This document shows positions 1-64,000 of a stretch of DNA of 64,000 nt, one piece after another. Under the pieces are notes generated by a model. That model worked only from the letters and a program-made list of their open reading frames with translations, did not search any database and was not told where the DNA came from. Made by a program: the position numbers and the translations under genes. Origin of the DNA: Lysobacter stagni. Lineage in GTDB: Bacteria > Pseudomonadota > Gammaproteobacteria > Xanthomonadales > Xanthomonadaceae. Each line of letters opens with the position of its first letter. Position 1 is the stretch's first letter. The stretch covers positions 186,001 through 250,000 of the forward strand of contig NZ_JASGBI010000001.1 in the NCBI RefSeq assembly GCF_030053425.1. The letters are read 5' to 3'.

Positions 1-328
1 CCCACACTTCCTTCGACGCCTGCATCTTGCGCGCGATCTTGTCGGTCCACTGGTGCGGCACATGGCAATCAGGGCACGTCGCGCGCACGCCGGAACGGTT
101 GCTGTAGTGGATCGTCTGCTTCAACTCCTGGAACACGTTGTCGTGCATCTCATGGCAGCTGGTGCAGAACTTCTCCGTGTTGGTCGCTTCCAGCGCGGTG
201 TTGAAACCGCCCCAGAACAGGATGCCCGCGACGAAGCCGGCGGCGACAAGAAAGCCCAGGCTGTAGTGCACGCTCGGCCTGCGCAGCGTGCGCCAGTAGG
301 GTTCGAGCCACTCCCACAGGCGGCGCAT
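1..328 (-). CDS. napC: NapC/NirT-type membrane tetrahaem cytochrome c (partial, N-terminal part)
   Basis: Passes electrons from the quinol pool to the periplasmic NapAB complex. The first 109 residues are present and the window edge removes the rest. A single membrane segment lies at about residues 22-42 ([20 protein letters not shown]). Two haem-binding CxxCH motifs follow, CTSCH at 55-59 and CPDCH at 85-89; the family has four, so two are expected beyond the edge. The ATG shares one base with the napB stop codon (TGATG), which fixes the start and suggests coupled translation. It is the last gene seen of the napEFDABC operon. Confidence 0.95.
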
Positions 329-948
329 CACTGCACTTTCCCCGAGGCTTCGGCGGTGGCAGTGCCGGCTTCGGCAGCCGCCATGACTTCGTCGATGGTC
401 TGGAAGTGGTTGCCCACCAGCAAACGCGCGTCGGTCTGCACCACGTGGCACTGGTTACAGAAGTAGCGGCGCGGCGAGATCGCGGCCAGGAACTGGTCGT
501 CACGGTCCATGTAGTGCGTGACGCTCACCGGCGGCGCCTGGAACTTCTCGGCATTGGCGCGCGCGTGGCAGAGCATGCAGCGGTTGCTGTTCTTGTCGAC
601 CTGATACCCATCGATGGCGTGCGGAATCGTCGGCGGCTGCATCGGGTACGCGCGTTCGCGCCGGCGATCGGCGTTCTCCACGCGTGCCAGCGGCATCGGT
701 GCGGCCTCCTGGTCGACGGGAATGCCGCGACGCAGCGCGTCGATCTGCTGCATGTCGGTCCGACCGAGCGCGGAGCCTGCCGCGGGCGCGTGTGCGGCCT
801 GCGTCGCAGCGCGCGCCGCCCGTTCCTCGTCATGGCGTGCGGTGGTGCGTCCGGCCAGCCAGCCGGCCACGAACACCAGCACGATCACCGCCAGAACGAG
901 TCCCCCGGCGAACCACAGCAGGCGATTGCGCGTGAATGCGTTGCTCAT
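328..948 (-). CDS. napB: Periplasmic nitrate reductase, dihaem cytochrome c subunit NapB
   Basis: Electron-transfer subunit that takes electrons from NapC and hands them to NapA in the periplasm. Two haem motifs are visible, CMLCH at residues 124-128 and CNQCH at 164-168, within a C-terminal domain typical of NapB. At 206 residues it is longer than usual NapB proteins of about 150. Residues 11-32 form a strong hydrophobic segment with no obvious signal-peptidase site, followed by a charged, Ala-rich stretch of about 70 residues, so it may be membrane-anchored (inference). The start is preceded by AGGAGCCTCGCC, the same ribosome-binding segment as in front of napA. Confidence 0.95.
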
Positions 949-958
949 GGCGAGGCTC

Positions 959-3451
959 CTATGCGCTCAGGACCTTGACCGCGCACTTCTTGTAATCGGT
1001 CTGTTTGGAGATCGGATCGGTCGCATCCAGCGTGACCTTGTTGATCAGCTGTCCGGCGTCGAACCACGGCACGAACACCACGCCCGGCGGCATGCGGTTG
1101 CGTCCGCGCGTCTCCACGCGCGTGCGCATCTCGCCGCGCCGCGAAATCACGCGCACATCATCGCCACGCTTGAGGCCGCGCGCTCGCGCATCGTCCGGGT
1201 TCATGAAGATCATCGCCGTGGGGAAGCTGCGGAACAGCTCCGGCACCCGCATCGTCATCGAGCCCGAATGCCAGTGTTCCAGCACGCGGCCGGTCACCAG
1301 CCACAGGTCGAACTCCTTGTCCGGCGATTCCGCGGGCGGCTCGTAAGGCAGCGCCCAGATCACCGCGCGTCCGTCCGGATTTCCGTAGAACTGGAAGCCG
1401 GTACCGGGCTTCACGTAGGGATCGGAACCCTCGCGGTAACGCCAGCGCGTCTCGCGTCCGTTGACCACCGGCCAGCGCAGGCCGCGCGCGCGGTGGTAGT
1501 CGTCGAACGGCGCCAGGTCGTGGCCGTGTCCGCGACCGAACACCGCGTACTCCTCGAACAGGCCCTTCTGCACGTAGAAGTTGAAGTGGGTGGATTCGTC
1601 GTTGGCGTAGCCGGGCTCGATGTCCGACACCGGGAAGCGGTCGACGTTGCCGTTGCGGTACAGCACGTCGAACAGCGTCTTGCCCTTGAACTGCGGGTTG
1701 GCCGCCAGGATCTCCGCCGGCCAGCATTCGTCGGTGGTGAAGCGCTTGGAGAATTCCATCAGCTGCCACAGGTCCGATCGCGCCTGCGCCGGCGCGTTCA
1801 CCAGCTGATGCCAGAACTGCGTGCGTCGCTCGGCGTTGCCGTACGCGCCTTCCTTCTCCACCCACATCGCCGTGGGCAGGATCAGGTCCGCGGCCTGCGC
1901 GGTGACGGTGGGATACGCATCGGAGACGACGATGAAGTTCTTCGGATTGCGATAGCCCGGCCAGGTCTCCTCGTAGAGATTGGCCGCCGCCTGCATGTTG
2001 TTGTTGACCTGCACCCAGTAGGCGTTGAGCTTGCCGTCCTTGAGCATGCGGTTCTGCTCGACGGCGTGGTAACCGGGCTTGGCCTTGATGATGCCGTGCG
2101 GGATCTTCCAGATCTCCTCGGCGTGCTTGCGGTGCTCGGGATTGGCCACCAGCATGTCGGCCGGCAGGCGGTGGCTGAAGGTACCCACCTCGCGCGCGGT
2201 GCCACACGCCGACGGCTGGCCCGTCAGCGAGAACGGGCTGTTGCCGGGTGTGGAGATCTTCCCCGTCAGCAGGTGGATGTTGTAGATCATGTTGTTGCAC
2301 CACACGCCGCGCGTGTGCTGGTTGAAGCCCATCGTCCAGGTGGACATCACCTTGACCTTCGGGTCGGCGTACAACTCGGCCAGCTTCTCCAGCCAGCCGC
2401 GCTCCACGCCGGTCATCTCCACGGTCTTTTCGAGCGTGTACGGTGCGACGAACGCGGCGAAGTCGTCGAAGCTGATCACCTCACCGCCGCCCGGGTCCTT
2501 GGCGTTCTTCGCCTTCACCTCCAGCGGATTGTCCGGGCGCAGGCCGTAGCCGATGTCCTGGTTTCCGCGCTTGAAACTGGTGTGCTTGTCGACGAAATCG
2601 CGGTTGACCTTGCCGCTCTTGATGATGTGGTTGGCGATGTAGTTGAGCATCACAAGGTCGGTGTGCGGCTTGAACACGATCGGGATGTCGGCCAGCTCGA
2701 AGCTGCGATGCTCGAACGTCGACAACACCGCCACCTTCACGTGCGGATGCGACAGGCGCCGGTCGGTGATGCGCGTCCACAGGATGGGATGCATCTCGGC
2801 CATGTTGGAGCCCCACAGCACGAACGCATCGGCGGCCTCGATGTCGTCGTAGACGCCCATGGGCTCGTCCATGCCGAAGGTGCGCATGAAGCCCATCACG
2901 GCCGATGCCATGCAATGGCGCGCATTCGGATCGATGTGGTTGCTGCGGAACCCGGCCTTCATCAGCTTGTTGGCCGCGTAGCCCTCGAAGATCGTCCACT
3001 GTCCGGAGCCGAACATGCCGATGCCGTCGCCACCCTTTTCCTTGAGCACGCGCTTGAACTGCTCGGTCATCACGTCGAAGGCTTCGTCCCAGCTCACCGG
3101 AGTGAAGTCGCCGTCCTTGGCGTACACGCCGTTCTTCTTGCGCAACAGCGGTGTCGTCAGGCGGTCGTCGCCGTACATGATCTTCGACAGGAAATAGCCC
3201 TTGACGCAGTTGATGCCACGGTTGACCTCGGCATGCACGTCGCCGTGCGTGGCAACGACGCGACCGTTCTTCACCGCCACGTTGACGCCACAGCCGGTGC
3301 CGCAGAAGCGGCACGGCGCCTTGTCCCACTTCAGCGCGGTCAGGTCGCCCTCGGTGATGATGTTGGCCGCATCGCCCGGCATCGACATGCCGGCCGCCGC
3401 CGCCGCCGTGGCGACGGCAGTGTTGCGGATGAACTCGCGACGGGTGGTCAT
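959..3451 (-). CDS. napA: Periplasmic nitrate reductase, molybdenum catalytic subunit NapA
   Basis: Reduces nitrate to nitrite in the periplasm, using Mo-bis-MGD and one [4Fe-4S] cluster. The 830-residue length matches the family. A twin-arginine signal begins [10 protein letters not shown]. The cluster ligands are C47, C50, C54 and C82 (C-x2-C-x3-C-x27-C), and the probable Mo-ligand cysteine lies in [10 protein letters not shown]. The start chosen is the ATG at 3451: it opens the Tat signal, has an AGGAG site 7 bases upstream and overlaps the napD stop by four bases. A longer in-frame reading exists upstream but lies inside napD. NapD and the Tat system are needed for its maturation and export. 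Confidence 0.98.
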
Positions 3452-3750
3452 GGCGAGGCTCCTGTGTCGGAAACGGTCGGAAGCGGTGCGTCGAGCGCTT
3501 CGCGCGGCTCGGCGTGGTGGTAGACAAGGGCGACGTTGAGCACGCCAGGCAGCGCGCGAAGTGTGTCGATGCGATCGAGCACGGCGTACTGGTCGGTGCA
3601 CTCGCACAGCACCACGCTGCGGAACTCGCCGGACAGCGCCAGCTCCAGGTCGGGCGACTGGTCGATGTGAGCAGCCAGCGCGCCGGCCGCTTCCGCGCGG
3701 TGCTGGACCACGAAGCTGGCGATGTGCACTTCATCGGCGACGGAATTCAT
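3448..3750 (-). CDS. napD: NapD, chaperone for NapA maturation
   Basis: Small cytoplasmic protein (100 residues) of the NapD family, which binds the twin-arginine signal of NapA and holds back export until the molybdenum cofactor is inserted. The family pattern is recognisable: an N-terminal HIASFVVQ strand, [14 protein letters not shown] in the middle, and [18 protein letters not shown] near the end. It overlaps napF upstream and napA downstream by four bases each (ATGA), so translation of the three genes is probably coupled. Confidence 0.93.
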
Positions 3751-4250
3751 GCGGGCTCCGTGGCGTGCGCCTTCAGGGAAATGGCATCGACCGGACACAG
3801 GCCCACGCAGGCGCCACAGCCGGTGCAGCGCGCGGCATCGATCGACGGCACAGGCACGCGCGAGGTCAACGGAAACGCGATGGCATGTTCGGGGCAGCCG
3901 TCGCGACAGCTCGAACACACCACGCCCCGGCGCGGCAGGCAGGTGTCGCCGGCAACGGCGATGGTGTCGAAGGCATCGGTCACGCGTGTCCGGTCGAGCG
4001 CGCGCGGCGCGCAGGCGTCCACGCAATCACCGCAGAAGGTGCATTCGCCCAGATGCGGATCGAACACCGCGTATCCACCCGCTCCGCGCACGAGCACGCG
4101 CTCGGGGCAGCGCTCCACACAGGCGCCACAGGCGGTGCAGGCATCGAGGAAGGCGGATTCGTCCAGCGCCCACGGCGGGCGCAGCGGCGGCGTGGCCGCA
4201 CGGCGCCCGAGCAACAGCGCACGACGGGATGGATCGGGCGCGGCGGACAC
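3747..4250 (-). CDS. napF: NapF, ferredoxin-type iron-sulfur protein
   Basis: Cytoplasmic iron-sulfur protein linked to NapA maturation. In the 167 residues there are four cysteine clusters: CTACGACVERCP, CTFCGDCVDACAP, an irregular CSSCRDGCP preceded by a further Cys, and CTGCGACVGLCP. This is the usual NapF arrangement. A short Arg-rich N terminus (MSAAPDPSRRALLLGRR) without a membrane segment agrees with a cytoplasmic location. It starts three bases after the napE stop codon and overlaps napD by four bases. Confidence 0.93.
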   Translation of the reverse strand: MSAAPDPSRRALLLGRRAATPPLRPPWALDESAFLDACTACGACVERCPERVLVRGAGGYAVFDPHLGECTFCGDCVDACAPRALDRTRVTDAFDTIAVAGDTCLPRRGVVCSSCRDGCPEHAIAFPLTSRVPVPSIDAARCTGCGACVGLCPVDAISLKAHATEPA

Positions 4251-4253
4251 GGC

Positions 4254-4415
4254 TCAGTGACCCGTCGGTGGACCGGCGAACATCTGCCAGATCCAGACCA
4301 GGAAGCCATACCCGGCCACGATCATGACCGTCAGCAGTGGAAACACCACCGCCGTCAGAAGCAGGAACGCGACGCGTTCCCGACGTTTTGCGGAAAGCTC
4401 GTGTGGCGATTCCAT
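4254..4415 (-). CDS. napE: NapE, small membrane protein of the nap operon
   Basis: A 53-residue protein beginning MESPHELSAKRRERVAFLLL with one long hydrophobic helix (about residues 16-45) and ending in TGH. The charged LSAKRRE stretch before the helix and the position as first gene of napEFDABC identify it as NapE. Its biochemical role is not known; it is presumed to sit in the inner membrane near NapC. The napF start codon follows three bases after its stop. Confidence 0.88.
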   Translation of the reverse strand: MESPHELSAKRRERVAFLLLTAVVFPLLTVMIVAGYGFLVWIWQMFAGPPTGH

Positions 4416-4721
4416 GGACTGCTCCACAGCTGCACGAGGACCGGGCGTACGCTGGCGATAGTACGCCGTCTACCGCGACGACGCGACGTGAAGACCATTC
4501 AGTCGCTTCACGGCGGCTTGTCCGGGCAGAGGGGATAGTGCGCGCAAGGGAATCCCATGCGTTGCGCCACCGTGCTTCTGTTGTCGTGCGACCCGATGCC
4601 GTGAAGGTGACGGTCTCGCCTTCGTCGGTGATCGCGGGCACGCCCGTATGCGGTGCCCGCATACGCACAGAAAAGAAAAGCCGGCGCGGGGCCGGCTTTT
4701 CTTCGTACGGTGCAACGTGGC
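4416..4721. other. Intergenic region between fba and napE
   Basis: No gene is supported here. It holds the fba terminator (4676-4700) and, beside it, two mutually exclusive inverted repeats: GCGGGCAC at 4634-4641 with GTGCCCGC at 4653-4660, and GTATGCGG at 4646-4653 with CCGCATAC at 4657-4664. The nap promoter must lie in the remaining part (about 4416-4630), but I could not find a convincing -10/-35 pair or an FNR-type TTGAT-N4-ATCAA site. Confidence 0.6.
4676..4700 (-). terminator. Rho-independent terminator of fba
   Basis: A perfect 10-base stem, AAAAGCCGGC (4676-4685) with GCCGGCTTTT (4691-4700), and a five-base loop. Read on the minus strand it ends in TTTTCTTTTC, just after the fba stop codon. 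The A-tract on the other side means it could also act on plus-strand transcripts. Confidence 0.9.
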
Positions 4722-5732
4722 TTACGCAGCCTGCTTCCACTGGCCCAGTGCGGCCAGGCCGTTGTCGCGGGCGCGCTCGTACACGGTCTGCTGGGCCTTG
4801 GCGAAGTTGTTCACCAGATCCTGCGACCACAGCTTCAGCGCGGCGGCCTGCATGGCGCGGCCGTAGGAGAACGACAGCGGCCACGGGTTCGGGCCCATCT
4901 GGTTCATCGCGTTGAGGTGCGCCGTGGCGGCCTCGTCCGACTGGCCACCCGACAGGAACACGATGCCCGGCAGCGTGGCCGGCACGGTCGACTTCAGGCA
5001 CTGCAGCGTGGACGCGGCGACGTCCTCGTAAGACACATCTTCGCCGCTGGTGGTGCCCGGCACGACCATCGAGGCCTTCAGGATGGTGCCTTCCAGCAGC
5101 ACGTTGTGCTCGTACAACGACGCGAACAGCGAACGCAGCGTGACTTCGGTGACTTCAAAGCAGGTCTCGATGTCGTGGCTGCCGTCCATGATCACTTCCG
5201 GCTCGACCATCGGCACCAGGCCCTGTTCCTGGCACAGCGCGGCATAACGGGCCAGCGCGTGGGTGTTGGCGTCGATGCAGGTGCCCGACGGGATGTCGTC
5301 GCCGATGTTGATCACAGCGCGCCACTTGGCGAAGCGGGCGCCGAGCTTGTAGTACTCCTCCAGGCGCGCGCGCAGACCGTCCAGGCCTTCGGTCACCACC
5401 TCGCCCGGGAAACCGGCCAGGTTGTGCGTGCCCTTGTCGACCTTGATGCCCGGAATCATGCCGTTGTCGCTCATGTACTTGGCGAACGGCACGCCATCGC
5501 TGGTGGACTGGCGGATGGTCTCGTCAAACAGGATGGCGCCGGAGATGTAGTCGCTCAGCTTCGGCGTGGTGAGCAGCAGCTCGCGGTAGCGGCGACGGTT
5601 TTCTTCGGTGTTCTCGATGCCGACGCCGGCGAAACGCTTGGCGCAGGTCGCGCCCGACTCGTCGATGGCGATGATGCCCTTGCCGGGGGCCACCATGGCC
5701 AGGGCGGTTTCGGCAAGCTGTTCGATGCTCAT
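4722..5732 (-). CDS. fba: Class I fructose-bisphosphate aldolase
   Basis: Cleaves fructose 1,6-bisphosphate to dihydroxyacetone phosphate and glyceraldehyde 3-phosphate, or the reverse in gluconeogenesis. The 336 residues follow the eukaryote-like class I family. The Schiff-base lysine is K219 in LLEGTILKASMVVPG. D24 (IDES), K97 (GIKVDKG), K136 (FAKWRAV) and E177 (VPMVEPEV) match the other active-site positions of the muscle enzyme. A TATAAT hexamer lies about 34 bases upstream of the start (5766-5771, minus strand). It is followed by a strong terminator, so it is probably transcribed alone. Confidence 0.96.
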   Translation of the reverse strand: MSIEQLAETALAMVAPGKGIIAIDESGATCAKRFAGVGIENTEENRRRYRELLLTTPKLSDYISGAILFDETIRQSTSDGVPFAKYMSDNGMIPGIKVDKGTHNLAGFPGEVVTEGLDGLRARLEEYYKLGARFAKWRAVINIGDDIPSGTCIDANTHALARYAALCQEQGLVPMVEPEVIMDGSHDIETCFEVTEVTLRSLFASLYEHNVLLEGTILKASMVVPGTTSGEDVSYEDVAASTLQCLKSTVPATLPGIVFLSGGQSDEAATAHLNAMNQMGPNPWPLSFSYGRAMQAAALKLWSQDLVNNFAKAQQTVYERARDNGLAALGQWKQAA

Positions 5733-5870
5733 GGGTCGTCCTGCGGGAGCGGTGGGAAGCCTCGCATTATAGCCGCTGCGGTCCGGCTACGGCCGGTCTA
5801 CGCAACCTGAAATCAACAACTTGCAGACCACACACCCCGAAATTCAATACCAGTTGGGATGTATGCGGTT

Positions 5871-6413
5871 TCACTCCGTTGGCCGGACCGCCGCCTGCTC
5901 GACGCCGTAGCGCATGCGGTGGATCCATCGCGACAGGCCCTGGCCGCGCAGGACCAGCACCGCGCCGAGGATCAGTTGCACACCGATGGACGCGATATCC
6001 GCCCACGTGTCGGGGATCGAATCGAGTTCTGGGCCGAATCGCAGCAGGATCATCCAGCGTGTGAACCGGTAGACGGAGAAGACCACGCCTTCGAAGAAGA
6101 GCCAGGCGCCAATGGCCGAAAGCAGGATGCCGAGCCAGGTTGTCGGCGCCAGGTCGCTCTCGAACGTCATGTCCTGCGGACGCACCAGAGCCAGCTTGGC
6201 CAGCTTGTCGGCGAACAGCCACAGCGCAGTGATGGCGAGTATCCCGAGAGCGGCCGCGGCAAGGAACCACCCCGGCCCGAAGCCAGTTTGCGGTTCCATG
6301 CTCCGATACCCGACGACCGAGCCCGGCAGCGCGATCGCGACTTTCGCCAGCGACCACACCGCAATCGCGCGGATGATCATGCACAACAGGCTGTACGCAT
6401 TCGTCCTTGTCAT
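5871..6413 (-). CDS. Integral membrane protein of unknown function
   Basis: 180 residues with about four hydrophobic segments (roughly 7-30, 48-68, 92-115 and 140-162) and a basic C-terminal tail. I recognise no domain. It has coding-like composition, and starts MTRTNAYSLLCMIIRAIAVW. It lies between fba and pyk on the same strand. The 38 bases to pyk hold no clear promoter for this gene, so it may be cotranscribed from pyk. Probably an inner-membrane protein, function unknown. Confidence 0.7.
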   Translation of the reverse strand: MTRTNAYSLLCMIIRAIAVWSLAKVAIALPGSVVGYRSMEPQTGFGPGWFLAAAALGILAITALWLFADKLAKLALVRPQDMTFESDLAPTTWLGILLSAIGAWLFFEGVVFSVYRFTRWMILLRFGPELDSIPDTWADIASIGVQLILGAVLVLRGQGLSRWIHRMRYGVEQAAVRPTE

Positions 6414-6451
6414 CCGCGCCTCCCCAGGCGTCGTGGTCCGTGCGACGAAGC

Positions 6452-7915
6452 TTACAGTTCTCCCAGCCCCTCGGCAGTGCCGCCCTCGCCCACCTGCAGC
6501 AGGCGCAGCGTATTGGTGGCGCCCAGCTGCTCCATGTGGTCGCCGCTGGTGAACATCACGCGGTCGCCGACGCTCAGCAGGTCCTGGCCGAACAGCTCCT
6601 TCACCGCCTTGCGAGCGGCATCGCGCGAGGTCAGGCCGCGGCTGTCGAAGTTGTAGGCCACCACGTCGCGCATCAGGCCCATGCGGCGACGCGCGCCGTC
6701 GTGGCGCGACAGCGCATAGATCGGCACCTGCGAACGGAAACGTGACAGGAAGCGCGCGGTGCCGCCCGACTCGGTCATGGCGATGATGCCGCGCACGCCG
6801 ATGTGCTCGGACAGGAACATCGCCGCCATGGCGATGGCCTGGTCGGCGCGTTCGAGGTTGCGCGGCGCGGCTTCGAAATCGGTGTCGTGGTTGAACTGGC
6901 GTTCGGCACCCAGGCAGATGCGCGCCATCGCTTCCACCGCGCGGACCGGATAACGGCCGGCCGCGGATTCCTGCGAGAGCATCACCGCGTCGGTGCCGTC
7001 GATGACGGCGTTGGCCACGTCCAGCACTTCCGCGCGTGTCGGGATCGGGCTGTCGACCATCGACTGCAGCATCTGCGTGGCGGTAATGACGACCTTGTTG
7101 CGCTCCAGCGCCTCGCGGATGATCTTCTTCTGCAGGCCCGGCAGTTCGGCATCGCCGATCTCCACGCCCAGGTCGCCGCGCGCCACCATCACCACGTCGC
7201 TGGCGTCGACGATCTCCGAGAGATTCTCGATCGCCTCGGCGCGTTCCACCTTCGCCACCAGCGCGGCATCGCTGCCGTTCTCGCGGGCGATGCGGCGCGC
7301 TTCGTTCATGTCGGCGGCATTGCGGCAGAACGACACGGCGATGAAGTCCGCGCCCAGTTCCGCAGCGACCTTGATCAGTTCCTTGTCGCGCTCGGTCAGC
7401 GCGCCCAGCGAGAGACCGCCGCCGAGCTTGTTCAGGCCCTTGCGATCCGACAGCGCGCCGTCGTTGAGCACGGTGGTGATGATGCGTTCGCCGTCCACAG
7501 CGCCCACGCGCAGCTGCAGCAGGCCGTCGTCGAGCAGCAGCACATCGCCCGGACGCACGTCATTGGGCAGGCCGAGGTAGCTCACGCCAACCTCGCGCAG
7601 GTTGCCCGGGGGCGCATCGATGCTGGCGACGAGGTCGAAGCGGTCGCCGGTCTTGAGCAGCACGCGGCCTTCGGCGAACCGCTCGATGCGGATCTTCGGG
7701 CCGGGCAGGTCGGCCAGGATGCCGACCTCCACGCCGACACGCTGCGCGGCCTCGCGCACCGCTTCGGCGCGCGCGACCTGCGAGGACGGATCGCCGTGGG
7801 AGAAGTTGAGCCGGACGACATCGACGCCGGCGGTGAGCAGTGCATCCAGTACGCCCGGCGGATCGGTGGCCGGGCCGAGGGTGGCGAGAATCTTGGTGCG
7901 GCGTCTGGTCGTCAT
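6452..7915 (-). CDS. pyk: Pyruvate kinase
   Basis: Transfers phosphate from phosphoenolpyruvate to ADP, the last step of glycolysis. The 487-residue length is normal. Family landmarks are the start TRRRTKILATLGPATDPP, the substrate loop LNFSHGD, VAKVERAEAIENL, the metal-binding MVARGDLGVEIGDAELP, and TATQMLQSMVDSPIPTRAEVLDVANAVIDGTDAVMLSQE. The C-terminal domain (from about residue 350) is complete. The ATG at 7915 is directly before the first beta-strand. A small membrane-protein gene follows on the same strand. Confidence 0.97.
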   Translation of the reverse strand: MTTRRRTKILATLGPATDPPGVLDALLTAGVDVVRLNFSHGDPSSQVARAEAVREAAQRVGVEVGILADLPGPKIRIERFAEGRVLLKTGDRFDLVASIDAPPGNLREVGVSYLGLPNDVRPGDVLLLDDGLLQLRVGAVDGERIITTVLNDGALSDRKGLNKLGGGLSLGALTERDKELIKVAAELGADFIAVSFCRNAADMNEARRIARENGSDAALVAKVERAEAIENLSEIVDASDVVMVARGDLGVEIGDAELPGLQKKIIREALERNKVVITATQMLQSMVDSPIPTRAEVLDVANAVIDGTDAVMLSQESAAGRYPVRAVEAMARICLGAERQFNHDTDFEAAPRNLERADQAIAMAAMFLSEHIGVRGIIAMTESGGTARFLSRFRSQVPIYALSRHDGARRRMGLMRDVVAYNFDSRGLTSRDAARKAVKELFGQDLLSVGDRVMFTSGDHMEQLGATNTLRLLQVGEGGTAEGLGEL

Positions 7916-8112
7916 GTGATGCGAAGTCCAAAGAACCCGCCGACGCTAGCACAGCTGCCTGTCATTTCGGATTGAACGCATCCGCAAGCCCGCCATACCG
8001 CGGCGCATCGCACGAAGTGGTCTGAAATCACCCGCCCGAAAGCAGACCATTGCCTGTCCCGAGGCCACGCACGCGGGCGCAAGGACGCCGCGCGTGCGCG
8101 AACGTCGCGTGA

Positions 8113-10374
8113 TCAGGGCACTGCCGCTTCGTCCTCCGGACTGACGTAGACGCGTCCGGACCGGTAAAGCGCCAGCCGGTCGCGGAAGCCGTCCGCCATG
8201 GCCTTGAAGCGCGCGCCATCCGCGCGTGCGAGCACATCCAGGCGCTCCACGGCCTTCGCTTGCAGGTCGGCCGCCTGCTGGTAACGCCCCACGGCCGCGT
8301 GGCAGGCGGCCAGTGTGTCCTGCTCCGGCAGGTCGAGCCCGGCGGGGTCGCCCATCTTCTCGGCCGCGGCCATGCCACGCGCGGCGTCGCGTGCATCCGG
8401 ATAGGGCGAGGTGCACCACGCCCAGGCCAGCTCGTTGTACGCCCCGTCGTGGCCGGCCTCGATGCTCTGGTTCCACAACGCTATGGCCCTGGCGCGCGCC
8501 TCGGGCGTGCGCTTGCCGTGGTACAGCCAACTGCCATACGCGATGTAGGCGCGCTCTTCCTTGGCGTCCAGGGCGCGCTGGATCCACTGCTGCCCCCTGG
8601 CCTCATCGACCTTGCCGAAGTCGCCGCGGAAATAGCCCATCGCGAGCTGGGTCTGCGACAGCGCATCGCCGCGCTCCGCGTCGCCCAGCAGCCACTTCTG
8701 CGCCTGCGCCGGATTCTTTGCCATGCCCACGCCATCCACGGCCAGGGCCGCCAGTTCACGACGCGCGCGCGCGGAATCGTGGTAGTTCGCGAGCACCTCA
8801 TAGAGGCCCACGGCATCCTTGGGTGTGCCGATGTCGGGCTTGTCCAGCAGGTACATGCCCGCCAGGTCGAAGGCCGCCTCGATGTCGGCGATCTGCGTCG
8901 CCGCAAAGAGCCAGGTGGCCGCCGAGGTCCAACGGCCGGCCCTGCGATCGTTTGACGACACGTGCCGCATCGCCCAGGGCTCTCCGCCGTGCGCGGATTC
9001 GAGGATGAGCCGCTCGCCACGCGCAGGATCGCGATCCGCTGCATCGCCATTGAGCAGGTCGTAGCCCAGCAGCGCTTGCGCGCGTGGCGCGCCCGCCGCG
9101 GCCGCCTTCTCGAGCCAGCGGCGGCGCTCGTCAGCCTGCTGACGCTGCCCGAAGTACTGCGCCAGCACCGAGAAACCAGCACCGTTCCCATTCTCGGCAG
9201 GGTCCGCGAGGAAGGCGATGTCCGAGGCCGACAGTTCCGCCTTCCGGTCGTCCACCTTGCGATACAGCGCCAGGCGGCGGGGCACTCGGCTGCCGCGCTC
9301 CTGCATGCGATCCAGACGCGTCTGCAGTGCGGCCGGATACGGCCCGTCGTCCAGCAGATCCCAGGTCATCGCGTAGTGCCCGGCTGCCCCTGGCCACCAC
9401 TGGTCGGCGCGATCGAGGAGCTTCATCGCGGCCACTTCGTCACGCTCCAGCCCGATGCCGCGCGCGTACGCGAGTGCGAGGAGCACGGTGGGGATCGCCT
9501 CCTCCTTCTCCGCGCCTGACAACAGCGGCTCCACCAGATCGTCCGCGCAACCCTTGAAGGGCGATTTGTCACAGACGAGCAGCCAGGCCGACAGCGACAC
9601 GACGCCGCCCTGTTGCGCCGCGGGCTTGAACGCCGCCACCTTCGCGCGCGGGTCAGCCGCCTCGTGTGCTTTGCGTGCGGCCATCAGGTCGACATCGGAC
9701 GTGTCGCCCGCCTCCGCCCACGACTTCACCATGGTGATGGAGTAGGAGTGGCGCAGGGCGACGTTGCCGAAGACTTCGTTGTCGCGGTCGAGCGTGTAGA
9801 TCGTATCGATGGCATCGAACGCGTAGTGGCGCTCGGTCTTCGTTTCCGGATCCCAGGCCGCGGCCACGAACGGCAGATAACGCCTGGGCCACAGCTCGGT
9901 GTAATAGAAATAGCTGGTCTGCAGACCGCTGGTCACCAGCAGTGCGACCGCGTCGGCCGGGGCCAGGATGCGGATCGGGTGGCTGACGGCCGGATCGCCC
10001 GATGATTCCAGAGCGTGGCGCGACAGCGCGGCCAGCGCCGCGAGTTCGCGGTCGGCGCCCGCATCGTCGCCCAATGCCTGCGCGCACAGGAACGCGACAC
10101 GCCGGATCGCGATGCTGATCGGCGCATCCTGCACGGCCGTTGCCAGCGCGCCCTGCTGGCTCGCGCACCGCTGCGCATCGACCTTGATGGCGTCGTACCC
10201 TACCTCGTCGAGCACGTTGAAGGCGTCGAATCCTTTCTTCAGGTCGCCCTTCGCCAGGAACTGCTGCCAGGCCTTGTCCGCATCGAACTTCGGCGGCGCG
10301 GCCGCGAAGGCCGGGGTACCGAACAGCAGCGCGGCGAATGCGATCGTTAGCCGGCGGTGGAAACGTGCGCTCAT
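8113..10374 (-). CDS. Exported Sel1-repeat protein
   Basis: 753 residues with an N-terminal signal peptide ending near TPAFAAAPP. The rest is helical. Several Sel1-like (TPR-type) repeats can be seen in the second half, for example AIPTVLLALAYARGIGLERD, PRAQALLGYDLLNGDAADRD, DAVGLYEVLANYHDSARARR and ALSQTQLAMGYFRGDFGKVD. Such repeats mediate protein-protein contacts. Its start overlaps the end of the upstream DUF3857 gene by four bases, so the two exported proteins are made together and may act together. No enzymatic motif was recognised. Confidence 0.85.
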   Translation of the reverse strand: MSARFHRRLTIAFAALLFGTPAFAAAPPKFDADKAWQQFLAKGDLKKGFDAFNVLDEVGYDAIKVDAQRCASQQGALATAVQDAPISIAIRRVAFLCAQALGDDAGADRELAALAALSRHALESSGDPAVSHPIRILAPADAVALLVTSGLQTSYFYYTELWPRRYLPFVAAAWDPETKTERHYAFDAIDTIYTLDRDNEVFGNVALRHSYSITMVKSWAEAGDTSDVDLMAARKAHEAADPRAKVAAFKPAAQQGGVVSLSAWLLVCDKSPFKGCADDLVEPLLSGAEKEEAIPTVLLALAYARGIGLERDEVAAMKLLDRADQWWPGAAGHYAMTWDLLDDGPYPAALQTRLDRMQERGSRVPRRLALYRKVDDRKAELSASDIAFLADPAENGNGAGFSVLAQYFGQRQQADERRRWLEKAAAAGAPRAQALLGYDLLNGDAADRDPARGERLILESAHGGEPWAMRHVSSNDRRAGRWTSAATWLFAATQIADIEAAFDLAGMYLLDKPDIGTPKDAVGLYEVLANYHDSARARRELAALAVDGVGMAKNPAQAQKWLLGDAERGDALSQTQLAMGYFRGDFGKVDEARGQQWIQRALDAKEERAYIAYGSWLYHGKRTPEARARAIALWNQSIEAGHDGAYNELAWAWCTSPYPDARDAARGMAAAEKMGDPAGLDLPEQDTLAACHAAVGRYQQAADLQAKAVERLDVLARADGARFKAMADGFRDRLALYRSGRVYVSPEDEAAVP

Positions 10375-12407
10375 GGCGTGGAGCCCTCGTCGATGACCCC
10401 ACGCAGCAGCGCCTTCAGCCGCGCTTCGCGGTCATCGCGCTGCAGCTGCGTGGGAACCTGGAACCTCAGCTTGGCCGACAGGCTGTCGCGCACCTTGCGC
10501 ATCTGCTGCACGTGCGCACTCACCTGCTCGGCGGTGAGTTCCGGCTGCAGCACCTTCATGTCGTAGACCACGTCCACCCTGGCGCCGTCGACCCGTACGC
10601 CGCGCCGGTAGTCGAAGCCGGGCGAGGCGAACCGTTCGTCCTCGTTGCCGAACACCGGTCGCCACTGTGGCGGCAGTGCGACCTGGATCCGGTGCGAATA
10701 CTGCTTCGGTTCGCCCAGGTACAGCGGTCCGGTGCGTTCGACCGTTGTCGGCAGGCTGGTCGCGCGCGACAGGCTTTCCGCCATGACCTCCAGCGCCCGC
10801 CCCCCGCCCTCGCTCTCGAAGGGCGCAAGCAGGCGGTAGCTCTCGAGCATGGTCAGGCGATTGCTGTCCAGGTCATCCTGCACCCTCGGCGGCTGCTGCA
10901 CCTCGACCTCGCCGAAACGCTGGCGGTAGAAGTCGGCGTAGCGGCGCGCGACGTCTTCCAGGCGCTCCCGAGCCATCATGCGGCGCGAGTAGTTCGCGCT
11001 GTCGCCTTCGTACAGCGTGCGCACTTCCAGCAACGCCGCGCGACCGTCGGCAGCGGGGCGATAGAGCTCCTCCACCGTCACGCTGTTGTGGGCATTGCGC
11101 GGCCGCGCGATCGGCTGCAGCGCGGTGATGCCGGCCGCGATGGGCAAGGCATGGCCGTAGGCGCTCTGGTCGCTTTCGGACGGATTGCCGCCTTCGGAGG
11201 TCAGCGTCGGGTCCACCCATACCGTCGCGTTGTCCACGCTCGCGCGAACGATCACGTGATCGAACAGCGAGGCCGCCGGCAGGTACTGTGCGACGGCCTG
11301 ACCGCGATCCGCCGACACGAGCGCCGGCTCGGCACGGATGCCCATGCGTGCCAGCACCGTCGATAGCAGATAGGCCTTGTCCTTGCAGTCGCCGTAGCGT
11401 CGCGTCCAGGTTTCCGCCGGCGGCGTCGGACGGTGCGTGTTGTCGCCCATCTCCACGCCGAAGTAGCGTACCTGCTCCTGCACGGCGCGCAGCGCCGCCT
11501 TGAGCCGTTGCTCGTCGCTGCCGAGCTTGTGCCAGCGCGCGATCTGCGCCTCCAGGTCCGGCGGCAGCGCATCGACCTTCGGGTACAGCGGCAGCGCCCA
11601 CGCCACCACGTCCGCCCAGCTGCGCCTGGCAGCTGCCTGCACGTGCGGATACGACCGGTACCAGCGCGGGTAGTCGCTCTCGTCGACATAGGCCGGCACG
11701 GCGTGGACCCGTGCAGTCGCCTCGACGCGGTCGGCGAAGGAGCGCACCTGCGGTTGCGGGGCCTTGCCCTCGCTGTGCACCGCCACGTCGGTGCCCGCAT
11801 CGAAGATCGAACGGAAACGCATGTCCAGGGTCGGACTGCGCCAGCCCATTGGCATCGCCGTTGCGGTGTTGCCGGCGAGTACCGGATTGGTGCCGGTGAT
11901 CGTGTAGCTGACCCTCACCACGTCGTCCACGCGCACGTCGTCGAGCACGATCAGTGCGGTGACCTGTCCGTCGGCGAGGTCCTGCTCGAAGTCGGTCTCG
12001 CGGCGCGCCAGCGAAATCCGCTCGGGCGCCAGCCGCGACAGCCAGCGACCACCGCGGCGCAACTCCACGCGATGGATCTTCAACTGCTGGTATTCCGGAT
12101 TGAAGGAGATCTGGTATCGACCGGCCTCGCCCAGCAGCGTCGCGGACTTGGGCTCGAAGACGTAGTCGACGTAGTACGCGTCCTGGCCGCGGCGGTTGTC
12201 GATCTGGAGGTCGTACAGCCAGAAGCGCCACGGCGCGTCGCTGGCACCGGGCGCGGCCGGATCCCATTGCGCGGCGATCTCGGTGCGCTCGACGAAGGCC
12301 GGTTCGCCCCCTACCGAAAAACGATACTCGCCGCGCACGTGCTGCGTATCGGCGGCCCACGCTCCACCAGCCAGCGCGAGCGCCAGCAACCCCCACCAAA
12401 CCCGCAT
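10371..12407 (-). CDS. Exported DUF3857 and transglutaminase-domain protein
   Basis: 678 residues with a clear signal peptide (MRVWWGLLALALAGGAWAA). The N-terminal half looks like the beta-rich DUF3857 domain (about 50-260). A transglutaminase-like domain follows, with the catalytic-type cysteine in TWTRRYGDCKDKAYLLSTVLARMGI and a later DHV and WVDP pair that may supply His and Asp. The C-terminal 250 residues are another beta-rich region. Family members are periplasmic or outer-membrane-associated; the reaction is not established. It is first in a two-gene unit with the Sel1-repeat protein (ATGA overlap). Confidence 0.87.
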   Translation of the reverse strand: MRVWWGLLALALAGGAWAADTQHVRGEYRFSVGGEPAFVERTEIAAQWDPAAPGASDAPWRFWLYDLQIDNRRGQDAYYVDYVFEPKSATLLGEAGRYQISFNPEYQQLKIHRVELRRGGRWLSRLAPERISLARRETDFEQDLADGQVTALIVLDDVRVDDVVRVSYTITGTNPVLAGNTATAMPMGWRSPTLDMRFRSIFDAGTDVAVHSEGKAPQPQVRSFADRVEATARVHAVPAYVDESDYPRWYRSYPHVQAAARRSWADVVAWALPLYPKVDALPPDLEAQIARWHKLGSDEQRLKAALRAVQEQVRYFGVEMGDNTHRPTPPAETWTRRYGDCKDKAYLLSTVLARMGIRAEPALVSADRGQAVAQYLPAASLFDHVIVRASVDNATVWVDPTLTSEGGNPSESDQSAYGHALPIAAGITALQPIARPRNAHNSVTVEELYRPAADGRAALLEVRTLYEGDSANYSRRMMARERLEDVARRYADFYRQRFGEVEVQQPPRVQDDLDSNRLTMLESYRLLAPFESEGGGRALEVMAESLSRATSLPTTVERTGPLYLGEPKQYSHRIQVALPPQWRPVFGNEDERFASPGFDYRRGVRVDGARVDVVYDMKVLQPELTAEQVSAHVQQMRKVRDSLSAKLRFQVPTQLQRDDREARLKALLRGVIDEGSTP

Positions 12408-12500
12408 GCGGATCCCCTCGTTGTCCCGCCGCCGATACTAAGGATTCAGGGAGCGCGACCACAACCGGCGGGGAGTGCCTCCGCGCCCGCCGGCGCCGCG

Positions 12501-13139
12501 TCAGGCCGCCAGCAGCGCGGCCAGTTCGCGCGGCGACGACGCCAGGTGCAACGCGCCGGCCTCGCGCAGTTCGGTTTCGCCGCCGAAGCCCCAGAGCACG
12601 CCGACGTTGCGCATGCCGTGGTGACGCGCGCCTTCGATGTCCATGCGGCGATCGCCGATCATCCAGCACGCGTCCGCCACCAGGTCGAAGCGTCGCAGCG
12701 CCTCGGCGATGAGCTGGTCCTTGTGGCTGATGCGTCCGTCCAGCGTGGCGCCGATCACGTCCACGAAGCAGTGGCCGAACGGGAGGTGGTCGACGATCTT
12801 GCGCGCGTGCGGCTCGTTCTTCGCGGTGACCACCGCCAGCCGATGCCCGGCGGCGTGCAGCGATTCGATGGTCTCGCCGATTCCGGCGTAGACCTCGTGT
12901 TCCGCCCAGCCGTGCGTCTCGAAGCGATCGCGGTAGTGCAGCACCGCTTCCTCCACGCGCGCATCGTCGTTGAGCAGCGGACCGAAGCTGGTGCGCAGCG
13001 CGGGGCCGATCCAGCGGCGCAGTTCCTCCTGCGGCGGCACGGGCAGGCCCATCTGCACCAGGGCATGTTCGACACAACGCGTGATGCCGACCGCCGAATC
13101 GATCAGCGTGCCGTCCATGTCGAAGAAGAGCGTGGTCAT
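12501..13139 (-). CDS. HAD-superfamily hydrolase, phosphoglycolate phosphatase-like
   Basis: 212 residues of the HAD family, subclass IA. Motif I is FFDMDGTLIDS with nucleophile D7 and acid/base D9, motif II is VVTAKN, the motif III lysine is in ISHKDQLIAEAL, and motif IV is MIGDRRMDIEGARHHG. A helical cap sits between about residues 15 and 85. The likely substrate is a small phosphate ester such as 2-phosphoglycolate, but the sequence alone does not settle this. It lies downstream of pgk on the same strand, separated by a repeat element. Confidence 0.87.
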   Translation of the reverse strand: MTTLFFDMDGTLIDSAVGITRCVEHALVQMGLPVPPQEELRRWIGPALRTSFGPLLNDDARVEEAVLHYRDRFETHGWAEHEVYAGIGETIESLHAAGHRLAVVTAKNEPHARKIVDHLPFGHCFVDVIGATLDGRISHKDQLIAEALRRFDLVADACWMIGDRRMDIEGARHHGMRNVGVLWGFGGETELREAGALHLASSPRELAALLAA

Positions 13140-13166
13140 GCGTGTGTTTCCTCAGTGCCTGATCTT

Positions 13167-13296
13167 CCTTCTCCCCTCGCGGGAGAAGGTGGCGCGAAGC
13201 GCCGGAAGAGGGGGCGCCGCGCAGCGGCGTTCGGCGGCCCTGCCCCTCTCCCTGGCCGCCTTTGGCGGCCTGTCCCTCTCCCGCAAGGGGAGAGGG
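13167..13296. repeat. REP-like palindromic element between pgk and the HAD gene
   Basis: A compound inverted repeat. CCTTCTCCCCTCGCGGGAG (13167-13185, closing GAAGG to 13189) forms one hairpin and CCCTCTCCCGCAAGGGGAG (13274-13292, closing to 13296) its mirror copy. Between them are the smaller hairpins GGCGCGAAGCGCC and GGCCGCCTTTGGCGGCC. A related element lies between nrdA and nrdB. No transposase gene is nearby. Such elements can stabilise or attenuate mRNA. Confidence 0.8.
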
Positions 13297-13314
13297 GGAA
13301 CAGCGTGACGATCG

Positions 13315-14490
13315 TTACGCCGCCCGCGCCTTCAGCGCCGCCACCGCCGGCAGTTCCTTGCCTTCCAGGAATTCCAGGAACGCGCCGCCGCCGGTGGAGA
13401 TGTAGGACACGTCGCGCTCGATGCCGTACTTGTCGACCGCTGCCAGCGTGTCGCCGCCACCGGCGATGGAGAACGCGCGGCTCGCGGCGATCGCGCGCGC
13501 CAGCGTTTCCGTGCCCTTGCCGAACGCGTCGAATTCGAACACGCCGACCGGGCCGTTCCACACCACGGTGCCGGCGGCCTTGATCAGCTCCGCATAGCGC
13601 GCGGCGGTCTGCGGGCCGATGTCGAGGATCATGTCGTCCGCGCCGACGGCATCGACGGCCTTGACCGTGGCCGGTGCATCGGCGGCGAAGGCCGGTGCGA
13701 CGACCACGTCCGTCGGAACGGGGATGTCCGCGCCGCGCCCTTTCGCGTCGGCCATGATCTTCTTCGCCGTATCGATCAGGTCGTTCTCGACCAGCGACTT
13801 GCCCACGCCATGCCCCATCGCGGCGATGAAGGTGTTGGCGATGCCGCCGCCGACGATCAGCTGGTCGACCTTGCTCACCAGCGACGACAGCAGCTCCAGC
13901 TTCGTCGACACCTTCGAGCCGGCGACGATGGCCAGCAGCGGGCGTGCCGGGTTGTCCAGCGCCTTGCCCAGCGCGTCGAGTTCGGCCATCAACAGCGGGC
14001 CGCCAGCGGCAACCTTCGCGAAACGGATGGCGCCGTGCGTGGAGGCCTGCGCGCGGTGCGCGGTGCCGAAGGCATCCATGACGTACACGTCGCACAGCGC
14101 GGCGTACTTCTTCGACAGGGCCTCATCGTCCTTGCCCTCGCCGACGTTCATGCGGCAGTTCTCCAGCAGGACCAGCTGACCGGGCTTCACGTCGACGCCA
14201 TCGACCCAGTCCTTCACCAGCGGCACCTCGATGCCGAGCAGTTCCGACAGACGCTTCGCCACGGGCGCGAGCGAATCCTCCTGCGTCCAGGTGCCTTCCT
14301 TCGGACGACCCAGGTGCGAGGTGACCATCACCGCCGCGCCCTTCTCCAGCGCCAGCTTCATGGTCGGCAGGGCCGCGGTGATGCGCTGTTCGGAGGTGAT
14401 GCGGCCATCGTCGATGGGCACGTTGAGATCTTCGCGGATCAACACGCGCTTGCCTTGGAGATCGAGATCGGACATGCGGACGATGGACAT
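13315..14490 (-). CDS. pgk: Phosphoglycerate kinase
   Basis: Converts 1,3-bisphosphoglycerate and ADP to 3-phosphoglycerate and ATP. 391 residues, the usual length. Landmarks: [16 protein letters not shown] at the N terminus (substrate arginine and asparagine), [23 protein letters not shown], the hinge region [18 protein letters not shown], and the nucleotide-binding end [32 protein letters not shown]. The start is the ATG at 14490, with GAGGAAG eight bases before it; reading further upstream would give a 448-residue product without family similarity. Confidence 0.97.
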
Positions 14491-14652
14491 GGATGCTTCC
14501 TCTGCTGGCCCTTCGGCGGAAGGGTCGGTGGGGTGATCGGGAGGTGTGGCGACCGGTCCTGCTGCGGTGTCACCGGCGGTCGCCGAGACGGCCATTGTCC
14601 TCCGCGCATCCCGCCCGGGCAAATCGCGCCCACATTCCGGATCTGCGGTTAT

Positions 14653-14668
14653 CCACAACATTTTGCGT
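14653..14668 (+). promoter_or_regulatory. NrdR-like box 1 upstream of nrdAB
   Basis: CCACAACATTTTGCGT agrees at 12 of 16 positions with the known NrdR box ACACWATATATWGTGT. It ends at the first base of the nrdA -35 hexamer. NrdR is an ATP-cone repressor of ribonucleotide reductase genes that usually binds paired boxes. Confidence 0.6.
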
Positions 14669-14696
14669 TGACTGATGCGCGCACCCCCACTATGTT
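14668..14696 (+). promoter_or_regulatory. Sigma-70-type promoter of nrdAB
   Basis: TTGACT (14668-14673), a 17-base spacer, and TATGTT (14691-14696). Transcription would begin near 14703, just before the riboswitch fold. The -10 lies inside NrdR-like box 2 and the -35 abuts box 1, so repressor binding would hide the promoter. Confidence 0.6.
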
Positions 14697-14700
14697 GTGC
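14685..14700 (+). promoter_or_regulatory. NrdR-like box 2 upstream of nrdAB
   Basis: CCCCACTATGTTGTGC agrees at 11 of 16 positions with the NrdR box, best in its right half. It starts 32 bases (three helix turns) after box 1, the spacing typical of NrdR box pairs, and covers the -10 hexamer. Confidence 0.6.
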
Positions 14701-14720
14701 CCGTCGGTGCCGACTCCTCG

Positions 14721-14916
14721 CGGGTCGGATTAAAAGGGAAGCCGGTACGGACGAAGGTCCAACTCCGGCGCTGCCCCGCAGCGGTATGGGAAACGAAGGT
14801 GGTCATGGCACTGGGCGCACAGCCTGGGAAGCGGCCACCGGTAGGCGACGCGATCCAACGCGTCTCGTCCCGAGCCCGAAGACCTGCCGACAGCCGCGCG
14901 TTGCACACCGCGCGGT
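14721..14916 (+). promoter_or_regulatory. Cobalamin (B12) riboswitch in the nrdAB leader
   Basis: Conserved blocks of the cobalamin aptamer occur in order: TTAAAAGGGAAGCCGGT from 14730, CCGGCGCTGCCCCGCAGCGG at about 14765-14784, GGGAAACGAA, then CACTGGGCGCACAGCCTGGG at 14809-14828, and the B12 box GAGCCCGAAGACCTGCC at 14872-14888, which fits the consensus except for one base. Outer stem P1 pairs GTCGG (14724-14728) with CCGAC (14887-14891). A following hairpin (CCGCGCG 14894-14900 with CGCGCGG 14909-14915) is where the L13 element is expected. Binding of adenosylcobalamin would be predicted to lower nrdAB expression. Confidence 0.92.
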
Positions 14917-14929
14917 GACCGGCCACGGA

Positions 14930-15020
14930 GTCTTCGGAGGGAAGACGGTCGGTGTCGCAGGCGATGGCACTGCCGTCGCCACGCCGTCTCGGTCTGCGCG
15001 ACACCCCGTTTCCATGCTGA
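14930..15020 (+). other. Leader segment: hairpin with a GGAGG loop and a possible 22-codon reading frame
   Basis: GTCTTC (14930-14935) pairs with GAAGAC (14941-14946) around a loop that is exactly GGAGG. Eleven bases further a GTG (14952) opens a 22-codon frame (V-S-Q-A-M-A-L-P-S-P-R-R-L-G and on) ending with TGA at 15018-15020. The rest of the leader to 15092 has a second hairpin (CGTCC/GGACG near 15040-15060) and the nrdA ribosome-binding site CGGAG. I see no T-rich intrinsic terminator. Whether the short frame is translated cannot be judged from sequence. Confidence 0.3.
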
Positions 15021-15092
15021 TGACTCCCGCGCCCGCGTCGTCCTTCGAGGGAGAGGACGGCCAGCCGTGCGCCCACGCACCGGAGTCCTGCC

Positions 15093-17567
15093 ATGAATGC
15101 CATCACCGAAGCGTCCGCCGTCGCGGCGCCCGTCGCCGCACCGAACCGCGACGCGGAACCGTCGCCCGGCTTCGCGCTGACGCCGCCCGCCGCCAACCTC
15201 ACCATGACGGTGACCAAGCGCAGCGGCCGCCGCGAACCGGTGGACCTGAACAAGATCGTGCGCGCGGTGACGCGCAACGGCGAAGGCCTGTTCGCGGTCG
15301 ATCCCATGCGCGTGGCCACGCGCACCATCTCCGGCCTGTACGACGGCGCGAGCACGCGCGAGCTGGATGAGCTGTCCATCCGCACCGCCGCCCTGCTCAC
15401 CGCCGAGGAACCCGAATACGGTCGCCTTGCAGCGCGCCTGCTGGCCGGCGTGATCGAGAAGGAAGTGGCGGGCATCGAGATCCATGCGTTCTCGCAGTCG
15501 GTGCAGCGCGGCCACGAACTGGGCCTGATCAACGACCGCCTGCTGACGTTTGTGCAGGCCAACGCGCGCAAGCTCAACGATGCGATCGACGCCTCGCTCA
15601 ACCTGCGTTTCGACTACTTCGGCCTGCGCACGCTGTACGACCGCTACCTGCTGCGCCACCCGACCGCGCGCACCGTGATCGAGACCCCGCAACAGTTCTT
15701 CCTGCGCATCGCCTGTGCGCTGAGCGAGGACGTGGGCGAGGCGCTCGCGCTGTACCGGCGCATGGCGCAGCTGGACTACATTCCGTCCTCGCCGACGCTG
15801 TTCAACTCCGGCACCACGCACGAGCAGCTGTCGAGCTGCTTCCTGCTCGACTCGCCCGAGGATTCGCTGGAGAGCATCTACAAGCGCTACATGGACGTGG
15901 CCAAGCTGAGCAAGTTCAGCGGCGGCATCGGCCTGTCGTACACGCGCATCCGCTCGCGCGGCTCGCTGATCCGTTCCACCAACGGCCTGAGCAACGGCAT
16001 CGTGCCGTGGCTGAAGACGCTGGATGCGTCCGTCGCGGCGGTCAACCAGGGCGGCAAGCGCAAGGGCGCGGCCTGCGTGTACCTGGAGCCGTGGCATGCG
16101 GACGTCGAGGAATTCCTCGAACTGCGCGACAACACCGGCGACGAAGCGCGCCGCACGCACAACCTCAACCTGGCCAACTGGATCCCCGACGAGTTCATGC
16201 GCCGCGTCGAGGCCGACGGCGAGTGGTCGCTGTTCGACCCGGCGAAAGTGCCGCAGCTGACCGACCTGTGGGGCGAGGCGTTCGAGCGCGCGTACCACGC
16301 CGCCGAAGCCGCAGGCCTTGCCGTGAAGAAGGTCAAGGCGCGCGACCTCTACGCGCGGATGATGCGCACGCTGGCACAGACCGGCAACGGCTGGATGAAC
16401 TTCAAGGACAAGTCCAACCGCGCCTGCAACCAGACCCTGCGCGATGGCAACGTCGTGCACCTGTCGAACCTGTGCACGGAAATCCTGGAGGTCACGTCGC
16501 AGGACGAGACCGCAGTGTGCAACCTGGGCTCGATCAATCTTTCGCACCACGTCGAACTGTTCGAGGAAGGCACCGTCCACGGCGAGTCCGGACGCTTCGA
16601 TTTCGACAAGCTCGCCGACACCGTGCGACTGGCGGTGCGTCAGCTCGACCGCGTGATCGATCTCAACTTCTATCCGATCGAAACCGCACGTCGCGCCAAC
16701 CTCAAGTGGCGCCCGGTCGGCCTGGGCGTGATGGGCCTGCAGGACGTGTTCTTCAAGCTGCGCCTGCCGTTCGATTCCGACGCTGCGCGGGCGTTGTCGA
16801 AGCGGATCGCCGAAGCGGTGTATTTCCATGCGTTGTCGGCATCGAACGAGCTGGCGATGGAGCGCGGACGGCACCCCTCGTTCGCCGACACGCGCGCCGC
16901 GCAGGGCGAACTGCAGTTCGAAGCCTGGGGCGTGGCGCCGGAAGATGCCGAACGCTGGGACGGCTTGCGGGCACGCATCGCCGAGCACGGCCTGCGCAAC
17001 TCTCTGCTCATCGCCATCGCGCCGACGGCGACCATCGCCTCCATCGCCGGCTGCTACGAATGCATCGAGCCGCAGGTGTCGAACCTGTTCAAGCGCGAGA
17101 CGCTGTCGGGCGACTTCCTGGTCGTCAACAAGTACCTCGTCGAGGAACTCAAGGCACTGGGCCTGTGGACGCCGGAGCTGCGCGACCGCATCAAGATGGC
17201 GGAAGGGTCCATCCAGGGCATCGAGGCGATTCCCGAATCGCTGCGCGCCGTGTACCGCACCGCGTGGGAACTGCCGATGCGCTCGCTGATCGACATGGCC
17301 GCCGAGCGCGGCGCGTTCATCGACCAGAGCCAGTCGCTCAACCTGTTCATCGAAAGCCCGAACATCGGCCAGCTCTCGTCGATGTACATGTACGCGTGGA
17401 AGAAGGGCCTGAAGACCACGTATTACCTGCGCTCGCGCCCGGCCACGAAGATCGCCAAGGCCACGGTGAGCGGCGCGACCGCGCAGGCACCGAAGCCCGA
17501 GTACACGCCGACGGAAGCCGTTGCGTGCTCGCTGGAGAACCCCGAGGCCTGCGAGGCCTGCCAGTAA
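15093..17567 (+). CDS. nrdA: Class Ia ribonucleoside-diphosphate reductase, alpha subunit
   Basis: Reduces ribonucleoside diphosphates to deoxyribonucleotides in the cytoplasm, together with NrdB. 824 residues. An ATP-cone lies near residues 35-130 (VTKRSGRREPVDLNKIVRAV). The active-site cysteine pair is C249 (QLSSCFLL) and C476 (TAVCNLGS); the thiyl-radical position is C461 in SNLCTEI, with N459 and E463. The C-terminal shuttle is EACEACQ. The ATG at 15093 follows CGGAG at a normal distance. It is transcribed behind paired NrdR-like boxes and a cobalamin riboswitch. nrdB follows after 145 bases that contain a repeat element. Confidence 0.96.
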   Translation: MNAITEASAVAAPVAAPNRDAEPSPGFALTPPAANLTMTVTKRSGRREPVDLNKIVRAVTRNGEGLFAVDPMRVATRTISGLYDGASTRELDELSIRTAALLTAEEPEYGRLAARLLAGVIEKEVAGIEIHAFSQSVQRGHELGLINDRLLTFVQANARKLNDAIDASLNLRFDYFGLRTLYDRYLLRHPTARTVIETPQQFFLRIACALSEDVGEALALYRRMAQLDYIPSSPTLFNSGTTHEQLSSCFLLDSPEDSLESIYKRYMDVAKLSKFSGGIGLSYTRIRSRGSLIRSTNGLSNGIVPWLKTLDASVAAVNQGGKRKGAACVYLEPWHADVEEFLELRDNTGDEARRTHNLNLANWIPDEFMRRVEADGEWSLFDPAKVPQLTDLWGEAFERAYHAAEAAGLAVKKVKARDLYARMMRTLAQTGNGWMNFKDKSNRACNQTLRDGNVVHLSNLCTEILEVTSQDETAVCNLGSINLSHHVELFEEGTVHGESGRFDFDKLADTVRLAVRQLDRVIDLNFYPIETARRANLKWRPVGLGVMGLQDVFFKLRLPFDSDAARALSKRIAEAVYFHALSASNELAMERGRHPSFADTRAAQGELQFEAWGVAPEDAERWDGLRARIAEHGLRNSLLIAIAPTATIASIAGCYECIEPQVSNLFKRETLSGDFLVVNKYLVEELKALGLWTPELRDRIKMAEGSIQGIEAIPESLRAVYRTAWELPMRSLIDMAAERGAFIDQSQSLNLFIESPNIGQLSSMYMYAWKKGLKTTYYLRSRPATKIAKATVSGATAQAPKPEYTPTEAVACSLENPEACEACQ

Positions 17568-17577
17568 CCCCGTTGCT

Positions 17578-17695
17578 CCCTCTTCCCTCGCGGAAGGGGG
17601 ACAGGCGCAAAGCGCCAGGGTGAGGGGCGGTTCTCCCTCCCCTGAAGCCCTCCTCTCCTGGCGCTGCGCGCCTCCTCTCCCGGAAGGGAGAGGGC
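17578..17695. repeat. REP-like palindromic element inside the nrdA-nrdB gap
   Basis: Same architecture as the element at 13167-13296. Outer arms are CCCTCTTCCCTCGCGGAAGG (from 17578) and CCTCTCCCGGAAGGGAGAGG (ending near 17694). Inner hairpins are GGCGCAAAGCGCC and GGCGCTGCGCGCC. It fills nearly the whole space between two cotranscribed genes, so it is transcribed with them. Confidence 0.78.
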
Positions 17696-17712
17696 CATCC
17701 GAAGGATCCGAC

Positions 17713-18723
17713 ATGACCCCGCCCCGCCTGCTCGACCCAGGCTTCGACCTCACCCTGCGGCCGATGCGCTATCCGCAGTTCTACGAGATGTACCGCGACG
17801 CCATCCGCAACACGTGGACCGTCGAAGAGGTCGACTTCTCGCTCGACGTCAACGACCTCAAGCACAAGCTCGGGCCGGCGGAGCGCCACCTGATCGAACG
17901 CCTGGTCGCGTTCTTCGCCACCGGCGACAGCATCGTCGCCAACAATCTGGTGCTGAATCTGTACCAGCACATCAACGCGCCCGAGGCGCGCATGTACCTG
18001 TCGCGCCAGCTGTACGAGGAAGCGCTGCACGTGCAGTTCTACCTCACCCTGCTGGACACCTACCTGCCCGACCCGGTCGCGCGGGCGAAGGCGTTCGACG
18101 CGGTGGAGAACATCCCGTCGATCCGCGCCAAGGCGGAGTTCTGCTTCAAGTGGATCGATTCCATCCAGGGGCTGTCGCGCATCGAAACCACCGCGCAGCG
18201 CCGCCAGTTCCTGCTCAACCTGATCTGCTTCGCCTGCTGCATCGAAGGCCTGTTCTTCTTCGCCGCGTTCGCCTACGTGTACTACCTGCGCTCGCGCGGG
18301 CTGCTGCACGGGCTGGCCTCGGGCACCAACTGGGTGTTCCGCGACGAGAGCTGCCACATGGCGTTCGCCTTCGAAGTCATCCACACGGCGCGCAGCGAGG
18401 AGCCCGAGCTGTTCGATGACGAACTGAAGGCGCAGGTCGTGCGCATGCTCGAGGAAGCGGTGGAGTGCGAGATGCAGTTCGCGCAGGACGTGCTGTCGGG
18501 CGGCGTCGCGGGATTGTCGCCGAAGGACATGCGCCAGTACCTGCAGTACTGCGCGGACCAGCGACTGACCCAGTTGGGAATGCCGAAGCATTTCGGCGCC
18601 ACCAACCCGTTCGCCTTCATGGACCTGCAGGACGTGCAGGAAGTGACCAACTTCTTCGAGCGTCGTGTGTCGGCCTACCAGGTGGGCGTGGAAGGCGAAG
18701 TGGCGTTCGACGCGGCGTTCTGA
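17713..18723 (+). CDS. nrdB: Class Ia ribonucleoside-diphosphate reductase, beta subunit
   Basis: Carries the di-iron centre and tyrosyl radical that start catalysis in NrdA. 336 residues. The metal ligands and radical tyrosine are visible: D72 (TGDSIVANN), E103, H106 and Y110 in LYEEALHVQFY, and the second ligand set in CCIEGLFFF and FRDESCHMAFAFEVIH. The presence of Y110 argues for the classical tyrosyl-radical type (class Ia) and not the tyrosine-less class Ic. The start is ATG 17713 with AAGGA seven bases before it. A longer in-frame reading runs back through the repeat element and is not credible. Confidence 0.97.
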   Translation: MTPPRLLDPGFDLTLRPMRYPQFYEMYRDAIRNTWTVEEVDFSLDVNDLKHKLGPAERHLIERLVAFFATGDSIVANNLVLNLYQHINAPEARMYLSRQLYEEALHVQFYLTLLDTYLPDPVARAKAFDAVENIPSIRAKAEFCFKWIDSIQGLSRIETTAQRRQFLLNLICFACCIEGLFFFAAFAYVYYLRSRGLLHGLASGTNWVFRDESCHMAFAFEVIHTARSEEPELFDDELKAQVVRMLEEAVECEMQFAQDVLSGGVAGLSPKDMRQYLQYCADQRLTQLGMPKHFGATNPFAFMDLQDVQEVTNFFERRVSAYQVGVEGEVAFDAAF

Positions 18724-18732
18724 CGTGCCATT

Positions 18733-18759
18733 GCCGCGCCGCGCCGTACGCGGCGCGGC
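18733..18759. terminator. Hairpin between the convergent nrdB and DUF3999 genes
   Basis: Perfect 11-base stem GCCGCGCCGCG (18733-18743) with CGCGGCGCGGC (18749-18759) around CCGTA. It lies exactly between two convergent genes. It lacks a T-tract on either side, so termination efficiency is uncertain. Confidence 0.55.
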
Positions 18760-18768
18760 ACGAGGACC

Positions 18769-20118
18769 TCACGCGGCGGGACGGCGCAGCAGGCTCAGCG
18801 CGAAGCCGGCCACCACCACAGCGCCCAGCACCAGCACGCCCCACAGCAACCAGGTCTTCCAGTCGCGCGGCGTCGGTGCGGGCGTGAGCGCAACCTGGCC
18901 GGCGCGCTCGACGGAAGCGCCCAGCGTCGCGATCGCCGGCTGCCACAGCGCGCCGCGCTGTGCGCGCATGGCCTCGATCATGCCCACCAGTTCCGCGTCG
19001 GTGCGGCTGGTGCGCGCACTGCCCGCGACCAGCGCGAACGGCCCTGCACCCTGCGCGACGAACACCAGCGCTTCCGGGCGATAGCCCAGGCGCAACTGCG
19101 GCGCGTCGGCGTGGTTCGCGCTGCCCAGGGGCGTCAAACGCCACAGGCGCTCGCGATGAACGCCATACAGCGGTTGCGGCGGCGATGCATCGCTGCTTCC
19201 TTCCTGCTCGAGTCGGAACGCCATCCACGACGCGGCGGCATCGCGCCACGGTGCGGAGGCATCGTCGCGCACCTGCAAACGCCACTGCCCCGTGCTGTTC
19301 CCCGGTAGCGCGACATCGGCCTGCGCCATCGGAAAGCGGCCGTCCAGTTCGAATTCGTAATGCACCGAGGCGTCGGCATCCTGCACGCGCTTTCCGCGAA
19401 GCACGCGCCACTGCCACTGCGGTGTTGCCGCGGTCGCCTGCAGTTCGGCGACGACGCCACTCACCTGCAGCGCCTTCGCGTTCGCATCCAGTGGCGCCAC
19501 GCGCAGATAGCGCGCCTTCGTTCCGTCGATGTCGATGCGATCGCGCAGGATGCGCTGGCCGGCGTTGGAGAGTTCGACCAGGTGCGCACCGTCTGCCACG
19601 GTGCGCCAGTCGCGCAGGTCGTCCGAAGCACTGACGCGAACGGGAAGGTCGAATGCCGCCTGCCCGCTGGCCCAGCGCACGCGCAGCGCCTGGATCGGCA
19701 CCGTCACGTTGCTGGCATCCAGCAGGAAGCCGTTACCCGCCACGGAACCACCGCCGCCGGTACGCCATTCCACACGACGCAGGCTGCCGTCGGTGGCGAT
19801 CTCGCTGATCGAGGCGATGTTGCGCCCGTCGCGATCGCCGGATGGCAGCGGGAACCAGGGGAGCTCGAGGAACGTCGCGGCCTGCGGGCCGGGCGTGTCG
19901 GGTCCGAACAGCGCGGCCGGCACCGGATTGCCCTGTGCGTCGACGACGTCCACGTCGGCCAGCGCGCGCGAGCGCGCCTGCCGGTACACGGCCTCGTCCA
20001 GTTCGACGCGATACGCACCGGCGTTGACCGCGCCCAGCTGCAGCGGCCATTGCCGCGCGTATTCGCCACCGGCGTGGGCGGCGAGCGGAAACATCACGAG
20101 CAGCAGCAGTGTTCTCAT
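18769..20118 (-). CDS. DUF3999-family exported protein with C-terminal membrane anchor
   Basis: 449 residues. A signal peptide (MRTLLLLVMFPLAAHAGGEY) is followed by a mostly beta-rich periplasmic part and one C-terminal membrane segment (WLLWGVLVLGAVVVAGFALSLL) before RRPAA. This organisation, and pairing with a DUF2339 multi-pass membrane protein, is typical for DUF3999. The function is unknown; the pair is suspected to form an envelope complex (inference). The start at 20118 overlaps the DUF2339 stop by four bases. Confidence 0.82.
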   Translation of the reverse strand: MRTLLLLVMFPLAAHAGGEYARQWPLQLGAVNAGAYRVELDEAVYRQARSRALADVDVVDAQGNPVPAALFGPDTPGPQAATFLELPWFPLPSGDRDGRNIASISEIATDGSLRRVEWRTGGGGSVAGNGFLLDASNVTVPIQALRVRWASGQAAFDLPVRVSASDDLRDWRTVADGAHLVELSNAGQRILRDRIDIDGTKARYLRVAPLDANAKALQVSGVVAELQATAATPQWQWRVLRGKRVQDADASVHYEFELDGRFPMAQADVALPGNSTGQWRLQVRDDASAPWRDAAASWMAFRLEQEGSSDASPPQPLYGVHRERLWRLTPLGSANHADAPQLRLGYRPEALVFVAQGAGPFALVAGSARTSRTDAELVGMIEAMRAQRGALWQPAIATLGASVERAGQVALTPAPTPRDWKTWLLWGVLVLGAVVVAGFALSLLRRPAA

Positions 20119-22844
20119 GCAGGTTCGCCTTCCACGGCAGGTTCGTCGGACTCGTCGCGACGCGGCGGCACCGGCGCAAGGTAGCCCACCACGGTGCACA
20201 GCAGTCCATAGGCAATGAACGACGCGATGCCGAGCACGTTGCCCAGATTGCTGCGATCCACCAGCAGCAGCTTGGCCAGCACCACGCCCATCAGCACCGC
20301 ACCGGCGAGCCACAGGCCGCGTTGGCCGCGACGCGAGCCCAGCACCCAGCCCAGCACGCCCAGGACGCTCCACGTCACGCTCAGGCTGGTTTGTGCCAGG
20401 CCGGTGGACAACAGGTGGCCGTCCCACGGCACCTGGCCCCAGTGATGCACGGTGCGCAACACGCTGGCCGTCAGCAGCGCGAAACCGGCCAGCGCGATGC
20501 CGAGCGAGCGCTTGCGTTCCAGGCCTTCGGGTGCGTGTTGCGACCACAACCAGCAGGCCAGCAGCACCAGCACCGCCAGTTGCGCCAGCTCCAGCGGATT
20601 CAACAGCGGAATCCACGGCAACGGCGCGCCGCCATCGGCCATGAAGAGCGCCCCGACCCAACCCGCTGCGAGCACGCCGAACGCGGTGAACAGCAATGCC
20701 GGGCGGAAGCCATCGAAGCGCTCTCCCAGTGGCATCGACAACCACGGCCACCGGAACAGCCCCAGCGCCGCAAGCGCGCACCACGGCAACGCAAGGCCAA
20801 GCATGCGCCAGCCTCCGGCCAGGTCGAAATACACACCCAGCCACTGCAGCAGCAACGACAATGCCAGTGGCCACACGAGCAGCCATGCGAACTGTGCGTA
20901 TCCAGCGAGCGAGTGCTCGCTGCGGCGCAGGCACACCAGGCTGCGCACGCCCAGCACCGCATACACGAGCCACGTCCAGGCGGCGCGACCGCCGAAGGGC
21001 TGCCCATGAGCGCTGTCCAGCATCAACGCGATCGGACCGGCCGCGACCAGCGCGGCCAGCGTCGTCGCCGCCAGCGCGGTCGCGGGGCGGCGGCGCTGCA
21101 CTTCGGCTGCCAGCCATCCGGTCACGGCGATGACCACGAACAGCACGTCGACGCGGTACTGCGGATCGACGAAGCGCCCGATCTCGTGGACCGCATTGCC
21201 CATCCACCACGCCAGACCCCAGAGGTAGAACGGCAGCGCCACGGCAGACGAGTCCTCCGAACTGCGGCGGAAATTCCACGCGCTGGCGAAACCGGCCAGT
21301 GCGATCAGCAACGCGCTCATGAACACCGCGTTGGCGATGGCGATGTCGTCAGCGGCATCCGTACCGTTGAAGAAGGCCACCGCCGCCAGCACCTGCAGCA
21401 ACGCGCCACTGAACTGCGGGAAGCGGCGGTTCTGGCGCAGGCCCAGCCACACCAGTGCGGCGCCTTCGAGCGCGAACACGCTGGCCGTCGCCCGCGCCGA
21501 CAGCGCCAGCGGGACTGCGAGGGTCGCGAAGCCCAGGGCCAGCAGCGCATAGTGCGGCGACAGTGCAGCGAAGCTCTCGCGCCGGCGCAGTGCCCAGGCC
21601 ATCACGGCGTAGATCGCTGCCAGTCCCAGCGCGTTGAACGCGAGCGGCAGGCGATCGCCCGCCAGCAATCCGGCCTGCAGCGAGAACGCCACCAGCGGCG
21701 TGCCGAACACCAGGCAACCTTCGACGATGCCGCGACGGCTGATGGGCTGGTGCCGCGCCTGCAGCAATGGAATGACCAGGTACAGCGCGAAGAACAGCAA
21801 CAGGAAGGGTTCGGTGGTGTCGAACTTCTCGGGGCGGTAGTCGAACACGCCCCACAGCGTGCCGATGCCGAAGGTGAAGGCGAAGCCCAGCAGGTTCAGG
21901 ATGCGCCACGACTTCCACCACGCCACGCCCGCGATGGCGACGTTGAGCACGGCGTAATACGAGAACAGCGCGACATGGTTGCCGCTGCCCGTGGACAGCC
22001 AGATCGGTGCGAGGAAGCCGGCCAGCAGCGCGAAGACGGCCAATGCCTTCGCATCCTGCAACACCGCCAGCATGCCCGCGCCGGCGATCAGCAACACGCT
22101 CAACGCGAAGGCGGGCCCGGCCTCGAGCAGTCCGTACTGTTTGAACGCGGCGAACACGGTCAACAGCAGCACGCCGATGGCGCCGCCCTGCAGGCTGAGT
22201 GCGAAGCTGCGATGGCTTTCGCGCTTGCGCCAGGCGAAGACCAGTGCGGCCAGTGCGGCACCGGCGATGCCGGCAAGCCGCAGCTCGATCGGCATGCGCA
22301 TCCAGCCCTGGTCGCTGGCGTACTTCAGCAGTGACGCGACGCCGGCGAACAGCACCAGTACGCCGATCTTCACCGGCACGTTGCCGGTCATGAACCAGCG
22401 CTTCACCGCGCGCAGGCCCAGCGTGATGGGGTCGGGTCGCGCGGGCGCTGCCGGCCTGCGCGGTTCCGGAATGCGTGGCGTGGAGGCCGGATACTGACGG
22501 TGATCGAACCAGGGCTCCCGGTCGGACGTCGTCGTCGATGGCTCGGGCGGTCGCGTGACCGGCGGGAGTGGCGGCGGTACGTCGCGCACGACCTGCGGCG
22601 GCGTGGCAGGCATGCGCACGGGTGCGGGCGCCTGCGAAGGCTGCGCCGTTTGCGGAGGCATGGGCCGCTCGCGCGGTGCGAGGGTTTCTTCGCGCAGCGA
22701 TGGCGCTGCGTTGTGCAAGGCGTCGAGCTGATCTTCGAGTGCGGCGACCCGCGCCTTCAACCCGCTCAGCGACACCAGCGCAACGATCAGCAGGATCGGC
22801 ACCAGCAGTACCGCCAGCGCCACCAGCACAAATAGCCCTTCCAT
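20115..22844 (-). CDS. DUF2339-family multi-pass membrane protein
   Basis: 909 residues. An N-terminal membrane helix (MEGLFVLVALAVLLVPILLI) is followed by a short coiled-coil stretch (LSGLKARVAALEDQLDALHNA), a Pro-rich linker to about residue 120, and then more than twenty hydrophobic segments to the C terminus, separated by short basic loops. This matches the DUF2339 family of very hydrophobic inner-membrane proteins. No transport or catalytic motif is evident. The start is the ATG at 22844, which opens the first helix and has GGGGAAA upstream. It is cotranslated with the DUF3999 gene. Confidence 0.85.
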   Translation of the reverse strand: MEGLFVLVALAVLLVPILLIVALVSLSGLKARVAALEDQLDALHNAAPSLREETLAPRERPMPPQTAQPSQAPAPVRMPATPPQVVRDVPPPLPPVTRPPEPSTTTSDREPWFDHRQYPASTPRIPEPRRPAAPARPDPITLGLRAVKRWFMTGNVPVKIGVLVLFAGVASLLKYASDQGWMRMPIELRLAGIAGAALAALVFAWRKRESHRSFALSLQGGAIGVLLLTVFAAFKQYGLLEAGPAFALSVLLIAGAGMLAVLQDAKALAVFALLAGFLAPIWLSTGSGNHVALFSYYAVLNVAIAGVAWWKSWRILNLLGFAFTFGIGTLWGVFDYRPEKFDTTEPFLLLFFALYLVIPLLQARHQPISRRGIVEGCLVFGTPLVAFSLQAGLLAGDRLPLAFNALGLAAIYAVMAWALRRRESFAALSPHYALLALGFATLAVPLALSARATASVFALEGAALVWLGLRQNRRFPQFSGALLQVLAAVAFFNGTDAADDIAIANAVFMSALLIALAGFASAWNFRRSSEDSSAVALPFYLWGLAWWMGNAVHEIGRFVDPQYRVDVLFVVIAVTGWLAAEVQRRRPATALAATTLAALVAAGPIALMLDSAHGQPFGGRAAWTWLVYAVLGVRSLVCLRRSEHSLAGYAQFAWLLVWPLALSLLLQWLGVYFDLAGGWRMLGLALPWCALAALGLFRWPWLSMPLGERFDGFRPALLFTAFGVLAAGWVGALFMADGGAPLPWIPLLNPLELAQLAVLVLLACWLWSQHAPEGLERKRSLGIALAGFALLTASVLRTVHHWGQVPWDGHLLSTGLAQTSLSVTWSVLGVLGWVLGSRRGQRGLWLAGAVLMGVVLAKLLLVDRSNLGNVLGIASFIAYGLLCTVVGYLAPVPPRRDESDEPAVEGEPA

Positions 22845-23001
22845 GCGGTTTCCCCTCGCCGGGTCGCCGCCGGTTGGCGGTCCATCATCCCGGCTCCCTC
22901 CGGACCGCAGCCTCGACGAAACACCCGCGCTTTGCAATATCGGACGTCTTGGACAAATCGACGCCAGACATTGGACGCAGGACTGCGCCGGTTCCGCGGT
23001 G

Positions 23002-23421
23002 TCAGACGGTCGGCAGGCCGAGCGGTCGCGTTCCCGTCTTGTCCATCAGGCCCAGGCCGTAGCGCAGGCTGTAGCCGATCCGGTCGGCGTAGCCGCACAC
23101 GCGCTCGACGTGTTCGGCGGGCAGCACCTCGCGCGCGGTCTCGCGCCACAGCGCCAGCCAACGGTCGAAGTGTTCGGCACGGATCGGATGCGGCCGATGC
23201 GCCGACATCGGATTGCCCCGATAACTACGCGTGCCCAGCGCAACCGAGGACCAGAACTCCGTGAGCATGCGTTTGTGCTCGGGCCAGTCATCGATGGCCG
23301 CGTTGAACACGGGGCCAAGCTCCGGCTCCACGCGCACCTTCTCGTAGAAGCGGTCGACCAGGGTCGCCAGGTGCGCCTGGGTGAGCGTGTCGTCCGAAGG
23401 GGTGTCGTGCGTGTCGTTCAT
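23002..23421 (-). CDS. Truncated haemoglobin, group III type
   Basis: 139 residues of the short 2-on-2 globin fold. Signs are LVDRFYEKVRVEPELGPVF near the N terminus, WPEHKRMLTEFWSSVALGTRSYRGNPMSAH in the middle, and HFDRWLALWRETAREVL where the proximal histidine of the F helix is expected. The pattern resembles group III members, whose proposed roles are oxygen or nitric-oxide related; this is not settled for the family. The start MNDTHD is chosen because upstream sequence is a run of hairpins. It may be transcribed past the gap terminator or alone. Confidence 0.87.
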   Translation of the reverse strand: MNDTHDTPSDDTLTQAHLATLVDRFYEKVRVEPELGPVFNAAIDDWPEHKRMLTEFWSSVALGTRSYRGNPMSAHRPHPIRAEHFDRWLALWRETAREVLPAEHVERVCGYADRIGYSLRYGLGLMDKTGTRPLGLPTV

Positions 23422-23495
23422 GGTGCAGGAATGCGGCCGCAAGCCATCAAAAGCAAGGGCCGGTGATGTGCCGGCGAGGCGACTCTCAAAAGCAG

Positions 23496-23518
23496 AGGGC
23501 CGGCGATACGCCGGCCCT
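23496..23518 (-). terminator. Rho-independent terminator of gap
   Basis: A 10-base stem AGGGCCGGCG (23496-23505) with CGCCGGCCCT (23509-23518) and loop ATA. On the minus strand it is followed by CTGCTTTTGAG. A weaker copy of the same arrangement (AAAAGC next to GCCGG...CCGGC) lies at about 23450-23475. Confidence 0.82.
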
Positions 23519-23544
23519 TGCTGGATCACACGGTGCGTCGCAGG

Positions 23545-25410
<1,866 letters not shown>

Positions 25411-25424
25411 CTAGCATTGCCGGC

Positions 25425-26225
25425 ATGACCCGTTTCCTTTGCGCCCTGCTGATCGCCCTCCTCGTCCTGCCCGCGGACGCCCTGGCCTGGGGCCGCCTCG
25501 GCCACCGTCTGGTCGCCGCACTGGCCTGGGATGACCTCACGCCCACCGCGCGTGCACAGATCGCCAAACTGCTGGAAGGCGAAGCCGATCCGACGCTTCC
25601 CGGCATCGCCAGCTGGGCCGACGAACTGCGCGAGCACGACCCGGACCTGGGCAAGCGCACCAGCAAGTGGCACTACGTGAACATCGCCGAGGACGACTGC
25701 CACTACGAGCAGGTCAAGCACTGCGCCAACGGCGACTGCGTGGTCGAGGCGATCCGTACGCAGACCGCGATACTCGCCGACAAGACCCGCACCAAGGCCG
25801 AACGCCTGCAGGCGCTGAAGTTCGTCGTGCACTTCATCGGCGACGTGCACCAGCCGCTGCATGCCGGTTACGCACACGACAAGGGCGGCAACGACGTGCA
25901 GGTGAACCTGGACGGCCGCGGCACCAACCTGCACTCGCTGTGGGACAGCGGCATGATCAACGCCGCCGGACTCGAGGAAGCGCAGTGGCTGCAACGCCTG
26001 CGTGCGATGCCGCTGGCCGTGGCGATGGCGCGCGATCCGCTGCCGCCGGCGTCGGTGGCATGGGCCGAGGATTCGTGCCGCATCGCAGTGCGCCCCGGCC
26101 TGTATCCGCCGAAGGCCGTGATCGGCGACGACTACGTGCAGACGTGGCGCCCGATCGCCGAGATCCAGCTGCGCCGCGGCGGCGCACAGCTCGCCGCCAC
26201 GCTCAACGCCGCGCTGGCGCGCTGA
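25425..26225 (+). CDS. Secreted S1/P1-type nuclease
   Basis: 266 residues. Zinc-dependent nuclease family that cuts single-stranded DNA and RNA. The signal peptide ends DALA, so the mature protein would begin with W22 (WGRLGHR); in this family the N-terminal Trp itself binds zinc. Other ligand motifs are visible: KWHYVNI, HFIGDVHQPLHAG, and GGNDVQVNLDGRGTNLHSLWDSGMI. Probably periplasmic or secreted, used to scavenge nucleic acid phosphate and nucleosides. Its stop codon directly abuts that of the convergent DUF442 gene (TGATCA at 26223-26228). Confidence 0.92.
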   Translation: MTRFLCALLIALLVLPADALAWGRLGHRLVAALAWDDLTPTARAQIAKLLEGEADPTLPGIASWADELREHDPDLGKRTSKWHYVNIAEDDCHYEQVKHCANGDCVVEAIRTQTAILADKTRTKAERLQALKFVVHFIGDVHQPLHAGYAHDKGGNDVQVNLDGRGTNLHSLWDSGMINAAGLEEAQWLQRLRAMPLAVAMARDPLPPASVAWAEDSCRIAVRPGLYPPKAVIGDDYVQTWRPIAEIQLRRGGAQLAATLNAALAR

Positions 26226-26771
26226 TCACTTCGCCGGCGGCAGGCCCAGCAGTTCGCGCACGCGCGGCTCGGCGCCGGTAAGACCGGCGTCCTTGCCGAA
26301 CTGCAATGCGTCGTCCGCGTCCGCGCCGTTGCGCGCGGCGTCCAGGGCAAGCAGCGCGCCGACGCGATTGCCCGACGCGCAATGCACCAGCACCGAGCCC
26401 TTCGCCTGCGCGATGGCCTGGGACAGCGCGTGCGCATTCGCCGGGGTGAGGTCGGCCGCACCGGCGATCGGAATCGACACGTACGCCATGCCGGCCGCCG
26501 CCACTTCGCCGGCTTCATCGCGCCCGGCCATTTCCGCTTCGGGACGAAGGTTGATGACGGTGCCCACGCCCTGCGCGGCCAGCGCGGTCCACGCCGCAGC
26601 ATCGGGCTGCCCGCCGGTGAGCAGGTGTTCGCGCGGCTGGCGCAGGTTCGGGAGGGTGTCGTGCGTGGACATGGGAACGTTCGATGGCGCCGGCGGCGCG
26701 GCGGACAGTGAAGGAACGAAGGACGCCAGCGCGAGCGTCGTCGCCAAGGCGATGGAAGCAGCGTGCTTCAT
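26226..26771 (-). CDS. Exported DUF442/TIGR01244-family phosphatase-like protein
   Basis: 181 residues. A signal peptide (MKHAASIALATTLALASFVPSLSAAPP) precedes a tyrosine-phosphatase-like fold. Landmarks are LLTGGQPDAAAW, TVINLRPEAEM, and the P-loop VLVHCASGNRVGAL with C131 and R136. The loop is C-x4-R, one residue shorter than the canonical C-x5-R, as is seen in DUF442 proteins. In Xylella and Agrobacterium this domain is fused in front of an ETHE1-like dioxygenase (Blh) in the bigR operon; here it is separate and exported. It overlaps the arsR-type regulator gene by four bases. Confidence 0.85.
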   Translation of the reverse strand: MKHAASIALATTLALASFVPSLSAAPPAPSNVPMSTHDTLPNLRQPREHLLTGGQPDAAAWTALAAQGVGTVINLRPEAEMAGRDEAGEVAAAGMAYVSIPIAGAADLTPANAHALSQAIAQAKGSVLVHCASGNRVGALLALDAARNGADADDALQFGKDAGLTGAEPRVRELLGLPPAK

Positions 26772-27103
26772 GAGTCGTCTCCGCAATAGATCGCATGCAG
26801 CGTGGCCATGACCGCTTGCGCGGGCCCCGGCACCAGCGAATAGAACACCTGCTGGCCTTCGCGCCGCGTCTGCACCAGGCCGGCTTCGCGAAGCACGCCC
26901 AGGTGCTGGGACAACGCCGACTGCGACAGTGCGATGCGCGACAGCAGCGCGCCCACACCGAGCTCGCCTTCCACGAGGTGGCACAGCACCAGCAGGCGCT
27001 GTTCGTTGCCCAGGCTGCGCAACAGCGCGGCGGCCTCGCCGGCATGCTGCTGCATGCGGGCCAGGTCGGGGGCGGATTTGAGCGGGCGGCTGGAAGGGGG
27101 CAA
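26768..27103 (-). CDS. bigR: ArsR-family repressor, BigR/SqrR-like persulfide sensor
   Basis: 111 residues with a winged helix-turn-helix; the recognition region is SQSALSQHLGVLREAGLVQTRREG. Two cysteines, C41 in VLCHLVEGELGV and C107 in HAIYCGDD, sit at the positions that form a disulfide or tetrasulfide bridge in BigR, SqrR and YgaV. This argues for a reactive-sulfur sensor over a metal sensor. It lies divergent from an ETHE1-like gene and in one unit with the DUF442 gene, the same partners as in the classical bigR operon. It is expected to repress both directions from the shared AT-rich region. Confidence 0.85.
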   Translation of the reverse strand: MPPSSRPLKSAPDLARMQQHAGEAAALLRSLGNEQRLLVLCHLVEGELGVGALLSRIALSQSALSQHLGVLREAGLVQTRREGQQVFYSLVPGPAQAVMATLHAIYCGDDS

Positions 27104-27141
27104 GGTGTCCGGGCGGATCCGGTCCGGGATGGGTCGCCGCC

Positions 27142-27179
27142 ATTTTATTCGACATTTCTAAATTAGCAATGCCTAATAT
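27142..27179. promoter_or_regulatory. Divergent promoter and probable BigR operator
   Basis: A short AT-rich island in GC-rich surroundings. The palindrome ATTAG-N6-CTAAT lies at 27162-27177, overlapped on the left by CTAAATTAG (27158-27166). Leftward promoter: TTGCTA (27164-27169, minus) with 16 bases to TAAAAT (27142-27147). Rightward -10: TAATAT (27174-27179). A repressor on the palindrome would cover the bigR -35 and the dioxygenase -10 at once. Confidence 0.6.
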
Positions 27180-27203
27180 AGACGACCGTTTGCGGAGGCT
27201 GCG

Positions 27204-28070
27204 ATGCACCCCGACGTCCATCCCTTCTTCCACGCCGACAGCAACACGTGGAGCTACGTCGTGCGCGACCCGGCCGGCGACGCCGCGGCTGTCGTCGACC
27301 CCGTACTCGATTTCGACGCAAAGTCGGCGCGCACATCCACGCATTCGGCCCAGGCGCTGCTCGACTTCGTGCGCGAACGCGGCCTGCGCGTGGAGTGGAT
27401 CATCGAAACCCACGCACACGCCGACCACCTCAGCGCCGGGCATTGGCTGAAGTCGCACTGGCCGCAGGCCATGCTGGCCATCGGCGAGGGCATCCGCGAC
27501 GTGCAGAAGGCGTTCGTGCCGATCTTCAACCTGGGCGAGCACTTCCCCACCGACGGCTCGCAGTTCGACCGCCTCTTCGCCGATGGAGACGCCTTTCGCG
27601 TCGGTGCATTGGACGCGCACGTCATCGCCGTCCCCGGACATACCAGCGACAGCTGCGCGTATGTCATCGGCGATGCACTGTTCACCGGCGACTCGCTGTT
27701 CATGCCCGACGGCGGCACCGCGCGCTGCGATTTCCCGGGCGGAAGCGCACGCGTGCTGTTCCGTTCGATCCATCGGCTGTTCGCACTGCTGCCCGACGAC
27801 ACCCGCGTGTTCGTCTGCCACGACTACGGTCCGAACGGGCGCCCGATGGCCTGCGAAACCACGCTGGGCGCGCAGAAGCGCGACAACATCCACGTGCACG
27901 AGGGCGTGGGCGAGGACGAGTACGTCGCGTTGCGCGAAGCGCGCGATGCGACCCTCGCGATGCCCGCGCTGATGCTGCCGGCGGTGCAGACCAACATCCG
28001 CGCCGGCGCACTGCCTCCACCCGAGGACAACGGCGTGCGCTATCTCAAGATCCCCGTCGACAGGCTCTGA
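27204..28070 (+). CDS. ETHE1-like persulfide dioxygenase (metallo-beta-lactamase fold)
   Basis: 288 residues. Family members oxidise glutathione persulfide to sulfite with a mononuclear iron in the cytoplasm. The metal-binding motif is THAHADH (H70, H72, D74, H75), followed by AVPGHTSDS, LFTGDSLFM and VCHDYG, all as in ETHE1/Blh dioxygenases. It has no signal peptide and no rhodanese domain. GGAGG stands seven bases before the ATG. It opens the rightward operon from the BigR-like operator; the two YeeE/YedE genes follow five bases later. Confidence 0.9.
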   Translation: MHPDVHPFFHADSNTWSYVVRDPAGDAAAVVDPVLDFDAKSARTSTHSAQALLDFVRERGLRVEWIIETHAHADHLSAGHWLKSHWPQAMLAIGEGIRDVQKAFVPIFNLGEHFPTDGSQFDRLFADGDAFRVGALDAHVIAVPGHTSDSCAYVIGDALFTGDSLFMPDGGTARCDFPGGSARVLFRSIHRLFALLPDDTRVFVCHDYGPNGRPMACETTLGAQKRDNIHVHEGVGEDEYVALREARDATLAMPALMLPAVQTNIRAGALPPPEDNGVRYLKIPVDRL

Positions 28071-28075
28071 CCGCC

Positions 28076-28501
28076 ATGCCCACTGCTTTCACTCCTCTGT
28101 CCGCGCTGATCGGCGGCGCGCTGATCGGCCTGGGCGCCGCGTGGCTGCTGGCCACGATCGGCCGCATCGCCGGCGTCAGCGGCATCGTCAACCGCGCCAT
28201 CGATGCACGCGAGGAGCGCGGCTGGCGATGGGCGTTCCTGCTCGCGATGATCGCGGCCGCGGGCCTGTGGTTCGCGTTCACCGGTGCGCAGGCACGCACG
28301 GGATTCCCGTGGATCGCGCTTGTCGCCGCGGGCCTGCTGGTGGGTGCGGGCACGCGCGTGGGCAACGGCTGCACCAGCGGACACGGCATCTGCGGTCTGG
28401 CACGCCTGTCGCGCCGTTCGCTGTGGGCGGTGCTGGTGTTCGTGGGTGTCGCGATGCTGACCGTGTACACGGTGCGCCACGTGTTCGGAGGTCTCGCATG
28501 A
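28076..28501 (+). CDS. YeeE/YedE-family membrane protein, first half-transporter
   Basis: 141 residues with four hydrophobic segments. The family signature is NGCTSGHGICGLARLSRRS, with two cysteines in the conserved GNGCTSGHGxCG loop. YeeE/YedE proteins move thiosulfate or other reduced sulfur compounds across the inner membrane; in bigR-type operons they are thought to deal with sulfur compounds linked to the dioxygenase. It begins five bases after the dioxygenase gene and overlaps the second half by four bases (ATGA). Confidence 0.9.
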   Translation: MPTAFTPLSALIGGALIGLGAAWLLATIGRIAGVSGIVNRAIDAREERGWRWAFLLAMIAAAGLWFAFTGAQARTGFPWIALVAAGLLVGAGTRVGNGCTSGHGICGLARLSRRSLWAVLVFVGVAMLTVYTVRHVFGGLA

Positions 28502-28917
28502 ACCGCATCGTCCAAGGCGCCATCGCCGGCACGCTGTTCGGTTTCGGACTGGCGATCTCGGGCATGACCAACCCGGACAAGGTGCTGAACTTCCTGGATG
28601 TCGCCGGCACCTGGGACCCATCACTCGCGCTGGTGATGGGTGCCGCGCTCGCGGTGTCCGTGCCGGGGTTTGCGTTACTGCGACGGCGCGGGTGCACGCT
28701 GGACGGCGGTGCCCTGCCCTCACCGCCCTCGAGCGCGGTGGACCGCAGATTGCTGCTGGGCAGCGCGTTGTTCGGCGTAGGTTGGGGACTGGCGGGATAT
28801 TGCCCGGGCCCGGCCATCGCCAGTCTCGCGCATGGGCTGTCCGAAGCGGTTGTGCTGGTCGCCGCGATGCTGGCAGGCTCGCAACTGGTTCGCTTCATCG
28901 ACAAGGATCGCCCGTGA
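28498..28917 (+). CDS. YeeE/YedE-family membrane protein, second half-transporter
   Basis: 139 residues with about four membrane segments. The family pattern is [35 protein letters not shown] in the first half and [21 protein letters not shown] in the second; the conserved cysteine is in GYCPGP. It pairs with the preceding gene to form a complete transporter. The last bases overlap the next start codon (GTGA), so the following molybdenum-related genes are probably translated from the same message. Confidence 0.9.
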
Positions 28918-29369
28918 GTCCTCACGCACCTGCGCTGCTGCTTCTGCTGGCTTTCGTCACGCCCGCGGCGGCGACCGACGTACCGCTCGATCCGGCCCTG
29001 ATCGCGACGCTACCCACGGTGCGCGCGGGCGGAAGCGTGCACGGCAAGGCGCTGGATTGCGAAGGCGTCACGCTCGCCTCGCTGCTGCAGGCGGCGAAGG
29101 CGATGCCGACCGAACCGCTGCGCGGTGCGCAACTGGCGAGCGCGGTGCTCGTCACCGCGCGCGATGGTTACCGCGTGGTGTTCTCACTGGCGGAGCTGGA
29201 CCCTTCACTGGGTGCACGCAACGTCGTGCTGACCAACCGCTGCAATGGCGCGCCGCTGGAGGCGGAGGATGGTCCATGGCGCCTCATCGTCTCCGGCGAG
29301 TCGCGGCCGGCACGCTGGCTCCGCCAGATAGAATCGATCCATGTCGTCGACGTGAAGGACGCCCCATGA
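28914..29369 (+). CDS. Small periplasmic protein resembling part of a sulfite-oxidase-type molybdopterin domain
   Basis: 151 residues starting with GTG at 28914, inside the previous stop (GTGA). A signal peptide ([19 protein letters not shown]) precedes about 130 residues resembling the second half of the SUOX-type domain: [61 protein letters not shown]. The conserved cysteine that ligates molybdenum in sulfite oxidases is not present, so catalysis is doubtful. It stands directly before modA with a four-base overlap. A role in binding or delivering molybdate or cofactor is possible but unproven. Confidence 0.7.
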
Positions 29370-30151
29370 ACCGTTTCCGTCGCACCCTGCTGCTGGCCGC
29401 TTCGTTCGCGTTCGCCCACCTTGCCGTCGCCGCACCGCCCGCGACGTCGGACGAACCGGTCACCGTGTTCGCCGCGGCGAGCATGAAGGAGTCGCTCGAC
29501 GAAGTCGCGGCCGCCTACCAGGCCAAGACTGGGCAGAGCGTGCGCGTGTCCTACGCGGCCAGCTCCGCGCTGGCGCGCCAGATCGAACAGGGCGCACCGG
29601 CCGATCTGTTCGTCTCCGCCGACCTGGACTGGATGGACTACCTGCAGGAGCGCCACCTGCTCGACGACGCCACGCGCCGCAATCTGCTCGGAAACACGCT
29701 GGTGCTGATCGCACCGTCGACCAGCAAGGCCCACAGCGTCGCGCTGAAGCCCGGTGTCGATCTGTTGCCGCTGCTTGGCGACGGACGCATCGCACTCGCA
29801 CTGACCGCCAGCGTGCCCGCCGGCAAGTACGCGAAGGCAGCGTTCACCTCACTCGGTGTGTGGCCGTCGCTGGAGCCGCGCGTGGCCGAGGCCGAGAACG
29901 TGCGCGCCGCGCTGATGCTGGTCGCGCGTGGCGAGTCGCCACTGGGCGTGGTGTACGGCAGCGATGCGAAGGCCGAGCCGCGCGTGCGCGTGCTGGCGAC
30001 GTTCCCCGCCAGCTCGCACCCACCGATCGTCTATCCGGTCGCCCGCCTGAAGGGCAGCCGGCATCCGCAGGCCGATGCGTTCCTTCGCTGGTTGCAGAGC
30101 CCGCAGGCCGACGCGATCTTCCGCCATCGCGGTTTCATGCTGGCCGACTGA
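29366..30151 (+). CDS. modA: Molybdate ABC transporter, periplasmic binding protein
   Basis: 261 residues. A signal peptide ([19 protein letters not shown]) precedes the ModA fold: [20 protein letters not shown] at the mature N terminus, [54 protein letters not shown], and [13 protein letters not shown]. These segments contain the serine and backbone positions that hold the oxyanion. It is followed by modB and modC. The imported molybdenum is needed for enzymes such as NapA. Confidence 0.95.
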
Positions 30152-30155
30152 TCGC

Positions 30156-30848
30156 ATGCCGGAATTCAGCGCGGCCGAAATCACCGCGATCCTGCTGAGC
30201 CTGAAGGTGGCCTCGGTGGCCGTGCTGTGCAGCCTGCCGTTCGGCATCGCACTGGGCTGGCTGATGGCGCGCGCCTCGTTCCCCGGCAAGCTGCTGCTCG
30301 ACACGTTGCTGGTGATGCCGCTGGTGCTCCCGCCGGTCGTCACCGGCTACGTGCTGCTGGTGTTGCTCGGCACACAGGGAGCCATCGGTGCGTTCCTGCA
30401 CGAGCATCTGGGCTTCACCTTCGCGTTCCGCTGGACGGGCGCTGCGCTGGCTAGCGCGATCATGGGTTTCCCGCTGATGGTGCGTGCGATCCGTCTGTCG
30501 ATCGAAAGCGTCGACCGCCGGCTGGAACACGCCGCCGCCACGCTGGGCGCGAATCCGTGGCGCGTCTTCTACAGCATGACGCTGCCGCTGGCCTGGCCGG
30601 GCGTCATCGCCGGTGCGGTGCTCGCCTTCGCCAAGGCGCTGGGCGAGTTCGGCGCCACCATCACCTTCGTATCGAACATTCCGGGCGAAACGCAGACGCT
30701 ATCGTCGGCCATCTACGGGCTGATGCAGGTGCCCGGCGGCGAAGCAGGCATCTGGCGGCTCACGGCGGTGGCGGTGGCGATCTCGTTCGCCGCGGTGCTC
30801 GCCTCGGAATGGCTGGTGCAACGCCAGCGCCGCGGGAGCGAAACATGA
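30156..30848 (+). CDS. modB: Molybdate ABC transporter, permease
   Basis: 230 residues with five to six membrane segments. The cytoplasmic coupling loop is RRLEHAAATLGANPWRVFYSMTLPLAWPGVIAGAVLAFAKALGEFGATITF, the standard EAA motif of binding-protein-dependent permeases and strongly ModB-like. PLVLPPVVTGYVLLVLLG in the first half is also characteristic. The ATG is four bases after the modA stop and the gene overlaps modC by four bases. Confidence 0.95.
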   Translation: MPEFSAAEITAILLSLKVASVAVLCSLPFGIALGWLMARASFPGKLLLDTLLVMPLVLPPVVTGYVLLVLLGTQGAIGAFLHEHLGFTFAFRWTGAALASAIMGFPLMVRAIRLSIESVDRRLEHAAATLGANPWRVFYSMTLPLAWPGVIAGAVLAFAKALGEFGATITFVSNIPGETQTLSSAIYGLMQVPGGEAGIWRLTAVAVAISFAAVLASEWLVQRQRRGSET

Positions 30849-31492
30849 GCGGCGATCGTGCCGCGCCGGTCTTCTCCATCGACATCGCGCTGCGTCGCGG
30901 CAGCTTCGAGCGCGCCGTGCACATCGAAAGCAGCGCGCGCGTGATCGCGCTGGTGGGCGAATCCGGTGCGGGCAAGACCTCGATCCTGCAGGCCATCGCC
31001 GGCCTGGTGCGCCCGCAGCGCGGGCACATCGAGATCGGTGGCCAGCGCCTGTTCGACGCCGCACGCGGCATCGACGTGCCTGCGCACCGGCGCCGCATCG
31101 GCTACGTGTTCCAGGACGCGCGACTGTTCCCCCACCTGGACGTGCGCCGCAACCTGCTCTACGGCTACCGCGGCATCGCCCGCGAGCAACCGCGCTTCGC
31201 GTTGCCGGCCATCGTCGACCTGCTGGGCATCGGTGCATTGCTGGACCGGCGCACCGCCGGCCTGTCGGGCGGCGAGCTGCAGCGCGTCGCGCTGGGCCGC
31301 GCGCTGATGTCGCAACCGCGCATCCTCCTGCTGGACGAGCCGCTGTCCATGCTCGACATGAACCGTCGCGAGGACCTGCTCCCGTACCTGCAGCGCGTGC
31401 GCGACGAGATCGCGCTGCCGATGATCTACGTCAGCCACTACCCGGACGAAGTCCGCCGCATCGCCGCCTACGACGTCCATGCCATCGGCTGA
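30845..31492 (+). CDS. modC: Molybdate ABC transporter, ATPase (short form)
   Basis: 215 residues. Walker A is GESGAGKT at 38-45, the ABC signature LSGGELQRVALGRAL, Walker B ILLLDEPLSML, and the switch histidine in IYVSHYPDEV. ModC of Escherichia coli has about 350 residues because of a C-terminal molybdate-binding (MOP) domain; here the protein ends just after the nucleotide-binding domain, so that sensing domain is absent. It is the last gene of the sulfur/molybdate row. Confidence 0.93.
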   Translation: MSGDRAAPVFSIDIALRRGSFERAVHIESSARVIALVGESGAGKTSILQAIAGLVRPQRGHIEIGGQRLFDAARGIDVPAHRRRIGYVFQDARLFPHLDVRRNLLYGYRGIAREQPRFALPAIVDLLGIGALLDRRTAGLSGGELQRVALGRALMSQPRILLLDEPLSMLDMNRREDLLPYLQRVRDEIALPMIYVSHYPDEVRRIAAYDVHAIG

Positions 31493-31516
31493 GCCGCGAA
31501 CGCATATGCTTGCGCC

Positions 31517-33454
31517 ATGACCGACCGCCCCGCTCCCGTCCTGCTCGATTCCGTCGACGCCGCCGTCGACCTGCTCCTTTCGCGCCTGCGCGGCCCACTG
31601 CGCATCGGCGCACCGCTGGGGCTGGGCAAGCCGCACCGGCTGCTCAATGCGCTGTATGCGCGCGCCGAGGCCGACGCATCGCGCCCCCTGCACCTGTACA
31701 CCGCGCTGTCGCTCGATCCGCCCGGCGGTGGCAAGGGTCTGGAAGCGCGTTTCGTCAAACCCTTCGTGCAACGTCATTTCGGCGACGACTTCCCGCGCCT
31801 GGCGTACGTCCAAGCGCTCAAGCGCAATGCACTGCCGGCGCACATCGAGATCGAGGAGTTCTACCTGCAGTCCGGCGCGATGCTGGGCTCGGCGCCGGTG
31901 CAGCGCCGCTATGCCAGCCTGAACTACACGCATGTGGCGCGCGCACTGGCCGATCGCGGGCTCAATGCCATCGTGCAGCGCGTCGCACGCTCACCGGACG
32001 GACGTCGACTGTCGTTGTCGTGCAACACCGACCTCACCTTCGACACCGTCGATGCCGTCACCGCGCGCGGCCTGCCGCGACCGCTGCTCATCGCCGAGGT
32101 GGATCCGGAGCTGCCGTGGCTCGAAGGCAGCGCCTGTGTCGATTCGGACTGGTTCGACGCGATCGTGACGCCGCCGGGTCCGCACCCGAAGCTGTTCGGC
32201 CTTCCACGCCAGCCGGTGAACGATGTCGACTACGCCATCGGCTTCCACGCCAGCACGCTCGTCCTGGACGGCGGCACGTTGCAGATCGGCATCGGTGCGC
32301 TGGCCGACGCGCTCTGCCACGCACTGGTGCTGCGCCACACCGACAATGCCGGCTATCGCGCGGTGCTGCGCGCGCTCGGCGTGCCGACCGCCGAGGACCC
32401 CGCGCTGGGGCCCTTCGCGCAGGGTCTGTTCGGCTCCAGCGAAATGATCAACGAAGGCTTCCGCCGACTGGTGGAAACCGGCGTGATCCGTCGCCGCGTG
32501 GTCGACGATGCCGCCGCGATGCGCCGCATCAACGCCGGCGCCGCCAGTGCGCACGATCTGGCGCTGCTGGAGCAGCAGGGGCAGTTCCTGCATGGCGCGT
32601 TCTACCTGGGATCGCCGGACTTCTACGAGTGGCTGCGCAACCTCGCGCCCGACGTACGCCGTGCCATCGGCATGAAGCGCGTGGGCGAGGTCAACGACCT
32701 TCTCGGCGATGACGAAGGCCTGCAGCGCCTGCAACGTCGCGACGCGCGCTTCTTCAACACCTGCATGATGGCCACCGCACTGGGCGCGGCGGTGTCGGAC
32801 GCACTGGAAGACGGGCGCGTGGTGTCTGGCGTGGGCGGGCAATACAACTTCGTGGCGATGTCGCACGCGTTGCCCGATGCACGCTCCGCACTGATGCTGC
32901 GTGCCAGCCGCGAGTCCGGCGGAGTGGTCACCTCCAACCTGGTATGGAACTACGGCCATGCCACCATCCCGCGCCACCTGCGCGATGTGTACATCAGCGA
33001 GTACGGCATCGCCGACATCCACGGCCGCGCCGACGAAGACTGCGTGATTGCGATGGCGGGCATCGCCGATGCCCGCTTCCAGCAGGGCCTGCTGGACAGT
33101 GCCAAGCGCAATGGCAAGCTGCGCGCGGACTTCTCGCTTCCGGCACGCGCGGCGCGCAACACGCCCGAAGTGCTGAGCAAGGCGCTCGCGCCGTTCCATC
33201 GCAATGGCGCACTGCCCGACTACCCGCTCGGCAGCGACTTCACGCCGGTGGAGCAGCGTCTGGTGAAGGCATTGGGATGGCTGAAGGCGAACACCGGCAC
33301 GCGTGGCGGCAAGCTGCGTACCGTGCTGCAGGCGCTGGGGTCGCATCCGCTCGATGCCGAGGCATTGCAGCGCATGGAGCTGGCATCGCCGCGTGGCATC
33401 GGCGAACGCCTGGAAGCGCGGCTGCTCAGCCTTGCGCTGTCGCAGACGAAGTAG
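31517..33454 (+). CDS. Acetyl-CoA hydrolase/transferase-family protein
   Basis: 645 residues of the class I CoA-transferase-like fold. Recognisable parts are the N-terminal region IGAPLGLGKPHRLLNAL, the central GGTLQIGIGALADALCHAL, and the C-terminal domain with VVSGVGGQYNFVAMSHALPDARSALMLRASRESGG and YISEYGIADIHGRADEDCVIAMAGIAD. Relatives move CoA between acids or hydrolyse acetyl-CoA. It begins 24 bases after modC on the same strand but shows no functional link to it. The last 29 bases overlap the convergent downstream gene. Confidence 0.85.
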   Translation: MTDRPAPVLLDSVDAAVDLLLSRLRGPLRIGAPLGLGKPHRLLNALYARAEADASRPLHLYTALSLDPPGGGKGLEARFVKPFVQRHFGDDFPRLAYVQALKRNALPAHIEIEEFYLQSGAMLGSAPVQRRYASLNYTHVARALADRGLNAIVQRVARSPDGRRLSLSCNTDLTFDTVDAVTARGLPRPLLIAEVDPELPWLEGSACVDSDWFDAIVTPPGPHPKLFGLPRQPVNDVDYAIGFHASTLVLDGGTLQIGIGALADALCHALVLRHTDNAGYRAVLRALGVPTAEDPALGPFAQGLFGSSEMINEGFRRLVETGVIRRRVVDDAAAMRRINAGAASAHDLALLEQQGQFLHGAFYLGSPDFYEWLRNLAPDVRRAIGMKRVGEVNDLLGDDEGLQRLQRRDARFFNTCMMATALGAAVSDALEDGRVVSGVGGQYNFVAMSHALPDARSALMLRASRESGGVVTSNLVWNYGHATIPRHLRDVYISEYGIADIHGRADEDCVIAMAGIADARFQQGLLDSAKRNGKLRADFSLPARAARNTPEVLSKALAPFHRNGALPDYPLGSDFTPVEQRLVKALGWLKANTGTRGGKLRTVLQALGSHPLDAEALQRMELASPRGIGERLEARLLSLALSQTK

Positions 33455-34148
33455 CCGCAGGCAACGCCTGCTCCGCCTGCGCACGCTGCCCGAGGTAGCG
33501 CGACACCGCATCGCCGGTGAGCGCGAAGCCGGCGATCGCGATCACCCACAGCCCCGCTTCGCGCGCGCCAGCCTGCAGACGCACGCGCCAGTGCACGAAG
33601 CGTCCCTGCAGATGGCGGCCGAACGCGGCGTTCAGCGCCACCAGTAGCAGCGGCGGCGCGATGAAGATCAGGTTGTAGATCAACAACAGGGGCAGCCACT
33701 GCGATGCCGGCACGGCAGCGGAGGTCATCAGGGCGATCGCCGCGAAGTACGGCAGCGCCGTGGTCAGCTCGACCACGGTGATGGTCATGCCGAGCAGCAT
33801 CATGCCGAGCAGCCCACCCACCCGGGGTTCGCGCTGGTGGTCGTCGGCCGCGACCTTCGGCTTGGGCGCGAACACGCCGTATGCAAGCAGCGATAGGCCG
33901 ATGGCGAGCTGCAGCGCCAACACCACCGGATGATCGAGCGAATCGCCGAAGCGCCTTACCACCGCGCCGGCACCGAGCATCAAAGCGATGCCCAGCGACA
34001 GATAGGCGACAAGGATGCCGGTGATGTACGACAGCAGGCGCGGCGTGGCGCCGGGTCGCGCCAGCCACCACAGCACGACGACGAGCGCCGACGGATTGAT
34101 GCTGTCGACCACGGCCAGGCCGAGGACGGGAATGGCGATGCTGTTCAT
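33426..34148 (-). CDS. GAP/Sap-family membrane protein
   Basis: 240 residues with about six membrane segments. The start MNSIAIPVLGLAVVDSINPSALVVVLWWL and the repeat GMMLLGMTITVVELTTALPYFAAIALM resemble the GAP family (sulfolipid-1-addressing protein type), related to LysE-like and DsbD-like folds with a conserved N/E-P or E-L pair in helix breaks. Substrate unknown. The ATG at 34148 opens the first helix; a longer in-frame reading adds a non-hydrophobic 19 residues. The 3' end overlaps the acetyl-CoA hydrolase-family gene tail to tail by 29 bases. Confidence 0.75.
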   Translation of the reverse strand: MNSIAIPVLGLAVVDSINPSALVVVLWWLARPGATPRLLSYITGILVAYLSLGIALMLGAGAVVRRFGDSLDHPVVLALQLAIGLSLLAYGVFAPKPKVAADDHQREPRVGGLLGMMLLGMTITVVELTTALPYFAAIALMTSAAVPASQWLPLLLIYNLIFIAPPLLLVALNAAFGRHLQGRFVHWRVRLQAGAREAGLWVIAIAGFALTGDAVSRYLGQRAQAEQALPAATSSATAQG

Positions 34149-34201
34149 GGCGCAGGCAGTGTAGAGGCTGGCCGCGCATCGCGCCGGCGCCACCCCGAAA
34201 C

Positions 34202-34229
34202 GCACGAAGCGGCCGAGGCCGCTTCGTGC
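34202..34229 (-). terminator. Terminator hairpin downstream of tkt
   Basis: Perfect 13-base stem GCACGAAGCGGCC (34202-34214) with GGCCGCTTCGTGC (34217-34229) and a two-base loop. On the minus strand the following bases are GTTTCGGGG, only a short T-run. It separates tkt from the GAP-family gene. Confidence 0.65.
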
Positions 34230-34251
34230 AATCGCCAGCAGGGAGCGTGGA

Positions 34252-36237
34252 TCAGAGCGACTTCGCCGCCTCGACCACCTTCTCCACCGTGAAGCCGAAG
34301 TGCGGGAACAGCTTCTCGGCCGGCGCGGATGCGCCGAAGTCGTCGATGCCGATCACCGCGCCGTCCAGGCCCACGTACTTGCGCCAGAAATCGGTGATGC
34401 CGGCCTCGATGGCCACTCGCTTGCGGCAGGCCTTGGGCAGCACGGATTCGCGGTACTTCGCGTCCTGGCGGTCGAACACGTCGGTCGAGGGCATCGACAC
34501 CACGCGCACCTTGTCGCCCAGCTGCTCGGCCGCCTGCGTGGCCAGCCCCACTTCCGAACCGGTCGCGATCAGGATGATCTCCGGCGCGCCGACCGAATCC
34601 TTCAGCACGTAGCCGCCGCGCTCGATGTCGGCGACCTGCTGCGCGCTGCGCGGCTGGTGGGCGAGGTTCTGGCGCGAGAACACCAGGCAGCTGGGACCGT
34701 CGTAGCGCACGATGGCGGCCTTCCAGCACACCGCCGATTCCACCGCGTCGCACGGGCGCCACACGTCGTTGTGCGGGATGTAGCGCAGCGAAGCCAGGTG
34801 CTCGATCGGCTGGTGCGTCGGGCCGTCCTCGCCCAGGCCGATGGAGTCGTGCGTGTAGACGTGGATGGCGTGCGCGCCCATCAGTGCGCTCATGCGCACG
34901 GCGTTGCGCGCGTAGTCGCTGAACACCAGGAACGTCGCGTCGTACGGGATGAAGCACTCGTGCAGGCCCAGGCCGTTGCTGATCGCGCTCATGCCGAACT
35001 CGCGCACGCCGTAGTGCACGTAGTTGGCGTTGGGATCATCGGTGGCCACGGACTTGCTGCCCTTCCACAGGGTCAGGTTGGAATGCGCCAGGTCGGCCGA
35101 ACCGCCGATCAGTTCCGGCAGCAGCGGCGCGAAGGTCTCGATGGCGTTCTGCGAGGCCTTGCGCGAAGCGATCGTCGGGCCTTCGGCCTGCAGCTTTGCG
35201 ATGTAGGCATCGGCGGCCTCGACGAAACCGGCCGGCAGTTCACCGCGCGAACGGCGGTTGAGTTCGGCGGCCAGTTCCGGGTGCTGCTTGGCATAGGCGT
35301 CGAACAGGCGGTTCCATTCCTTCTCCTGCGCCTGGTGGTCGCGCTTGCGCCAACCGTCGTAGATGGCCTGCGGGATCTCGAACGGCGCCGACTCCCAGCC
35401 CAGCGCCTGGCGCGTGGCAGCCACTTCGTCCTTGCCCAGCGGCGCGCCGTGCGAGGATTCCTTGCCTGCCTTGGCCGGCGAACCGAAACCGATGGTGGTG
35501 CGGCAGCAGATCAGCGTCGGCTTGTCGGTGGACTTCAGCGCGGTCTCGATGGCGGTCTTGATCTCGACCGCGTCATGGCCGTTGACGCCACGGATCACGT
35601 TCCAGCCGTAGGCCTCGAAACGCTTGGGCGTGTCGTCGGTGAACCAGCCGTCGGTGTTGCCGTCGATGGAGATCTTGTTGTCGTCCCAGAACGCGACCAG
35701 CTTGTGCAGGCCCCAGGTGCCGGCCAGCGAAGCGGCTTCGTGCGAGATGCCTTCCATCAGGCAGCCGTCGCCCATGAACACCCAGGTGCGGCTGTCGACG
35801 ACAGCGAACTCCGGCTTGTTGAAGCGCTGCGCCAGCAGCTTCTCGGCCAGCGCCATGCCGACCGAGTTGGCGAAGCCCTGGCCGAGCGGACCGGTGGTGG
35901 TCTCGATGCCAGGGGTCATGAAGTTTTCCGGATGGCCCGGCGTCTTCGAGTTGAGCTGGCGGAAGTTCTTCAGCTCCTCGATCGGCAGGTCGTAGCCGGC
36001 CAGGTGCAGCAGCGCGTACTGCAGCATCGAGCCGTGGCCGTTGGAGAGCACGAAGCGGTCGCGGTTGAACCAGTCCGGATTGGACGGGTTGTGGCGCAGG
36101 TAATCGTTCCAGAGCACTTCGGCGATGTCGGCCATGCCCATCGGCATGCCCGGGTGACCGGAGTTGGCGGCCTGCACCGCGTCGATGGCGAGGAATCGGA
36201 TGGCGTTGGCGAGGTCGCGGCGGCTGGGCGTCGTCAT
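34252..36237 (-). CDS. tkt: Transketolase
   Basis: Moves two-carbon ketol units between sugar phosphates in the pentose phosphate pathway; thiamine-diphosphate enzyme. 661 residues, normal length. Landmarks: [19 protein letters not shown] at the N terminus, [34 protein letters not shown], the ThDP/Mg motif [18 protein letters not shown] ending [10 protein letters not shown], and in the pyrimidine domain [14 protein letters not shown] and [20 protein letters not shown]. The start is the ATG at 36237. Promoter sequence must lie in the 217 bases before the symporter gene. Confidence 0.97.
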
Positions 36238-36454
36238 GGCGTCGAGGGCGGTCTTCGGCTGCGGGGAGGGGGCGCGCGGACGACGGGCATGTGCCGGGCC
36301 GGGCGGACGCCCATTGTCCCACCGCGGGCGCGGGATGTCGCCCCGCTTCCAGCCCCTCTCCGTGCGGGCGAGGGATTGAGTGAGGGTCGGGGCATTCAGT
36401 CCAACGATGCGACCGGTGCCGGGGTTGGCGTCCTCGCCATGCGCCGCCGAGGGA

Positions 36455-37771
36455 TCAGTCCGATTCCCCTTCCGGCGCCGGCACGTCCTTCTCGCCCTTC
36501 GACACCACCGTGGCGAGCATCAGATCGCCGGTGACGTTGAGCGTGGTGCGGCACATGTCGAGGAAGCGGTCCACGCCCAGGATCAGGCCGATACCCTCGG
36601 GCGGCACGCCGACCATGCCGCAGATCAGCGCCACCACCGGCAGCGAACCGGCCGGCACGCCCGCGGTGCCGATGCCGCCCAGGATGCAGACGAACATCAC
36701 CGTGACCTGCTGCGTCAGCGTGAGATCGACGCCGAAGAACTGCGCGAGGAACAGCACCGTCACGCCTTCGAACAAGGCGGTGCCGTTCTGGTTGGCGGTG
36801 GCGCCCACCGTCAGCACGAAGCGCGAGACACGGTTGGGCAGACCGAGCTTCTCGTCGGCCACGCGCAGCGCGGTGGGCAGTGTGGCGTTGGACGAGGCCG
36901 TGGAGAACGCCATCACCATCGCCTCCTGCACGCCCTTGAAGAACTTGCGGGGCGAGTACCCGGCGGCGAGCTTCAGCACCAGCGAATAGACCACGAACAG
37001 GTGGAGCGCCAGCGCCAGCACCACCACGCCCACGTAGGCCCCGAGGCTGCGCAGCAACTCCCAGCCGAACAGCGCGGCGAGGTTGAACATGAAGCAGAAC
37101 ACCGCATACGGCGCCAGGCGGATGACCAGCCCGATCAGCGTCATCGACACATCGAAAAGCCCTTCGATGCCGCGCATCAGGACTTCCGTGCCACGCGTGC
37201 GGGTGAGCACCAGGCCGATGCCGAGCATCAGCGCGAAGAACATGACCGCCAGGATGGTGTTCTCGGCCGCGGCCTTGACCACGTTGTCGGGGACGATGGT
37301 GAGCAGCATGTCCAGGCCGCGCGGCTGGCTGCGCGTACTGCTGACGATGGCGCTGGCGCGCTCGGAACCCTCAGTAAGCAGTTGCTGCGCGCGCGCCGGG
37401 TCGACGCCCGCGCCAGGCTGCAGCCAGTTCACCAGCACCAGGCCGAGCACCACCGCGATGCCGGACACGACCACGGTGTAGGCCAGCGTGCGCCAGCCGA
37501 TGCGGCCCAGTGCGCGCACATCGCCCATTTCCGCCACGCCCATCACCAGCGCAGAGAACAGCAGCGGGATCACCAGCATGAAGATCAGGCGCAGGAACAA
37601 CGTGCCCAGGGGCTGGGTCACGTAGGTGGTGAACGTTTTCACCCAGCCCGCATCGGCGCCCGCGCCGTAATGGACGACCAGCCCCAGGACGAGACCGGCC
37701 ATGAAGCCGATCGCCATCTTCCAGTGCAGGGGCATGCCGGCCTTGCCGGTGCCGTGGTTCGTCTGCGCCAT
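36455..37771 (-). CDS. Dicarboxylate/amino acid:cation symporter (copy 1)
   Basis: 438 residues, eight membrane segments plus two re-entrant loops of the DAACS family (DctA/GltP). The substrate-binding end is [16 protein letters not shown], where the conserved Asp, Arg, Thr and Asn match GltPh; the retained Arg suggests an acidic substrate. The serine-rich loop is [16 protein letters not shown]. The sodium-site loop, NMDGT in GltPh, reads NQNGT here. The next gene upstream is a close paralogue, so a local duplication is likely. Substrate (C4-dicarboxylate or glutamate/aspartate) is not decided. Confidence 0.88.
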
Positions 37772-37889
37772 CGTGGCACTCCGCGTACGGAATCCCCGCT
37801 GATGATGCAGGACGCAGCGTAGAGAGGGTCTTCATGCGCGCGTGCAGTACGCGCGCGCCACCGTTTTTTCCTGGCGATGGTGATGCAAT

Positions 37890-37919
37890 GCCGTCCCGCG
37901 CCGCGTGCGCGGGAACGGC
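37890..37919 (-). terminator. Hairpin between the two symporter genes
   Basis: GCCGTCCCGCG (37890-37900) pairs with CGCGGGAACGGC (37908-37919) with one mismatch or bulge. It follows the stop codon of symporter copy 2 on the minus strand. No good T-run directly follows; CAGGAAAAAACGG comes about 20 bases later, so termination is uncertain. Confidence 0.45.
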
Positions 37920-37937
37920 AATGCCGGCGCAGCGCGC

Positions 37938-39293
37938 TTAGGCGGCGCCCTCGGTCGCCTGCTCGCCTTCCAGCACCACGGCGGCTTCGGCTTCCTCCAC
38001 CTCGCCCGTGCGATGCGAGACCACCACCGCGGTGGCCAGGTCGCCGGTTACGTTGAGCGCGGTGCGGCACATGTCGAGGAAGCGGTCGACGCCGAGGATG
38101 ATGCCCACGCCTTCGGCCGGAATGCCGAGCACGGCGCAGATCATCGCGATCACCGGCAGCGAGCCCGCAGGGACGCCGGCCGTGCCGATACCGCCGAGCA
38201 GGCACAGACCCAGCACCATCACCTGGTGCGCCAGGGTCAGCTCCACGCCGAAGGCCTGCGCCAGGAACAGCACCGTGATGCCTTCGAACAGCGCCGTGCC
38301 GTGGTGGTTGGCCGAGGCGCCCACCGTGAGCACGAAGCGCGAGACCTTGCGCGGCAGCTTCAGGTTCTGCTCGGCCACGCGCAGCGTGACCGGCAGCGTG
38401 CCGGTGGACGATGCGGTGGCGAAGGCGGTCAGCAGCGCCTCCTGGCTGCCGCGGAAGAACGCGCGCGGGCTCATGCCGCCGGCGAACTTCACCCACAGCG
38501 GCAGCACGATGAACATGTGCACGCCGATGGCCAGCACCACGGTCAGCGCGAACTTGCCCAGCACCAGCAACAGTTCCCAGCCGAACTGCGCGCACAGCGC
38601 GAACATCAGGCACGCCACCGCGTACGGCGCGAGCTTGATGATCATGCCGATCAGGCGCATGCAGATCTCGAACAGGCCCTGCACCGCGTTCTTGAACGCC
38701 TGCGTGTGCGGGCTGGGCGTCATCACCAGGCCGATGCCGAGCATCAGCGCGAAGAACATCACGCCGAGCTTCTGCTTGTCGTCGACGGCGGCGGCCAGCA
38801 CGTTCTTCGGGACGATGCCCAGCAGCATCTTCATGAAGTCCAGCTGCTGGCCGGTGGCGGCGATCTCGCCGGCCTTCTGCGCGCCCTGCGCCATGGCCTG
38901 GTCGAGCATCCCGCGGTCCAGACCGTGACCCGGGCCGATCAGGTTGACCATCAGCAGGCCGATGGCGACCGCGATCAGGGTGACCACCGCGGTGTAGATC
39001 AGCGTGCGCCAGCCCAGCCGGCCGAGGCTGGCGACGTCACCCAGTTCGGCCACGCCCAGCACCAGCGCCGAGAACATCAGCGGCAGCACCAGCATGAAGA
39101 GCAGCGCCAGGAACAACTGGCCCACCGGCTGCGCCACGTAGGTGACCGCGCCGAGCACGACGGGCGACCCCGGCGCGACGAAGTGGGCGAACAGGCCCAG
39201 CACCGCGCCTGCGATGAAACCGAGCATCACCTTGATGTGGAGGGGCATTCCCTTCGCGGGCATCCTGGCTTCGGGCAGGCTGACGTGGCTCAT
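37938..39293 (-). CDS. Dicarboxylate/amino acid:cation symporter (copy 2)
   Basis: 451 residues, same family and organisation as the gene at 36455-37771. The C-terminal binding motif is [16 protein letters not shown] and the serine-rich loop FATASSTGTLPVTLRV. The sodium-site loop reads NHHGT in place of NMDGT. Large blocks ([32 protein letters not shown]) are shared with copy 1, but loops and both termini differ, so the duplication is not recent. An inner-membrane importer; substrate not resolved. Confidence 0.88.
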   Translation of the reverse strand: MSHVSLPEARMPAKGMPLHIKVMLGFIAGAVLGLFAHFVAPGSPVVLGAVTYVAQPVGQLFLALLFMLVLPLMFSALVLGVAELGDVASLGRLGWRTLIYTAVVTLIAVAIGLLMVNLIGPGHGLDRGMLDQAMAQGAQKAGEIAATGQQLDFMKMLLGIVPKNVLAAAVDDKQKLGVMFFALMLGIGLVMTPSPHTQAFKNAVQGLFEICMRLIGMIIKLAPYAVACLMFALCAQFGWELLLVLGKFALTVVLAIGVHMFIVLPLWVKFAGGMSPRAFFRGSQEALLTAFATASSTGTLPVTLRVAEQNLKLPRKVSRFVLTVGASANHHGTALFEGITVLFLAQAFGVELTLAHQVMVLGLCLLGGIGTAGVPAGSLPVIAMICAVLGIPAEGVGIILGVDRFLDMCRTALNVTGDLATAVVVSHRTGEVEEAEAAVVLEGEQATEGAA

Positions 39294-39343
39294 GCGGTTC
39301 TCTCGGCAAAATCAGCCGGCGAGATTACACCAGCCCCAGCGGT

Positions 39344-41053
39344 TCAGCCTTCCCGGCCCGACCGTGCGCCGGGGTACAGCGGCGGCACGGGCGGTGCGTC
39401 CGCCGGGGTGGACTGCCGCCAGCGCGGCCCCTTGGCGAAGGCATGGCGCAGCAACTCGCGCGCGGACACCCCGTCACCACCGCCCCAGCGGGCGCGCTGA
39501 AGGGCATCGATGGCCTCGCGCTGGCGCGGATCGTCCAGGCGCGCGCGCAGGGCATCCAGGTCGTGCACGGGCGGGCGCGCCATCGCGCACAGCGCGTCGG
39601 CCACGTCGCCGAAGTCGCCCCGGTCGATCAGGCGCTTCAGGTCCGGGTTCGAGGACGGATGCGCCTCGTCACGCGCGGGCCTGGGAGCCGCTGCGGTACG
39701 CGCATCGCCGCGGTGCAGCCCCCACACCAGCGTGAACAACCACAGCGCGGCGAACAGCAGCGCGGCGAGGATCCAGATGCGGTTGGCGCCGCCGAAATCG
39801 CCCAACGACTGCCCGGGTTGCGCGTTGCCGACGATGGCCGGCGACGCGGACGGACGCACCGCCTGGCCCGGACCCGCTGGGGGTGCGCCGGGGGCCGCGG
39901 GCCGCACGGTCCACGACAGCGGGGGCAGATCGGCGGTGCGCGCGCCACCGGCACGCACGTCCCACCAGCTCATGCGCACGCCATCCAGCCGCACCCCACC
40001 ATCGCGCGAAGGCACCAGCGAGAAGCGCCGCGTGAGCTTCACGCGCGGGCGACCGTCGGTGAAACGCTCATCGGCCTGCACCGGTTCGGCGAACACCTGC
40101 ACGCCGTCGATCGTCGGCAGTTGCAGCTCCGGCATCTGCGCCGCGGTCGCGCCGTCGGCGACCGCTTCGATCACCACGGTGGAAGCCGCACCCACGCGCA
40201 GCTCCTGCGGGGTGGACTGATACCGCAACTGCAGGCTCTGCAGGGGCAGCCACGGCTGCGGCGCGTTCGCCGGCACCGGCTGCACCTGCAGCACGCGCGG
40301 AGCAGCGTTGGCTTCCAGCGCCCCGCCGTTGTTGCCCAGCAGGTCATCGAAGAATCCGCCCGCGCCGCGTCCCTCGAAATGCGCAGGCGGAATGGTGAGC
40401 GGCCCACTGCGTTCGGGCACCAGCAGATAGCGGCGTTCGACCACGTTGTAACGGCGTCCGCCGACGTCACGCTGGTACTGCGCATCGTCGCCGACGCGCT
40501 GCATCGATGCGCCGTCGGGCGCGGCCTGGTCGAGCTGGCCGGAAATCAGGGGCGTGGCCGAATACAGCCGCACCACCCAACCCACGGATTGCTGCACGTA
40601 GGGGTCGGGATCGTCGGGCTCGCTTTCGATGAACACTTCTTCGCCCGCACGCGAGGCCGACGGCGCGGCCGAGGGCGCGACGGTCAGCGTGATCGGTTGC
40701 GTCTGCAGGCTGCCCACGTACAGCGCCGGCACGGTCAGCACGCCGTCGCGCCGCGGCCGCAGCGCCACCGCGTACAGCGTGCGCATCGTGCTGCGGCCGC
40801 CGCTCATCACGAACTCGCGCCGGCTGGTGTGGCCGCTGAGGAAGAAGTCGGTGAGCAGCGGCGCGTAGTCGGGTTCCGCGTTGGAGGCCGAGGTCGTCTC
40901 GATGTTGAGCGTCACCGTCTCGCCGGCAGCGATGCGGTCGCGGTCGAGCCAGGTGCGAACCTGCGCCGTGGCGTCCAGGCATACGAAAGCCAGCAGCAGG
41001 ACCGCGATCCGCGCCCAGGCGTGATGCAGCACAGGTGTCTTCATCGACTTCAT
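39344..41053 (-). CDS. batD: BatD-like exported protein with C-terminal membrane anchor
   Basis: 569 residues. A signal peptide (ARIAVLLLAFVCLDATAQ) precedes repeated immunoglobulin-like beta domains: VRTWLDRDRIAAGETVTLNIETT, QQSVGWVVRLYSATPLISGQLDQ, and QLRYQSTPQELRVGAASTVVIEAVADG. One membrane segment lies near residues 430-450 (IWILAALLFAALWLFTLVWG), followed by a cytoplasmic tail. It matches BatD of the Bat (Bacteroides aerotolerance-type) operon. Last gene of the moxR-bat unit, with its start overlapping the batB/C stop by four bases. Biochemical role unknown; envelope stress functions are proposed for the family. Confidence 0.85.
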   Translation of the reverse strand: MKSMKTPVLHHAWARIAVLLLAFVCLDATAQVRTWLDRDRIAAGETVTLNIETTSASNAEPDYAPLLTDFFLSGHTSRREFVMSGGRSTMRTLYAVALRPRRDGVLTVPALYVGSLQTQPITLTVAPSAAPSASRAGEEVFIESEPDDPDPYVQQSVGWVVRLYSATPLISGQLDQAAPDGASMQRVGDDAQYQRDVGGRRYNVVERRYLLVPERSGPLTIPPAHFEGRGAGGFFDDLLGNNGGALEANAAPRVLQVQPVPANAPQPWLPLQSLQLRYQSTPQELRVGAASTVVIEAVADGATAAQMPELQLPTIDGVQVFAEPVQADERFTDGRPRVKLTRRFSLVPSRDGGVRLDGVRMSWWDVRAGGARTADLPPLSWTVRPAAPGAPPAGPGQAVRPSASPAIVGNAQPGQSLGDFGGANRIWILAALLFAALWLFTLVWGLHRGDARTAAAPRPARDEAHPSSNPDLKRLIDRGDFGDVADALCAMARPPVHDLDALRARLDDPRQREAIDALQRARWGGGDGVSARELLRHAFAKGPRWRQSTPADAPPVPPLYPGARSGREG

Positions 41054-42762
41054 TCGTTGTTCCCGCCCTGCGACTGGCGGCGTTCGTGTTCGATACGGAA
41101 CTTCTCGCGCAGCAGGCCGCCCGGGTCGTCCGGCACGCGACGCAACCAGGCCTCGTTGGCCAGGCGCTGCTCGCGTTGTTCGGGTGTCTCGCGTGCGAGG
41201 GCCTGTTCGCGGCGCGCCTGCTCGGGCGATTTCTGCTGCTGTTCCAGCGCGCGCTGCATGCGTTCGCGCTGCGCCGCGTCGGCATCGCGCTGCGCGTTGG
41301 AATCCGACGGCTTCGGCGGCGCCTGCGATGGGCTCTCGTGCGGCTTTGCCTGCGACGGCGCCTTCGACGTCTGTTGCTGTTGCGAAGGTGCGTCCTGCGG
41401 CTGCTTCGACGCGTTGGAATCCTTCGGCGACTTCGACTGCCCTCCGCCTCCGTCACCCGACGGCGGCTTGCGCTTCATCGCTGCCTGCACCGTGGCCTTG
41501 TTGGCGATGGCGTCGGGCATGCCGGGCTGGCGCTTGAGCGCCTCGTCGTACGCGTCGATCGCCTGCGGGTACTGTCCGGCCTTGGCAAGTGCATTGCCGC
41601 GGTTGTAATGCGCATCGGCACTGTCGAGCGACTGGTACCGCTGTGTCGCGCCGGCGAAGTCGCCGCGACGGTAGGCCTCGTGGCCTTCTTCCATGCGCGC
41701 GTGCTCGGCCTGGTCGACGCGCTGCCACCAGTCGGCGGCATGTGCCTGCGGCCATGCGATGCACAACACCACCACGGCCAGGGCGGCACGGCGGCGGAAC
41801 GCGAGCAGCGACAACAGCATCAGCGGCGGCAGCAGCCAGTAACCGTCGTCCTGCCACGTGTGGCCACGCGCATCGCGCACCTGCCGGGCGTCGTCGGAAG
41901 CGGACGCCGGATCGAGCACGCCGAGCGCGCGCAGGTCGGCATCGCCGGCATCGATGGACGCGTAGTCGCCACCGCCCGCGGATGCCAGCCGCCGCAACGA
42001 CGCTTCATCCAGTCGCGCCTGGGCGAAACTGCCATCCGCGCGACGGTACGTGGCACCCGCTTCCGCGCCCAGTCCGAGCACGTTGATGCGGTAGCCCTGA
42101 CGGTTCGCGGCCGCGGCAGCATCGCGCGCGGCGGCATCGGCGTGGTCGGTCATCAGCAGGATCACGCCTCGATCGAAACCGGATTGCCGCAACAATTTCT
42201 CCGAGGCCTCGATGGCGCGATCGACGCGCTGTCCGTCCACCGGCATCACGTCCGGCGCCAGCGCATCCAGGAACAGCGCAACGTTGGCCGCGTCCTCGGT
42301 GAGGGGAGCCACCGTGAACGCGTCGTCGGCGAACGCCAGCAGCGCGACCTGCCCGCCCATGCGTTCGCGCAGCAGCGTGCTGGTCTTCGCACGCGCCTGC
42401 GCCAGTCGCGACGGTGGAAGGTCCGCCGCAAGCGCCGCGCTGGACAGATCGATGGCGATCACCAGCGGCGTGCGCGTCTGCCACAGCGGCTGTTCCACCT
42501 GCCGCCAGCTCGGGCCGGCCAGCGCGACCACCGCCAACACGTATGCCAGCGCCGCAACCGCCCACGCGGCGCGCACCCGCGCATCGCCGCGCTCCACCAG
42601 CAGATGCGGTAGCAGGTGCGGATCGACCGTGTCGCGCCACACGCTGGCACGACGCCTGCGCACGCGCCACCACATCGCCAGCAACGGCAACGCGAGCAGC
42701 GCCCACAGCCAGTGCGGCCTGAGCAGGTGGAAGGCGGACAGGTCGAATGCGCCCAGGTTCAT
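41050..42762 (-). CDS. BatB/BatC-like fusion: von Willebrand A domain plus TPR domain
   Basis: 570 residues. Two N-terminal membrane helices (about 14-32 and 65-83) precede a VWA domain (about 98-290), then a third helix pair (about 310-355) and a TPR region (AYRRGDFAGATQRYQSLDSADAHYNRGNALAKAGQYPQAIDAYDEAL). The tail is rich in Gln, Ser and Lys. The metal site, normally DxSxS, reads D105-L-S-S-A109, so the last serine is lost; the next gene's BatA has the full motif. The start at 42762 is chosen because it overlaps the batA stop by four bases. Confidence 0.85.
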   Translation of the reverse strand: MNLGAFDLSAFHLLRPHWLWALLALPLLAMWWRVRRRRASVWRDTVDPHLLPHLLVERGDARVRAAWAVAALAYVLAVVALAGPSWRQVEQPLWQTRTPLVIAIDLSSAALAADLPPSRLAQARAKTSTLLRERMGGQVALLAFADDAFTVAPLTEDAANVALFLDALAPDVMPVDGQRVDRAIEASEKLLRQSGFDRGVILLMTDHADAAARDAAAAANRQGYRINVLGLGAEAGATYRRADGSFAQARLDEASLRRLASAGGGDYASIDAGDADLRALGVLDPASASDDARQVRDARGHTWQDDGYWLLPPLMLLSLLAFRRRAALAVVVLCIAWPQAHAADWWQRVDQAEHARMEEGHEAYRRGDFAGATQRYQSLDSADAHYNRGNALAKAGQYPQAIDAYDEALKRQPGMPDAIANKATVQAAMKRKPPSGDGGGGQSKSPKDSNASKQPQDAPSQQQQTSKAPSQAKPHESPSQAPPKPSDSNAQRDADAAQRERMQRALEQQQKSPEQARREQALARETPEQREQRLANEAWLRRVPDDPGGLLREKFRIEHERRQSQGGNNE

Positions 42763-43796
42763 GCGCGCCTCCGCCGGGGCCAGGCGAACGCCAGCAACGC
42801 GCAGGCGAACGCACCGGCGAGCGGCCATACGTAGCGTTCGATGCGCGGACGCACGGCCTGTCCCGGCTGTTCGACCGGCTCGAGGCGGTCGATCTCGGCG
42901 TAGATGCCCACCAGCTGCGACGTGTCGCGCGCCCGGAAGAAGCGGCCGCCGGTGCTGCGCGCGATGTCGCGCAGCGTGGCCTCATCGATTTCATCGCCCG
43001 CACCGGGCATCGGCACGTTGAGGCCGAAAAGCGACAGCGAACCTTCCCCGCCGAAGGCGATGGTGTGGATGCGCACGCCTTCGGCCTTGGCGATCTCGGC
43101 GGCCTTCTTCGGTTCGAGCAGGCCTGCGGTGTTGACGCCGTCGGTGAGCAGCACCAGCACCCGCTGTTCGGCCGGCTGCGCGCGAAGGCGTTTGACGGCC
43201 AGCGCGATGGTGTCGCCGATGGCCGTTTCCTGTCCGGCCAGACCGATCACGCTGTCTTCCAGTTGCTGCCGTACCGAGGCGAGGTCCTGCGTCAGCGGCG
43301 TGAGCGCGTAAGCGCGTCGTCCGAACACGATCAGACCGACGCGATCTCCGCCGCGCCGATCGAGGAAATCCGCGAGCACCGCCTTGGCGGCCGTCAGGCG
43401 ATCCACCGTGCGGCCACCCAGGTCCATGTCGGGTTCGCGCATGCTGCCGGAGAGGTCGAGCGCGAGCATCAGGTCGCGTCCCACCTGCGGCGGTTGCACG
43501 GCATCGCCGAGTTGTTGCGGACGTGCCGCGGCGACGACGAGCAACAGCCAGCCCAGCCACGCGAGCCAGTTCACGCCGCCTCCGAACGCGGTGCGCCCAC
43601 CGGCCCTGGCGATGCGGTCCAGGCGATCCCCGAACGGCGCGCGCAGCGCAGCCGACGCCGTCTGTCGCACCGGCGGCAATGCCCAGCGCGCGAGCAGGGG
43701 CAGCGGCAGCGCAAGCAGCATCCACGGCCACGCAAAGCCGTCGCGCAGGGACAGCAGCGGCGCCAGCATCGAGTCGATCACCAGGCCCCCATCCAT
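42759..43796 (-). CDS. batA: BatA-like von Willebrand A domain membrane protein
   Basis: 345 residues. N-terminal membrane helices (about 22-40 and 78-92) are followed by a VWA domain with an intact metal-ion site LDLSGSM (D114, S116, S118), LTDGVNTAG and IHTIAFGGEG, and a C-terminal membrane helix ending PRRRRA. The family is thought to assemble envelope complexes together with MoxR-type ATPases. The chosen start overlaps the DUF4381 gene by 19 bases; an ATG nine codons later (43769) is an equally possible start. Confidence 0.85.
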   Translation of the reverse strand: MDGGLVIDSMLAPLLSLRDGFAWPWMLLALPLPLLARWALPPVRQTASAALRAPFGDRLDRIARAGGRTAFGGGVNWLAWLGWLLLVVAAARPQQLGDAVQPPQVGRDLMLALDLSGSMREPDMDLGGRTVDRLTAAKAVLADFLDRRGGDRVGLIVFGRRAYALTPLTQDLASVRQQLEDSVIGLAGQETAIGDTIALAVKRLRAQPAEQRVLVLLTDGVNTAGLLEPKKAAEIAKAEGVRIHTIAFGGEGSLSLFGLNVPMPGAGDEIDEATLRDIARSTGGRFFRARDTSQLVGIYAEIDRLEPVEQPGQAVRPRIERYVWPLAGAFACALLAFAWPRRRRA

Positions 43797-44272
43797 TTCA
43801 GGAAGCGCTCGCGCGCGAGGCGACGCAGCGCGTCCACCTGAGCGCCATCGACCTCACGGCGGTACGCGCCATCCAGCAGCAGTCGACCGGCCCCTTCGGA
43901 GAACGGGCGCGACACCGGCACCACACGCTTGCGCTTGCTTCGTCCGGCAACGCGCGGTGCGTCATCAAGGAACGTCAGCCAGTCCTCACCTTCAAGCCGG
44001 TCGGCGAGCGGGTCCTGCCGTCGACTGGCGCGGCGCAGCAACTCGGACATGGCCGCGACCTGCGCCGTGGGCGTCCCGGCGGCATCGAGCTGGCGATCGA
44101 ACCACTGTGCGATGCGGCGCTTGCGACGGCTTTCGCGCGCGCGCCACGCGACCGTGATCACCAGCGCGGCGATCACCAGCGCCGCCACGAGCCACCAGCC
44201 CGGTGCGGGCGGCCACCACGACGGCGCGGGGGGCATGTGGATGTCGCGCAGGACGAGAGCGTCGGTGTTCAT
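43778..44272 (-). CDS. DUF4381-family membrane protein of the moxR-bat unit
   Basis: 164 residues. MNTDALVLRDIHMPPAPSWWPPAPGWW leads into one membrane helix (LVAALVIAALVITVAWRA), then a cytoplasmic helical domain with AQVAAMSELLRRASRRQDPLADRLEGEDWLTFLDD. The PP-x-WWPPAPGWW motif before a single helix is typical of DUF4381 proteins encoded between DUF58 and batA. Start at 44272 shares one base with the DUF58 stop codon (TGATG). Function unknown. Confidence 0.82.
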   Translation of the reverse strand: MNTDALVLRDIHMPPAPSWWPPAPGWWLVAALVIAALVITVAWRARESRRKRRIAQWFDRQLDAAGTPTAQVAAMSELLRRASRRQDPLADRLEGEDWLTFLDDAPRVAGRSKRKRVVPVSRPFSEGAGRLLLDGAYRREVDGAQVDALRRLARERFLKWMGAW

Positions 44273-45219
44273 CACGCCACCAGCGGCGGGTTGCGCCCGA
44301 GCAGCGGCAGCCACGACTCGCTCGCGGCGTCGGTGGACAGCGGCTGTGCCCGCACGCCGCGCGCGGGCAGCTGCGCCAGGGCCAGCTCCACCGGGCGTGC
44401 GAATTCATTGCGCCACGCCTGCCGCTGCGTGGCGACCGAGAGATCCACATCGACGCGGTGCGCGTCCGCCTGGAACGGCAGTGCTGCCCGCGGCGGTGAA
44501 CTCTCCAGCGGATCGGTCAGCAACAGCACGATTACTTCGTGATGGTGCGCCAGCGCCGTCCAGCGCTGGATCGGAATCATGGCGACGCTGCCGGGGTCGG
44601 CCAGTACGACCAGGCGCGAGCCGGGACGCAGCAGTCGTTGCGCGTGATCCAGTGCGATGCCCAGGCCGGCGTCTTCCTCCGGCGGCCTCGCATACCAGCG
44701 AACCAGCGCATCGAGTACGCGCAGCGCGCCACGTGCGCCCGAGGCCGGGGCGATGGGCGCTTCCCGCGCGCTGCCGCGAAGGGCGGCGATGCGGTCGCCA
44801 TCGCGCACGGCGGCCCACGCGGCGATCGCGCCAGCTCGCGCGGCCTGGACCGATTTGAAACGCACGCGGGTGCCGAAGTACATCGCCGGCGCAGTGTCGG
44901 CGACGATCAGACTCAGCCGTTCGCGTTCTGCCTGGAACAGCTTCGTGTGGGCGCGTCCCGTGCGCGCGGTGAGCCGCCAGTCGATGTGGCGCGCGTCGTC
45001 GCCGGCCACGTATTCGCGCGATTCTGCGTACTCCATGCCGCGTCCGCGCAACGGCGACAGCGCGTGACCACTGACGCCATGGCGCCCACGGCGTGCCTGT
45101 CCGCGCGCGAGCACCACGGCACGCAGCGCCAGCAGTTCCTCCAGCGAAGGCGTGACGCCGTCGCCCCGGATGCCGTGGGAGCCGGGTGTTCCAGCAGGAA
45201 TGGGTGGCGGCGTGGACAT
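44272..45219 (-). CDS. DUF58-domain protein
   Basis: 315 residues. The DUF58 core is GRGMEYAESREYVAGDDARHIDWRLTARTGRAHTKLFQAERE, followed by a VWA-like alpha/beta part (LSLIVADTAPAMYFG, RLVVLADPGSV). Unlike many relatives there is no N-terminal membrane segment, so it is probably cytoplasmic. DUF58 proteins are regularly encoded next to MoxR AAA ATPases. The start at 45219 (MSTPPPIPAG) is 34 bases after the moxR stop. Confidence 0.85.
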   Translation of the reverse strand: MSTPPPIPAGTPGSHGIRGDGVTPSLEELLALRAVVLARGQARRGRHGVSGHALSPLRGRGMEYAESREYVAGDDARHIDWRLTARTGRAHTKLFQAERERLSLIVADTAPAMYFGTRVRFKSVQAARAGAIAAWAAVRDGDRIAALRGSAREAPIAPASGARGALRVLDALVRWYARPPEEDAGLGIALDHAQRLLRPGSRLVVLADPGSVAMIPIQRWTALAHHHEVIVLLLTDPLESSPPRAALPFQADAHRVDVDLSVATQRQAWRNEFARPVELALAQLPARGVRAQPLSTDAASESWLPLLGRNPPLVA

Positions 45220-45253
45220 GCGGAACCAGCGCGTGGGCGGAGGCGACGGTGCC

Positions 45254-46246
<993 letters not shown>

Positions 46247-46562
46247 GTCGGTCTCGATGGGGGATCGGGTGCAGTTTGACCGAACTGGGCGCCGCAGGTT
46301 CAACGCCTTCGTCACCCATTCAGCGGGCCGAAACGGACCACCCCGGAAACGCAAAGAGGGCCCGAAGGCCCTCTCTGGAGTCCGCGCGGACGCGGATTCA
46401 TTGCGCTTCTACAGGTCACGCGGGAGTGCCGCGTGGCACCGGATTCTGTAGCGATGTCGCAGCCATCCATGGCGCGGCGCTACTGGCTCCGGAGCGCCCG
46501 GCCCGACCATCCATGGCCGGTCGTTCGGCAGGCCACGCGGCAGTGCCGCGTAGCGGCCTGCC
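46247..46562. other. Intergenic region between pilQ and moxR
   Basis: No gene is supported. It contains the pilQ-side terminator at 46355-46374 and two near-identical small palindromes 117 bases apart: CACGCGGGAGTGCCGCGTGG at 46417-46436 and CACGCGGCAGTGCCGCGTAG at 46534-46553. CCATCCATGG-type sequence also occurs twice between them. The part from 46247 to 46354 must carry the moxR promoter, which I could not pinpoint. Confidence 0.6.
46355..46374 (-). terminator. Rho-independent terminator after the pil operon
   Basis: Stem AGAGGGCC (46355-46362) with GGCCCTCT (46367-46374) and the stable tetraloop TTCG on the minus strand, followed by TTGCGTTT. It lies about 190 bases after pilQ and before moxR, so it separates the two minus-strand operons. 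Confidence 0.75.
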
Positions 46563-48503
46563 TCACCCCCGCTGTTCGACCTTCATCACCTTCGGGGTGA
46601 TCATGATCAGCAGCTCGGCCTTGTCCTTGTTGCGGCCCTTCTTCTTGAACAGGTTGCCCAGGAAGGGGATGTCGCCCAGGAACGGCACCTTCTGGACGTC
46701 GCTGCGGTCGCGGAACTCGTACACGCCGCCGACCACGACCGTCTGGCCGTCCTCGACCAGCACCGCGGTGTTGACCTCGCGCTTGGCGATGGTCGGCACC
46801 TGGCCGATGGAGGTGTCGACGAAACCTTCGACCTCGTCCTTCTTGACGTTCATGTTCAGGAACACGCGGCCGTCGTGGGTGATGGTCGGGGTGACCTTCA
46901 GCTCCAGCAGCACGTCCTTGAACTGCACGTTCGGGATCGGAATCGTGGTGCTGCCCTGCGACGGCGAGATCGTCACGTAGCCCACTTCCTGGCCCTGGCG
47001 GATGACCGCCTCGCGCTGGTTGCTGGTGACGATGCGCGGGTTGGAGATCACTTCGCCGCGACCCTCTTCCTGCATCGCCGACAGCTCGATGTCGAGCGCG
47101 TAGCCGGCGTTGAGGATCTGCAGCGCCATCGAGCCGGCCGGGTTGACCACCGGCAGGTTGCTCATCGCGCCCTTGGTCAGCTCGTAGGTGGCGTTGCCGG
47201 CGGCAGCGGCCTCGACGAACGAACCGCGGGTCGCGTCGTTGTTCTCGATGGTGTCGTTGAAGAAGTACTTGCCGTCCTTCTGGCCGGCGATGCCGAAGCG
47301 CGCACCCAGTTCACGGGCGAAGGTGTCCTGGGCGATCACGACGCGGCCCTCGATCAGCACCTGGTCGACCGGACGGTCGATCACGTGGATCAGTTCCTTC
47401 ATCTGCGTGACCTTCTTCGGAATGTCACTGATCATCAGGGTGTTGGTGCGCTCGTCGGCGACCAGGCGGCCGCGCGGCGAGAGGAAGCCGCCGTCGAGGT
47501 TGCTCGAGCCGCCACCGCCGCCACCACCGCCGATGCCCTTGGCCTCGGTCAGCGCCTTATAGATCTGCGCGGCGTTGTGGTAGTTGATCTGCACGTACTC
47601 GGTGGCCAGGTCGACGCGGTTGTCGAGCGCGATGCGCGCGTCTTCCTTGTCCTGTTCGTACTTGGCGATCTCGGCCTGCGGGGCGACCCACACGACGTTG
47701 CCGCTGCGGCGCTTGTCCAGGCCCTTGGCCTGCAGGACGATGTCCAGCGCCTGGTCCCACGGCACGTTCATCAGGCGCAGGGTGACGTTGCCCGAGATGG
47801 TGTCGGCGGCCACGATGTTCAGGCCCGACTCTTCGGCGATCAGCTGCAGGACGGTGCGCACCGGCACGTCCTGGAAGTTGAAGGTCACCGGGCGGCCGCT
47901 ATAGCCGCGCGAGCCGGCAGCCGCCGGCTTGCCCGTCGTGGACTGGCCCACCGCGCGACCGTTCGCCGCGCCGGTGCGCGGGATGATCTCGACGATGTAC
48001 TCGCGACCGGTCTGGTAGGCCATCGATTCGAAGTTGCCGGTGGTGTCGAGCACCAGCTGCGTGCCCGCACCGGCCGTGCGTGCGTCGATGCGCTGCACCG
48101 GCGTGGCGAAATCGACCACGTTCAGCATCTTGCGCAGGTTGTCGGGCAACTTGGCGTTGCCGACGTTGACCACCACGCTGGAGCCCTGGTTGCGCAGGTC
48201 CGGAGAGGCGCCATCGCCGCTGAACTTCACGACCAGGCGGCCGGAGCCGTCACTGCCGCGCTTGAAGTCGATGTTGGAGACCTCGACGGCCCCCGGCAGC
48301 TGCTTGGCCGGATCGGCGTTCGGCGTCGGCGCGACGGCAGTCGGCGCGACGGCCGGTGCAGGCGCGGCCGCATGCACGGCGCTGATGGCGGCAAGCGCAC
48401 CGACCACCAGGCCCACGGACCCGCTGCGCAGCAGCAGGGGGCGACGGTTCGCTTGCGTTCGGATGGTGGCCGGCTTGAGGCAACCCGGTTCAAAAACGGT
48501 CAT
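46563..48503 (-). CDS. pilQ: Type IV pilus secretin PilQ
   Basis: Forms the outer-membrane ring through which the pilus passes. 646 residues. After an N-terminal signal region (LVVGALAAISAVHAAAP) comes one AMIN-like peptidoglycan-binding domain (about 70-180), then the short N0/STN region (RPVTFNFQDVPVRTVLQLIAEESGLNIV), an N1 domain with a Gly-rich insertion (GIGGGGGGGGSS), and the secretin barrel with VPTIAKREVNTAVLVEDGQTVVVGGVY and VPFLGDIPFLGNLFKKK. The start is ATG 48503, preceded by GGGGGA; pilP ends 19 bases before it. Last gene of pilMNOPQ. Confidence 0.96.
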   Translation of the reverse strand: MTVFEPGCLKPATIRTQANRRPLLLRSGSVGLVVGALAAISAVHAAAPAPAVAPTAVAPTPNADPAKQLPGAVEVSNIDFKRGSDGSGRLVVKFSGDGASPDLRNQGSSVVVNVGNAKLPDNLRKMLNVVDFATPVQRIDARTAGAGTQLVLDTTGNFESMAYQTGREYIVEIIPRTGAANGRAVGQSTTGKPAAAGSRGYSGRPVTFNFQDVPVRTVLQLIAEESGLNIVAADTISGNVTLRLMNVPWDQALDIVLQAKGLDKRRSGNVVWVAPQAEIAKYEQDKEDARIALDNRVDLATEYVQINYHNAAQIYKALTEAKGIGGGGGGGGSSNLDGGFLSPRGRLVADERTNTLMISDIPKKVTQMKELIHVIDRPVDQVLIEGRVVIAQDTFARELGARFGIAGQKDGKYFFNDTIENNDATRGSFVEAAAAGNATYELTKGAMSNLPVVNPAGSMALQILNAGYALDIELSAMQEEGRGEVISNPRIVTSNQREAVIRQGQEVGYVTISPSQGSTTIPIPNVQFKDVLLELKVTPTITHDGRVFLNMNVKKDEVEGFVDTSIGQVPTIAKREVNTAVLVEDGQTVVVGGVYEFRDRSDVQKVPFLGDIPFLGNLFKKKGRNKDKAELLIMITPKVMKVEQRG

Positions 48504-48522
48504 CGTGCTATCCCCCAGAATC

Positions 48523-49074
48523 CTATTGATCTTCCAACGCGACCGTGGCCGGACGTTCCAGCCATCCACCCGCGCCATCCGGCACCAGTTCCACCAGCTC
48601 GATGCGATCTTCGAACACCGCAGTGACGCGGCCATCGCTCTGCCCCAAGTAATTCCCCGGCTGCACGCGGTAGGTCACCTTGTCCGGTGCCATCACCAGT
48701 GCAATAACCTTGTCGCCACCGCCCAGCGTGCCGACCATGTCGAGGCTGTCGAGCGGGAACTGCTCCAGCGTCTGCTTGCGGCGTGCGGCGTCCGGTCTCG
48801 GACCGTTGCCACCGCCTTCGTCGGTGAATGCCGTGCTGAACGGATCGCGCATCGCGTACGCGTTGTATTCGAACGTCTCGAACTGCTGCATCACCGGCAG
48901 CGGATCCAGCGGCGGCGCGGGCCGCGCCTTCACTTCGGCGATCCACTTCTCGAGGTTCGGCGCCTCGCCGGGCGTGCTGGTCACGCCGCGCGAGCAGCCG
49001 ACCAACCCGAGCGCCAGCGCGATCGCCGCCAGGGCCCGCAGGCGGGCGCCGTCACGGATGGAGATTGCGCGCAT
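48523..49074 (-). CDS. pilP: Type IV pilus lipoprotein PilP
   Basis: 183 residues. The lipobox LGLVGC gives a lipid-anchored cysteine at about residue 27. The HR-like domain (LDSLDMVGTLGGGDKVIALVMAPDKVTYRVQPGNYLGQSDGRVTAV) is the part that binds the PilQ N0 domain. It links the inner-membrane PilNO dimer to the PilQ secretin. It begins one base after the pilO stop. Confidence 0.95.
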   Translation of the reverse strand: MRAISIRDGARLRALAAIALALGLVGCSRGVTSTPGEAPNLEKWIAEVKARPAPPLDPLPVMQQFETFEYNAYAMRDPFSTAFTDEGGGNGPRPDAARRKQTLEQFPLDSLDMVGTLGGGDKVIALVMAPDKVTYRVQPGNYLGQSDGRVTAVFEDRIELVELVPDGAGGWLERPATVALEDQ

Positions 49075-49075
49075 C

Positions 49076-49744
49076 TCAGGTACCCCCCTTCTTGCCGGCC
49101 GTGCTGGCCGCTTCCTGCTTGGCGACTTCGTCCTCGTCCAGGTAGCGGTAGGTCTTGACCGTACCGGCCAGCTCGAGCGGGCTGTTGGGCGTGATGCCCT
49201 GGCCGTCCTTCGCGCGCGGCTTCAGCGAGATGTCGTGCATGGTCATGATGACCACGCGCGGCAGCGAGGCCACACCGCTGACGAACCCACCGAACTGGTG
49301 GTAGCTGCCGATCATGCGCAGCGCGATCGGCTTCTCGGCGTAGAACTCCTTCGGCTGCTCCGGACCCGGCTGGAACAGTTCGTTGGTGATGCCGGTGGCC
49401 AGCGCGGTCTGCGAGATGTCGACGATCAGGTCGGGCATCTCGGTCTTGCTCGGCAGCTGGCGCAGCATCTGCTGCAGCTGCTGCTCCATCTGGGCGAGCT
49501 GCTGCTTGAGCGGTTCCAGGTTCGCGGCCTTGCCCTGTTCCTTCTCGAACTCGGTGCGCAGTTCCGATTCACGGGACTCCAGGCCTTCCAGCTCGGTGCG
49601 CTTGTCGCTGATGAGGAAATACCAGGCGGCCAGCACGATCACGAGCGAGACGAGCGTGCAGAAGACGATCTTCGCCTGCTGCGGCCACAAGCCGATGTTG
49701 TTGAAGTCCAGTTCGTTGAGCTTGATCTGCTTCTTCTTGCTCAT
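49076..49744 (-). CDS. pilO: Type IV pilus alignment protein PilO
   Basis: 222 residues. A short cytoplasmic tail (MSKKKQIKLNELDFNNIGLWP) precedes one membrane helix (IVFCTLVSLVIVLAAWYFLI), a coiled coil (about 50-95, ELRTEFEKEQGKAANLEPLKQQLAQMEQQLQQMLRQLP) and a ferredoxin-like periplasmic domain (IALRMIGSYHQFGGFVSGVASLPRVVIMTMHDI). It forms a heterodimer with PilN. It overlaps pilN by four bases. Confidence 0.96.
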   Translation of the reverse strand: MSKKKQIKLNELDFNNIGLWPQQAKIVFCTLVSLVIVLAAWYFLISDKRTELEGLESRESELRTEFEKEQGKAANLEPLKQQLAQMEQQLQQMLRQLPSKTEMPDLIVDISQTALATGITNELFQPGPEQPKEFYAEKPIALRMIGSYHQFGGFVSGVASLPRVVIMTMHDISLKPRAKDGQGITPNSPLELAGTVKTYRYLDEDEVAKQEAASTAGKKGGT

Positions 49745-50531
49745 GACGCCGCTCCCTTGGCCGGCGTGGCATTCGGCGCCGTCGGCGCGGTGGCATCAGT
49801 GGCGGCCGGCGCACCCGGAGCCGCTGCCGGCTGCGTGGCGGCGCCTTCCGGCGTGGTACCCGGAGCCGGCGTCGCGGCACCCGCTGCCGGGGCAGCACCC
49901 GCGGTGGCGGCGGCGCCGGTGGACTGGGCGATCTGCGCGGCAGGCGTCGGAGCGTCCGGCACGCCGTCGCCGTCCTCGTCCTTCGGCGCGTTCGGGTTGG
50001 CCAGCTTGACCTGCAGCTTGAACTGGTACGGCAGGCCCTTGTCCGCGCCCTTGGCCTCGATGATCGACAGGTCAGGGCTGGTCATCCAGCCCGAGCCTTC
50101 GAGGTTGCGCATGTAGGTACTGACGCGTGCGTTGGACTGCGCGCGGCCTTCCAGAGTGAGCGTCTCGTTGTCCTGCTTGATCGAGGTCAGCACCGCGCCG
50201 TCGGGGATCGTGCGCACCAGCGAATCGAACAGGTGCACCATCTGCGAGCGATTGGCCTGCAGCTTCTCGATCACTTCCTTGCGGGCCAGCAGCTTGGCTT
50301 TCTTCGCCTCAAGCAGCTTGATCTCTTCGTTCTTGGCCTTGACCTCGTCGATCTGCTGCTGGACGTACGCGTTGCGTTCGTTCTGCCCGTCGATCTGGCC
50401 GCTGTAGTAGCTGGCGATGATGAACGACAGGATCACCGCGCCAAGCGCGAAGCAGCCGAACATCACGGCGAATTCCTTCTGCCGTTGCTTGCGGCGCTCT
50501 TCGCGCCACGGGAGGAGGTTGATGCGTGCCA

Positions 50532-50532
<1 letters not shown>
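49741..50532 (-). CDS. pilN: Type IV pilus alignment protein PilN, with extended C-terminal tail
   Basis: 263 residues. The cytoplasmic start ARINLLPWREERRKQRQ is the PilM-binding peptide. Then come a membrane helix (about 22-41), a coiled coil (about 50-92) and the periplasmic domain (to about 178). The C terminus is unusual: a loop-like motif D185-E-D-G-D-G-V-P-D193 fits the calcium-loop pattern DxDxDGxxD, followed by about 70 residues rich in Ala, Pro and Thr. PilN proteins of about 180-200 residues lack such a tail. The start shares one base with the pilM stop (TGATG). Confidence 0.95.
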
Positions 50533-51605
<1,073 letters not shown>

Positions 51606-51642
51606 TCACAGGCGCTTACGTGCGCTTCGTGTGACCCCGCTT

Positions 51643-51671
51643 TAAATAACCAAGTTTGCACAGACTGGCAA
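51643..51671 (-). promoter_or_regulatory. Probable promoter of pilMNOPQ
   Basis: Reading leftward: TTGCCA (51671-51666), a 17-base spacer, TATTTA (51648-51643). Transcription would start near 51636, about 45 bases before the pilM ATG. In the same 245-base space a TATACT hexamer (51795-51800) may serve as the mrcA -10 element, but no good -35 partner is seen for it. Confidence 0.5.
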
Positions 51672-51835
51672 CCGTTTCGTGCGGAATTGCCTTACTGCGT
51701 CACTTTCCACCCTCTTACGGCGTGCCTTGACCCACGTCCCGGGACCCGGGCCGCGCGGTCTGGATGGCTTAAAAATCCCCGTCCCCTGCTCCTCTATACT
51801 CCACGCCCACTACACCCGCAATCGGAATCTGCTTG

Positions 51836-54325
51836 ATGCCCCGTATACGCCGCCTGCTGCGCTGGGCGCTGTTCGCGCTTGCCGGCCTGGCCCTGCTTGG
51901 CGCCATCGCCCTGGGCACCCTGTACTACCTGGTGGCTCCCAAACTCCCCGACGTGGAGACCCTGCGGACCGTCGAGATGCAGGAGCCGATGTACGTCTAC
52001 GCCAAGGACGGGCGCCTCATGGCGCTGTTCGGCGAGACCCGTCGCTACCCGGTCTCCATCCAGGACGTGCCCGAACGCCTCAAGCAGGCCTTCCTGGCGA
52101 TCGAGGACGCGCGCTTCTACAAGCACCATGGCGTCGACTTCAAGGGCGTGGCACGCGCGGTTTGGCTCATCGCCACCACCGATGCAAAGCGCGTGCCGGG
52201 CGGCTCGACGATCACGCAGCAGGTCGCGCGCCAGTTCTTCCTCAGCAACGAGTACAGCTACACGCGCAAGCTGGCCGAGATGCTGACGGCGATGCGCATG
52301 GAGCGCGAGCTGAGCAAGGACGAGATCTTCGAGCTCTACCTCAACAAGAGCTTCTTCGGCAATCGCGCCTATGGCGTGGCGGCCGCGGCGGAATTCTATT
52401 ACGGCAAGAAGCTCAACGAGCTGGCGCTGGACGAGATGGCGTCGCTGGCCGGCATTCCGAAGTTCCCGTCCAGCGGCAACCCGCTGAGCAATCCGGAACG
52501 CGCCAAGTACCGCCGCGACTACATCCTCGATCGCATGGTCGAGCTGCGCTTCATCACCGCCGCCGAAGCCGCGCAGGCCAAGGCCGTGCCGATGCATGCG
52601 ACGCCGCATGAGCGTCCGGTCGAGGTGTATGCCCCGTACGTGGCCGAAATGGTGCGCCAGGAGATGGTCGCCCGCTTCGGCAATGAAGCCCTGACCCAGG
52701 GCTACCACGTCACCACCACCATCGACCCGGTGCTGCAGGCCGCGGCCGACAAGGCGGTCCGCGACGGCCTGGGCGTGTACGACCGCCGCCACGGCTGGCA
52801 CGGCGCCGAACAGCATTTCGACCTGGCCGCCGACGAGGATGCCACCACCGCGCGTGCGCGCCTGCGCAACATCGTGCCGCAGGCGACCCTGCAGCCGGCG
52901 CTGGTGCTGGGCGTGGAAGGCGGCGACGCGCGCGTGGCGCTGGCCGACGGCACCGAAGTCCGCCTGACCGCCGATCGCGGCTTCGCCGGGCGCTCGCCCG
53001 GCAGCCTGGTGAAGCGCGGCGACGTGGTGCGTGTCAGCCCGGTCGAGGCGCCGGCGCCCAAGCCCGGCCAGCCGGCGGACCCGGTGGTCTACCGCCTGGA
53101 CCAGATCCCGCAGGCGCAGGCCGCGCTGGTGTCGCTTGAGCCGTCCAACGGTGCGCTGCGTGCGCTTTCCGGTGGCTTCAGCTTCGCGGGCGCCAAGTTC
53201 AACCGCGCCACCCAGGCACGTCGCCAGCCGGGCTCGAGCTTCAAGCCGTTCGTGTACTCGGCGGCGTTCGAGCGCGGCTTCAACCCGGCGTCCGTCGTGC
53301 TGGACGCACCGGTCGTATTCAAGGATCGCCGCGGCCATATCTGGCGTCCGCAGAACGACACCGGCAATTTCGCCGGCCCGATGCGCCTGCGCGAGGCGAT
53401 GGTGCAGTCGCGCAACCTGGTTTCGGTGCGCCTGCTCGACGCCATCGGCGTGGACTACGCACGCAAGTACATCAGCCACTTCGGCTTCGACGAAGCCGAA
53501 CTCCCGCCCAACCTCTCGATGTCGCTGGGCACCGCCTCGCTGACGCCGATGTCGGTGGCGCGCGGCTTCGCCACGTTCGCCAACGGCGGTTTCCGCATCA
53601 CGCCCTGGTACATCGATGAAGTGAAGGACCGCGAGGGCGCGGTGGTGTTCAAGGAGAAGCCCGCGGTCGCCTGCCCGCAGTGCGAGAACCCGGGCGGCGT
53701 GGGCCGCGTCGTGCAGCAGACGGCCGTCGTGGACGGCTTCAACCTCGGCCCGACCGCCGCGCCGGCGCAGCCCGCGCAGACCGAAGCGCCGAAGGACGAG
53801 CCGAAGAAGCCGGAGATCGACACGCGCAACATGGTGCTGGCACCGCGCGCGATCGACAGCCGCATCGCCTACCAGATCGTCTCGATGCTGCGCGACGTGG
53901 TGAAGCGCGGCACGGGCACGCCGGCGAAGGTGCTCGAGCGCGACGATATCGGCGGCAAGACCGGTTCGACCAATGACCACCGCGACGCCTGGTTCTCGGG
54001 CCTGGGCGGCCCGTACGTGACCACGGTCTGGGTCGGCCGCGACAACTACAAGTCGCTGGGCTACCGCGAGTACGGCGGCAAGGCCGCACTGCCGATCTGG
54101 ATCGACTACATGCGAGTGGCGCTGAAGGACCAGCCGCTGGCCACCAACGACGTGCCCGAGGGCATGGTGAAGGTGTCGGTCTCGGCCAGTGGCGCGCTGA
54201 TCCCGGGCGAAGGCGGCGGCATCGTCGAATGGGTCAAGGCCGAAGATCTGGACAAGATGCAGAACTACGTCGACTACGGCCCGGAAGAAGCCGCGCCGAC
54301 CGAGGAAGAGTTCGACATTTTCTGA
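51836..54325 (+). CDS. mrcA: Penicillin-binding protein 1A (bifunctional peptidoglycan synthase)
   Basis: 829 residues. An N-terminal membrane anchor (about 10-33) is followed by a GT51 glycosyltransferase domain with catalytic E90 in [15 protein letters not shown] and [16 protein letters not shown], an OB-like insertion (about 300-420), and a transpeptidase domain with S467-S-F-K470, S525-R-N527 and K708-T-G710. It polymerises and cross-links peptidoglycan at the outer face of the inner membrane. The start is ATG 51836; a TTG one codon earlier is also in frame. It is divergent from pilM. Two cysteines in [11 protein letters not shown] near residue 615 form a CxxC that is unusual in this protein family. 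Confidence 0.97.
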
Positions 54326-54351
54326 TCGCGCATGGACACGTGACCGAACGG

Positions 54352-54374
54352 AACGCCGGGCCCTGCCCGGCGTT
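54352..54374 (+). terminator. Rho-independent terminator of mrcA
   Basis: Stem AACGCCGGG (54352-54360) with CCCGGCGTT (54366-54374), loop CCCTG, followed by TCTTTGTTC. It lies 27 bases after the mrcA stop. Confidence 0.88.
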
Positions 54375-54541
54375 TCTTTGTTCGTGCGGACGGTTGGCGT
54401 TCATGCTGGACGCCACCTGTCGACACCTCGCACACGCCGCGCACGGTAACGTCCCGGCGCGATAAAACATGTTAGCGTTCGCCTGCCGGTGCCCCGGTCG
54501 CGGCGAACCAGCGCCGTGTCGTGCCAGCCGCGGAGGTGACC

Positions 54542-55207
54542 ATGTCGCACGCCCGACAGCACGCTCATCAGCATGCGCAGACGCGCACCCGTGAGCGCCG
54601 CCACCGCCTCGCACACGAAGCCGCGCGCCTCATGGCGGAAAGCGGCATCCGCGATTACCACCAGGCCAAGCTCAAGGCCGCCGAACGCCTGGGCATCTTC
54701 GACGATGCATCGCTGCCGCGGAATCGGGAAATCGAGGACGCGCTGCGCGAATACCAGCGTCTGTTCCAGCGCGAGAACGTGCCCGCACTGCGACAACGTC
54801 GCGAGGCAGCATTGCGCGCGATGGAGTTCTTCCATGCGTTCCAGCCGCGACTGGTCGGGCCGGTGCTCGACGGCACCGCGGACACGCGCAGCCCGGTATC
54901 GCTGCAGCTGTTCCACGACGATCCCGACGCTGCACCGCGCTTCCTCGAACAGCATCGCATCCCGGTCGAATCGCGCAGTCGCCGCCTGCGCCTGGACCGC
55001 GAACGCATGGCCGACTTCCCGGTGTGGGTGTTCAGCGCGGAAGAGCTGTCGTTCGACCTTACGGTGCTTCCGCTGGACCTGTTGCGCCAGGCGCCGTTGT
55101 CGAGCGTCGATGAGAAGCCGATGAAGCGTGCGGGCATCGCGCAGGTGCGGCAACTGCTGGCCGACGAGGAAATCCTGGGTTACGAACGCGGCAGCGAAAC
55201 GGACTGA
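54542..55207 (+). CDS. Conserved protein of unknown function
   Basis: 221 residues, no signal peptide or membrane segment. The start is His-, Gln- and Arg-rich (SHARQHAHQHAQTRTRERRH). Then come ARLMAESGIRDYHQAKLKAAERLGIFDD, LPRNREIEDALREYQRLFQ, and a C-terminal alpha/beta part with FHDDPDAAPRFLEQHRIPVESRSRRLRLDRE. I do not recognise the family with certainty; it reads like a conserved xanthomonad cytoplasmic protein. The ATG at 54542 has GGAGG five bases upstream, which decides the start. It stands alone between the mrcA terminator and a convergent gene seven bases away. Confidence 0.72.
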   Translation: MSHARQHAHQHAQTRTRERRHRLAHEAARLMAESGIRDYHQAKLKAAERLGIFDDASLPRNREIEDALREYQRLFQRENVPALRQRREAALRAMEFFHAFQPRLVGPVLDGTADTRSPVSLQLFHDDPDAAPRFLEQHRIPVESRSRRLRLDRERMADFPVWVFSAEELSFDLTVLPLDLLRQAPLSSVDEKPMKRAGIAQVRQLLADEEILGYERGSETD

Positions 55208-55214
55208 CGCAGAA

Positions 55215-55814
55215 TCACGCCGCCGTGCGCTGCTGCGCGACACGACGCGCATCGAAGCCGAAAACGTTGAGTTCGATCACCACGAACGCGGTGAGCCAGA
55301 GCAGTGCGTCCCAGCTGTCCAGCCAGGCGGCGTGAGGATCCTGTTCGCCGAATCCCATGACCGTCCAGGTCAGCAGGAAGCCGATCAACGCCAGGTACAG
55401 CCCGGCGGCCATGAAGCGGCGAACGCGATGCAGGCGCACGGCGGACGCGGGCAATCGCACTTCCAGTTCGAGCAGCGCGATCACGCCCAGCCAGACCGTC
55501 TCGTTGGCGAAATCCAGCCACACGCGTTCCAGCGCGTAACCGACCACCGCGACCACGACGGCCACTGCCGCCAGCAGGCGCACGCCATGCAGCACGGGCA
55601 GCCAGCGCGCGGGCAACCGCCAGCCGCCGGTTTCCCATTCGAACAGCAACAGCAGGACCAGCCACGCCGCTGTGTCGATGAGCTCGGTGAGCCGCCCGTA
55701 CAGCGCGTACAGGACGACATCCATCGCCAGCAGGGCGTAGATCAGCCATTTGAAAACGACGAAGCCGCGGCGGTGCCGCGGCTTCGGGGCGTCGTCGGCG
55801 CGAACGCCGGACAC
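55215..55814 (-). CDS. Membrane protein of unknown function (start uncertain)
   Basis: Up to 199 residues with about six hydrophobic segments, starting FKWLIYALLAMDVVLYALYG and ending RRVAQQRTAA. The pattern resembles small voltage-sensor-like or DUF membrane proteins, but I cannot name a family. The GTG at 55814 is the only start that keeps the first helix whole; it lies five bases after the gltA stop, but the gltA terminator hairpin then falls inside the coding region (55761-55785). An ATG at 55724 would cut the first helix. No clear ribosome-binding site supports either. Confidence 0.6.
   Translation of the reverse strand: MSGVRADDAPKPRHRRGFVVFKWLIYALLAMDVVLYALYGRLTELIDTAAWLVLLLLFEWETGGWRLPARWLPVLHGVRLLAAVAVVVAVVGYALERVWLDFANETVWLGVIALLELEVRLPASAVRLHRVRRFMAAGLYLALIGFLLTWTVMGFGEQDPHAAWLDSWDALLWLTAFVVIELNVFGFDARRVAQQRTAA
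55761..55785 (-). terminator. Rho-independent terminator of gltA, inside the following reading frame
   Basis: Stem GAAGCCGCGG (55761-55770) with CCGCGGCTTC (55776-55785), loop CGGTG, extended by a GACGAC/GTCGTT pairing. On the minus strand it is followed by GTCGTTTTC. It lies 35-60 bases after the gltA stop, within the 5' end of the membrane-protein gene. Confidence 0.75.
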
Positions 55815-55819
55815 GTTGC

Positions 55820-57124
<1,305 letters not shown>

Positions 57125-57525
57125 GAAAGCACTCCTCAAGTCTGCATGCCGCCACAGACGCGGCACGGAGCGGGGACGGGGGTCACGGTGCAGACGGCAC
57201 CGCGATCCATGAATTATCGCACAACGTCCCCGAGCACTGACTCGGACTTTGGTGGGATAGGCAGTGCCGCGCGGCCTGCCGAACGCCCTGCCCACGGACG
57301 GCGGGGCCGGCACTTCGGAGACGGGCGCACGCCGCCAAGGGCGGCATCCCAAGGGAGCGCGATGCTCGCGTGATCGACCTGGCGAAGACCCGCCTTCATC
57401 ACGAACACGCAAACGACGACGGCCACCTTCCGGCAGCCGTCGTGGATACAGTGATCACACCCTGCCTCGGCGAACCGGAACGGGTGCAGTGGGTCAGGGC
57501 CGCGCCATCAGCGCAGCACCGGACC
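57125..57525. other. Intergenic region between gltA and rpmE2
   Basis: About 400 bases without a supportable gene. It contains the probable gltA promoter side (GATAAT on the minus strand at 57213-57218), a GC-rich middle stretch with short inverted repeats (GGCGGCATCCC / CGCCGCCAAGGGCGGC near 57330), and the rpmE2-side hairpin at 57416-57443. I see no tRNA or small-RNA signature. Confidence 0.55.
57416..57443 (-). terminator. Probable terminator downstream of rpmE2
   Basis: ACGACGGC (57416-57423) pairs with GCCGTCGT (57436-57443); the 12-base space between them holds a second small stem. On the minus strand CGTTTGCGTGTTC follows. It lies about 80 bases after the rpmE2 stop. Confidence 0.5.
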
Positions 57526-57771
57526 TCACTTCTGCGCGTAGCGCTTGCGGAACTTGTCGACGCGACCGCTGGTATCCATGATCTTGTGCTTGCCCGTATA
57601 GAACGGGTGCGACGCCGAGCTGATGTCGACCTTGATCAGGGGGTACTCGTTGCCGTCTTCCCACTTGATCGTCTCCTTGCTGCCAAGGGTCGAACGGGTG
57701 AGGAACTGGAAGTCAGTGGTGACGTCCTGGAAAACGACTTCGCGGTAGTCGGGATGGATGCCGGCCTTCAT
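57526..57771 (-). CDS. rpmE2: 50S ribosomal protein L31, type B (zinc-free form)
   Basis: 81 residues: [20 protein letters not shown] at the start, [39 protein letters not shown] in the middle, [12 protein letters not shown] at the end. The four-cysteine zinc site of the ordinary L31 is missing, which defines the C-minus, type B form. Where both types exist, type B is made under zinc limitation; whether a zinc-type copy exists elsewhere in this genome cannot be seen. The start is ATG 57771; the longer in-frame reading adds unrelated residues. Confidence 0.95.
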
Positions 57772-57852
57772 GGCACTCACCAAATCATTCGGGGAAAGCG
57801 CGGCAGTATAGCGGCCGACCCCAGCCCTGTGCAAGCCCGGGCCACGCCTGAC

Positions 57853-58785
57853 TCAGCGGGCCGCCAGGGCCCGCTGGATCAGGCCTTCGAAACGGGCCTG
57901 GTCGTAGCGCAACAGGATCCGGAACCGGTCCGGGCGACCGCTTTCACGCCGCCAGTCGACCACGGTCATGCCGCGGGCCGGGCCATGTCCCAGTTCCACT
58001 TCCAGCGGCCGTGTTTCTTCCTCGACCACGCCTTCGGGTTCCAGTGCGAACGCCATGCCCAGCGCGTCGGCGGCGAACCAGTGATCGCCGCGGCGATCGG
58101 CGGACCATTCGCGGGTCTTCTTCGAGATGCGATCGTAGAAACGGGCGCGCTCGGAATCGGCCGCAAGCCATTCGAGCACGCGCTCGTGCAGCAGGCCGTG
58201 CGCGATGGTGGCCTCCCAGTCCGCCAGCTCGACCTGCGGGAAGGCTTCGAACACGATGTGCGCCGCTTCCGGATCGAAGTAGACGTTGAATTCCGCGGCG
58301 GGCGTGATGTTGCCGTGCGCGGTGACCGCACCGCCCATCACCACGAAGCGCGCAACGCGCTGCGGCAGCGTCGGATCCAGCTTGAGCGCCAGCGCGACGT
58401 TGGTCAGCGGCCCCAACGCGACCAGCAACAGCTTGCCGGCGTGCTCGTGCGAGAGCCGCAGGATGGCCTGCGCCGCATGTTCGGTTTCGACCTGGCGCGA
58501 CGGCGTGCCGTAATCGATGTCGCCGAAGCCGTTCTCGCCGTGCACGTAGCCGGCGTCCGGCGCCGGGTGCAGCAGCGGGCCGGGGCAGCCGGCGAACACG
58601 GGCACGTCGACGCCCGCGACTTCGCACAACTTCAGCGCATTGCGCACGGTGTGACCCAGGCCCACGTTGCCGGCGGCAATGGTCAGCCCGACCACGCGGT
58701 GGCGCGTGTCGTTGAAGGCCATGAGCAGTGCGAGCGCGTCGTCCACGCCCGGGTCGGTGTCGATCAGCAGGGGGATGGTATCCAT
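57853..58785 (-). CDS. Inosine/uridine-preferring nucleoside hydrolase
   Basis: 310 residues. Splits nucleosides into base and ribose. The calcium-site motif is LLIDTDPGVDDALALLMA, with DxDPGxDD; the second site is HGENGFGDIDYG, then LLLVALGPLTNVALALKLDP and FNVYFDPEAAHIVFEAF. It has no signal peptide. Its ATG (58785) is seven bases after the cutC stop, so it is last in the row glk, asparaginase, cutC, nucleoside hydrolase. Confidence 0.93.
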   Translation of the reverse strand: MDTIPLLIDTDPGVDDALALLMAFNDTRHRVVGLTIAAGNVGLGHTVRNALKLCEVAGVDVPVFAGCPGPLLHPAPDAGYVHGENGFGDIDYGTPSRQVETEHAAQAILRLSHEHAGKLLLVALGPLTNVALALKLDPTLPQRVARFVVMGGAVTAHGNITPAAEFNVYFDPEAAHIVFEAFPQVELADWEATIAHGLLHERVLEWLAADSERARFYDRISKKTREWSADRRGDHWFAADALGMAFALEPEGVVEEETRPLEVELGHGPARGMTVVDWRRESGRPDRFRILLRYDQARFEGLIQRALAAR

Positions 58786-58792
58786 CGACCGA

Positions 58793-59548
58793 TTATGCCG
58801 GCCCCACGTGACGGAATTCGAGCGCTTCGCGCAGCGCGCGCACGATCGAGGCATCGCTTTCCAGGCGATCGCCGTCCAGCCCCGGCAGGTCGTGGCGATG
58901 GCGCATGCGCGAGACACGCACCGCCTTCGCCGACGCATGCACTTCGCGCACCCCGCTGCGCTGCACGAACGGCGCCACGTTGTCCGGCGTGATGCCTGCC
59001 CCCGCCATGATGCCAATGCGCCCCTGCGCGCGCTGCGCCAGCGCGGCGAGCCGGTCGACACCCTCGGGCGCGCTCGCTCGCCCACCGGAGGTGAGCACAC
59101 GTTCGCAGCCCAGCGCGATCACCGCCTCCAGCGCGTCGTCGAGGTCGTGCGCCACATCGAACGCGCGATGAAAGGTCACCCCCAACGGGCCCGCGGCTTC
59201 GATGAGCTCGCGGCAGGTGGTGAGATCGACTGCGCCGTCGGCATCCAGCGCACCGATCACCACGCCGTCGCACCCCAGCCGCGCGCACATGGCGATGTCG
59301 CGCAGCATCGTTTCGCGCTCCAGCGTGTCGTAGAGGAAATCGCCCGCGCGAGGACGGATCAGCACGTACAGCGGAATGCGCAGGCGTTCGCGCGCCATCG
59401 CCAGCGTGCCGTACGAAGGCGTGCAGCCGCCCTCGCCCAGGTTCTCGCACAACTCGACGCGATCGGCGCCGCCCTCCTGTGACGCCAGCGCGGAGGCGAG
59501 CGAATTGGCCGCGATCTCCAGCGTCACGCGGACGTTCGCGGCGATCAT
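58793..59548 (-). CDS. cutC: CutC-family TIM-barrel protein
   Basis: 251 residues. Typical segments are LEIAANSLASALASQEGGADRVELCENLGEGGCTPSYG, VLIRPRAGDFLYDTLERETMLRDI, GCDGVVIGALDADGAVD, VTFHRAFDVAHD, and RVLTSGGRASAPEGVD ending GIMAGAGITPDN. The family was named for copper homeostasis in Escherichia coli, but a direct copper role is disputed and the activity is unknown. It overlaps the asparaginase stop by four bases (ATGA). Confidence 0.93.
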   Translation of the reverse strand: MIAANVRVTLEIAANSLASALASQEGGADRVELCENLGEGGCTPSYGTLAMARERLRIPLYVLIRPRAGDFLYDTLERETMLRDIAMCARLGCDGVVIGALDADGAVDLTTCRELIEAAGPLGVTFHRAFDVAHDLDDALEAVIALGCERVLTSGGRASAPEGVDRLAALAQRAQGRIGIMAGAGITPDNVAPFVQRSGVREVHASAKAVRVSRMRHRHDLPGLDGDRLESDASIVRALREALEFRHVGPA

Positions 59549-60552
59549 GTCTGTTCGGTCTGGTACACCGAGGCCGAGTCGTGCAGGCGATCATGCGGAC
59601 CCGGCGAGCCATCCTGCATCGCATAGACGAAGCCGCGATGCAGCGCGAAGGCGCCGACTTCACCGGCCTTGTTCATCGCCAGGAAGCACACCTGCAGCGT
59701 CTTGCTGGCCTCGGGCCGCTTGCGCACGACGCGGTCGATGGCTTCGCGGCAGGCATCGGCCGGCGAGCGCCCCTGCCGCATCAGTTCGACCACCAGGAAG
59801 CTGGCCGCGTTGCGCACCATTTCCTCGCCGACGCCCGACGCGGTGGCCGCACCCACCTCGTTATCCACGTACAGGCCCGCACCGACGATGGGACTGTCGC
59901 CGACGCGGCCGTGCAGTTTCCACGCCATGCCGCTCGTGGTGCATGCACCGGCGAGCCGGCCGTTCGCATCGATCGCGAGGATGCCCAGCGTGTCGTGGTT
60001 GGTCTTGTCGCCCGGCCGGGCCTGGCGCTCAGCGTTGATCTGCGGCGCGTACCGCGAGGTCTTGAGCCACTCGCGCCACGCCTGGCGCGCCTGGTCGGTG
60101 AGCAGTGGTGTCTTCTCGAAGCCCTGCGCCACGGCGAACTGCTGCGCGCCGGCGCCCACCAGCATCACGTGCGGGGTCTTCTCCATCACCGCGCGCGCCA
60201 CCGAAACCGGATGCGCGATGTCCTCCAGCGCGGCCACCGCACCGCAACGTCCGTCGCCGTCCATGATGCTGGCATCGAGCGTCAGCACGCCGTCGCGGTC
60301 CGGGTTGCCGCAGCGACCCACCGTCGGATTGCACAGGTCCGACTCTGCCCAGCGGGCGCCGGCCTCGACCGCGTCGAGCGCGCTGCCGCCACTGCCGAGC
60401 ACCTTCCACGCCGCGCGGTTCGCGCCCACGCCGAAGTCCCAGGTCGACACCACGCGCGCGCCGTTCGACGCCGAAGCGGCTCGCAGACGCGGTACGGCCG
60501 CAGCTCCCGCCGCGAGCAGCGAGGCCTGCAGGAATCGACGTCGATCGGTCAT
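59545..60552 (-). CDS. N4-(beta-N-acetylglucosaminyl)-L-asparaginase (glycosylasparaginase), exported
   Basis: 335 residues of the Ntn-hydrolase family. Cleaves the link between asparagine and N-acetylglucosamine of N-glycans. The self-cleavage site is NHDTLG, making T188 the new N-terminal nucleophile; VGDSPIVGAGLYVDNEVGAATASGVGEEM belongs to the beta subunit. The N terminus MTDRRRFLQASLLAAGAAAVPRLRAA is a Tat-like signal (RRRFLQ), so it works in the periplasm. It lies between glk and cutC. Confidence 0.92.
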   Translation of the reverse strand: MTDRRRFLQASLLAAGAAAVPRLRAASASNGARVVSTWDFGVGANRAAWKVLGSGGSALDAVEAGARWAESDLCNPTVGRCGNPDRDGVLTLDASIMDGDGRCGAVAALEDIAHPVSVARAVMEKTPHVMLVGAGAQQFAVAQGFEKTPLLTDQARQAWREWLKTSRYAPQINAERQARPGDKTNHDTLGILAIDANGRLAGACTTSGMAWKLHGRVGDSPIVGAGLYVDNEVGAATASGVGEEMVRNAASFLVVELMRQGRSPADACREAIDRVVRKRPEASKTLQVCFLAMNKAGEVGAFALHRGFVYAMQDGSPGPHDRLHDSASVYQTEQT

Positions 60553-60574
60553 GCGTTGCGCCCCTTGAGGTGCG

Positions 60575-61594
60575 TCAGTAGCCGGAATGGCGCTCGTAGT
60601 ACCACGCCGCCGCGCCAACCAGCCCCAGCTGGCCGTGGTCCACCAGCCACACCGGCACGCGGGCGAGCACTTCGCCCAGCACGCCCTTGTTGGTGAAACG
60701 GGCGGCGAAATCGCTCTGCAGCAGGAACGGGCGGATCTGCGCGGGAATGCCTCCAGCCAGGTAGACCGCATCGGCACCGAAGGTGAGCGCGAGGTCGCCC
60801 GCCAGACTGCCGAGCAGCGCGCAGAACAGGCCCAGCGCTTCTCGCGCCTGTGCGTCGCTGGTCGACTGAGCGGCGGCGGCGATGGCCTCGGGCGTATCGA
60901 ACACGGGCGCGGCGCCGTCGAGATCGCACAACGCCTGATACGTGTTGACCAGCCCGGGCCCCGACAGCACGCGCTCGTTGTCCACATGCGGCCAACGCCG
61001 GAGCAGGCGTTCCATCAACGCAAGCTCGCGCGGCGTACCAACCGCGAGCGATGCGTGCCCGGCCTCGCTGGCCAGCACGCGTCGCGATGCGCCCTGCTGC
61101 AGCGTGCGCGGCAGGCACAGCGATGCGCCGAAGCCGGTGCCGGGACCGAGCACCAGCGCCGGACCCTCGCCGGCCTGCAGCGGGCCGCATACGCGCGTCA
61201 TCGCACCGACGTCGATGTAGGGCATCGCGCAGGCGACCGCTTCGAAATCGTTGAGCAGCGCCAGATAGGCGATGCCCGCTTCGCGCCGCGTGCTTTCCAC
61301 CGAAACGGCCCACGGCAGGTTGGCGTTGATCAGCGTGTCGCCTTCCAGGCGCCCGGCGATGGCCACGACCGCATGCGTGCGGTCGGCGTCGAAGGCGGCG
61401 GCGAAGTCGTCGAGGATGGCCGCCAGACTGGCGTACTCGGCGCAGGCATAGCGGCGATAGTCGAGGACATCCACCTTGCCTCCCGGACGCACCTGGACCA
61501 GGCCCAGGCGCGCATGCGTGCCGCCCACGTCGGCGGCGATGAACGGCGGCGAGCCGTGCCGGACGGGAGGGCTTTCGATCGGGGCGGAGATCAC
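60575..61594 (-). CDS. glk: Glucokinase
   Basis: 339 residues of the Glk/ROK-like bacterial glucokinase family. Phosphorylates glucose with ATP. Landmarks: FIAADVGGTHARLGLVQV (phosphate-1 loop), NLPWAVS, LLNDFEAVACAM with the catalytic Asp, LVLGPGTGFGASLCLP, and SEAGHASLAVGT. The start is a GTG at 61594, chosen because no ATG is in frame before the ADVGGT loop and the resulting length fits the family; it lacks a strong ribosome-binding site. Downstream genes follow within 22 bases. Confidence 0.88.
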   Translation of the reverse strand: MISAPIESPPVRHGSPPFIAADVGGTHARLGLVQVRPGGKVDVLDYRRYACAEYASLAAILDDFAAAFDADRTHAVVAIAGRLEGDTLINANLPWAVSVESTRREAGIAYLALLNDFEAVACAMPYIDVGAMTRVCGPLQAGEGPALVLGPGTGFGASLCLPRTLQQGASRRVLASEAGHASLAVGTPRELALMERLLRRWPHVDNERVLSGPGLVNTYQALCDLDGAAPVFDTPEAIAAAAQSTSDAQAREALGLFCALLGSLAGDLALTFGADAVYLAGGIPAQIRPFLLQSDFAARFTNKGVLGEVLARVPVWLVDHGQLGLVGAAAWYYERHSGY

Positions 61595-61676
61595 GGGGGA
61601 TGGTGTGGACAGCGACGGCGGGCGTCCATGATGCCCAATTCCGGCGGGCGCCTGCAGCCCGGCGTCGCAGAACGGC

Positions 61677-63812
61677 TCACGCGGCGGCGAAGCGCACGGC
61701 CCCGCCAACCCAGCGCGCGACCACCCGCTCGGCCAGCTCGGGGGCCTGCCCCAGCAGCTGTTCGCCCAGCGCCTGCACCTGCGGCAGCAGGTCCGCATCG
61801 CGCCCCAGGTCGGCCACGCGGAACTGCGCCAGGCCGGTCTGGCGGGTGCCCAGCAGCTCGCCCGGCCCGCGCAGCTCCAGGTCCTTCTCGGCGATCACGA
61901 AGCCGTCGTTGGTCTCGCGCATGGTTTCCAGGCGCTGGCGCGCCATCTGCGACAGCGGCGTCTGGTAGAGCAGCACGCAGCTGGACGCCGCGCTGCCGCG
62001 CCCGACGCGCCCGCGCAACTGGTGCAGCTGGGCCAGGCCCAGGCGCTCGGCGTTCTCGATGATCATCAGCGACGCGTTGGGCACGTCCACGCCGACTTCG
62101 ATCACCGTCGTCGCCACCAGCAGGCCGATCTCGCCCTGCTTGAACGCGCGCATCGTGGACTGCTTGTCGGAGGCCTTCATGCGCCCGTGCACCAGCCCGA
62201 CGCGCAACTCCGGCAACCGCTTGCACAGGTCCTCGAACGTGGACTGCGCCGCCTGCGCGACGACTTCGTCGCTGTCGTCGATCAGCGTGCATACCCAGTA
62301 CGCCTGTCGCCCTTCCGCGCAGGCCTTGCGGATGCGCTCGACCAGCTCCGGGCGACGTTCCGCACTCAACGCAACCGTCTGCACCGGCGTGCGTCCGGGC
62401 GGCAGTTCGTCGATGGCGGACACATCCAGATCTGCGTAGGCGGCCATCGCCAGCGTGCGCGGAATGGGCGTGGCGGTCATCACCAGCTGATGCGGGACAA
62501 TGGCATCACCATTCCCGCTTCCGCCGGTGCCCTTGTCGCGCAGCGCCAGGCGCTGGTGCACGCCGAAGCGGTGCTGTTCGTCGACGATGGCCAGCGCGAG
62601 ATCGCGGAACGCCACGCCTTCCTGCATCAGCGCGTGCGTGCCGACGACCACCTGCGCTTCGCCTGAGGCCACCTCCTCCAGCACCTTCGCGCGCGCCTTG
62701 CCGGTGACCTTGCCCGCCAGCCAGGCCACGCGCACGCCCAGTGGCTCCAGCCAGCCACGCAGGTTGTTGAGGTGCTGTTCGGCCAGCAGTTCGGTCGGCG
62801 CCATCAACGCGGCCTGCTTTCCGGCTTCGACCGCCAGCATCGCCGCCATGGCCGCGACCACGGTCTTGCCGCTGCCCACATCGCCCTGGACGAGCCGCAG
62901 CATGGGATGCGGCTTGGCCAGGTCGACGCGGATCTGTTCGAACACACGCTGCTGCGCGCCGGTCAGCGCGAACGGCAGACGCTCGCGCAGGCGTTCGGCC
63001 AGAACCATCCCTTCGAGCACGGGCGCCGCATGCGCCTGTTGCGCGATGCGCTGACGGCGCAGGCTGAGGTGATGCGCGAGCAGTTCTTCCAGCGCCAGCC
63101 GGCGCTGCGCGGGATGGCGTCCGGCCAGCAACGCGGCGACGTCGGCGTCCTGGGCTGGCCGGTGCACGGTCAGCAACGCCTCGCGCAATGAGGGCAGCTC
63201 GCCGCCACCGGGCAGGCGGAACGCGGCGCGCAGATCGCGCGGAAGCAGCTCGAGCGCTTCCTCGTCGGGCAGCCGGTCCAGGGCCTGGCCGATCAGGCGT
63301 CGCAGCGAAGCCGGGCCCAGGCCTTCGATCGCCGGGTACACCGGATCCAGCGACGATCCCAGCGACGCATCGTCGGCATCGCCGATGACGCGGTAGCTGG
63401 GGTGCACGATCTCCAACCCGTGCTGACCGGGCCGCGGCGTACCGTAACAGCGCACGCGCGTGCCCACCTGGAACTGCGCGACCTGCGCGGCGCGGAAGTG
63501 GAAGAAACGCAGCACCAGCGTGCCGTGCGAATCGTCGCCGATGGCCACGCGCAGCATCGGTCGGTAACGGAAGCCGCGTTCGACCGCCTCCACGCGGCCT
63601 TCCACCTGCGCGGCCACGCCGGGCTGGAGGAGGCCCACGGGCGTGATCGCCGTGCGGTCCTCGTATTGCCGGGGCAGTTGCAGCCACAGGTCCTGCAGCG
63701 TCGCCAGGCCGCGCGCCGCCAGCTTCTCGGCCACGCGCGGGCCGACCCCGTGCAGGCTGCTGATCGGTTGCTGCTGGAGATCGACGGATGCCCCGCCCTT
63801 GCGAATCGGCAT
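61677..63812 (-). CDS. recG: ATP-dependent DNA helicase RecG
   Basis: 711 residues. Remodels stalled replication forks and Holliday junctions. The N-terminal wedge domain (OB fold, about 65-150) includes DRTAITPVGLLQPG. Helicase motifs are VQGDVGSGKTVVAAMAAML (Walker A), MAPTELLAEQHLNNL, AIVDEQHRFGVHQR (DEQH), VMTATPIPRTLAM, and LVATTVIEVGVDVPNASLMII with QLHQLRGRVGRG. TRG motif and C terminus are complete. The start MPIRKGGASVDLQQQPISSL is preceded by the terminator of the upstream gene. Confidence 0.96.
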   Translation of the reverse strand: MPIRKGGASVDLQQQPISSLHGVGPRVAEKLAARGLATLQDLWLQLPRQYEDRTAITPVGLLQPGVAAQVEGRVEAVERGFRYRPMLRVAIGDDSHGTLVLRFFHFRAAQVAQFQVGTRVRCYGTPRPGQHGLEIVHPSYRVIGDADDASLGSSLDPVYPAIEGLGPASLRRLIGQALDRLPDEEALELLPRDLRAAFRLPGGGELPSLREALLTVHRPAQDADVAALLAGRHPAQRRLALEELLAHHLSLRRQRIAQQAHAAPVLEGMVLAERLRERLPFALTGAQQRVFEQIRVDLAKPHPMLRLVQGDVGSGKTVVAAMAAMLAVEAGKQAALMAPTELLAEQHLNNLRGWLEPLGVRVAWLAGKVTGKARAKVLEEVASGEAQVVVGTHALMQEGVAFRDLALAIVDEQHRFGVHQRLALRDKGTGGSGNGDAIVPHQLVMTATPIPRTLAMAAYADLDVSAIDELPPGRTPVQTVALSAERRPELVERIRKACAEGRQAYWVCTLIDDSDEVVAQAAQSTFEDLCKRLPELRVGLVHGRMKASDKQSTMRAFKQGEIGLLVATTVIEVGVDVPNASLMIIENAERLGLAQLHQLRGRVGRGSAASSCVLLYQTPLSQMARQRLETMRETNDGFVIAEKDLELRGPGELLGTRQTGLAQFRVADLGRDADLLPQVQALGEQLLGQAPELAERVVARWVGGAVRFAAA

Positions 63813-63847
63813 CGCGCAAGGATGACGCGAAAGGACGCAAACAAAAA

Positions 63848-63869
63848 CCCCGGCACGTTCGTGCCGGGG
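63848..63869 (-). terminator. Rho-independent terminator of the right-edge gene
   Basis: Stem CCCCGGCAC (63848-63856) with GTGCCGGGG (63861-63869), loop of four, followed on the minus strand by TTTTTGTTTG. It lies 24 bases after the stop of the outer-membrane gene and isolates recG from it. Confidence 0.93.
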
Positions 63870-63893
63870 TCGGGAGTCCGACGCAACGATCCG

Positions 63894-64000
63894 TCAGAAG
63901 TTGGCGCTGAGCTCCACGCCGTAGGTGCGCGGCTGGGTCATGCGCGCGCCGACGGTGCCGAGCACGGTCATGCCGTAGGTACCGAAGGTGTTCACGTACT
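63894..64000 (-). CDS. C-terminal end of an outer-membrane beta-barrel, probably a TonB-dependent receptor (partial)
   Basis: Only the last 35 codons are present: NTFGTYGMTVLGTVGARMTQ, then PRTYGVELSANF and stop. The PRTYGVEL pattern followed by a terminal phenylalanine is the typical last strand of TonB-dependent receptors, which carry siderophores, cobalamin or glycans into the periplasm. The substrate cannot be guessed from this part. A strong terminator follows. The rest of the gene is beyond the window edge. Confidence 0.75.
   Translation of the reverse strand, partial: YVNTFGTYGMTVLGTVGARMTQPRTYGVELSANF

Follow-up and report, generated by a model that had tools for sequence, protein, structure and literature searches.

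Why should a B12-independent ribonucleotide reductase operon carry both a pair of NrdR-like boxes at its promoter and a cobalamin riboswitch in its leader? This is the arrangement found in front of nrdAB of Lysobacter stagni, in the 64-kb stretch of DNA that was analysed as a whole and is called the window below. The answer that we consider highly probable is that nrdAB is under two stacked OFF controls, the NrdR boxes and an adenosylcobalamin riboswitch, leaving dNTP supply to the class II reductase NrdJ.

Reductase and B12 genes of Lysobacter stagni

The operon consists of two genes:

15093-17567, + strand: nrdA, class I reductase alpha subunit, with one ATP cone
17584-18723 (start provisional), + strand: nrdB, class I reductase beta subunit, from profile matches

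A tyrosine of NrdB aligns with that of class Ia beta subunits (human p53R2, 3hf1), and we take it to be the radical site; together with the ATP cone of NrdA, this agrees with the class Ia assignment made in an earlier, sequence-only reading of this DNA. The nearest named nrdA among the matches listed is that of Lysobacter niastensis, 93% identical.

That reading had also predicted a class II reductase elsewhere in the genome and had proposed a search for nrdR, and both genes have been found. The genome assembly is 3.93 Mb in 3 contigs, with completeness 100. Its nrdJ is intact, encodes 717 aa and scores 584.3 bits with TIGR02504, against an NCBIfam equivalog cut-off of 399.95, and the one nrdR, encoding a Zn ribbon and an ATP cone, scores 195.9 bits against a cut-off of 124.65. 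The reductase barrel family is present in two copies, nrdA and nrdJ; a class III reductase gene (nrdD) was sought in the genome and not found. There are three cobalamin riboswitches, one before nrdAB and two before genes for TonB-dependent B12 receptors, and nrdJ has no RF00174 match. Behind one of these receptor genes, a btuB, on the same strand, lie two unassigned frames and cbiB, cobQ, cobU-type, cobS and btuR/cobO-type adenosyltransferase genes.

Promoter and NrdR-like boxes

Three features make up the promoter region, the boxes being scored against a palindromic consensus that we take to be that of NrdR:

14653-14668, + strand: NrdR-like box 1, 12/16 to this consensus, conserved in relatives
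14668-14696, + strand: sigma-70-like promoter TTGACT-17-TATGTT, from a promoter scan
14685-14700, + strand: NrdR-like box 2, over the -10 hexamer, 11/16 to this consensus, conserved in relatives

This promoter is the sole promoter-like site that the scan detected in 14500-15100 (shuffles: mean 0.0, sd 0.1). The earlier description of two 16-mers exactly 32 bases apart, one at the -35 and the other covering the -10, is confirmed by direct inspection: the distance from start to start is 32, and box 1 ends on the base that opens the -35 hexamer. An NrdR operator should consist of two palindromic 16-base boxes separated by roughly three turns of the helix, and the promoter of this nrd operon has such a pair. 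A single-box search of the whole 64-kb window with up to three mismatches gave no match, so each box by itself is degenerate. When the + strand of the window was scored for pairs at spacing 32, the true pair came out best with 23/32 and the runner-up with 18; this, together with its recurrence in relatives, argues that the pair is not due to chance.

The recurrence was followed in 76 promoters, those of the window and of 75 riboswitch-bearing relatives from the best 80 of at least 580 nrdA stretches. The best pair at spacing 31-33 scores at least 22/32 in 62 of the 76 and at least 21 in 68, the spacing among these 68 being 32 in 62, 31 in five and 33 in one. In the other eight promoters the pair scores 20 or less (lowest in L051, about 14 at spacings 30-33), which counts against the two-control model. 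When the spacing is fixed at each value between 20 and 45 in turn, the mean score is highest at 32 (22.2/32, with 56 of 76 promoters at 22 or above); there are lesser peaks at 30 (20.1; 20/76) and 34 (19.7; 12/76), and the other spacings give 18.6 or less. Permuted consensus sequences (n=200) brought a mean of 1.3 of the 76 promoters to 22 or above and the best permutation 58, motif-like permutations having been kept in the set, so that this control is weak at its upper end.

In the Lysobacter stagni genome a similar pair follows the promoter of nrdJ (L006:911-926 and 943-958; 20/32, spacing 32). Ten other nrdJ upstream regions have best pairs of 20-23, with spacing 31 in nine and 32 in one, all these nrdJ figures being uncontrolled best-of-region scores.

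Divergent from nrdAB, at 13315-14661 on the - strand, is a phosphoglycerate-kinase-like gene with a single NCBIfam match (462 bits, under the model cut-off), whose longest frame overlaps the nrdAB promoter region.

Cobalamin aptamer and leader

The leader between the promoter and nrdA contains the following elements:

14688-14905, + strand: cobalamin riboswitch aptamer (RF00174, 102.2 bits, E 1.9e-24); the Rfam boundaries start inside the promoter
14703-14707, + strand: 5' arm of P1, read by eye, pairing with 14887-14891
14770-14782, + strand: L5 hairpin with C-rich loop, core CTGCCCCGC, the core being found in 76 of 76 aptamers
about 14808-14814, + strand: B12 box, from the Rfam alignment
14893-14916, + strand: G+C-rich hairpin after P1, with eight pairs invariant in 12 aligned leaders
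14930-14946, + strand: P13-like hairpin with G-rich loop, a possible kissing partner of L5 judging from loop complementarity
14950-15092, + strand: rest of the leader, no intrinsic terminator detected

The covariance-model search that had been proposed as a check gave a strong match covering the full length of the model (1-189; cut-off 31.5 bits), and the alignment includes the B12 box and the core helices, so that the cobalamin aptamer reported directly after the expected start is borne out. It is the only Rfam match above its cut-off within the 64-kb window. Transcription would be expected to start at the 5' arm of P1 (14703), six bases past the -10. The same gap, readable in 70 of the 76 loci, is 6 bases in 36 of them, 7 in 19 and of other length in 15.

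By a loose rule, 52 of the 76 loci have a hairpin whose loop is GGGG or GCGG, and in 48 of these it begins 20-33 bases past the Rfam end; the loop of the window's own P13-like hairpin is G-rich, not GGGG. With the L5 core, this suggests the usual L5-L13 kissing. Loose hairpin counts matched 73 of the 76 loci, several of the matches being plainly other hairpins, and none of the 33 pairs in an RNAalifold consensus fold of 12 leaders has two-sided changes, so the support for the downstream hairpins comes from conservation and the loose counts.

The search for an intrinsic terminator in the leader found none, which makes Rho-dependent termination or hindered translation the likelier outputs. The highest C-over-G excess of the downstream leader (ratio 1.9), at 14968-15046, would suit Rho and proves nothing. 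With the upstream leader included, the folds leave the ribosome site half open (mean unpaired 0.49 and 0.57), and a short fold of 14950-15130 pairs most of it (0.18); the site is not clearly hidden, and this counts against the two-control model. Masking of the ribosome site by GGAGUC/GACUCC pairing, present in the fold of the window and by eye in near relatives, is absent from the L101, L031 and L035 leaders and is not claimed for that reason.

Since cobalamin riboswitches are described as broadly corrinoid-sensitive (PMC9600662), the ligand could be another corrinoid such as methyl- or hydroxocobalamin. We consider this unlikely: NrdJ uses adenosylcobalamin according to its family description, and the aptamer has, by eye, an extra region behind P6, a feature ascribed to the adenosylcobalamin class and not to the methylcobalamin class (PMC8123684). 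Adenosylcobalamin is taken as the probable ligand in what follows.

Distribution of the riboswitch and nrdJ

In the named nrdA loci studied (the best 80 of at least 580 confirmed stretches), RF00174 lies just upstream of nrdA in 75 of 80. Three of the misses, L055, L070 and L076, have just 61, 34 and 338 bases ahead of the match. The other two, L080 and L082 from Myxococcus, have no riboswitch in the 3,000 bases before nrdA; nrdJ is present in both, which counts against the two-control model. Searching for nrdJ in the 50 named genomes covered, out of the 80 loci, gave matches above cut-off in 48. Among the riboswitch-bearing ones 44 of 45 have nrdJ, the exception being the MAG of L062, whose switch without a detected nrdJ also counts against the model; nrdJ was likewise not found in the 1.5-Mb MAG of L076, where the upstream region is cut.

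Five further Myxococcota nrdA loci (L051, L074, L075, L085 and L086, 72-75% identical) do have the riboswitch, and it is possible, given the two Myxococcus loci that lack it, that the operon was transferred together with its switch. Three nrdA genes 72-83% identical occur in records named Tolypothrix (L015), Nitrospira (MAG; L055) and Acidobacteriota (MAG; L081), reflecting contamination, misbinning or transfer; the Tolypothrix and Acidobacteriota records contain the riboswitch. Additional cobalamin riboswitches near nrdAB were seen at L043:1963-2259 (-), L062:2135-2376 (-) and L010:7199-7414 (+); the first two lie upstream of nrdAB and face the other way.

At the level of the order, 91 genomes were searched, with stricter RNA filters that lose weak matches. 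NrdA was matched at 1e-100 in 39, at 70% identity or more in 27 of these. RF00174 lies in front of the gene in 21 of the 27, all 21 having nrdJ (79-100% identical); the remaining six, all of one genus, have neither. In the other 12 genomes NrdA is 43-48% identical and its gene is not preceded by RF00174; 11 of them show no nrdJ of this kind, seven of these 11 containing a further reductase-like frame 31-35% identical to the nrdJ query over part of its length. The twelfth, G006, has both an nrdJ (79% identical) and the other nrdA type, and counts against the two-control model; its nrdA contig extends 453 bases beyond the match, with no RF00174 match there. Three genomes of 94-100% completeness, G061, G004 and G019, have no NrdJ match at 1e-20 and no NrdA match at 1e-100.

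The statement that the riboswitch implies nrdJ holds in these samples, with one doubtful exception (the L062 MAG) and with G100, described below, in which nrdJ is broken. The converse, that nrdJ implies the riboswitch, does not hold.

Loss of nrdJ and of the riboswitch within one genus

The genus of G013, whose leaders are similar to the leaders at L031 and L035 of Stenotrophomonas, was sampled through 61 genomes, again with the stricter riboswitch filters. All 61 have nrdA, 17 have an nrdJ match (1e-100) and 15 have RF00174 before nrdA; these 15 all fall among the 17. The other 44 yielded neither, and every one of them has kept the promoter pattern and the boxes. G103 and G134 have a divergent nrdJ, a decayed leader and no riboswitch, and are counted against the two-control model. 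In G100, one of the 15, the nrdJ is broken, residues 1-75 being joined to 490-679, followed by a frameshift.

On an NrdA tree made by a quick method (70 rows), the 47 rows without riboswitch fall into a single clade (SH-aLRT 99), which branches from within the riboswitch rows. The absence of the riboswitch in the genus is thus one loss, and, this being a single event on the tree, the genus counts are not independent. G100 lies outside the clade as a second, separate case; with G100 scored as lacking nrdJ, four changes of nrdJ are needed on the NrdA tree. An independent-pairs test has one pair, so that significance is unreachable. In a tree of ten nrdJ sequences (first 315 residues), the G103 and G134 ones share a group (99/96) separate from that of three nrdJs native to the genus (98/96), as would be expected had nrdJ been acquired again.

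The G103 nrdJ has an in-frame, intein-like insert of about 350 codons (L173:2106-3168), and in G025, G058, G090, G156, G178 and G193 the nrdJ match falls in two pieces inside one long frame.

The leaders have decayed to different degrees. A permissive RF00174 search was made on 14 loci, from ten of the 44 genomes and from G086, G100, G103 and G134. The G100 leader still scores 73.0 bits, its alignment being gapped where the B12 box begins; that of G127 scores 31.5 bits, exactly the cut-off, with P4-P6 of the model skipped; G116 and G068 score 21.9 and 18.7 bits, and the remaining ten leaders gave no RF00174 match up to E = 5. In the alignment of decayed leaders, the P1 arms and the leader further downstream can still be traced as remnants. 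In the leaders L093, L096, L100, L120, L134 and L145, TGCGAC.CC followed by CC or CA-rich bases persists despite decay of the aptamer. From the promoter to a fixed NrdA codon, lengths that include some coding bases, the distance is 268-417 in genomes without nrdJ, 350-362 in G103 and G134, and 456-533 in 17 loci with riboswitch, eight of which, the window included, are from other genera or outside the genus sample; L166 (mis-measured, 76) and five loci with a differing -35 or misplaced anchor were left out.

These same genomes bear on whether the boxes are NrdR operators at all. The riboswitch might be real and the 16-mers merely conserved promoter surroundings: with the -10 inside box 2 and the -35 touched by box 1, part of their conservation is that of the promoter, the individual boxes differ from the consensus at 4 and 5 positions, and the best of the 200 permuted consensus sequences reached 58 of 76 promoters. 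Box 1, however, with only its last base in the -35, has 1.86 bits/column in the 46 genomes without riboswitch, while the 8 preceding bases have 1.17 and the 11 variable spacer columns 1.19; the next 12 bases have 1.41 and the following 40, not gap-aligned, 0.82. Box 2 has 2.00 bits/column, a figure affected by the pattern used in the search, which fixed several of its columns. Spacing 32 also stands out from 30 and 34 in mean pair score, the similar pair by nrdJ is, by eye, clear of the -35 and -10 of that gene, and the genome contains nrdR, all of which makes conserved surroundings a distinctly improbable account of the boxes. The idea that the aptamer no longer functions in Lysobacter stagni, being a relic as in the relatives without nrdJ, deserves very little credence: decayed copies do occur in the genus studied, but here the match is to the full model at 102 bits, nrdJ is intact and genes for B12 uptake and adenosylation are present.

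For the genus itself, we lean towards a trap as the cause of decay. An intact B12 riboswitch on the sole reductase would let B12 stop DNA synthesis, and for that reason the ligand-binding core must break at once when NrdJ is lost, while the NrdR operators stay. The genus would then be a fossil series across separate lineages, running from G100 (gap in the B12 box, nrdJ broken by deletion) to G127 (P4-P6 lost), later to the weak remains in G116 and G068, and from there to traces only, such as P1 arms. An nrdJ acquired again, as may have happened in G103 and G134, would meet no switch to work with. A literature search that covered few subscription papers found nothing on decay of an nrdAB cobalamin riboswitch.

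Model for the control of nrdAB

With abundant deoxynucleotides, NrdR would occupy both boxes, on the -35 side and over the -10, and block transcription. Any transcript that is made would begin, within a base or so, with the cobalamin riboswitch. When adenosylcobalamin is plentiful the riboswitch would fold, L5 would kiss the loop of the downstream hairpin and nrdAB output would drop, so that deoxynucleotides would be made by the B12-dependent NrdJ instead. The start site, ligand, direction and kissing loop are inferred from the features above, as are NrdR binding and the response to dATP; the predicted action is that of an OFF switch with adenosylcobalamin, probably working through Rho-dependent termination or hindered translation. 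Besides the elements themselves, their conservation in relatives, and the genes nrdJ, nrdR and those for B12 uptake and adenosylation, the joint presence or absence of nrdJ and riboswitch among the 27 close-NrdA genomes (21 with both, six with neither) speaks for the model, and so does the conservation of both boxes in genomes where the aptamer has decayed. At the level of genome comparison, the link between riboswitch and nrdJ holds in the relatives, apart from the exceptions given above.

Comparison with known systems

The nrdABS operon of Streptomyces, a class Ia operon, is said to have been described by Borovok et al. in 2006 as being under a coenzyme B12 riboswitch, reportedly with nrdJ and NrdR boxes as well. 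On that account, it and the Lysobacter stagni system are alike in four respects: the class Ia operon, the B12 riboswitch, nrdJ and the NrdR boxes. They differ in that Streptomyces belongs to another phylum, that the Lysobacter aptamer lies about six bases past the -10, and that nrdR is not beside nrdJ in Lysobacter stagni.

Control of nrdAB by both NrdR and B12 has already been published for Propionibacterium acnes (PMC3848588). There one NrdR box lies across the nrdAB promoter, a cobalamin riboswitch is annotated in the leader, much transcription appears to end ahead of nrdA, and nrdJ is the cobalamin-dependent enzyme. The box over the promoter, the leader riboswitch and nrdJ are shared with Lysobacter, which has two boxes to the one of P. 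acnes; nrdDG of P. acnes also has a riboswitch (same text), whereas no nrdD was found in Lysobacter stagni. The two-box layout, with one box over the -10, is shared with Pseudomonas aeruginosa, where two NrdR boxes per nrd promoter are described (PMC4409342); unlike in the Lysobacter model, the B12 effect on nrd expression in that species is said to be riboswitch-independent (PMC5962746). A cobalamin riboswitch before metE where metH exists (PMC9600662) is a similar case of a B12-independent isoenzyme turned off by B12, the enzyme being methionine synthase, not ribonucleotide reductase. Isozymes of B12-dependent enzymes form a class in a survey of riboswitch regulons, the main text of which, as far as available, does not name nrd (PMC3766115).

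Dual nrdAB control has been described for actinobacteria; here it appears to be the common nrdAB layout of Lysobacter and its relatives, with the aptamer placed directly behind the operator-promoter. The decay series adds evidence from nature that the riboswitch is used to select between the B12-dependent and the B12-independent reductase.
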